A stretch of 34,692 nucleotides of DNA from Gammaproteobacteria bacterium (GTDB lineage: Bacteria; Pseudomonadota; Gammaproteobacteria; SZUA-140): NCBI GenBank assembly GCA_020845975.1, contig JADLET010000099.1:1-34692 (forward strand), in the 5' to 3' direction. The notes under the pieces are model-generated. The model was not told the DNA's origin. It ran no database searches and saw only the letters and a list, made by a program, of their open reading frames with translations. Below, one piece after another: positions 1 through 34,692 of the stretch (positions are counted from its first letter, which is position 1; every line of letters starts with the position of its first letter). The position numbers and the translations under genes are program-made.

Positions 1-215
1 CAGTGAGTTTTGCGGCCATGTGTAGCACTAGGTTCGAAGTTCACCCAGAAATGTGTAGCAAATGACTTTGCTACACACGAGTACTACACATTATGCTACA
101 CATATCGCTCCGGATTCAATTGGACGAAGGTGAACCTTAATGGAGAAAATATCTTTAAATTACAGATGAATGGAGACTCAGGCTGGACGATAGCGGACCT
201 AGATGGACGCTGGAA
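1..215. other. AT-richer repeat-bearing region next to tRNA-Gln
   Basis: This stretch is visibly less GC-rich than the rest of the window and holds no convincing gene. A 77-residue open frame on the plus strand (10-243) runs into the tRNA and resembles nothing I know. The 9-mer TGTGTAGCA occurs at 19-27 and 52-60; its complement TGCTACACA occurs at 69-77 and 94-102, and a one-base variant (TACTACACA) lies at 82-90. Clustered short repeats beside the 3' end of a tRNA gene resemble integrase arm-type sites or the edge of an integrated element. No integrase is visible inside the window, so this reading is an inference. Confidence 0.4.
52..77. repeat. Perfect 11-bp inverted repeat with 4-base spacer
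   Basis: TGTGTAGCAAA (52-62) and TTTGCTACACA (67-77) are perfect reverse complements around TGAC. Further copies of the 9-base core lie at 19-27 (direct) and 94-102 (inverted), with a one-base variant at 82-90. The symmetry suggests a dimeric protein-binding site rather than a terminator, because no T-tract follows on either strand. Confidence 0.6.
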
Positions 216-289
216 TGGCTGGGGGACTAGGATTCGAACCTAGATTAGCGGAGTCAGAGTCCGCTGTCCTGCCGTTGGACGATCCCCCA
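216..289 (-). tRNA. tRNA-Gln (anticodon CTG)
   Basis: Read on the minus strand, the acceptor stem TGGGGGA (283-289) pairs with TCCCCCA (220-226). A G discriminator follows, and then an encoded CCA (216-218). The anticodon stem GCGGA/TCCGC encloses the loop CTCTGAC, giving anticodon CTG, which reads the Gln codon CAG. The T-arm contains the standard GGTTCGAATC core. The total is 74 nt including CCA. The gene lies downstream of rpsI on the same strand with about 120 bases between them. I see no clear dedicated promoter or terminator for it. Confidence 0.95.
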
Positions 290-326
290 GAAGTGCGGAA
301 AGGACTGGATCAACAACGCATCGCTC

Positions 327-343
327 GCCGCAACAATTGCGGC
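327..343. repeat. Small hairpin downstream of rpsI
   Basis: GCCGCAA (327-333) and TTGCGGC (337-343) form a 7-bp stem with a 3-base loop between rpsI and the tRNA gene. There is no T-tract. A further GC-rich pairing, GGCGG/CCGCC, lies at 353-370, so the rpsI 3' region is highly structured. Confidence 0.4.
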
Positions 344-370
344 GGTTTCCCAGGCGGCTTCCCTGCCGCC

Positions 371-398
371 CGCGGGACGACGGACACGTCGTCCCGCG
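371..398 (-). terminator. Strong GC hairpin just after rpsI (terminator-like, no T-tract)
   Basis: A perfect 12-bp stem (371-382 with 387-398) closes a 4-base loop and begins 10 bases past the rpsI stop codon. Its position fits the end of the rplM-rpsI transcript. The missing U-run means it may act as a 3' stabilising structure or a Rho-assisted end rather than a classical intrinsic terminator. Confidence 0.45.
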
Positions 399-408
399 CC
401 GGGAACAT

Positions 409-804
409 TTAGCGCTTCGAGTACTGCGGACGCTTGCGCGCCTTGTGCAGGCCGACCTTCTTGCGCTCGACGATACGCGCATCGCGGGTCAGGAAGCCAC
501 CCTGGCGCAGCGCCTTCTTCTGCGTCTCGTCGAAGGCGAGGATCGCACGGGCGATGGCATGACGGATCGCGCCGGCCTGACCGGTGGTGCCGCCGCCGCG
601 CACGGTGATGTTGACGTCGACACCGCTGATAAGGCCGGTGACCTCGAGCGGCTGGCGCACGACCATGCGCGCCGTTTCACGTCCAAAGTACTTGTCCAGG
701 GCCCGATCGTTCACGACGATGGCGCCGGTGCCGCGCGTCAGGAATGCGCGCGCCGAGGAACTCTTGCGACGACCGGTGGTGCAGATGGATTGCGTTGCTC
801 TCAT
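409..804 (-). CDS. rpsI: 30S ribosomal protein S9
   Basis: Component of the head of the small ribosomal subunit, whose C-terminal tail reaches toward the P-site tRNA. The 131-residue product matches the usual length. It has the family signatures [13 protein letters not shown] near the N terminus, [19 protein letters not shown]-like text in the middle, and the basic C-terminal end KRPQYSKR. The start ATG at 802-804 lies 18 bases after the rplM stop, with a modest CAGG ribosome-binding site. It forms the conserved rplM-rpsI operon with the upstream gene. In P. aeruginosa and relatives rpsI is followed by petABC; here it is followed by hairpins and tRNA-Gln. Confidence 0.98.
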
Positions 805-822
805 TGGGTTGACCTGCCTGGG

Positions 823-1251
823 TTAGATCTCAAGGGGCTTTGGCTGCTGTGCCGCGTGCAGATGGGCATTGCCCGCGTACACATGCAGCTTGCGGAACAT
901 GGCGCGACCGAGCGGATTCTTCGGCATCATGCCCCTGACGGCGATCTCGATCACCCGCTCCGGGTGCTTGGTCATCATTTCTTCGAAGGTGGCGGACTTT
1001 ATGTTGCCGACGTAGCCGGTGTGATGGTGATACACCTTGTCCTTCGCCTTGTTGCCCGTCATGTGGACCTTGGAGGCATTGACCACCACGATGTAGTCAC
1101 CGGTATCCACGTGCGGGGTGTACTCCGCCTTGTGCTTGCCACGCAAGCGGTTGGCGATTTCGGTAGCGAGCCGTCCCAGGGTCTTGCCGGCGGCGTCAAT
1201 GACGTACCAGTCCCGTTTCACGGTCTCGTTCTTTGCGTTAAAGGTTTTCAT
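823..1251 (-). CDS. rplM: 50S ribosomal protein L13
   Basis: Early-assembly protein of the large subunit. The 142-residue product begins [20 protein letters not shown], which aligns residue for residue with the E. coli L13 start, and ends [10 protein letters not shown]. An in-frame upstream ATG at 1287 would add 12 residues with no family counterpart, so I chose the ATG at 1249-1251, which is preceded by a GAGG site. First gene of the rplM-rpsI operon. Confidence 0.98.
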
Positions 1252-1326
1252 ATCCCAGAACCTCGGTTCGCGAAAAAATGCGGGCACAGCCTGTCGCCGG
1301 CTTATGTCCCGCCGTAAAAAGCGAGG

Positions 1327-1355
1327 ATTCTACCGAATTACTGCCCCCCCGGCAA
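1327..1355 (-). promoter_or_regulatory. Candidate sigma70 promoter for rplM-rpsI
   Basis: Reading the minus strand, a -10 box TAGAAT (1327-1332) lies 17 bases from a -35-like TTGCCG (1350-1355). It is about 75 bases upstream of the rplM start, in the non-coding gap before the ribosomal operon. The motif was found by eye only. Confidence 0.5.
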
Positions 1356-1419
1356 GCAAGGCCGCTCGAATCCATTCCGGGCGGGCGCTCCGCCCCGGGA
1401 ATGGGCCCTGGAGAGGCGT

Positions 1420-1725
1420 TCAGATCCTGAGCCGCTCGACCACCCGACCGTTCAGCAGGTGTTCCTCAATGATCTCGTCCAGATCCCGCTCGTCGCGGTA
1501 GGTGTACCAGATACCCTCCGGATACACCACGAGGGTGGGGCCCTGGGCACAGCGCCCCAGACAACCGGCGCTGTTGACGCGAACTCCGCCGGGAATGGCG
1601 AGCCGGAGGGCCTTGACCCGGTCCTTGGCGTAGTCGCGCAGCTCCTGCGCTTTGTGGTCACCGCAGGCGGGACGGCCGTCGTCCCGGAGGTTGGTGCAGA
1701 AAAACAGATGGCGCTGGTAGAACAT
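1420..1725 (-). CDS. Thioredoxin-like [2Fe-2S] ferredoxin domain protein
   Basis: Small 101-residue electron-transfer protein of the thioredoxin-fold [2Fe-2S] type, the same fold as NuoE. Four cysteines, C10, C21, C55 and C59 (the last two in NSAGCLGRC), are spaced as in that family, and they are the expected cluster ligands. The C terminus is acidic and helical. The ATG at 1723-1725 is the natural start because the conserved FxCTN segment begins eight residues later. A much longer in-frame extension upstream lies opposite glcF and is spurious. It is transcribed divergently from glcF across a 126-base gap. Its redox partner is unknown. Confidence 0.85.
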   Translation of the reverse strand: MFYQRHLFFCTNLRDDGRPACGDHKAQELRDYAKDRVKALRLAIPGGVRVNSAGCLGRCAQGPTLVVYPEGIWYTYRDERDLDEIIEEHLLNGRVVERLRI

Positions 1726-1851
1726 AGGCACAAGATACAAGATCGGGGAGGAAAGGGGAAAGGGTGAACCACCGCACCCTTCCCTCACCCGCGTTTTCTC
1801 TTTACTCTCCTTCTCTTTGGTTTCAGGGTTTTTCAGGATTCGGCCAGCGAA
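1726..1851. promoter_or_regulatory. Divergent intergenic region between ferredoxin-like gene and glcF
   Basis: This gap must contain the start signals for both flanking genes. It holds a 7-bp inverted repeat, AAGGGTG/CACCCTT (about 1758-1781), and a long pyrimidine-rich tract (about 1794-1835). I could not find a convincing -35/-10 pair on either strand. Confidence 0.3.
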
Positions 1852-3117
1852 ATGTCCGTAGACCTCCGTACACGTATCAAGCGAGAAGCGGACCAGTGCG
1901 TCAAGTGCGGCTTGTGCCTTCCGCATTGCCCCACCTATGCCAAGACATTGGACGAGGGGGACTCTCCGCGCGGACGCATCGCCCTGATCCAGGCGCTCGT
2001 CGAGGAACGCCTGCCCGCCTCTGACCGGCTGGCCTACCATCTCGATCGCTGCCTGGCCTGCCGCGCCTGCGAACGGGCCTGCCCTTCCGGCGTGCATTAT
2101 GGCCCCCTGATCGATTCCGCCCGCGCACTGCTCGAACAGAAGCGACCTTCCCGGCGGGCCGGGTCGTGGCTGCACGCCGGACTGCTGGCCTGGACGACGG
2201 GTGGCCCCGGCCGCCTGCGCGCCGCGATCCGGCTCTTGCGCCTCTACCGCGCCAGCGGACTGCGCCGGGTGATTCGCGGCAGCGGCCTGTTCCCCCGTCT
2301 CGCCCGGATGGAGACCCTGTTCCCCGACCCGCCCTCCGCGCCGGCCGGAAGGAATGAGTACCACCCCCCCGTCGGCGAGGCACGCGGTCAGGTCGCCCTG
2401 TTCACCGGCTGCGTGACGGACCTCGCGGATCCGGCCGTTCTGGACGCCTCGATCCGCCTGCTGAGACTCGCCGGCTACGGAGTCCATCTGCCACCGGGGC
2501 AGGGCTGCTGCGGCGCGCTGCATCTGCACGCAGGGGATCTTGACCGGGCACAGACGCTGGCACGGCGCAACCTGTCTGCCTTCAACGCGCTGACGGTAGA
2601 CGCGGTGTTGTATACCGCCAGCGGGTGCGGCGCCACCCTGCGGGAATACGCCGCCGGGCCGGGACGCGACAAGAGTGCTCCTGGCCCATTCAGCGCCCCG
2701 GTAATGGATGTCACGCAATTCCTGGCCGCCATTGAATGGCCCGCGCACCTCGCGCCCGCGCCGCTCGAACAGCGTGCCGCGATCCAGGACCCCTGCCTCC
2801 AGCGCAATGTGCTGCGTGACACGACGCCTCCCTACCGCCTGCTGGCACGGATCCCTGCGCTGGAGACCGTCGCCCTGCCGGGTAACGAACGCTGCTGTGG
2901 CGCGGCCGGCGCCTACATGCTGGAACAGCCGGAGATGGCGGACGCCCTGCGCGCCGACAAGCTGGAGGCCTTGCGTGAATGCGGCGCGGAACTGCTGGTG
3001 ACCTCGAACATCGGCTGCGCCATTCATCTGGCTGCTGGCCTGCGCGCGGCGGGATCCGCGGTGGAAGTGGTGCATCCCGTGGTGCTGCTGGAACGTCAGA
3101 TCGCGGATCGACTGTAA
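1852..3117 (+). CDS. glcF: GlcF-family (Fe-S)-binding oxidoreductase subunit
   Basis: Iron-sulfur subunit of a membrane-associated 2-hydroxyacid (glycolate/lactate-type) dehydrogenase, passing electrons from a flavoprotein to the quinone pool. The 421-residue product has two ferredoxin-type [4Fe-4S] motifs (C16/C19/C22/C26 and C67/C70/C73/C77). Two cysteine-rich CCG domains follow: GQGCCGALH and ERCCGAAGAYM, the latter with a downstream NIGCAIHL. The length is close to E. coli GlcF. No glcD or glcE flavoprotein lies in the window, so the substrate cannot be assigned from context. The ribosome-binding site is weak. The gene converges on coq7 with a 42-base gap. Confidence 0.85.
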   Translation: MSVDLRTRIKREADQCVKCGLCLPHCPTYAKTLDEGDSPRGRIALIQALVEERLPASDRLAYHLDRCLACRACERACPSGVHYGPLIDSARALLEQKRPSRRAGSWLHAGLLAWTTGGPGRLRAAIRLLRLYRASGLRRVIRGSGLFPRLARMETLFPDPPSAPAGRNEYHPPVGEARGQVALFTGCVTDLADPAVLDASIRLLRLAGYGVHLPPGQGCCGALHLHAGDLDRAQTLARRNLSAFNALTVDAVLYTASGCGATLREYAAGPGRDKSAPGPFSAPVMDVTQFLAAIEWPAHLAPAPLEQRAAIQDPCLQRNVLRDTTPPYRLLARIPALETVALPGNERCCGAAGAYMLEQPEMADALRADKLEALRECGAELLVTSNIGCAIHLAAGLRAAGSAVEVVHPVVLLERQIADRL

Positions 3118-3159
3118 CGGGGTCCGCGGTTGTGGGGTCCGGTGAAACCCGGCGCGGGC

Positions 3160-3807
3160 TTATACCCAGTAGGCAGTCTTGGTCATGACCTTCGAGGTAA
3201 ACGCCATCAGACCCCGCACCGGCGCAGGCAAGGGGGCGCCGCCGGCATTGAGCGCCGTGGTCGCGTGGCCTGCCTCGTCGATCTTCATCTGCTCGAGAAT
3301 GGCGCGGCTCTTGCCGTCGTGCGGTGACAGCCGCTGGAGATGACCTTCGAGGTGGCGCACCACCTGGCGCTCCGTCTCGACAATGAACCCCAGACTCCAT
3401 TTATCGCCGACCCGGCCGGCCAGCGCCCCGATCGCAAGCGATCCGGCGTACCAGAAAGGATTCAGCACGCTGGTGCGGCCGCCCAGCTCGCGGGCTCGGC
3501 GCGCGCACCACTCGAGGTGGTCATTCTCCTCCAGCGCCGCCTGTTCCATCTTGGCGCGCACCTGCGGCAGACGCGCGGTCAGCGCCTGCCCCTGATAGAG
3601 CGCCTGCGCGGAGACCTCGCCGGCATGATTGATGCGCATCAGCCGCGCGGCCTCGTCCCTTTCCCGTTCACTGAGGTCGGCTTCGGCGCAGCTGTCAGCC
3701 GGATCCGGCCGCCCCGAGGTCTCCGGGCGACCGAACACGGTGCGCAGTCCGCGGTCGACATTGATGAGCAAGCGATCAAGCGGTGAATACTGTCGCGAGT
3801 CCATCAT
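3160..3807 (-). CDS. coq7: 2-octaprenyl-3-methyl-6-methoxy-1,4-benzoquinol hydroxylase (Coq7)
   Basis: Di-iron monooxygenase that makes the penultimate hydroxylation in ubiquinone biosynthesis. It is the alternative to UbiF and is peripheral on the inner membrane. Carboxylate and histidine ligands are visible in order: E64 in [10 protein letters not shown]94 and H97 in EENDH, E146 and E154 in the [13 protein letters not shown] segment, and E178/H181 in IDEAGHA. The 215 residues match the family size. A GGAGG site lies 5 bases before tandem ATG codons at 3807 and 3804, and either could be used. A longer frame would run into speD and is not supported. It follows speD on the same strand by 40 bases, as in Pseudomonas. 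Confidence 0.93.
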
Positions 3808-3847
3808 CGGTTCCTCCATCGAGAGCGCGGCAACCGGCGCCCGCCGG

Positions 3848-4654
3848 TCACATCTTGTGGATATTCTGGCCGTAAAAGATTTCCGCCATCTCCTGCTGCA
3901 GCTGGCGCTTGATCTGCCCTTTCTCGACCTCGTCCAGATCCTTCTCGCCGGTGCCGAACAGGTAGGTATCCAATCCAAACTCTTTCAGGATCATCTTGGT
4001 GTGGAAGATGTTTTCCTGGTACACATTGACGTCGATGGTCTGATAGCGATCCAGCGTGTCCTTCGACAGGTAGTTCTGGATCGAGTTGATCCTGTGGTCG
4101 ATGTACAGCTTCTTGCCCTTGACGTCGCGGGTAAAACCGCGCACGCGGTAATCCATGATCACGATGTCAGACTCGAGGCTGTGGATCAGGTAATTGAGCG
4201 CCTTCAGCGGCGAGACACGGCCGCAGGTCGACACGTCGATGTCCACGCGGAAGGTGCTGATGCCATTATCCGGATGGCTCTCGGGATAGGTGTGGACCGT
4301 CAGATGGCTCTTGTCGAGGTGGGCAACCACGGCCTCCGGCAGCGGACCGGGCGCCTCGACGTCCTCGAAGGTCTGCAGTGGAATTACCGACTCCTCGGCG
4401 ATCAGCATGGTCACGCTGGCGCCTTGGGGATCGTAGTCCTGGCGCGCAATGTTGAGGATACTGGCCCCGATGATCTCGGCAACGTCGGTGAGTATCTGCG
4501 TCAACCGTTCGGCGTTATACGCCTCGTCGATATACTCGATGTATTCCCGCCGGTGCCTATCCGTTTTTGCGTAACAGATATCGTAGATGTTGAAGCTCAG
4601 GCTCTTGGTCAGATTGTTGAAGCCGTGCAGCCTCAGTTTCTGGTCTTTCGACAT
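3848..4654 (-). CDS. speD: S-adenosylmethionine decarboxylase proenzyme
   Basis: Makes decarboxylated AdoMet, the aminopropyl donor for spermidine. It is synthesised as a proenzyme that cuts itself into two chains and forms a pyruvoyl cofactor. The cleavage pair is K115-S116 in the [17 protein letters not shown] region, and the catalytic Cys lies in STCG (about C144). The 268 residues closely follow the E. coli-type class 1 SpeD from [15 protein letters not shown] onward. The ATG at 4652-4654 was chosen. A GTG four codons upstream overlaps the GAGGTG ribosome-binding site and is unlikely to be used. No speE lies in the window. Confidence 0.96.
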
Positions 4655-4730
4655 CTCACGTAACACCTCTGGGTCAAGTGGAAAGCGCAGTATGCTACCA
4701 CATTTTGGCGGCGGATTACCCGCAGGGGCC

Positions 4731-5159
4731 TCAGGCCGTCCGGATGACGATCGGCGGGTGATGGATCATCTGAACAACGTTGCCATCAGGGTCCGCGCAG
4801 TAGAAGCTGCGCGCGCCATCCCGATGTGTGCGCGGTGGCGCCTTGATCGCCACCCCATGCTGGCGCAGGAACTCATGCCATTCGTCCACCTGCTCCGGCG
4901 TCCTGATGATAAACCCTATGTGATCAAGGCGTTGTGATTTTGACGGGGCAAAATCCGCGGTGGCGCGGTGCAATGCCAGATTATCCACCCCGGAGGTGAG
5001 GTAAACATTGTCGGGATCCGGACGCCATTCGACGCTCATGCCGAGCAGCTCGACATAAAACCGCTCGACCGCGGCCAGATCCCGCACGTAGAGCGCCACA
5101 TGGCGCAGACCCGCCGTCGGCGCGGGGCGTGGCGGCGCGGAGACAGCGGGCTCAGTCAC
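4731..5159 (-). CDS. VOC-superfamily (glyoxalase/bleomycin-resistance-type) protein
   Basis: Single-module vicinal-oxygen-chelate protein of 142 residues, with the paired beta-alpha-beta-beta-beta layout: [18 protein letters not shown] (residues 18-35) and [10 protein letters not shown] (about 78-87), ending in the family signature [10 protein letters not shown] (about 122-131). H20 and H80 are probable metal ligands. The usual terminal Glu ligand position appears to be Gln in GNVVQ, so glyoxalase I activity is doubtful and the substrate is unknown. I chose the GTG at 5157-5159, which overlaps the last codons of the OsmC gene by 8 bases and suggests translational coupling. An upstream ATG at 5201 would overlap by 50 bases. 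Confidence 0.8.
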
Positions 5160-5574
5160 CTTCGACAATCCTGTAGTCGTGGCTGATCTCGACCCCGGCA
5201 CGCTTCAGCATGATCGAGGCCGAGCAGTACTTCTCGGCGGAGAGATCGACCGCGCGCTTGACGGCGGCTTCGCTCAGCCCCTTGCCGGTGACGATGAAGC
5301 GGATATGGATCCGGGTGAACACCTTGGGGGCCTCATTCGCCCGTTCCGCGTCGATCTCGACCTCACAGTCCCGGATCGGCTGGCGGGACTTCTTAAGGAT
5401 GTCGACCACATCATAGGCGGTGCACCCGCCCGTCCCCAGCAGCACCATTTCCATGGGGCGCAGGCCGAGGTTACGCCCGCCGCCGTCCACCGGGCCGTCC
5501 ATCACCACGGCATGCCCGCTGTCGCTGCTGCCGACGAACTGCGCCTGTTCGGTCCACTTGATCCTGGCCTTCAT
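5152..5574 (-). CDS. OsmC-family protein (YhfA type)
   Basis: Small OsmC/Ohr-superfamily protein of 140 residues. The two conserved cysteines are present, C51 in GTGGCTAYD and C117 in EKYCSAS. Their spacing fits the YhfA-like OsmC group rather than true Ohr. The family is linked to thiol-dependent peroxide reduction, but the YhfA branch has no firm physiological role. It is divergent from the CRP/Vfr gene and is followed by the overlapping VOC gene. In P. aeruginosa an OsmC-like gene occupies the same place between vfr and speD. Confidence 0.88.
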   Translation of the reverse strand: MKARIKWTEQAQFVGSSDSGHAVVMDGPVDGGGRNLGLRPMEMVLLGTGGCTAYDVVDILKKSRQPIRDCEVEIDAERANEAPKVFTRIHIRFIVTGKGLSEAAVKRAVDLSAEKYCSASIMLKRAGVEISHDYRIVEGD

Positions 5575-5601
5575 TAAACTTCTGCCCGCCTCGACCGATA
5601 A

Positions 5602-5607
5602 ATCATA
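5602..5607 (-). promoter_or_regulatory. Possible -10 element for the osmC-like gene
   Basis: On the minus strand TATGAT occurs about 28 bases before the osmC-like start, in the 98-base gap shared with the divergent regulator gene. No good -35 hexamer sits at the expected distance, so this is tentative. Confidence 0.25.
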
Positions 5608-5672
5608 CGAAATAATAAGTTGACCACCTCAGCCCTCCGGCTTCATCCGGGCTGGGCATGCGAGGACTGATC

Positions 5673-6311
5673 ATGACGCAATTGCGAAGAAAAATCACCA
5701 GTTCCACGGTCGAGCGCTTTCTCGCCCACTGTCATCGCCGACGCTATCCCGCCAAGGGCGTGATCATCTATGCCAGCGACACGCCGGACGCCTTATATTA
5801 CATCATTGAGGGTTCGGTCACGGTGCTGCACGAGGACGACGACGGCCACGAGATCGTGCTGGCGTACCTGAACGCGGGAGATTTCTTCGGCGAAATGGGG
5901 CTGTTCGACAAGGACAACCCCAAGCGCAGCGCCTGGGTGCGCGCCCGGACCCAGTGCGAGCTGGCCGAGATCAACTATGAGAAATTCCGCCAGCTGAGCG
6001 CCCAGAATCCCGATATCCTGTTTGAACTGTCAAGCCAGATGGCCATGCGCCTGCGCCGCACCAGCAGCATGGTCGGACGCCTCGCCTTCATGGACGTCGC
6101 CGGGCGCGTGGCCCGGACGCTGCTGGAGCTGTGCCAGCAGCCGGACGCCATCACCCATCCCGACGGCATGCAGATCCGCATCACGCGCCAGGAACTGGGC
6201 CGCATCGTCGGCTGCTCGCGCGAAATGGTCGGCCGTGTGCTGAAAAACCTCGAACAGCAGAATCTGATCACCGCGAAGGGCAAGACCATCGTGGTGTTCG
6301 GGACGCGGTAA
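5673..6311 (+). CDS. vfr: cAMP-receptor-type transcription regulator (CRP/Vfr)
   Basis: Global transcription factor of the CRP-FNR superfamily, very close to Pseudomonas Vfr. The cyclic-nucleotide domain spans residues 15-130, with the cAMP contacts GEMGLF (73-78) and R85/S86 in RSAWVRAR, and a TS pair at the start of the C-helix. The DNA-binding helix-turn-helix is at about 170-191 ([22 protein letters not shown] region). The 212 residues match Vfr length, and the protein ends VVFGTR as Vfr does. I chose the ATG at 5673 because GAGG lies 7 bases upstream; an ATG at 5658 lacks this. The intact cAMP pocket suggests it responds to cAMP. A strong terminator follows. Confidence 0.93.
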
Positions 6312-6317
6312 TAAAAC

Positions 6318-6345
6318 AGGACTGAGGACTGAGCGCTCAGGACTG
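6318..6345. repeat. Heptanucleotide repeat array (AGGACTN)
   Basis: Units AGGACTG (6318-6324), AGGACTG (6325-6331), a degenerate AGCGCTC (6332-6338) and AGGACTG (6339-6345) follow one another in register, starting 7 bases after the CRP/Vfr stop. The same unit recurs at the trpD-trpC junction, so this looks like a dispersed intergenic repeat family. A short palindrome, CTGAGCGCTCAG, is embedded in it. Confidence 0.75.
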
Positions 6346-6370
6346 GGTAAAACACCAAAGACAAACAATA

Positions 6371-6413
6371 AAAAACAGAGACGGGACAGATTTGAAATCT
6401 GTCCCGTTTTTTT
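6371..6413. terminator. Bidirectional intrinsic terminator after crp/vfr
   Basis: Stem ACGGGACAGATTT (6381-6393) pairs perfectly with 6395-6407. It is followed on the plus strand by a run of seven T (6407-6413) and on the minus strand by CTCTG and then a T-run (complement of 6371-6375). It should end transcription of the regulator gene from the left and of the TraF-like genes from the right. Confidence 0.85.
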
Positions 6414-6415
6414 AT

Positions 6416-6439
6416 GGGGGCGGACTGAAGTCCGTCCCC
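6416..6439. repeat. Second hairpin touching the stop codon of the first TraF-like gene
   Basis: The left arm at 6416-6425 and right arm at 6430-6439 form a 10-bp stem with one mismatch and the loop TGAA. The right arm touches the stop codon of the TraF-like gene (6439-6441). A diverged copy of this hairpin and of the adjacent terminator lies downstream of the second TraF-like gene. Confidence 0.65.
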
Positions 6440-7680
6440 TAGAACCTGAACCCTAACTGAAACGCTGCCCCGATTTCATCGCTGTTGCCGGCAACCCCCA
6501 GATCAAAATGGATGCCAAAGGGCGAAAAGCCGATCCCCGCCGTCGCCACACCCTGCTCGACGCCAGCAGGCACATCACTCATGTTATGACGATAGCCCAG
6601 CCGCAACTGCGCGGTATCGAACAGATCCAGTTCGACTCCAACAGCCGCATACTGCGTCCTGGAGTCGAATCCTGCCGGCTCGTTTTCCGTCAGATCGATG
6701 TCGGCCGCCACAGTGACCCAGTCGTTCTGGTGCGCGACGCCCAGCCGCGTCATTGGTTCGATCTTGAATGTGTTTCCCAGCGCCGTCTCGTACTCGCGCG
6801 CGAGCAGGTTCCTAATCGTCAGCCCGGCCTTCCAGCCATTGCCATAATCCTTCGCGATACCGACATCGACATTGAAACCTGAATCCTTCCGTTCGCCCTG
6901 ACTGAGATCAATCTCGGCGTTGTCGATCTCATTGCCAACGAAGCGATAGTCGAAGGTCCTGACCCCGACGTATTTGGGCGTGAGACCCACCGCGATGCCA
7001 CCAAGGACATCGAACTCCCGCGCAATCGAAACACCGACCTCACTCAGGAAGGCGAAGCGTGCGCTCACGGAGGAAGTCAGGGTGTCAGTCGGGTCGGTCA
7101 CGGGCTGGGTGCCCAGCGCGTCGTCGATGGCCTGCTGAACCGCAGCAAGATCGGCGCCGGTGACCTCGTCGGTCACGCCACCAACCAGATAGGCATTGGC
7201 CAATATCGAGATTCCAAATTTCCGCCCCGGTATTCCTATCACGACAGCGGCATCGCCCTCGCCCGTCAGCGCCTTGTCTGACAGGTTCCGCAACTGCTCA
7301 ATCAGGGCATCGCCGGTGGTCTCAACAGCCGCTGCGGTTATCGAACCAGGCGTCGCGGTGTATGCGTCGACGGCAGCGGAAAAATCCCCGATCGGATCCT
7401 GGTCACTGAATTCATCGATGGCGTCGATCAGCTCATCCGGATCGGAGATGCGGCCGCCGAGGATCGGCAGTTCCAGGCTGAAATCCTCGCCTTCCCGTGC
7501 CGCCGCCAGAAGCGCGGGATTCAAGAAGACGGCATTGGCGCTGGTCCCGGCGGCCACGCCGGCCCCGCCCATGCCGAACGAGCGCGGGTCGAAGGAGTTG
7601 AACGGTACGGCGCCGGCCCCGGTACCAATGGACATCAGGCCCAACGTGGTCGAACACAGAATGAACTTTCTGCCAAGCAT
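6439..7680 (-). CDS. TraF-type outer-membrane beta-barrel protein, copy A
   Basis: Predicted outer-membrane barrel of the family annotated as conjugal transfer protein TraF (TraF_2), which has distant FadL-like features. The 413-residue product has a signal peptide (about residues 1-24, ending GAGA). The N-terminal motif is GMGGAGVAAGTSANAVFLNP. Amphipathic strands run through the body, and the protein ends in phenylalanine (LGFRF), as many barrels recognised by the BAM machinery do. The ATG at 7678-7680 has AGAGGGG 6 bases upstream; longer frames lack this. A tandem paralogue of the same length follows at 7924-9165. No other conjugation genes are present, so a role in conjugation is not supported. 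Transport or envelope structure is possible, but the function is unknown. Confidence 0.8.
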   Translation of the reverse strand: MLGRKFILCSTTLGLMSIGTGAGAVPFNSFDPRSFGMGGAGVAAGTSANAVFLNPALLAAAREGEDFSLELPILGGRISDPDELIDAIDEFSDQDPIGDFSAAVDAYTATPGSITAAAVETTGDALIEQLRNLSDKALTGEGDAAVVIGIPGRKFGISILANAYLVGGVTDEVTGADLAAVQQAIDDALGTQPVTDPTDTLTSSVSARFAFLSEVGVSIAREFDVLGGIAVGLTPKYVGVRTFDYRFVGNEIDNAEIDLSQGERKDSGFNVDVGIAKDYGNGWKAGLTIRNLLAREYETALGNTFKIEPMTRLGVAHQNDWVTVAADIDLTENEPAGFDSRTQYAAVGVELDLFDTAQLRLGYRHNMSDVPAGVEQGVATAGIGFSPFGIHFDLGVAGNSDEIGAAFQLGFRF

Positions 7681-7923
7681 GGACAGCCCCTCTTTAGTTG
7701 CCTGCTGATGGACAGGGAGATAATGAATACCACCGGACTGCGCGCGATGGTCGCGCACATTCAACACAGTGAATATTGGTGACAATCAACCTATCGACTG
7801 GCGAGGATGTGAACTTTAAGCAAAGACAGGCGGGTACGGCGATGGGAAAGGACCGATAATCGAAAGCGAGTCAGATTTGAAATCCGTTCCGCATTTTATG
7901 GCGGCGGATCGGACGTCCGTCAC
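7681..7923. other. Intergenic region between the two TraF-like paralogues
   Basis: This 243-base gap should hold the promoter of copy A on the minus strand. I see TTGATT-like text near 7783 but no convincing partner -10 box. Its right end (7866-7923) is a diverged copy of the terminator and hairpin region found after copy A at 6381-6439. The upstream part has no visible gene. Confidence 0.5.
7866..7923. repeat. Decayed copy of the 6381-6439 hairpin region
   Basis: The core CAGATTTGAAATC is identical in both regions. TTTTATGG and GTCCGTC follow at matching distances, and both end at the stop codon of a TraF-like gene. Here the first stem has several mismatches and its T-run is shortened, so terminator function is probably weakened. 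The shared downstream region supports a tandem duplication of gene plus 3' flank. Confidence 0.7.
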
Positions 7924-9165
7924 CTAAAATCTGAACCCGAGTTGCATTGCCGCGCCGAATTCATCGCCATTGCCGGCGACGGCGAGGTCGACCTGGACAC
8001 CGAATGATGTGAATCCCAGGCCACCTGTCACGAGATCCGCCTCGGTATTGGCGGGGACATCGCTCAGGTTGTGACGGTAGCCCAGGCGCAGTCGCGCAAT
8101 CTCGAACAGGTACAGTTCAGTACCCAGGGAAGCGTAGCGCGTCTTCGGCTCGTAGCCACTGGCATCGTTCTCCGTCAGATCGAGATCCGCTACTGCGGTA
8201 AGACAGGAATTTGCGTACGCGACACCGGCGCGCGCCATCGGCTCGAGCCTGAATTCATTGCCAAGGACTGTTTCGTAGTCCTGAGGGATCAGATTTTTGA
8301 CCACCAGACCCAGCTTCCAGCCGTTCTCATATTCCTTGGCCAGGCCGACATCCAGAGTGATGCCCATGTCATCCTGCTGGCTGTCGCTCAGACTGACCTC
8401 TGCCGTATCGATCTCACTGCCGACGAACAGAAAATCATAGGTTCGCACGGCCACGATCTTGGGTGTGATCCCGACGGACAGCCCGCCGAGGACATCGAAA
8501 TCGCGCGCAATCGCCACGCCCACCTCGGTGACGCGGCTGAAGCGCGCGCCTACCAGGGATGTCAGCGTATCCGTGGGATCATCGAGGGCAAGGAGATTCT
8601 GGGCATCATCCATCGCCTGCTGGATCGCCGCGAGATCCTCGGCGGAGGCCTCACCCACCGCCCCACCGACCACGTTCGCGTTCACATATGCCGCCAGGCC
8701 GAACTTCGGATGCGGTATGCCAACAACAAATCCGAGGTCCGCCTCCGCCGACAGGATCTTGCCGGACACATTCTGCAATTGATCAATCAACTCTGAACCG
8801 GCGGACTGAACCCCGGCGGCCGTGCCCGCGTCCGGAGTGGCGATATAGGCGTCGACGGCATCCTGAAATACGCCGATCGGCTCGATCTCGTTGAACTCGT
8901 CGATGGCATCCGACAACAGCCCCGGATCGGTGACCCGTCCACCGATTACGGGCAGCTCCAGGCTGTACGCCTCCCCTCCGGCCGAGCGCGCCAGAAACGC
9001 TGGATTGATAAAGACGGCGTTTGCCGCGGTTCCCGCCGCCACGCCAGCGCCGCCCATGGCGTAAGTGCGCGCATCAAACGAACTGAAGGGAACAGCGCCG
9101 GCGCTGCCAGCGATCGCCGTCAGCATAAACGCGCCGGCATAGCGAATAGATTTTTTCCTGGACAT
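7924..9165 (-). CDS. TraF-type outer-membrane beta-barrel protein, copy B
   Basis: Paralogue of the gene at 6439-7680 and, like it, exactly 413 residues. By eye it is alignable end to end and similar at about half of its positions. It has a signal peptide (about residues 1-25, ending GSAGA), the barrel-family motif AMGGAGVAAGTAANAVFINP, conserved FDVLGGLSVGITPK, and the terminal LGFRF. The ATG at 9163-9165 was chosen, since a longer frame adds a charged leader before the signal peptide. It lies 160 bases downstream of trpC on the same strand. Function unknown; both copies are kept full-length, which suggests distinct roles. Confidence 0.8.
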   Translation of the reverse strand: MSRKKSIRYAGAFMLTAIAGSAGAVPFSSFDARTYAMGGAGVAAGTAANAVFINPAFLARSAGGEAYSLELPVIGGRVTDPGLLSDAIDEFNEIEPIGVFQDAVDAYIATPDAGTAAGVQSAGSELIDQLQNVSGKILSAEADLGFVVGIPHPKFGLAAYVNANVVGGAVGEASAEDLAAIQQAMDDAQNLLALDDPTDTLTSLVGARFSRVTEVGVAIARDFDVLGGLSVGITPKIVAVRTYDFLFVGSEIDTAEVSLSDSQQDDMGITLDVGLAKEYENGWKLGLVVKNLIPQDYETVLGNEFRLEPMARAGVAYANSCLTAVADLDLTENDASGYEPKTRYASLGTELYLFEIARLRLGYRHNLSDVPANTEADLVTGGLGFTSFGVQVDLAVAGNGDEFGAAMQLGFRF

Positions 9166-9325
9166 GGAGCGGTCTCTTTCCTCCGAAGGCTGGAACAACC
9201 TCGCCGCTGGCTGTATGGCTCAATGCGGGACGCGGCGAAAGGTGAGGGACCGGGCCGCTGAGGCGCCAGTCAGCGTATCGACTCCGCGCGGGCGGACTTT
9301 AACCACGGAAGCATCCGGGGCCGGA

Positions 9326-10114
9326 TCAGCCGAACAATTTCTTCAGCTCGGCGCCCGGATCCTGGGCACGCATGAACGCCTCGCCCACCAGGAATCCGTT
9401 AACACCACGCTCGCGCAGACGTTTCACGTCCGCCACGGTATGGATACCGCTTTCGGTGACCACGATGCGGCCCGGAGGAATGGCGTGCAGCAGGTCGAGC
9501 GTCGTCTCGATCCGCGTCTCGAAGCTGCGCAGGTCGCGGTTATTGATCCCGACCAGCGGCGTAGCAAGCTTCAGCGCCCGCGCCAGCTCGGTGGCGTCGT
9601 GCACTTCGACGAGGACATCCAGGCCAAGCTGCGCGGCAAGTGCGGCGTATTCCCCCAGCTGGCCGTCATCCAGCGCGGCGACGATCAGCAGGATGCAGTC
9701 GGCGCCGAGCACACGCGACTCGTAGATCTGATACGCGTCGACCATGAAATCCTTGCGTAGCGCCGGCAGGGCACAGGCCGCGCGGGCCTGGCGCAGGTAC
9801 TCGTCATCACCCTGAAAAAAGTCCCGGTCGGTCAACACCGAGAGGCAGGCGGCGCCGCCTTTCTCATAGGAGACCGCGATATCGGCGGGATGGAAATCCT
9901 CGCGCAATACCCCGCGACTCGGCGAGGCCTTCTTGATCTCCGCGATCACGGCGGCTTGCCCCCTGTCGATACGATGGCGCATCACGGTGGTGAAACCGCG
10001 CGTCGGCGGCAGATCCGCGACCCGTGCGCGCAAATCATCAAGCGGCCGCCGGGCGCGGCGCCCGGCCACCTCCTCCGCCTTGCGGCGCAGGATGCGTTGC
10101 AGAATATCACTCAT
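9326..10114 (-). CDS. trpC: Indole-3-glycerol phosphate synthase
   Basis: TIM-barrel enzyme converting CdRP to indole-3-glycerol phosphate in tryptophan synthesis. The 262-residue monofunctional form, with no TrpF fusion, carries [13 protein letters not shown] with the catalytic Lys, the LRKDF strand, GINNRDL and VTESGI. The start [20 protein letters not shown] aligns with pseudomonad TrpC. The bases before the ATG are pyrimidine-rich (GTCTTTCCC) with no Shine-Dalgarno match, and the upstream gap from trpD is filled by heptanucleotide repeats. Last of trpG-trpD-trpC here. Confidence 0.96.
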
Positions 10115-10123
10115 GGGAAAGAC

Positions 10124-10153
10124 AGGACTGAGGACTCAGGACTTAGGACTAAG
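10124..10153. repeat. Heptanucleotide array (AGGACTN)x4 upstream of trpC
   Basis: Four perfect tandem units on the plus strand, AGGACTG, AGGACTC, AGGACTT and AGGACTA (10124-10151), differ only at the seventh base. The array lies 9 bases upstream of the trpC start codon. An inverted array lies 38 bases away at 10192-10213, so the trpD-trpC transcript could fold these into one long hairpin. Confidence 0.85.
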
Positions 10154-10191
10154 TCATTAAACAATAGCAGTCTTTGCATTTACTTGGCCCT

Positions 10192-10213
10192 TAGTCCTGA
10201 GTCCTTAGTCCTT
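10192..10213. repeat. Inverted heptanucleotide array (NAGTCCT)x3 at the trpD stop
   Basis: TAGTCCT, GAGTCCT and TAGTCCT (10192-10212) are the reverse complement of the AGGACTN unit. The array covers the trpD stop codon (10205-10207), so the last trpD codons and its TAA are read out of the repeat. Confidence 0.85.
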
Positions 10214-11251
10214 GGCTTTTTCCGGCTCAGTCATTTGATGGGTCAACCGCACCAGCTCATCCAGCCTGATGCGCGCCTCACCGCTCCTGAGCACCGCGCG
10301 CGCCTTCTCTATACCGGCAGCGAGCGTCTCCGCAAGCCCCGCCACGTAGATCGCCGCGCCGGCATTGAGCGCAACAACATCGCTCGCGACGCCGGGCCTT
10401 CCATCGAGCACATCCCTGACGATGGCAAGGCTCTGCGAGGCATCTTCCACCGCCAGGGCGGACGCTGCGGCGGGCGCCAGCCCGAACTGCTGAGGGGTGA
10501 TCGTGTACAGAACGACGTCGTTGTTCCGCAACTCGGCGACGTGTGTCGGCGCGCCAAGGCTGATCTCGTCCATGCCGTCTTCGGAATGCACCACCATTAC
10601 ATGCCGGCTGCCCAGGTTCCCGAGCACACGCGCCAGCGGCTGCAACCATTCGCGCGCGAACACGCCGATGACCTGATTGGGCGCGCCGGCCGGGTTGGTG
10701 AGCGGGCCGAGCAGATTGAACAGGGTGCGCACCCCCATCTCGCGGCGCGGACCGATGGCGTGCTTCATCGCGCCATGATGGCGCGGCGCGAACATGAACC
10801 CGACGCCGACCTCGTCGATGCAGCGAGCCACCTGCACCGGCGTGAGATCGAGCTTGACACCGGCGGCCTCAAGCACGTCCGCGCTGCCGCAGCGGCTGGA
10901 TACCGAGCGATTACCATGCTTGGCCACGCGACCGCCGGCGGCCGCGACCACGAACGCGCTGGCGGTGGAAATATTGAACGTGCGCGCGCCGTCACCGCCG
11001 GTGCCGCAGGTATCGACCAGATGGTCCGGCGTCACGTCCACCTTCTCGGCCAGATCGCGCATGACCCGCGCGGCGGCGGCGATCTCGTCAATCGTCTCGC
11101 CCTTCATGCGCAGGCCGACAAGAAATCCGCCGATCTGCGCCGGCGTGGACTGGCCGGTCATGATCAGGCGCATGACCGCGTCCATCTCCGCGCCGGAAAG
11201 ATCACGCCGCTCGGTGACGGCACGTATGGCTGAGGACATGTCCATGTTCAT
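10205..11251 (-). CDS. trpD: Anthranilate phosphoribosyltransferase
   Basis: Transfers phosphoribose from PRPP to anthranilate, the second step of the tryptophan branch. The 348-residue product has the glycine-rich PRPP motif [17 protein letters not shown] (residues 80-96), [19 protein letters not shown], and the later [16 protein letters not shown]. The start ATG overlaps the trpG stop as TGATG, indicating translational coupling. The C terminus ends EKAKD, where the terminal Lys-Asp-stop is encoded by the AGGACTN-type repeat and could be a late extension. ATG codons at positions 3 and 5 are alternative starts. Confidence 0.97.
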
Positions 11252-11832
11252 CAGTTGGTCTCGAGAAAGTTCCTCAGCAGGTCGTGCCCCACCTGCGTCA
11301 GAATGGATTCCGGATGGAACTGCACCCCCTCGATCGCGTATTCCCGGTGGCGCAGGCCCATGATCTCATCGATCCCGCCGTCTTCGTCCACCGTCCAGGC
11401 GGTCACCTCGAGACAGGCGGGCAGACTGGCGCGCTCGACGACCAGGGAATGGTAGCGCGTCGCCTCGAAGGGATTGGGCAGCCCGCGGAACACCCCGGTG
11501 TCCGCATGGTGTATCAGCGAGGTCTTGCCGTGCATCACCGTGCGCGCATGCACCACTTTCCCGCCGAAGGACTGGCCGATCGCCTGATGGCCGAGGCAGA
11601 CACCGAGCAGCGGGACGCGGCCGGCGAAGGTACGGATCACCTCCAACGAGACCCCCGCCTCGTTTGGCGTGCACGGCCCCGGCGAGATCACAATGCGCTC
11701 GGGGGCCAGGGCGGTGATGTCGGCGATATTGATCTGGTCGTTGCGGGCCACCTTCACGTCTGCGCCCAGCTCGCCGAAATACTGCACCAGGTTATAGGTG
11801 AAGGAATCGTAGTTATCGATCATCAACAACAT
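11251..11832 (-). CDS. trpG: Anthranilate synthase glutamine amidotransferase subunit
   Basis: Class I glutamine amidotransferase that supplies ammonia to TrpE. The 193-residue product begins [20 protein letters not shown], has the oxyanion motif [12 protein letters not shown] and the nucleophile C79 in [10 protein letters not shown], and a His/Glu pair in QFHPES. The ATG at 11830-11832 is preceded by GGGAAGG at 7 bases. That region is also the end of the upstream matrixin gene, whose last codons overlap the trpG start by 10 bases. Translation of trpG may therefore be coupled to the protease gene. Confidence 0.96.
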
Positions 11833-12665
11833 GTCTTGACCTTCCCGTCCCGCTGTACCCGCATGATACCCCGCCGGCCACGGCGGCAAAACGCCCGCCG
11901 CGCGCCCCAGCCCAGCAGGGCCAGCGCTGCCAAAGCCCCATCGGCGCCCGCGCTGTCATTCTGGGAGACGGCGCTGGTGCTGCTATTCGCGCCCTCATAG
12001 AGAAATTCGACACCCTGAATATCATCGGTTTGCAGGGTTTCAACATCGCTCACCTGCGAATTCATGATCGCCGTGACCTGCTGAAATGCATCGTTGGGAT
12101 GCTCGAGACCGAGGGCGTGTCCAAGCTCGTGAATGATAACGCGGTGAAAATCATAGGTCCCGGACTGTAATTGTCCCGACCGCTGCGCGATCCACGGCCG
12201 GGACTGATCCACCATGATATCGGTGTCGGATAATTCCCACCGGCCATTGCGGCGTACATGAGTAACCTGGGTCACGGCCAGGGCATCACCGAACGCCTGT
12301 CCAGCACAGGTTGTCTGCCGGAATCCGGCGGCATTTATCCCGTCCGCGGCATTGGTTCCAGTGATCTTGTCACAGGGCTGCGCGGCGCTGGCTCCCTCTT
12401 GAAATTGCAGCGGGGTACCGACCGCATTCCAGCTAGTCTGCATGGCATCCAGCAAACTTGCCTTGTAGGCGTCGCTGAAATTCAGCGTCATCTCTACGAC
12501 AAGCTTTGCATCAGGCCACACAACAGGATTGATGTTGGTGTCGGTCTGAAGGGGCTGCGGACCACTGCTCGCGACACTGGGCTGTCCGAAGAAGGCATAG
12601 GCGCCGGCCGCGGATGGAAGGACGATCAGACACACCGCACATGCTGTTGGGGCAAGCCGTCTCAT
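11823..12665 (-). CDS. Secreted matrixin-type zinc metalloprotease with C-terminal sorting-like tail
   Basis: Predicted extracellular or surface protease of 280 residues. A signal peptide (about 1-23) precedes a mature domain with the metzincin zinc site [12 protein letters not shown], with H179, E180, H183 and H189, followed by a Met-turn candidate AIMNS (M201). C98 and C120 may form a disulfide. The C terminus (about 238-266) has a small polar stretch, a hydrophobic segment and an Arg-rich cluster ([11 protein letters not shown]), the layout of CTERM-type sorting signals. I cannot assign a named subtype. The ATG overlaps the stop of the upstream gene (ATGA), and the stop overlaps trpG by 10 bases. 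The pair is an insert between trpE and trpG. Confidence 0.85.
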
Positions 12666-13219
12666 GGCGCGGACAGCTCCTCGCGGATGCCGCGGGTAAA
12701 CTCTTCCAGCGTCGGCTGCCCCGGCAGGACGAGCGCACGCACAACCAGGTTGTCGCCCTGGTCCGCGCGCAGGACATGCTGCTGCCCGTCCGGATCGGCC
12801 AGCACCCGGTACAAGCCTTGGTAGGCGCCGACCAGCGGTATCAGTTCGCGCCGGTTGCCGCGCACGAACAACACATAGCGTCCACCCGGCGTCAGCTCGG
12901 GCATACCCGGATAGGTCTGGGCGGTATCCCCGACGACACCACCGGGCAGGCTCAGTTCGTAGGGCACAGAGGGAACCTCGCCCTTGATCACCTCGAGATC
13001 GGCCAGGCTGACCGTGGTTGAGATCGTCTGCCGGTCCGCCGACCATGCGCTGTGTGCGTCGGAAACCGTGCCGACGATGATGAGCTCCGCCTCCCGGACC
13101 AGTTCGGGAAAGGGACGCGGCACCACGGTGAGCGCCTGTGCGGCGCCGGACATCAGCAGGCACAGCATCCAGACGCCGCCCACTACCGCGGCGGCTCCGG
13201 ATCGCCGGGTCCGCACCAT
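12662..13219 (-). CDS. Exported protein of unknown function, coupled to matrixin
   Basis: 185-residue exported protein: basic N terminus MVRTRRSG, a hydrophobic segment and a likely cleavage after AAQA (about residue 29). The mature part has a pattern I associate with small secreted beta-barrel domains: EAELIIVGTVSDAHSAW, a strand-rich TTVSLADLEVIKGEV, then PGGRYVLFVRG and GLYRVLADPDGQQHVL. This is reminiscent of TIMP/netrin-like OB folds, but that is a weak impression by eye. The ATG at 13217-13219 was chosen; GTG codons at 13240 and 13237 are alternatives. Its stop overlaps the protease start by 4 bases (ATGA), so the two are co-translated and probably act together. Confidence 0.65.
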   Translation of the reverse strand: MVRTRRSGAAAVVGGVWMLCLLMSGAAQALTVVPRPFPELVREAELIIVGTVSDAHSAWSADRQTISTTVSLADLEVIKGEVPSVPYELSLPGGVVGDTAQTYPGMPELTPGGRYVLFVRGNRRELIPLVGAYQGLYRVLADPDGQQHVLRADQGDNLVVRALVLPGQPTLEEFTRGIREELSAP

Positions 13220-13422
13220 GTTGTTAATAACCTTCACCACGATAACACCCTGGATTACAACCCATGCTGCGACCGATCGGGTCGAGGCGACATACGCATG
13301 GATATGATCTTACCCCATAGGACCCTGGCGCGGCGTCATAATTCCCGCCACCGCCGCATCCGGACCGAATGCGGACTAGACTCTGGAAATCCCTTTCGGG
13401 TGCCCGCGCGGGGCGGCGCCGG
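13220..13422. other. Gap between trpE and the protease pair
   Basis: About 200 bases with no gene. On the minus strand a hairpin (13354-13374, 8-bp stem with one G-U pair in the RNA) follows the trpE stop. Weak -10-like text, TAAGAT, lies near 13308-13313. The gap could end or attenuate trpE transcription and start the protease pair, but no T-tract or good -35 is visible. Confidence 0.35.
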
Positions 13423-14898
13423 TCACTTCAGGCCGGCGGCGACCAGGGCAACGGCGCGGAACATGGCCCGCCCCTTGTTCATGGTCTCTTCCCATTCGCG
13501 CGCGGGAACGGAATCGGCGACGATGCCGGCGCCGGCCTGGATGTGCAGCCGACCGTCCTTGATTACGGCGGTGCGAATCGCGATCGCGGTATCCATATTG
13601 CCGCTCCAGCCGATGTAGCCGACCGCGCCGGCGTAGACACCGCGCTTGAGTGGTTCAAGTTCATCGATGATCTCCATCGCACGAACCTTGGGCGCTCCCG
13701 ACACGGTGCCGGCCGGGAAGGTGGCGCGCAGCACGTCGAGCGCCGACTGGCCGGGACGCAGCGCGCCGGTCACATTCGACACGATGTGCATGACGTGCGA
13801 ATAGCGCTCGATCACCATGCGTTCGGTCACGCGGACGCTGCCGGTCTGCGCCACCCGGCCGACGTCGTTGCGGCCGAGATCAATCAGCATCAGATGTTCG
13901 GCGCGCTCCTTGGGATCGGCGAGCAGCTCCTGCTCCAGCGCGCGGTCCTGCGCCTCGCCGGCGCCGCGCGGCCGGGTGCCGGCGATGGGACGCACGGTCA
14001 CCTCGCCGTCCTCCACGCGCACGAGGATCTCGGGCGAGGAACCGACGACATGGAAATCCTTCAGGTTCAGATAGAACATGTACGGCGAAGGATTGAGGAC
14101 TCGCAGGCCGCGATACAAATCGAGCGGTTCAGCCGTGTATGGCACCGACAGGCGCTGCGACAGCACCACCTGCATCAGGTCACCGTCGACGATGTAACGC
14201 TTGGCGCGCTCCACCGCCGCCTCGAAGTCAGCGCGGGTGAATTCCGACACAAAGTCTTCTTCGCCGACCCTGAAAGGCGCCGCTGGCGTGGACGTGCGGG
14301 CCACCGCCTGGCGCAGCTGCGCCTCGAGACGGTCGAGTTCCCGTTCCGCGTCCGCCAGCGGCGCCACCGGATCCGCATACAGGATAATGTGGAGCTTGCC
14401 CGAGAGGTTGTCGAACACGACAACGCCGTCGCTCAACATGAGCAGGATATCGGGCGTGCCCAGGGCATCACGCCCCGGACACCGGGAAAGGCGCGGCTCG
14501 ATATAGCGTACCGTGTCATAGCCGAAGTAGCCGACCAGACCGCCGGTGAAACGCGGGAGTCCGTCGATCTCCGGCACGCGATAACCGGCGCGGAAGGCTT
14601 CGATCCAGGCCAGCGGATCAGTCGTCTCCTCGCGACGCACCTCGCGCCCGTCGGTCTCGACGGTGACGATGTGTCCGCTGACGCGCACCACGGTGCGGCA
14701 GGGCAGGCCGATGATCGAATAGCGGCCCCACTTCTCGCCTCCGTGGACGGATTCGAACAGATAGGTGTAGGGCTGGTCCGCCAGCTTCAGGTAGGTGCTG
14801 AGCGGGGTATCGAGATCGGCCAGCACTTCGCGCATCACCGGGATGCGGTTGTAGCCCTGGGCACGCAAGTCATCGAAGGCGTCGGGTGTCATGGCCAT
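13423..14898 (-). CDS. trpE: Anthranilate synthase component I
   Basis: Converts chorismate to anthranilate using ammonia from TrpG, the committed step of tryptophan synthesis. The 491-residue product resembles pseudomonad TrpE: GYNRIP near the start, [47 protein letters not shown] and [10 protein letters not shown]. The N-terminal tryptophan-binding motif, LLES in many homologues, reads LFES (47-50), so feedback inhibition is probably kept. The start is either ATG at 14898 or ATG two codons later; neither has a clear ribosome-binding site. It follows gph by 19 bases. Confidence 0.97.
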
Positions 14899-14917
14899 CA
14901 GAAACGCGCCGGGGCGG

Positions 14918-15601
14918 CTACGCCGGCCCCAACAACTCCCCCAGGTCGAGCAGGGAACCGATCACGGCATCGGGCCCGGCGTCGCGGATATCCAGTCCGT
15001 GGTTGTAGCCGTAACTGACGCACACCACCTGGAATCCAGCGGCACGCGCCGCCTCCACATCGGTGATGGAATCGCCGACCATCAGCGACTCCGCCGGCGT
15101 GACGCCCAGCACCTTCGCCGCGTGCAGCAGCGGCGCCGGGTGCGGCTTCTTTTGCGCCAGCGTGTCGCCGCTGACAACGGCCTGGAAACGCCCATACAGG
15201 CCGAGCTTGCGCAACAGCGGTTCAGTGAACGCGGCCGCCTTGTTGGTCACGCAACCGAGGAGAAATCCGGCTCCGGCAAGATACTCAATTCCCTCCATGA
15301 CGCCTGGAAAGGGGCGACTGTAGGTGCAGACGTTGCGGGCATAGGCCTCGAGAAATATCGGATGGGCGCGCCGGAACAGGGCCTCGTCCGGTTCACCCTC
15401 ATAGGCATTGACCAGCGCGCGGCGCACCAGACGTTCGACGCCATTGCCGATCCATTCGCGCACGCGCGCCTCGCCGCGCGCAGGCAGACCAAGCTCCCGC
15501 ATCATGATATCGACCGAATAGGCCAGGTCGGGCACGGTATCCACCAGGGTGCCGTCCAGATCGATCAGGAGCATGCGCGGGCGGACCGCCAGACGGCTCA
15601 T
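14918..15601 (-). CDS. gph: Phosphoglycolate phosphatase (HAD family)
   Basis: HAD-superfamily hydrolase that dephosphorylates 2-phosphoglycolate. The 227-residue product has motif [10 protein letters not shown] with nucleophile D14 and acid D16, motif II in [10 protein letters not shown], the Lys region [10 protein letters not shown], and motif [15 protein letters not shown] helical cap lies between motifs I and II. It sits in the conserved rpe-gph-trpE order, 29 bases after rpe. The downstream gene trpE is probably in the same transcript. Confidence 0.93.
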
Positions 15602-15630
15602 GGATCCGCTCTCGCAGGAAACCGCGGAAC

Positions 15631-16305
15631 TCAGCGCCGCGCCTGGGCGAGCTCGGCGCGCATGGCGTCGATAGTCGCCTTGTAATCAGGGGTATTGAAG
15701 ATGGCTGAACCCGCCACGAAAGTATCCGCCCCCGCCGCGGCGATGGCGCGTATGTTGTCGACCTTGACCCCGCCGTCGATCTCGAGCCGGATGTCGCGCC
15801 CGCTGGCGTCGATGATCTTGCGCGCATCGCGCAGCTTGTCCAGCGCGGCCGGAATGAAGCTCTGGCCGCCGAACCCGGGGTTGACCGACATCAGCAGCAC
15901 CATGTCGATCTTGTCGATGACGTATTTCAGGTAGTCGAGCGGGGTCGCCGGATTGAACACCAGGCCGGCCTTGCACTTGCAGTCGCGAATGAGCTGCAGG
16001 GTGCGATCGATATGCTCGCTCGCCTCGGGATGGAAGGTAATGTAGCTCGCCCCCGCCTTGGCGAAATCCGGGATGATGCGGTCGACCGGTTTCACCATCA
16101 GGTGCACATCGATCTCGGCGGTCACGCCGTGCTTGCGCAGAGCCTCGCAGATGAGCGGGCCGATGGTCAGGTTGGGGACATAATGATTGTCCATCACATC
16201 GAAATGGACGATATCCGCGCCGGCCTTCAACACATTGGTGACCTCTTCGCCCAGACGGGCGAAATCGGCCGACAGTATCGAGGGGGCAATGATGTAGTTC
16301 TTCAT
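15631..16305 (-). CDS. rpe: Ribulose-phosphate 3-epimerase
   Basis: TIM-barrel metalloenzyme interconverting ribulose-5-phosphate and xylulose-5-phosphate. The 224-residue product has [17 protein letters not shown] at the start, [35 protein letters not shown] and [10 protein letters not shown], which together carry the metal and phosphate ligands. An AGAGG site lies 6 bases before the ATG. It is the first gene of the rpe-gph-trpE run and follows the alternative complex III operon terminator. Confidence 0.97.
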
Positions 16306-16412
16306 GGGATGCCTCTGATCGCTGACTGACTGTGGAGCGGGACGTACACTTTACCCGAATGCGGGAAACTTATCACGCGGAGGGACGGGACGGTACGGGG
16401 AAGGCGGCGGGC

Positions 16413-16446
16413 CGAAAATGGAGCGGGTGGCCCATGGGCCACCCGC
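16413..16446 (-). terminator. Terminator after actF
   Basis: A perfect 24-base palindrome (16423-16446) is followed on the minus strand, within a few bases, by CATTTTC (16413-16419). It lies just past the actF stop codon and should end the complex III transcript before rpe. Confidence 0.7.
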
Positions 16447-16455
16447 CTTGCCGGT

Positions 16456-17496
16456 TCAGGCGCGGATGAGTCCGTGCTTGAGAAGGGAACGCTGCACCGC
16501 CCACCAGCTTACGGCGATGACCGCCAGCGTCACAATGATATCGAACATCGAGCTCATCGGGGCATGGTAATACTGGCTGTCGATCGAGCCGGAGATCCAG
16601 GTATACCGCTCGATCCAGGTACCGAGCACGATGAAACAGGCCACCATGGTGATGATCACCGGATTATGGCGGTTCGGAGTGATCGCCAGTGTGCAGAACG
16701 GGATGATGAACTTGAAGGTCAGGAAGGTCCACCACAAGGCGCCATAGCCCTCCAGCATCATGCTGTTGTAGCGATGCGTCTCCTCCGGCAGACGGCCGTA
16801 CCACATGATCAGATACTGGGTGAAGTAGAGATAGGTCCACAGGATGGTCATCGCCAGCATGAACTGCGCCATGTAATTGAATATGTAATGCTGGAACGGC
16901 GTGGCCAGCTTGCCCGAGCGGTTGATGAAGAACAGGAAGATGGTGAAGAAACCCAGGAACATGTGGAAATTGCTCTGGAAATGATAGGCGCCATAGCTCG
17001 CGCTGTGCCAGCCTGGCATCTGGGTCATCTCGAAGTCCCATGCCACCATCGTACCGTAGATGAAGTAGGCGAACGGGATCAGCAGCGCGATGTTGCGGAA
17101 ACGGCGCTGCGCCGCATATGAGCTGTCGATCTCGCTCTGGTGCTGGTATTTGATGAACATGCCGCACAGAATCACCACCGCGAGGAACCCGCCAATCTCG
17201 CGCGCCACCAGAAAGCTGTAATTATGCCAGCCGTTCAGATGGTGGCCCTCGTCATGGGCATGGCCCATCCACTGAAACGTCGCGTCGCCATTGAAGAGCA
17301 GGATCAGCAGCAGCACGCCGGCGATTGGAAACAGCACGGCAAAGGCGCAGGCAAGCCTGCGGACCTGGAAGCGCCATTTTCCGTTGACCAGGTGCAGCAC
17401 GGACGACAGGGTCACGCCGCCGAGCGCGATGTAAAGCGTCATCAGGAAGTTCGTCGTCAAGACCGACCAGCTGCCAAAATCCTCTGCGTTCGCCAT
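16456..17496 (-). CDS. actF: Alternative complex III membrane subunit ActF (NrfD/PsrC-like)
   Basis: Polytopic inner-membrane subunit related to ActC. The 346-residue product has repeated hydrophobic segments along its length (for example residues 15-37, 48-69, 98-116, 134-152) consistent with the ten-helix NrfD-like fold. His and acidic residues cluster in GHAHDEGHHLNGWHNYSF. In known complexes ActF pairs with ActC in the membrane core. It is last in the operon, 30 bases after actE, and is followed by a strong palindromic terminator. No actG-like gene follows it. Confidence 0.92.
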   Translation of the reverse strand: MANAEDFGSWSVLTTNFLMTLYIALGGVTLSSVLHLVNGKWRFQVRRLACAFAVLFPIAGVLLLILLFNGDATFQWMGHAHDEGHHLNGWHNYSFLVAREIGGFLAVVILCGMFIKYQHQSEIDSSYAAQRRFRNIALLIPFAYFIYGTMVAWDFEMTQMPGWHSASYGAYHFQSNFHMFLGFFTIFLFFINRSGKLATPFQHYIFNYMAQFMLAMTILWTYLYFTQYLIMWYGRLPEETHRYNSMMLEGYGALWWTFLTFKFIIPFCTLAITPNRHNPVIITMVACFIVLGTWIERYTWISGSIDSQYYHAPMSSMFDIIVTLAVIAVSWWAVQRSLLKHGLIRA

Positions 17497-17526
17497 CCCC
17501 GCCTCTCGATATTACTGTCGTTGGAC

Positions 17527-18099
17527 TTATTGCGCGGCAGCCGTCTTGGTCGGCTCGGCCGCGGCGTCTTTCACCAATTGGTGGCGCACGTAATTGACCA
17601 CCTGCCAGCGCTCTTCGACGGACAGATCGTCGGAACCGCGGCCATCGTCGCGAGCCGTCGGCTTGCCATACGCCGGCATGATGTAGCTGCCAAAGGTGAT
17701 GGTGCCGTAGATCCACCCCTCGGTCAGCGTCTTCTGTACATAGTCATCCACAAGCGGTATCGCGCCGATCTTGCTCGACACAGGAGAGTCGGCCTTGCCG
17801 GTCTGCCCGTGACAGGCACCGCAGTAGATCCGGAACAGGGTCTTGCCCTTGGCGAGCACCTCGGGTGTGACTGGTATCGGGCTGGTCAGGGGCTTCGCCT
17901 CATCACGGTTCGCGACCTCCGTCAGCAGCATATCGCTGTCGACCCTGTCCGTACGCAGCGGGATGGAACGCTTAGGGAACGGCGCCATCTCACCTTCCTG
18001 CGGCTTGATGCTGGGCTGGTCCATCATGTCAGTCGACCACGGCCATGCCCAGGCCACGACCGGAAACAGTGCCGCCGCAACCGCTATCCTGTATTTCAT
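17527..18099 (-). CDS. actE: Alternative complex III monohaem cytochrome c subunit ActE
   Basis: Periplasmic monohaem cytochrome c of the complex, probably the exit point for electrons. The 190-residue product has an N-terminal signal (about 1-18, AWA), one haem motif CGACH (93-97), and a candidate axial Met in SYIMPAYG (M141). There is no lipobox Cys after the signal, so it looks soluble or held by protein contacts rather than lipid-anchored. Its ATG overlaps the actD stop as ATGA, which shows coupling. The C terminus is Ala- and Lys-rich. Confidence 0.93.
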   Translation of the reverse strand: MKYRIAVAAALFPVVAWAWPWSTDMMDQPSIKPQEGEMAPFPKRSIPLRTDRVDSDMLLTEVANRDEAKPLTSPIPVTPEVLAKGKTLFRIYCGACHGQTGKADSPVSSKIGAIPLVDDYVQKTLTEGWIYGTITFGSYIMPAYGKPTARDDGRGSDDLSVEERWQVVNYVRHQLVKDAAAEPTKTAAAQ

Positions 18100-18623
18100 T
18101 GGATAACCTCTTCCCGAATCTCCAGAACCTGATGCTGCCGGAACAGCTTCTTGATCGGCTCGACGTACTTCTCTTCCAGTTCCATTTCGATACCGACCTG
18201 GTCGAGGGTGACCTTCTCGCTGTACAGGCTCTTGCGCTTGCGCAGCAGGCGCGCGCCGATCATCAGCCCGGCCAGAGTGAAGAATACGCTGAACAGAATC
18301 AGCATCTCATAGGTGATCACGATGTTGGACGGCAGCGGGATCACCGGCTTGCCGCCCTGGGGCTGCACGGTGAAATTGGCCTCCGAGGCAGCCAGGAATA
18401 TGAAGCCTATGGTCGATCCGCACAGTGCACCGACCAGCGTGAACTTCGGCACATGCGCCGGCCTCTCGCCCAGCACCTCCTCGATCTCGGGGTGCTCGAT
18501 TGGCGAAATCACCGTGACATCATCAACGGATACGCCGGGCACCTTGTAATGCCGAATATCCGAGATGGCGGCGAACGCCTCGTCGAAGTTGCAAAACAAG
18601 GCCAGAATGCGCGCTTTCTTCAT
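18096..18623 (-). CDS. actD: Alternative complex III subunit ActD (DUF3341)
   Basis: Integral membrane subunit of 175 residues. The soluble N-terminal domain starts KKARILALFCNFDEAFAAI. Two transmembrane helices follow, near 62-80 and 103-124, joined by a periplasmic loop, and the tail is charged and helical. This is the usual ActD layout. Its start overlaps the actC stop as ATGA and its stop overlaps the actE start, so C, D and E are translated as a coupled set. Confidence 0.93.
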   Translation of the reverse strand: MKKARILALFCNFDEAFAAISDIRHYKVPGVSVDDVTVISPIEHPEIEEVLGERPAHVPKFTLVGALCGSTIGFIFLAASEANFTVQPQGGKPVIPLPSNIVITYEMLILFSVFFTLAGLMIGARLLRKRKSLYSEKVTLDQVGIEMELEEKYVEPIKKLFRQHQVLEIREEVIQ

Positions 18624-20041
18624 GATTTTACCCCCTCCAGGCCGGCCTCACCCGATGGCTTGGCATCACCCGCCCGCCGATGCATAACGCTCGCGATGTC
18701 CTTGTGTGCGATATGACGGCGATGGAAGATCATTTCCTTGACCTCGTACATCGAGACCGACGGTATCACCTTGACGAAGACCAGGAACAGCAGGCCGAAC
18801 CAGCCGAAGCTGCCGATCACGATGAACCACTGCACCCAGCTCGGCCAGCTGACGCTGAAGGCAAACGGCTCATAGGAGGCGGACAGGGTCGGGCCGACGA
18901 TCATCCAGCGATCCAGCCACATGCCGATGTTGAGCAGGATGGAAATCACGAACATCGCCGATATGCTGCGGCGGATCTTTTCGAAGGCCATCGTGAACGG
19001 CACGACGGAGCCGAGGAACAGCATGGCCCAGAAGTACGGCGAGTATGTCCCGGTGAACTTGTCGATCAGCAGTTCCTTGGCGACCATGTCATGGCCATAC
19101 CAGACGGAGCTGAACTCGACCAGGTTCAGGTAGGTCCACACCATCGCGATGGCGAACGTGAGCTTGCAGGTCTTGTCGAGGATAGGCAGCGTCATGTAAT
19201 CCTCGAAGCGGAAGTAGTAACGCAGCAGCACGAACAGCGTGATGATGCCCGCGCAGCCCGAGTACAGGGCGCCAGCGACGAAATATGGCGGGAAGGTGGT
19301 GACGTGCCAGCCCGGCATGATCGACATGGCGAAGTCGGACGATACGATGGAGTGCACCGACACCGCCAGCGGGATCAGGAAACACGCCATGATCAGATAC
19401 GCCTTGCGGAAATGGCGCCACTGACGATCGTCACCGCGCCAGCCGAGCGACAGCGCCGTATAAAGCTTCTTGCGCCAGCCGCGGGCGTTATCACGGCAGA
19501 TCGCCAGGTCAGGGATCGAACCGATGTAAAGGAACAGGGCGGATGAGGTCAGATAGGTGCCGATCGCGAAGGCGTCCCACACCAGTGGCGAGCGGAAGTT
19601 GGGCCAGATGCCGCGGTCGCTGTAGTAGGGCAGCACCCAGTACATGTTCCACAGACGGCCGAGATGGATGATCGGGAAAAGACCCGCCGTCATCAGCGTG
19701 AAGGTGGTCATGGCCTCGGCAAAACGATAGATCGGCTTGCGCCAGTCAGCATGCGTGATGTGCAGGATCGCTGACAGCAGGGTGCCGGAGTGGCTCATGC
19801 CGATCCAGAAGATGAAGGTCGCTATGTACAGGCCCCACATCTGCGGCCAGTTCAGATTGGCGACTCCCATGCCGGTGTTGTACTGATAGACCTCGGCAAT
19901 CACCGCCAGCGAAAGCAGCGCCAGGCACACGACCACCGAGACCCAGTACCCCATGCGCGGATTTTCCATCGAGCGCAGGACGTCCTCGTTGATCTTCGCC
20001 CAACGGATGTCTTCATTAATATCTTTATGTTGATCGCTCAT
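18620..20041 (-). CDS. actC: Alternative complex III quinol-site subunit ActC (NrfD/PsrC-like)
   Basis: Polytopic membrane protein of 473 residues from the NrfD/PsrC family, believed to carry the quinol oxidation site. The first helices are visible at about 31-55 and 68-94 (WIGMSHSGTLLSAIL), and regularly spaced hydrophobic segments continue through the protein. Conserved family text includes MSIMPGWHVTTFPPYFVAGALYSG-like residues in the middle. It follows actB2 by 39 bases and overlaps actD by 4. The C-terminal tail is long and charged. Confidence 0.95.
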   Translation of the reverse strand: MSDQHKDINEDIRWAKINEDVLRSMENPRMGYWVSVVVCLALLSLAVIAEVYQYNTGMGVANLNWPQMWGLYIATFIFWIGMSHSGTLLSAILHITHADWRKPIYRFAEAMTTFTLMTAGLFPIIHLGRLWNMYWVLPYYSDRGIWPNFRSPLVWDAFAIGTYLTSSALFLYIGSIPDLAICRDNARGWRKKLYTALSLGWRGDDRQWRHFRKAYLIMACFLIPLAVSVHSIVSSDFAMSIMPGWHVTTFPPYFVAGALYSGCAGIITLFVLLRYYFRFEDYMTLPILDKTCKLTFAIAMVWTYLNLVEFSSVWYGHDMVAKELLIDKFTGTYSPYFWAMLFLGSVVPFTMAFEKIRRSISAMFVISILLNIGMWLDRWMIVGPTLSASYEPFAFSVSWPSWVQWFIVIGSFGWFGLLFLVFVKVIPSVSMYEVKEMIFHRRHIAHKDIASVMHRRAGDAKPSGEAGLEGVKS

Positions 20042-20080
20042 TTCCGGGTCCGCCGCTTCGTCATGAGTTATTCTCCGGGA

Positions 20081-20953
20081 TTACACTTCGCGCACGCGCT
20101 CGAGGAACAGCACCTTGGGATCGGTATTGAGTCCCTCCAGGACGCGGTAGCCACGCAGCTCCGGGTCCTGCTTCACTTGCTTGGCCTTGCCGAGCTCAAC
20201 CTGATGCTTGCGCCACAGCGCGGCGGCCTGGGTGTTCTCGACTCCCTTGCCCGGGCTGTGCATATCGAGGATGTCCCCGAAGGTCATGGCCGATGTCGGG
20301 CAGGTCTGCACACAGGCCGGCTGGACCTCGCCGTCCAACACCTTGCGATCCTGCATCTTCGCCTTGTCCTTGACGGCACGGATGCGCTGCACACAGAACG
20401 TGCACTTCTCCATGACGCCCTTGTCGCGCACGGTGAGGTCGGGGTTCAGCTGCATGTGCAGCGGCGCCGGCCACGAGCTCTCGTAGTATGAGAAGAAATT
20501 GAAGTAGCGCAGGCGGTACGGGCAGTTGTTCGAGCAATAGCGCGACCCGATACAGCGGTTGTAGACCTGCGCATTCAGTCCATCCGGGGTGTGATAGGTC
20601 GCCGCGACCGGGCATACGGGCTCACAGGTGGCCGCATTGCACTGCTGGCAGTGCATCGGCAGGAAGCTCGCGCCGTGATGCTGGAACTCCGCCACGCGCC
20701 CCTCGCCGAGATCCGGCTCATCCCAGTAGCGCTCGATGCGCAACCAGTGCATGGCATGGCCATCGGCGAAGCGGTCCTTGCCGACCACAGCCAGGTTGTT
20801 CTCGGCATAGCAGGCAACCACGCAGGCGCTGCATCCCGTGCACTTGTTGAGGTCGATGACCCTGCCCCACATGTGCTCGTAGTCATGGAAGCCTCCCTCC
20901 TCCGCGCCCTTGCGGTATTTGGACCAGTTGGTGAGGATGTTCTCCAGGGACAT
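20081..20953 (-). CDS. actB2: Alternative complex III iron-sulfur subunit, ActB C-terminal half as a separate gene
   Basis: Four-cluster ferredoxin subunit, equivalent to the C-terminal (B2) domain of the usual fused ActB. The 290 residues contain fifteen cluster cysteines: C38/41/44/48, C102/105/110/114, C134/140/144 and C184/187/214/218. In the third motif the second Cys is Ser (CIGSRYC, S137). This predicts three [4Fe-4S] clusters and one [3Fe-4S], which agrees with the cluster content reported for ActB. It has no signal peptide and is presumably exported with ActB1. Its ATG overlaps the actB1 stop (TGATG). Confidence 0.93.
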   Translation of the reverse strand: MSLENILTNWSKYRKGAEEGGFHDYEHMWGRVIDLNKCTGCSACVVACYAENNLAVVGKDRFADGHAMHWLRIERYWDEPDLGEGRVAEFQHHGASFLPMHCQQCNAATCEPVCPVAATYHTPDGLNAQVYNRCIGSRYCSNNCPYRLRYFNFFSYYESSWPAPLHMQLNPDLTVRDKGVMEKCTFCVQRIRAVKDKAKMQDRKVLDGEVQPACVQTCPTSAMTFGDILDMHSPGKGVENTQAAALWRKHQVELGKAKQVKQDPELRGYRVLEGLNTDPKVLFLERVREV

Positions 20954-23175
20954 CAGGCTTCTCCTTCAGTACGCGCGAACACGTCCGCGGTCACGGTAGC
21001 CACCAGTTTGCGGCCCAGCTGAACCTCGCTGCCGCCCAGCTTGACCAGCTTGTCCCCCGCCTTGTCCGCGATGCGCGTGACCTGGACGCGAGTGGCATGA
21101 TTCGCCAGCTCGCCGGTCTTCGTCTCAGTGGCAAGACCGAGGATCTTGAGCGGGTTGACTCCGCGTCCCTGGGCGTAACGGCCATAGGCCTCGTGGCCCT
21201 GACCGAGCGGCACCGCGATAGCATCCGGATGCATGCCTTTATAGATATAGACCTTCGCCTCGATCGCACCGTGCTCGGATTCGATCCGGACGCGATCACC
21301 GGTCTTGACGCCGATTTTCGCAGCTGCGGACGGATGCAATTCGGCCCAGGAGTCCCACACCACCTTGCTGATCGGATCGGGGACTTCCTGCAGCCAGGGC
21401 AGATTGGCGTAGCGGCCGTCCCGCAGGTTCGCGCCCGCGCTAGGGACCAGCGTGAATGGCCGCCCCTCTTCGGCAGGCTCCGCGACCGTGAAGGACACGA
21501 CCCGGGTTGCCAGGTTGCCGCGACCGGCGCCGACCTCGATCACGCCCTTCTGCACGGCGCGCGTCCAGAACTGCTGGTCGCTGATGGTCCCCAGCTTGAG
21601 CGCCGCAGGCAGCGCGGCGAAGGCGTTGCGCAGATATGCGTAATAGTCGTCATAGGCGCTGTATTGCGGCGCCTTGCGCAGCTTCAGGAGCGCGAGAATG
21701 GCGTCGCCGAAGCCGCGGGTCTCGGGATAGAGCGGCTCCATCAGCGGCTGCTGCATGTTGATCTGCATCTGCTCGGGCTGCGCGGCAGGCACATGGGTGC
21801 CCCAGTCTTCCAGCGCCGAACGGAGCGGCAGCACGAGGTCGGCCTGTTGCGCGGTCTCGTCATCAAACTGCGTGAACGCGACCTTGAACGGCACAACAGC
21901 GAGTTTGTCCTTGAGCTTCAGCGCCTCTGGCGCGGTATATACCGGGTTCGTGCCGGAGAAGAACACCACATCGAAACTCTTGGACTCGAGAGCAGCGGCG
22001 AAATCAAGCAGTTCCTTGTTGCCACCCGTCTTCGCGGCCAGTTGCGGGAACGGGAAACCCGCGCTGGACTCCAGGGTCTTGCCCACGTTGCCGAGCATGA
22101 TGTTCAGAAGCATTGCGGCCGCGACGCTGTCGTAACCGCGCGCATGACCCGCGGCAGAAGCACCCGCCAGCACCAGGCTAGGTCCCCGCTCGTTGAGCAG
22201 GCCGGCGATTCTGATGATGTGTTCACCGGTCACGCCGGTGATGCGCGCAGCATTGTCGAGATCGTAGGCGCGAATCTGCTCCTGCGCCTCGGCGGGCAGG
22301 CTCGAGATATCGCGGTGGTGCTTGCTCACCAGCACGTTTGCGATGGCCAGCGCGAGCACGCCCTCGGCGCCCGGACGCACCGGCACCCACAGATCCGCGC
22401 TGGCGCCGGTCACGGTCATCTTGGGTTCCGCCTGGATCAGCACACCACGCGGCGCGGTGCGGAACTCACTGTATTGCGTAGAATTATGGATGGGCGAGCC
22501 CCAGGTGGACAGGAAGTCGGCTCCGAAAGAAAGAATCACTCGGGCCTTGTCCACGCGCAGCCGGGGATTCTCATCGCCCAGCATATCGCGGCACACCGCG
22601 CGCCAGACGGCATCGTTTACCGCCTCGTGCACATAGTGATGACGCGAACCAATGGCGTCCATCCAGGCCTTCAGCAGCACCGCCTGGTGTCCGCTGACGG
22701 TATCGCTCACCCAGGCAAAGCGGTCACCGGCCAGCCCCGAGGATGGTCCTGCCTTTTCGTCCAGCAGCGCGAACGCCTGCTCCCAGCTGATCTGCTCGAA
22801 CTGGCCGTTGCGGCGCACACGCGGCGCGGTGATGCGGTCAGGATTATAGTGCGCCTGCAGAGACGCCTGCCCGGCCGGGCACAGCTTGCCGCGGTTGACC
22901 TGCGATTCAGGATTGCCTTCGAGCTTGAGCACGCGGCCTTCACGCACGCGCCCGTGCACACCGCAGCCGGAGCCGCATTGCGCGCAGGTAGTGGCGTACC
23001 AGACGCCGATGCCGGGGATGACATATTCCTCCGGGGCGAGGTAGGCGACCACCTCCTCCTTGCCTTCCTGGACGGTGACCGTGGTGGGCATGTCGCAGCC
23101 GGCCAGCGTCGTGCCGACGCCGCCCCACCCGAGCACCTTGAGAAATTCTCTTCGCTTCATTTTATCGAGACTCAT
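20953..23175 (-). CDS. actB1: Alternative complex III molybdopterin-oxidoreductase-like subunit, ActB N-terminal half
   Basis: 740-residue protein of the molybdopterin oxidoreductase superfamily, equivalent to the B1 domain of ActB, which in studied complexes lacks the Mo cofactor. The N terminus carries a twin-arginine motif KRREFLK (7-13) and a lipobox LAGC (24-27), so it looks like a Tat-exported lipoprotein. An FS0-like cysteine set is present at C64, C67, C71 and C99 (CAQCGSGCGVHG, then KLCPAGQ). The ATG at 23173-23175 has GGAG 10 bases upstream; a GTG at 23199 would bury the Tat motif. It follows actA by 62 bases. Confidence 0.93.
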   Translation of the reverse strand: MSLDKMKRREFLKVLGWGGVGTTLAGCDMPTTVTVQEGKEEVVAYLAPEEYVIPGIGVWYATTCAQCGSGCGVHGRVREGRVLKLEGNPESQVNRGKLCPAGQASLQAHYNPDRITAPRVRRNGQFEQISWEQAFALLDEKAGPSSGLAGDRFAWVSDTVSGHQAVLLKAWMDAIGSRHHYVHEAVNDAVWRAVCRDMLGDENPRLRVDKARVILSFGADFLSTWGSPIHNSTQYSEFRTAPRGVLIQAEPKMTVTGASADLWVPVRPGAEGVLALAIANVLVSKHHRDISSLPAEAQEQIRAYDLDNAARITGVTGEHIIRIAGLLNERGPSLVLAGASAAGHARGYDSVAAAMLLNIMLGNVGKTLESSAGFPFPQLAAKTGGNKELLDFAAALESKSFDVVFFSGTNPVYTAPEALKLKDKLAVVPFKVAFTQFDDETAQQADLVLPLRSALEDWGTHVPAAQPEQMQINMQQPLMEPLYPETRGFGDAILALLKLRKAPQYSAYDDYYAYLRNAFAALPAALKLGTISDQQFWTRAVQKGVIEVGAGRGNLATRVVSFTVAEPAEEGRPFTLVPSAGANLRDGRYANLPWLQEVPDPISKVVWDSWAELHPSAAAKIGVKTGDRVRIESEHGAIEAKVYIYKGMHPDAIAVPLGQGHEAYGRYAQGRGVNPLKILGLATETKTGELANHATRVQVTRIADKAGDKLVKLGGSEVQLGRKLVATVTADVFARTEGEA

Positions 23176-23237
23176 CGCGGGACCACTCCGTTCAATCACG
23201 CATCATCGGGCGCTGTTTCGTGTCGGAAGGACACGCG

Positions 23238-23894
23238 TCACTTATGGCACTTCCAGCAGTCGAAGGGCCCGTTGTTCGCCTCATGACAGCGCCGGCAAAA
23301 TCCCATGGTCAGCGGTTTTTCCTTCTTCGCCACGGTCATGTTCTTGACATCGCCGTGACAGAAGGCGCAGACCTCGGAGACCTGCTCCACCGGCAGGTTT
23401 GGATTATCGAAAACAAACCGCTTGAGGTGCTTCTCATGGGTAAAATGCACGAAATCGGGCATGTCATGCACCTTGAGCCAATGCGGCGGCTCACGCTTTT
23501 CCCAGTACTCCGTCAGCTGCTTGATACGCGGCCTGTCGGTCGCGATCACGCTGTGGCAACCCATGCACTTGCTCGTCGGCGGGATACCCGCCACCTTGCT
23601 GCGACGCGCATAGGTGTGACAATACATGCAGTTGATGCCGTTGATCTTGGCATGGATGTCATGGGGGAATTCAATCGGTTGCGGTACGTCCTTGCCGGCG
23701 TAGGTCCCTTCCGGGGGAACCGCGTTCGGGACCGTTGATCCGGCGGTCGCCGTGAACGGTACGCACAGGACGAACAGCGCAGTCACCAACGCCAGAAATC
23801 CCGCCGCAAACGGCAGGCCGGCGCGACGGCCAGCCGGATTCCTTACACCTGGGAAGGACCATCGTCCTGAGAAAAGTCGCTGAGTGCTTGACAT
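23238..23894 (-). CDS. actA: Alternative complex III pentahaem cytochrome c subunit ActA
   Basis: Multihaem cytochrome anchored in the inner membrane by an N-terminal helix (about 27-50). The 218-residue product has five CXXCH sites: CMYCH (89-93), CMGCH (110-114), CAFCH (176-180), CRRCH (200-204) and CWKCH (213-217). This is the hallmark of ActA. The start is the ATG at 23892-23894, preceded by GAGGGGAG; a TTG four codons earlier is part of that site. First gene of actA-B1-B2-C-D-E-F. The upstream promoter candidate would give it a leader of about 300 bases. Confidence 0.95.
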   Translation of the reverse strand: MSSTQRLFSGRWSFPGVRNPAGRRAGLPFAAGFLALVTALFVLCVPFTATAGSTVPNAVPPEGTYAGKDVPQPIEFPHDIHAKINGINCMYCHTYARRSKVAGIPPTSKCMGCHSVIATDRPRIKQLTEYWEKREPPHWLKVHDMPDFVHFTHEKHLKRFVFDNPNLPVEQVSEVCAFCHGDVKNMTVAKKEKPLTMGFCRRCHEANNGPFDCWKCHK

Positions 23895-24206
23895 CTCTCC
23901 CCTCAACCTATGTTTGTGATTCGTGCCAAGCCGCCCGTCGCAGGGTGTGCGATGAACGCCCCATCATGCCGGGATACACGCGCCACAGGGGCAACGGTCC
24001 CGGATGCTATCGTGCCTGACTAAAGCTGTACCGACGCGAAATGCGGAAGGATTGTATACATTGAAACCACATCCTCCTCTGAACCGTCGTCGTCTCATCG
24101 CAACGGTCTGTCATCAACCTCGCTCTCCGCAATCGCTCATACGGGGCGGGTTTGTTTTCTTCGATTCTCACGCGCTCGCCAACATCAAGCCCGGGTCGAG
24201 CGTTGA

Positions 24207-24236
24207 ATCGTAGATCAATCTCAGCGGGCCTGTCAA
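24207..24236 (-). promoter_or_regulatory. Sigma70 promoter candidate for the act operon
   Basis: On the minus strand a perfect TTGACA -35 (24231-24236) is separated by 18 bases from TACGAT (24207-24212). Transcription from it would begin near 24200 and run through a 300-base untranslated leader into actA. It lies just beyond the terminator of the preceding Nif3-like gene, as expected for an independent operon. Confidence 0.6.
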
Positions 24237-24278
24237 CGCTCAACAGACTTCATTACTCAGATATGCGCAGACCGCATG

Positions 24279-24298
24279 AAAAACGGCACACAAGCCGT
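24279..24298 (-). terminator. Intrinsic terminator after the Nif3-like gene
   Basis: On the minus strand, ACGGC pairs with GCCGT around the loop TTGTGT (24283-24298), and a run of T follows (complement of 24279-24283). It is located about 80 bases past the Nif3-like stop codon. Confidence 0.65.
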
Positions 24299-24376
24299 AT
24301 AAACCACATGGATTATTCCGCGCGCATCGCCAGCGCTACCCCAACTGTGGTAGCAGACATCGGGCAATGCAAAGAT

Positions 24377-25141
24377 TTACACCGGATTATCAATGTCAAT
24401 GAAGCGCGTCTCGATGGCGAATTTCTCCTTGATATGCTCGAGCAGCGCACGCACGCCATAACGTTCCGTCGCGTGATGTCCCGCCGCATAGAAATGCACA
24501 CCGGTTTCGCGCGCGATATGCGTGGTGCGCTCGGAAACCTCGCCGGTGATGAAGGCGTGCACTCCCGCCGCCGCGGCCAGTTCGAGATAATCCTGCGCCG
24601 CTCCGGTGCACCACGCCACTTCACGCACCTCGGCGCGGTCGCCCGCGACGTGCAGGGGATCTCGCGCGAGACGCCGCGCCAGATGATGGGCCAGCTCCTG
24701 CCCGCTCATGTCCGCGGAGAGGCGGCCGCGTAACAGCAGCCCGCTCTCCTTGCGTCCGGCGGCCAGTTCGCCGGTGATATCTATGTCCAGAACGCGCGCG
24801 AGCTGCACATTGTTACCCAACTCGGGGTGCGCATCGAGGGGAAGATGATAGGCCAGCAGGCTGAGGTCGGCACACAGCAGCGCCTTCATTCGCTGGCGCC
24901 TGATACCGCGCACACGCGGATCCTCACCGCGCCAGAACCAGCCATGATGCACGATGACGACGTCGGCGCCCCAGGTTATGGCCTGTTCGATCAAGGCATG
25001 ACTCGCGCTGACGCCGCCGACAATCCTGCGCACCTCGGCGCGCCCCTCGACCTGCAGCCCGTTGGGCGCGTAGTCGTCGAAGCGTCCGGCATCCAATAGG
25101 CGATCCAGATAGGCGGTAAGTTCTGACAGGGGTATCGACAT
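24377..25141 (-). CDS. Nif3-like (YbgI, GTP cyclohydrolase I type 2 family) dinuclear metal protein
   Basis: Conserved protein of the Nif3/YbgI family, 254 residues. It shows the metal-binding signatures VIVHHGWFW (H65, H66), HLPLDAHPELGNN (about 99-111) and the C-terminal pair ITGEVSE and AAGHHATERYG, which form a di-metal site. The biochemical role of the family is unsettled despite the GTP cyclohydrolase label. The ATG at 25139-25141 has GTGGAG 7 bases upstream. It is divergent from algW, a common neighbour in proteobacteria; in many genomes petABC comes next, whereas here it is the act operon. Confidence 0.9.
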   Translation of the reverse strand: MSIPLSELTAYLDRLLDAGRFDDYAPNGLQVEGRAEVRRIVGGVSASHALIEQAITWGADVVIVHHGWFWRGEDPRVRGIRRQRMKALLCADLSLLAYHLPLDAHPELGNNVQLARVLDIDITGELAAGRKESGLLLRGRLSADMSGQELAHHLARRLARDPLHVAGDRAEVREVAWCTGAAQDYLELAAAAGVHAFITGEVSERTTHIARETGVHFYAAGHHATERYGVRALLEHIKEKFAIETRFIDIDNPV

Positions 25142-25205
25142 GAACAAACTCCACGGGGATATTCTGGGGCAGACTGCGCAATCGCTATGATAAAGTATTC
25201 CGATT

Positions 25206-26357
<1,152 letters not shown>

Positions 26358-26368
26358 ACCGCCAGCTC

Positions 26369-27148
26369 TCAGCCGGCGCCTTTGTCCTGCGCCGTCTCAT
26401 CTTCCTCAGGCTCCTTACGCACGTAGATGCGCGAGATCAGCAGCCCGACCTCGAACAGCAGCCACATCGGCACCGCCAGCATGATCTGGGAAATCGCATC
26501 CGGCGGAGTGATCACCGCAGCGATGACAAAACATCCCACGATGATGTAGGACCGCTTGCTCTTGAGGCCCTCCGGCGTCACCAGCCCGGCCCATACCAGC
26601 AGGATGGTCGCAATCGGAACCTCGAAGGCCAGCCCGAAGGCAAAGAACAACAGCAGGATGAAGCTCAGGTAACTGCCGATATCGGTCATCATGGTCACCC
26701 CAGCGGGCGTGGTCCCGACCATGAAGGTGAAGACCATCGGCATCACGACGAAATACGCGAACGCCATGCCGGCGTAGAACAACAGCGTGCTCGAGGCCAG
26801 CAGGGGCACGATCAGTCGGCGCTCGCTCCTGTACAGTCCCGGCGCCACGAATCCCCATATCTGGTACAACACCCATGGCACGGCGACGAAGAACGAAAGC
26901 ACGAGCGTGAACTTGATCGGCACCATGAAGGCGCCGACGACTTCGGTGGAGATCATAGTGGCGCCTTGCGGCAACCGTTCCATGAGCGGTTGCGCCACCA
27001 CGGTGTAAAGCGTATTGGCGAACGGCGCCATGACGAGGAACACGACACCGACACCGATCACGATGCGCAGCAGGCGCGAGCGCAACTCGGTCAGGTGACC
27101 TATCAGCGGCATCTCGGCCTCTGGCGGATACTTCTCAGGCGCCGCCAT
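26369..27148 (-). CDS. tatC: Sec-independent (Tat) translocase subunit TatC
   Basis: Six-helix membrane receptor for twin-arginine signal peptides. The 259-residue product starts with a short cytoplasmic segment and the family signature PLIGHLTELRSRLLR. It then has helices near 28-48, 80-100, 118-140, 160-180 and further on, with FALPWVLYQIWGF-like text after the second helix (VAVPWVLYQIWGFVAPGLY). The ATG at 27148 lies within the end of tatB (14-base overlap) and has a GGGAG site. The C-terminal tail is acidic. Confidence 0.96.
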   Translation of the reverse strand: MAAPEKYPPEAEMPLIGHLTELRSRLLRIVIGVGVVFLVMAPFANTLYTVVAQPLMERLPQGATMISTEVVGAFMVPIKFTLVLSFFVAVPWVLYQIWGFVAPGLYRSERRLIVPLLASSTLLFYAGMAFAYFVVMPMVFTFMVGTTPAGVTMMTDIGSYLSFILLLFFAFGLAFEVPIATILLVWAGLVTPEGLKSKRSYIIVGCFVIAAVITPPDAISQIMLAVPMWLLFEVGLLISRIYVRKEPEEDETAQDKGAG

Positions 27149-27503
27149 CGGGCTTGCTCCCTGTGCTCGACGAGATCGAACCGGATGAGGCCGGAGCGCC
27201 GGACTTCTCTCCGCCAGCGGCCGGGGCGCCTCCCATGGGGGCGTTGATCGGGATGGTGGCCTTGGTCTCGTCTATCACCTTATGGAGCTCGGCGATCTCG
27301 CTTTCGCGCTCGATTTTGCGCGTGAGTTCCTCGGTCTTGGCGAGTTCGCGCTGGAACTCGTTTTTCATCTCCCCGGCGACCGAACGCGCCTTCCCCATCC
27401 AGCGCCCGAAGGTACGCACCAGCGCGGGAAACTCCTTGGGTCCGACGACCAGGATCGCCACCACGGAGATGATCAGAATTTCACTGAACCCAATATCGAA
27501 CAT
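27135..27503 (-). CDS. tatB: Sec-independent (Tat) translocase subunit TatB
   Basis: Partner of TatC in the substrate receptor complex. The 122-residue product has one N-terminal membrane helix (FSEILIISVVAILVVGPKEFP), the conserved Gly-Pro hinge, an amphipathic helix, a long charged helix (about 45-80), and a Gly/Ser/Pro-rich tail that is probably disordered. The distance from tatA is 145 bases, with a perfect hairpin in the gap. Confidence 0.95.
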   Translation of the reverse strand: MFDIGFSEILIISVVAILVVGPKEFPALVRTFGRWMGKARSVAGEMKNEFQRELAKTEELTRKIERESEIAELHKVIDETKATIPINAPMGGAPAAGGEKSGAPASSGSISSSTGSKPDGGA

Positions 27504-27561
27504 CGGCTTGGCAATCCGAGCGGCCGCCCGGGGCGGAAAGAGTGAACTCTACGGGAACGCG

Positions 27562-27587
27562 CACCCGGGCGTGCTCACGCCCGGGTG
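27562..27587. repeat. Perfect 12-bp hairpin between tatA and tatB
   Basis: CACCCGGGCGTG (27562-27573) and its exact complement (27576-27587) are separated by two bases. On the minus strand this lies after the tatA stop (27649) and before the tatB start (27503). No T-run follows, so it may act as a partial terminator or an RNA-stabilising element rather than a full stop. Confidence 0.7.
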
Positions 27588-27648
27588 ACCGGTCGAGACG
27601 GGTAATGGAAGCGCGCGACGTTGAGCGGCGATCCGTGCATGGCGCAGT

Positions 27649-27891
27649 TCAGGCCTGGTTCTTCTCGCGCGACTCAACCTTGCCCTCGCCCGCCTTCGGC
27701 GTATCGGCCTGATTGAGACGGGGCGCTTCCTTCCCCTCTTCTTCCTCGTCCTCGTTCGGGTTGCGCATGGCATCGCGGAAACCCTTCACCGCGCCGCCCA
27801 TGTCCTTGCCGATGGAAGCCAGCTTCTTGGTCCCGAACAGCAGGACGATGATTAACAACACCACCAGTAAATGCCAGATACTGAATCCCAT
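27649..27891 (-). CDS. tatA: Sec-independent (Tat) translocase pore subunit TatA
   Basis: Small pore-forming Tat component of 80 residues: a single N-terminal helix [20 protein letters not shown], the FGTKKL hinge, an amphipathic helix with [15 protein letters not shown], and an acidic charged tail. The ATG at 27889-27891 has a GAGG site; five upstream in-frame codons are not part of the family. It is the first tat gene after hisE (40-base gap), so his and tat may be co-transcribed. Confidence 0.95.
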
Positions 27892-27931
27892 GATCTTGCA
27901 CCTCAATTACATTAATGTTCGAGCGTTCGTC

Positions 27932-28252
27932 CTATCGCCCGCCCCGGCTGTTCTTCTCCTCAATGCCGGATACCCCGCTGCGCCGTTCGAGCTCCGCCAG
28001 CACCTCCTGCGGTCCCAGGCCGCGATGCACGAGCAGGACCAGGGTATGGAACCACAAGTCCGCCACCTCGCGCACCAGCGCGTCATCCCCTTCGGACTGC
28101 CCGGCCAGCACCACCTCGGTGGCCTCCTCGCCGATCTTCTTCAGGATCGCGGGGAGCCCCTTATTATAGAGCCGGGCGACGTAGGATGTCTCCGGGTCTC
28201 CCTGCTTGCGCAGTTCCAACACCCGGGCCAGGTCTGTCAGTACGGTATCCAT
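27932..28252 (-). CDS. hisE: Phosphoribosyl-ATP pyrophosphohydrolase
   Basis: Second step of histidine synthesis, as a separate HisE of 106 residues rather than a HisIE fusion. Family text includes [29 protein letters not shown] and [14 protein letters not shown], with the acidic residues that bind Mg2+. I chose the ATG at 28250-28252 because a longer frame adds a segment with no counterpart. The ribosome-binding site is weak, and hisI ends 46 bases upstream. Confidence 0.95.
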
Positions 28253-28298
28253 GAAATCTGCCGTCGAATCTGAATGTTGCCTGTGAATATACCGCCTT

Positions 28299-28703
28299 TC
28301 AGCGGCTGGAATCACCATATATATCGGCGGGGTCCTTAAGAACCGGATCGATTGCCTCCCAGCGCCCGTCCTGGAGGCGGCGAAAGAAACAGCTCAGGCG
28401 CCCGGTATGGCAGGCAATGCCGCCTTCCTGCTCAACCCGCAGCAGCACTACATCGCCGTCGCAGTCGAGCCAGAGTTCACGCACCCGCTGGACATGGCCC
28501 GAGCTCTCGCCCTTGCGCCACACACTGCGGCGCGAGCGTGACCAGAACACCGCGCGGCCGCTGGCGGCGGTCTCGGCCAGCGCAGCGCGATCCATCCAGG
28601 CGAACATCAGCACACGGCCGCTGGTGTGGTCCTGTACGATGGCGGGCACCAGCCCGTCCTCCGTCCACTTCACCTCCGCCAGCCAGTCCGTCATTTTCTG
28701 CAT
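28299..28703 (-). CDS. hisI: Phosphoribosyl-AMP cyclohydrolase
   Basis: Zinc enzyme opening the purine ring in histidine synthesis. The 134-residue product has [30 protein letters not shown], the metal-binding LDCDGD, and the Cys pair in CHTGRLSC. The ATG at 28703 has AAGGGG 8 bases upstream; an ATG three codons later is the alternative. It lies 20 bases after hisF. Confidence 0.96.
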
Positions 28704-28723
28704 GCCGTCCGCCCCTTACCGGG

Positions 28724-29500
28724 TCAGATTCGCACCGGGATGCCGCATCCGGCCAGGTAACGCTTGGCGTCCCGCACCGTATGCTGCCCGTAATGGAAAA
28801 TGCTCGCGGCCAGCACCGCGTCCGCCTTGCCCTTGAGGATGCCGTCGGCCAGGTGGCGCAATTCTCCCACGCCTCCGGAGGCGATCACCGGAACGCCGAC
28901 GGCCGCACTGATCGCCGCGGTCAGCTCGAGATCATAGCCGTCGCGGGTGCCATCCCGGTCCATGCTGGTCAACAGGATCTCACCGGCCCCGAGTTCAGCC
29001 ATCCTGCGCGCCCAGTCCACCGCATCAATCCCGGTCGCCTTGCGGCCACCGTGGGTGAAAATCTCCCACGCCGGCGCATCCTCAAGCCCGCTGACGCGCT
29101 TGGCGTCGATCGCCACCACGATGCACTGGGAACCAAAGCGCTCGGCCGCGACACGCACGAAATCGGGGTTGGTGATCGCCGCGGTGTTGATGGCGACCTT
29201 GTCCGCGCCGGCATTGAGCATGCGCCGGATATCGGTCACCTCGCGGATACCGCCGCCGACGGTCAATGGAATGAAGACCTGCGCCGCCACCTGCTCGACC
29301 ACGTGCACCATGGTCGCGCGCTCTTCGGCGCTGGCGGTGATATCGAGAAACACCAGTTCATCCGCGCCCTGCTCATCGTAGACCCGGGCGATCTCCACCG
29401 GGTCGCCGGCATCGGTGATGTTCTCGAAGCGGACCCCCTTGACGACACGCCCCTTGTCGACGTCGAGGCAGGGGATGATGCGCTTGGCGAGATGCGTCAT
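28724..29500 (-). CDS. hisF: Imidazole glycerol phosphate synthase cyclase subunit
   Basis: TIM-barrel subunit that uses ammonia from HisH to make imidazole glycerol phosphate and AICAR. The 258-residue product has [16 protein letters not shown] with one catalytic Asp, [16 protein letters not shown] with the second, [13 protein letters not shown] and IASGGVGEL. Its ATG overlaps the hisA stop as TGATG. Confidence 0.98.
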
Positions 29501-30234
29501 CAGGCGAAGCCATCAGCGAGGCGCTGTGCCTCGGCGAAGTCCAGCGCCCCTTCATAAAGGGCGCGCCCGAGCACCGCGCCGGTGATGCCGTCACGCGCGT
29601 GCCTGCCCAGCGCCTTGATGTCCTCGATGCTGGCGATGCCGCCGGAGGCGATCACGGGGATGGTAACCGCCTGGGCCAGCCGGACGGTGGATTCGATATT
29701 GATGCCGCTCATCATGCCGTCGCGGCTGATGTCCGTGTAGACAATGGCGACGACGCCGTCACGCTCGAAATGCTGGGCGAGATCGACGACATCGTGATTC
29801 GACAGTTTTGACCAGCCATCAATGGCCACCTTGCCATCACGCGCATCCAGCGCCACGATCACGTGGCCGGGATAGGCGACGGCGGCATCGGCAACGAAGT
29901 GTGGTTCGTTGACCGCGCTGGTGCCGATGATCACATAACTGACGCCGATGTCGAGGTAGGCATCGATCGTCTCCTCGTCGCGGATGCCGCCGCCAATCTG
30001 GATCGGCACACCGGGAAAGGCCTGGGCGATGTCCTTGATGACGCGCATATTGACCGGACGCCCGGCGATTGCACCGTTGAGATCGACGATATGCAGGCGA
30101 CGCGCCCCCGCGTCCACCCAGCGGCCGGCGACCTGCACCGGATCGTCGGAAAAAATCGTGGCGTCGTCCATGCGGCCCTGACGCAGGCGCACGCACTGAC
30201 CATCCTTGAGGTCGATGGCAGGTATCAACAACAT
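29500..30234 (-). CDS. hisA: ProFAR isomerase
   Basis: TIM-barrel isomerase of the histidine pathway, structural twin of HisF. The 244-residue product starts [20 protein letters not shown] with the catalytic Asp, and has [40 protein letters not shown] and VIASGGI. GAGG lies 8 bases before the ATG. A 90-base gap separates it from hisH. Confidence 0.98.
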
Positions 30235-30324
30235 GGTACTGTCCTCATACGAAGTGTTACAGACTTGCCAGGAATCACGTTTCTACCCGTCGCCGGACAC
30301 ACGCGGCTCGCCGCGCCCGGCCCT

Positions 30325-30960
30325 CTAGATTTCACCGTCCCAGGCGAGAAAGTTCGCCAGCAGCTTCAACCCCGCTTGCTGGCTCTTTTCCGGATGGAAT
30401 TGCGCCGCGAATATATTACCCCGCGACAGCGCCGCGGCAAACGAAACGCCGTAATCGGTTGTCGCGGCGACCACCGCGGCGTCGCGTGGCTCGATGTAAT
30501 AGCTGTGCACGAAATAAAAATAGCTGTCCTGCGGGATCCCCTCCCACAGGGCATGGGCGTGCATCTGATGAACGCGGTTCCAGCCCATGTGGGGAATCTT
30601 GAGCGGCGCATCCCCGGAGCCGCCGGGAAACATCACGGTCCGTCCTGGAATGATGCCGAGTCCGGGCGTGCCGCCGTTCTCCTCGCTGAAATCCATCAGG
30701 GCCTGCATGCCGAGACAGATGCCGAGGAACGGGCGGGTACGGGCGCATTCGCGGATCACGTCGTCCAGCTCCAGGCGCTGCAATTCGGACATGCAGTCAC
30801 GCAGCGCGCCGACGCCGGGAAAGACCACATGGTCGGCATGCAGGATACGTTCAGGATCGTAGCTGACCATGATCTGGGCGTCGCCGCCGACGTACTCCAG
30901 CGCCTTGGACACGGAACGGATGTTGCCCATGCCGTAATCGATCACCGCTACCGTAGTCAT
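30325..30960 (-). CDS. hisH: Imidazole glycerol phosphate synthase glutaminase subunit
   Basis: Class I glutamine amidotransferase that feeds ammonia to HisF. The 211-residue product starts MTTVAVIDYGMGNIRSV and has the nucleophile C82 in GICLGMQ, the FPGVG oxyanion strand, and the His/Glu pair in QFHPEKSQ. An overlong in-frame extension runs opposite hisB and is not real. The ATG is at 30958-30960, 49 bases after hisB. Confidence 0.97.
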   Translation of the reverse strand: MTTVAVIDYGMGNIRSVSKALEYVGGDAQIMVSYDPERILHADHVVFPGVGALRDCMSELQRLELDDVIRECARTRPFLGICLGMQALMDFSEENGGTPGLGIIPGRTVMFPGGSGDAPLKIPHMGWNRVHQMHAHALWEGIPQDSYFYFVHSYYIEPRDAAVVAATTDYGVSFAAALSRGNIFAAQFHPEKSQQAGLKLLANFLAWDGEI

Positions 30961-31009
30961 GGGATTGTTTCCATCGTCAGCTCGAACGAAAAATCCGGCC
31001 AGACAGGGT

Positions 31010-31603
31010 TCAGAGGCTGCCCTTGGTCGACGGCATGATACCCGCCCCGCGCGGATCCGGCTCCAGCGCCGCGCGCAGCGCGCGGCCGAAGGCCTTGAAC
31101 ACGGTCTCCGCGATATGGTGCGCGTTGACTCCGCGCAGGCACTCGATATGCAGCGTGACCAGCGCGTGATTGACGAAGCCGCGGAAAAACTCCTGCAACA
31201 GATCGACGTCCATCTCGCCGATGCGCGCACGCGGGAATGCCACGTGGTATTCCAGTCCGGGGCGTCCGGACAGATCGACCACCACCCGCGACAGCGCCTC
31301 GTCCAGCGGCACGTAGGCATGGCCGTAACGGCGGATGCCGAGCTTCTCGCCGAGCGCCCGCGCCACCGCCTGGCCAAACACGATGCCGATGTCCTCCACG
31401 GTGTGGTGGGCATCGATATGGATGTCCCCTTCGGCATGCAGTTCGATGTCAATCATGCCGTGGCGCGCGACCTGGTCCAGCATATGATCGAGAAACGGCA
31501 CCGGGGTATGCAGATCGACCCGGCCTGTACCGTCGAGATCGACCGTCACGGAGATGCAGGTCTCCCTGGTATCTCGTTTGACCGTGGCTTTACGTTCGCC
31601 CAT
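31010..31603 (-). CDS. hisB: Imidazoleglycerol-phosphate dehydratase
   Basis: Mn-dependent dehydratase. The 197-residue product is the monofunctional form, without the HisN-type phosphatase fused in E. coli. It has the His-rich metal sites [28 protein letters not shown] and a later [22 protein letters not shown] lies 7 bases before the ATG. A histidinol-phosphatase gene is not in this window. Confidence 0.97.
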
Positions 31604-31680
31604 CCATCATTCTCCAGCATTAACGCCAATATAATGGCACAACCCGCCGTCCCGTGCGAATCGGCCCCATGCCCCTGGAT

Positions 31681-32796
31681 TTACAGCACCGCGGCCAGGG
31701 CCGTCAAAAAGGCCTGGTTTTCCTCGGGGGTACCGACGGTGACGCGCAGGCAATCGCGCAGCGTATCACCGGCGCCGTCCAGATTCTTGATCAGCACCCC
31801 GCGCTCGCGCAGGCCGGTGAAGATCTCGCCACCGCGCCCGGCCGGTGCGCGGAACAGAATGAAGTTCGCCCGGCTCGGATAGACGGCCAGGCCGCGGCAG
31901 GCACGCAGGGCCGCGACCAGAATCTCGCGGTCCGCCCGAATGCGTGCCGCCTGTTCCTCCAGCATGGCGCGGTGTCGCAGGGCGAAGGCCGCGCTCGCCT
32001 GCGTCAGCACGTTGATGTTGTAGGGCAGACGGATCTTGTCCAGCTCCTCGATCCACTCGCGCCTGCCGGCCAGCATGCCAAGGCGCAGACCGGCCAGCCC
32101 CATCTTGGACAGGGTGCGCAGCACCAGCAGATTGGGATAGTCGTGCAGCCAGTCCATCAGGGTCATCTCGGAAAAGGCCTGATAGGCCTCATCGACCACG
32201 ACCAGTCCGGGTGCCTTCTCGATCACGGCGCGCACGGTCTCCGCCTCGAACAGTCCACCGGTCGGATTATTCGGAAAGTCGAGCAGCACCAGCGCCGGGC
32301 GGCGGCGCTCGATCTCCGCCAGCATCGCCTCGCGATCGAGGGCAAAGTCGGCCGCGCTCAGTGGCACGCCCACGAAATCCAGGCCGGTAAAGATCGAGAT
32401 CATGCGATACATGCTGAACGCCGGCTGCGGCGCCAGCGCGACGCGCCCCGGTGCAGCCACGGCGAGCGCGATGATCTGGAGCAGTTCGTCCGAACCGTTA
32501 CCGAGCAGCAGCTCCATCCCGCGCGGCACCCTGAAGAACGCGCGCAGCTCCCGTTTGAGCGCGTCCGCGCCGGGATCGGGATAACGGTTGAGGGCGACGT
32601 TCCGCAGCGTCTCCAGCCAGGCCTCGACCACGGCCGGCGGCCAGCGGTAGGGATTTTCCATCGCATCGAGCTTGATCAGGCCGGCGGCCGGCGGCACATG
32701 GTAGGCATTGAGCGCGCGGATCTCCGGGCGTACCCACTGCTCGATGCGGGCGCGAATGGCGGCGTCGGCGGACGATGATGCGGAAGATGGCGTCAT
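31681..32796 (-). CDS. hisC: Histidinol-phosphate aminotransferase
   Basis: PLP-dependent class I/II aminotransferase, 371 residues. It shows LDAMENPYRWP near the N terminus, GNGSDELLQII, DFPNNPTGG, VVVDEAY, and the Schiff-base Lys in TLSKMGLAGLRLG. It lies 12 bases after hisD and 77 bases before hisB, in the usual his order. Confidence 0.97.
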   Translation of the reverse strand: MTPSSASSSADAAIRARIEQWVRPEIRALNAYHVPPAAGLIKLDAMENPYRWPPAVVEAWLETLRNVALNRYPDPGADALKRELRAFFRVPRGMELLLGNGSDELLQIIALAVAAPGRVALAPQPAFSMYRMISIFTGLDFVGVPLSAADFALDREAMLAEIERRRPALVLLDFPNNPTGGLFEAETVRAVIEKAPGLVVVDEAYQAFSEMTLMDWLHDYPNLLVLRTLSKMGLAGLRLGMLAGRREWIEELDKIRLPYNINVLTQASAAFALRHRAMLEEQAARIRADREILVAALRACRGLAVYPSRANFILFRAPAGRGGEIFTGLRERGVLIKNLDGAGDTLRDCLRVTVGTPEENQAFLTALAAVL

Positions 32797-32808
32797 GACA
32801 CAGCAGGA

Positions 32809-34122
32809 CTATATCCCGCCCTCTCCATCGACGCGGTACTGCGCCGAGCGCGCGTGCGCGGTCAACCCCTCGCTGCGGGCGAGCGCCGCGGCGGTGCGAC
32901 CCAGAACGGCGGCGCCCGCCTGCGTGCACAGGATGAGGCTGGAACGCTTTTGGAAATCATATACTCCGAGTGGCGACGAGAAGCGCGCTGTGCGCGAGGT
33001 CGGCAGCACATGGTTGGGGCCGGCGATGTAATCGCCGATCGCCTCCGCCGTATACCGTCCGAGGAAGATCGCGCCGGCATGACGGATCTTGCGCGCGAGC
33101 GCGAGAGGATCCGCCACCGACAGCTCGAGATGCTCGGGCGCGATATGATTGGCCACCGAGGCGGCATCGTCGAGATCGCGCACACGGATCAGTGCCGCGC
33201 GCTTCGACATCGAGGTGCGAATGATGTCGGCGCGCTCCATCTGCGGCAGCAGGCGCTCGATGCTCTGTGCCACGCGGTCGAGATACGCCGGATCCGGACA
33301 CAGCAGGATCGACTGCGCGTCCTCGTCGTGCTCGGCCTGCGAGAACAGGTCCATCGCGATCCAGTCCGGATGGGTCGCTCCGTCGCAGATCACCAGGATC
33401 TCGGACGGCCCGGCGATCATGTCGATGCCGACCGCGCCATACACCATGCTCTTGGCGGTGGCGACGTAGATGTTGCCGGGGCCGACGATCTTGTCCACGC
33501 GCGGAATCGTCTCGGTCCCGTAGGCGAGCGCGGCGACCGCCTGAGCGCCGCCGCAGGCGAACACCCGGTCCACGCCGGAGATGCAGGCGGCGGCCAGTAC
33601 CAGTTCGTTCACCACTCCGTCCGGCGTCGGCACCACCATGACCAGCTCGGGCACGCCGGCAACCTTGGCGGGGATCGCGTTCATGATCACCGTGGACGGA
33701 TACGAGGCCTTTCCGCCCGGGACATAGAGCCCGACGCGGTCGAGCGGCGTCACCTGCTGACCGAGCAGCGTGCCATCCGGTTCGGTGTACGTCCACGAAT
33801 CGGCCTTCTGATGCTCGTGATAGCTGCGCACGCGTGCGGCGGCCAGCTCCAGTTCCGCGCGCTGGGCGGCGGGAAGATCGTCCAGCGCCTGCCGAAGACG
33901 TGCAACCGGAATCTCGAGCCCCTGCGCCGTGACTGCCTCGACCCGGTCGTAACGACGGGTATATTCCAGCAGGGCCGCGTCACCGCGCCGGCGCACATCA
34001 GCCAGGATCGCGCGCACAGTCTCGTTGACCCCCGCGTCGGAGACACTCTCCCAGGCGAGCAGCTCATCAAGCCGGGTGTAGAATCCGGAATCCGCCGTAT
34101 CCAGTCTCTTGATGCCGAGCAT
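32809..34122 (-). CDS. hisD: Histidinol dehydrogenase
   Basis: Zinc-dependent NAD enzyme oxidising histidinol to histidine in two steps. The 437-residue product contains [65 protein letters not shown] with Zn and catalytic residues, EHLELSV, and [19 protein letters not shown]. It lies 48 bases after hisG. Confidence 0.98.
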
Positions 34123-34170
34123 ATATCACCGCTGCAATGGATAAAAAACCGTGTTCAACATCCGCGCCGG

Positions 34171-34692
34171 TCACGCACCCGTCTTGTGGGCCACCGCCGC
34201 CTCGAGCTGCGCGATCAGGCCCTTGACCTGTTCGTGCTTCATCTTCATCGCCGCCTTGTTGACGATCAGGCGGGAGCTGATGTCGGCGATATTTTCATAC
34301 GGCCGCAAACCGTTGGCGCGCAGGGTGCTGCCGCTGTCCACCAGGTCGACGATCAGGTCCGCCAGTCCGACCAGCGGCGCCAGCTCCATCGACCCGTACA
34401 GCTTGACGATCTCGACCTGTTCGCCGCGCGCGGCGAAGTAGCGCCGGGCCGTTTCCACGTATTTCGTCGCGACGCGCGTGCGTCGGGGACGCGGCGCGGC
34501 CTCCTCCGGTCCGGCGAGCATCAGGCGGCAACGCGCGATACGGAGGTCGAGCGGTTCGTACAGCCCGCCACCGCCGTATTCCATCAGCACATCCTTGCCG
34601 GCGATGCCCATGTCGGCGGCCCCGTACTCGACGAAGGTCGGCACGTCGGCGGCGCGAATCACCACGAGGCGGACATCTTCACGACGGGTCTC
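34171..34692 (-). CDS. hisG: ATP phosphoribosyltransferase, C-terminal 173 residues (partial)
   Basis: First enzyme of histidine synthesis. The frame stays open to the window edge and its first readable residues are [20 protein letters not shown], matching the middle of short-form HisG. Downstream are [17 protein letters not shown], the PRPP-binding [15 protein letters not shown], and the C terminus [17 protein letters not shown]. The N terminus lies outside the window. A GTG at 34665 is internal and not the start. The short form lacks a regulatory domain, so it may need HisZ; none is seen here. Confidence 0.95.

Follow-up and report, generated by a model that had tools for sequence, protein, structure and literature searches.

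The window analysed here, a stretch of 34,692 nucleotides that makes up an entire contig (G000:C99) of a gammaproteobacterial assembly of 2.9 Mb in 207 contigs, encodes a small secreted protein directly next to a matrixin metalloprotease. This protein, hereafter the partner, has a predicted TIMP-like fold and its relatives are always found beside or fused to a protease; it is therefore probably an inhibitor of the adjoining enzyme. We consider it likely that the two form a protease-inhibitor module, in which a disulfide-free TIMP-like inhibitor would insert its free N-terminus into the active site of the matrixin.

The gene pair and its locus

The pair is located within a tryptophan operon (window 9326-14898, minus strand). 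The trpE-side neighbourhood is shared with a sister genome (L002), and in G003 the pair is located elsewhere. Two further regions of the window, both on the minus strand, were observed: two neighbouring genes at 6439-9198 with the similar starts GAVPFNSFD and GAVPFSSFD, the second of which belongs to the TraF_2 family (PF13729, E 4.6e-41), and a gene run at 16456-23199 that by eye resembles alternative complex III, with NrfD-like membrane subunits, a cytochrome and an iron-sulfur subunit. The features of the pair and its immediate neighbours are the following.

13423-14898, minus strand: trpE, followed in order by partner, matrixin, trpG, trpD and trpC
12662-13219, minus strand: partner gene, a 185-residue secreted protein with a predicted TIMP/NTR-like OB fold (open reading frame and translation, AlphaFold2, Foldseek)
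13133-13219, minus strand: signal peptide of the partner, residues 1-29, ending in A-Q-A, no lipobox cysteine
13118-13132, minus strand: predicted free mature N-terminus L-T-V-V-P, putative zinc-site wedge
12980-12985, minus strand: conserved Lys-Gly after strand B, also found in N-TIMP2 as FKG (alignments)
12815-12829, minus strand: conserved G-x-x-Q-G motif, aligned close to the Cys101 loop of TIMP-2 (family alignment)
12662-12665, minus strand: ATGA overlap of partner stop and matrixin start, putative translational coupling (sequence)
11823-12665, minus strand: matrixin (M10A-like) metalloprotease of 280 residues, the presumed target (PF00413, E 1.8e-11)
12099-12131, minus strand: zinc-binding motif of the matrixin (translation, alignment)
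12057-12068, minus strand: Met-turn IMNS of the matrixin (translation, alignment)
11871-11954, minus strand: GlyGly-CTERM-like tail of the matrixin (Gly-rich, hydrophobic stretch, RR; compared with the tails of other paired matrixins)
start at about 11832, minus strand: trpG, overlapping the matrixin stop

A sequence-only reading of this DNA had proposed a TIMP/netrin-like protein, possibly a protease inhibitor, co-translated with an MMP-like metalloprotease. The open reading frame is where that reading placed it, with the signal peptide ending in AQA ahead of mature LTVVP, and the three strand stretches it quoted (AELIIVGTVS, TTVSLADLEVIKGEV and PGGRYVLFV) are all found in the partner. The DNA is also consistent with co-translation, as the partner stop and the matrixin start share the ATGA. 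The same -4 overlap of partner and protease genes occurs in G002, G003, L007, L009, L015 and L024, and we infer translational coupling of the two genes.

The downstream open reading frame proved to be the proposed metalloprotease. It matches PF00413 with 44.6 bits against a cut-off of 24, displays the M10A features HExxHxxGxxH and Met-turn, and finds MMP-16, MMP-14 and MMP-1 as sequence matches in the PDB. A vertebrate-type cysteine-switch propeptide is absent, with no cysteine and only about 25 residues before the catalytic domain. We rejected the missing propeptide as a mark of paired matrixins: it is not diagnostic of pairing because unpaired bacterial matrixins of the same genomes also lack it.

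A Gly-rich, hydrophobic and then basic tail ends the window matrixin and most of its paired relatives, and is a possible sorting signal for rhombosortase and the type II secretion system (T2SS). GlyGly-CTERM is not among the NCBIfam matches listed for the matrixin. The genome itself contains a rhombosortase (155 bits, G000:C131:4072-4527) and the type II secretin GspD (585 bits, G000:C177:9491-11239). Since several paired matrixins carry GlyGly-CTERM-like tails, the module may be T2SS/rhombosortase cargo.

Predicted fold and mature N-terminus of the partner

Direct sequence searches with the partner gave no match in Pfam (E<=10), NCBIfam, PHROGs, the PDB or plasmids. We modelled the mature protein using AlphaFold2 with 22 homologues in the input and obtained a confident model (pLDDT 91.8, pTM 0.86) with an extended N-terminus, a helix at residues 8-14, five principal strands and two paired helices at the C-terminal end. 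In a blind Foldseek search against the PDB, 21 of the top 22 matches were TIMP/NTR-superfamily domains, mostly with a probability of 0.9-1.0. They are led, in order, by agrin NtA, the PCOLCE1 NTR domain (the third-best match), TIMP-2, TIMP-1 and the meteorin NTR domain, and the PDB title of agrin NtA reads 'structurally related to N-TIMP-1'. N-TIMP-3 follows at rank 29 (TMt 0.59). The scores are modest, with E-values of about 2e-3 to 1e-1, none reaching 0.001, and TM-scores of 0.3-0.6. Other OB folds (CsaA, SSB) appear further down the list with a probability of about 0.5.

A naturally fused relative (L012) was modelled as well. Its model is of lower quality (pLDDT 71, pTM 0.55) with a poorly modelled catalytic half, and its partner domain is only about 25% identical; the single chain matches MMP catalytic domains, karilysin included, together with agrin NtA, TIMP-1 and TIMP-2. 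At the level of prediction, the OB fold is thus supported twice because this divergent fusion repeats the result of the window partner. Structure prediction and fold search gave no confident non-OB fold, and with leading PDB matches nearly all of the TIMP/NTR type they bear out the TIMP/netrin-like OB fold suggested by the sequence-only reading. Overall, a predicted five-stranded OB barrel of the TIMP/NTR type with an N-terminal strand-helix segment is well supported.

The relation to TIMPs is less clear by sequence. Using hhalign, the family profile aligns with N-TIMP2 such that partner residue 8 is paired with TIMP-2 residue 8, and the alignment extends through the FKG. It falls short of significance, with P 0.056 and a score at least as high in 3 of 100 shuffles. 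The resemblance to the TIMP pattern that had been noted from the letters therefore holds in its register, which is the one expected for TIMP-2, and is weak in its sequence score; proof of TIMP homology from sequence was dropped, and the case is carried much further by the predicted structure and the gene neighbourhood. Three marks of TIMPs are absent. The partner starts with LTVVP and not with Cys1-X-Cys3. The three conserved disulfides of the TIMP N-domain are missing, as the mature window partner contains zero cysteines, like most of its relatives. Pfam TIMP (PF00965) has no match at E<=10 in the partner, none among 19 relatives and none over cut-off in 229 gammaproteobacterial genomes. Because all three failed, we file the partner as a TIMP-like superfamily protein, not as a member of the TIMP family, which may work like a TIMP. 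The G-x-x-Q-G motif would, judging from the alignment, correspond to the TIMP ridge.

In TIMPs, the zinc ligands are the backbone amine and carbonyl of residue 1, while the cysteine side chain is only tied into a disulfide, so a zinc-binding N-terminus free of cysteine would be chemically plausible. TIMP inhibition depends on the mature N-terminus, with Cys1-X-Cys3 coordinating zinc (PMC9409782), and N-TIMP2 cannot be tagged at its N-terminus (PMC11429640). The mature starts are CTCVP in TIMP-1 and CSCSP in TIMP-2 (PMC11870142, PMC11429640). In the partner family, the predicted position of this end is strict. Of 23 members, 21 satisfy the (-3,-1) rule of signal peptidase at a site 21 residues ahead of the strand-A glycine, compared with 13 at the best neighbouring offset; the three-letter spacing depends on manual anchoring of each sequence at its strand-A motif. 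Signal peptides of the family end in A-x-A with no cysteine at +1 and are thus not of the lipoprotein type. Mature position 1 is T, L or S, position 3 is mostly V, and position 2 is Ser or Thr in 18 of the 23 members, comparable to TIMP-1 (CTC) and TIMP-2 (CSC). Numbered from the mature end, the partner reads L1 T2 V3 V4 P5 ... A15 E16 L17 I18 I19 V20 G21 and N-TIMP2 reads C1 S2 C3 S4 P5 ... A15 D16 V17 V18 I19 R20 A21.

The family profile also reaches, weakly, three proteins with cysteines. L044 (CSCVEADLKGQVRSADQVFIG, E 2.5e-5) and L116 (CSCGRSSAKEKFAEADLIVKG, E 1.7e-4) have a mature CSC start at the same spacing, and counting residues in L047 (CSCRPLSVPENFERSAAVFEG, E 3.3e-4) gives this spacing as well. 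There is no protease within about 1.5 kb of L044 or L047 and neither matches Pfam TIMP; no plasmid or solved-structure relative of L044 was found. The three are small secreted proteins with a CSC mature N-terminus and a layout resembling that of TIMPs, possibly Cys-bearing bacterial TIMP-like proteins.

These results bear on two other explanations of the fold. The modest TM-scores and E-values and the non-significant sequence test would fit an accidental resemblance, in which an unrelated small beta-barrel and TIMP are both merely five-stranded OB folds. However, other OB folds rank far below the TIMP/NTR domains, residue numbering agrees with TIMP-2 from the N-terminal segment through the short helix to strand A, and the same profile reaches proteins with a mature CSC N-terminus, making an accident highly unlikely. 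Alternatively, the OB domain could be a module that binds matrix, glycan or protein and recruits the protease to its substrate, comparable to agrin NtA, which binds laminin and whose structures are the top fold matches. NTR folds indeed have non-inhibitory roles in agrin NtA and PCOLCE, which counts against an inhibitor, and accessory binding domains are often fused to proteases. Yet the partner is mostly a separate soluble protein, leaving the two chains unlinked unless they bind each other, and neither the conserved Ser/Thr2 nor the fixed N-terminus would be explained. We regard such a module as quite unlikely.

Linkage and fusion to matrixins

Starting from three relatives, profile searches of 369 gammaproteobacterial genomes yielded 21 confident partner places at E below 1e-15. 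Adding G002, G003, G763 and G764 from beyond this sample gave 25 confident places, and the DNA was read at all of them. Weak profile matches with no nearby protease (L021, L022, L025, L045-L052, L115) are not counted as family members. An HExxH metalloprotease is encoded directly next to the partner in 25 of 25 places, in 20 of them by a separate downstream gene on the same strand and in 5 within the same open reading frame. Measured gaps between the two genes range from -11 to +13 bp and are mostly -4, -1 or a few bases. PF00413 scores at 19 of the 21 places from the 369 genomes; the other two proteases (G056, G368) have HExxH with degenerate or diverged motifs. As the 369 genomes hold only about 100 matrixin places, of which roughly a fifth carry a partner and most do not, chance is no explanation for this association. 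The linkage of partner and matrixin genes is well supported, and the association first seen in the window extends to every confident relative.

The five shared reading frames are natural single-chain fusions with the TIMP-like domain N-terminal to the matrixin catalytic domain. Three are found in G342 (L012, L023, L085), one in G383 (L089) and one in G056 (L087), spread over three bacterial families; the G056 fusion has a degenerate zinc motif (HEVGHSLLGQVH). Natural inhibitor-protease fusions of this kind were not found described in the literature searched. In a separate case, L017 (G185:C6, ORF 925-2403), the open frame of the partner extends further upstream to take in a TPR-like region, after which the signal peptide lies internally, and the partner also has a long C-terminal extension; this is possibly a larger fusion or an annotation ambiguity.

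Gene order and fusion could also indicate that the partner helps the matrixin to fold, adapts it for secretion or activates it, much as PCOLCE, an NTR protein, enhances a metalloprotease. The partner is translated first and is always adjacent, the PCOLCE1 NTR domain ranks high among its fold matches, and its N-terminal position in the fusions resembles that of foldase prodomains. However, the catalytic domains of matrixins are similarly compact and lack a propeptide whether or not a partner is present, so folding seems not to need the partner in general, and this explanation gives the fixed TIMP-like N-terminus no role. We therefore hold a helper or activator to be unlikely.

For the preferred inhibitor, the following mechanism can be proposed. 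Translation would begin with the partner, which Sec would export and signal peptidase I would trim, so that L1-T2-V3-V4-P5 lies free at the edge of the OB barrel. Translation of the matrixin would start at the overlap, and the enzyme would be exported beside the partner. As in TIMPs, the partner N-terminus would then be wedged in the matrixin cleft, here without Cys1/Cys3 disulfides; its amine and carbonyl would sit on the catalytic zinc, and Ser/Thr2 would point towards S1'. This would keep the matrixin inactive in the periplasm before or during export, until secretion, probably by the T2SS, and the enzyme may be anchored or released via its GlyGly-CTERM-like tail. In the fusion relatives, a single chain would carry the TIMP-like domain as a built-in latency domain.

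Relation to known systems and meaning

By analogy, the logic of a protease encoded with an inhibitor or a TIMP-like protein has bacterial precedents in Listeria Mtz-Tim and in Tannerella potempin A-karilysin. Listeria monocytogenes Mtz-Tim (LMRG_00713/00714) consists of a metzincin and an adjacent TIMP-like secreted protein, and the pair is conserved across many bacteria (PMC8235301). Like the window pair, it joins a secreted metzincin with the gene of a TIMP-like secreted protein. In Listeria, tim follows mtz in a phage-derived locus of a Gram-positive host, its product is a lipoprotein and the TIMP similarity comes from Phyre2, whereas the window partner is encoded upstream, has a signal-peptidase-I type signal and belongs to a Gram-negative bacterium; its family is never phage-linked in our data and is sometimes fused to the protease.

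Tim is cut and set free by the Listeria metzincin, and the phenotype requires both proteins (PMC8235301). Following what was proposed there, the partner might instead be the substrate or effector of the matrixin, with the cut releasing an active fragment. Tim is a lipoprotein freed by the cut, but the partner family has a plain signal peptide and would already be soluble. Moreover, the natural N-terminal fusions suit a latency domain, and a substrate would not need a strictly placed mature N-terminus, so that this role, too, appears unlikely.

In the KLIKK/potempin operons of Tannerella forsythia, the karilysin gene is directly preceded by the gene of its specific inhibitor, potempin A (PMC7296668). 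The likeness to the window is one of gene order only, the partner gene being directly upstream of its matrixin gene. PotA was reportedly shown by Ksiazek et al. (Chem Sci, 2023) to be an OB-fold inhibitor that also inhibits MMP-12. Potempins have about 100-130 residues and are outer-membrane lipoproteins, hence their N-terminus is lipidated and not free. In contrast, the partner family has about 156 mature residues, is non-lipidated and has a conserved free N-terminus.

AprI/APRin of Pseudomonas, Serratia and Erwinia (MEROPS I38) is similar in being a periplasmic inhibitor encoded with a secreted metzincin (in part PMC8235301). It differs in fold and in target, the serralysins exported by a type I system. 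AprI/APRin inserts its N-terminus into the protease active site, and its fold is a lipocalin-like up-and-down barrel.

With animal TIMPs (MEROPS I35, PF00965) the partner shares the predicted OB barrel, the N-terminal segment and short helix in the same numbering, Ser/Thr at mature position 2 and, for its presumed target, the matrixin class. It differs from them by the lack of Cys1-X-Cys3, disulfides, TIMP C-terminal domain and Pfam match, and by having a C-terminal helical hairpin, a bacterial origin and a gene encoded in cis with the protease. Overall, the non-lipidated conserved free N-terminus, the occurrence in Gammaproteobacteria and the natural fusions set the family apart from the known systems. 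The wider claim, that a cysteine-free bacterial branch of the TIMP superfamily serves as cognate matrixin inhibitor both in trans and in cis, the latter as a TIMP-MMP single chain, is put forward tentatively and with slightly less than even confidence.

TIMPs are mostly discussed as animal proteins. The partner family, whose predicted fold and free N-terminus are TIMP-like and whose members are without exception linked or fused to matrixins, is a direct test case for how the pairing of MMP and TIMP arose, and it could show whether disulfides are needed for zinc chelation by the N-terminus. It could also point to a new scaffold on which to build MMP inhibitors that do not need disulfides to fold, and supply an annotation for proteins so far absent from Pfam and NCBIfam. 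If the partner is indeed an inhibitor, bacteria would have a disulfide-free form of TIMP-type matrixin inhibition; the pairing of TIMP with MMP would then go back to before the animals, or else the same fold would have given rise to it independently.
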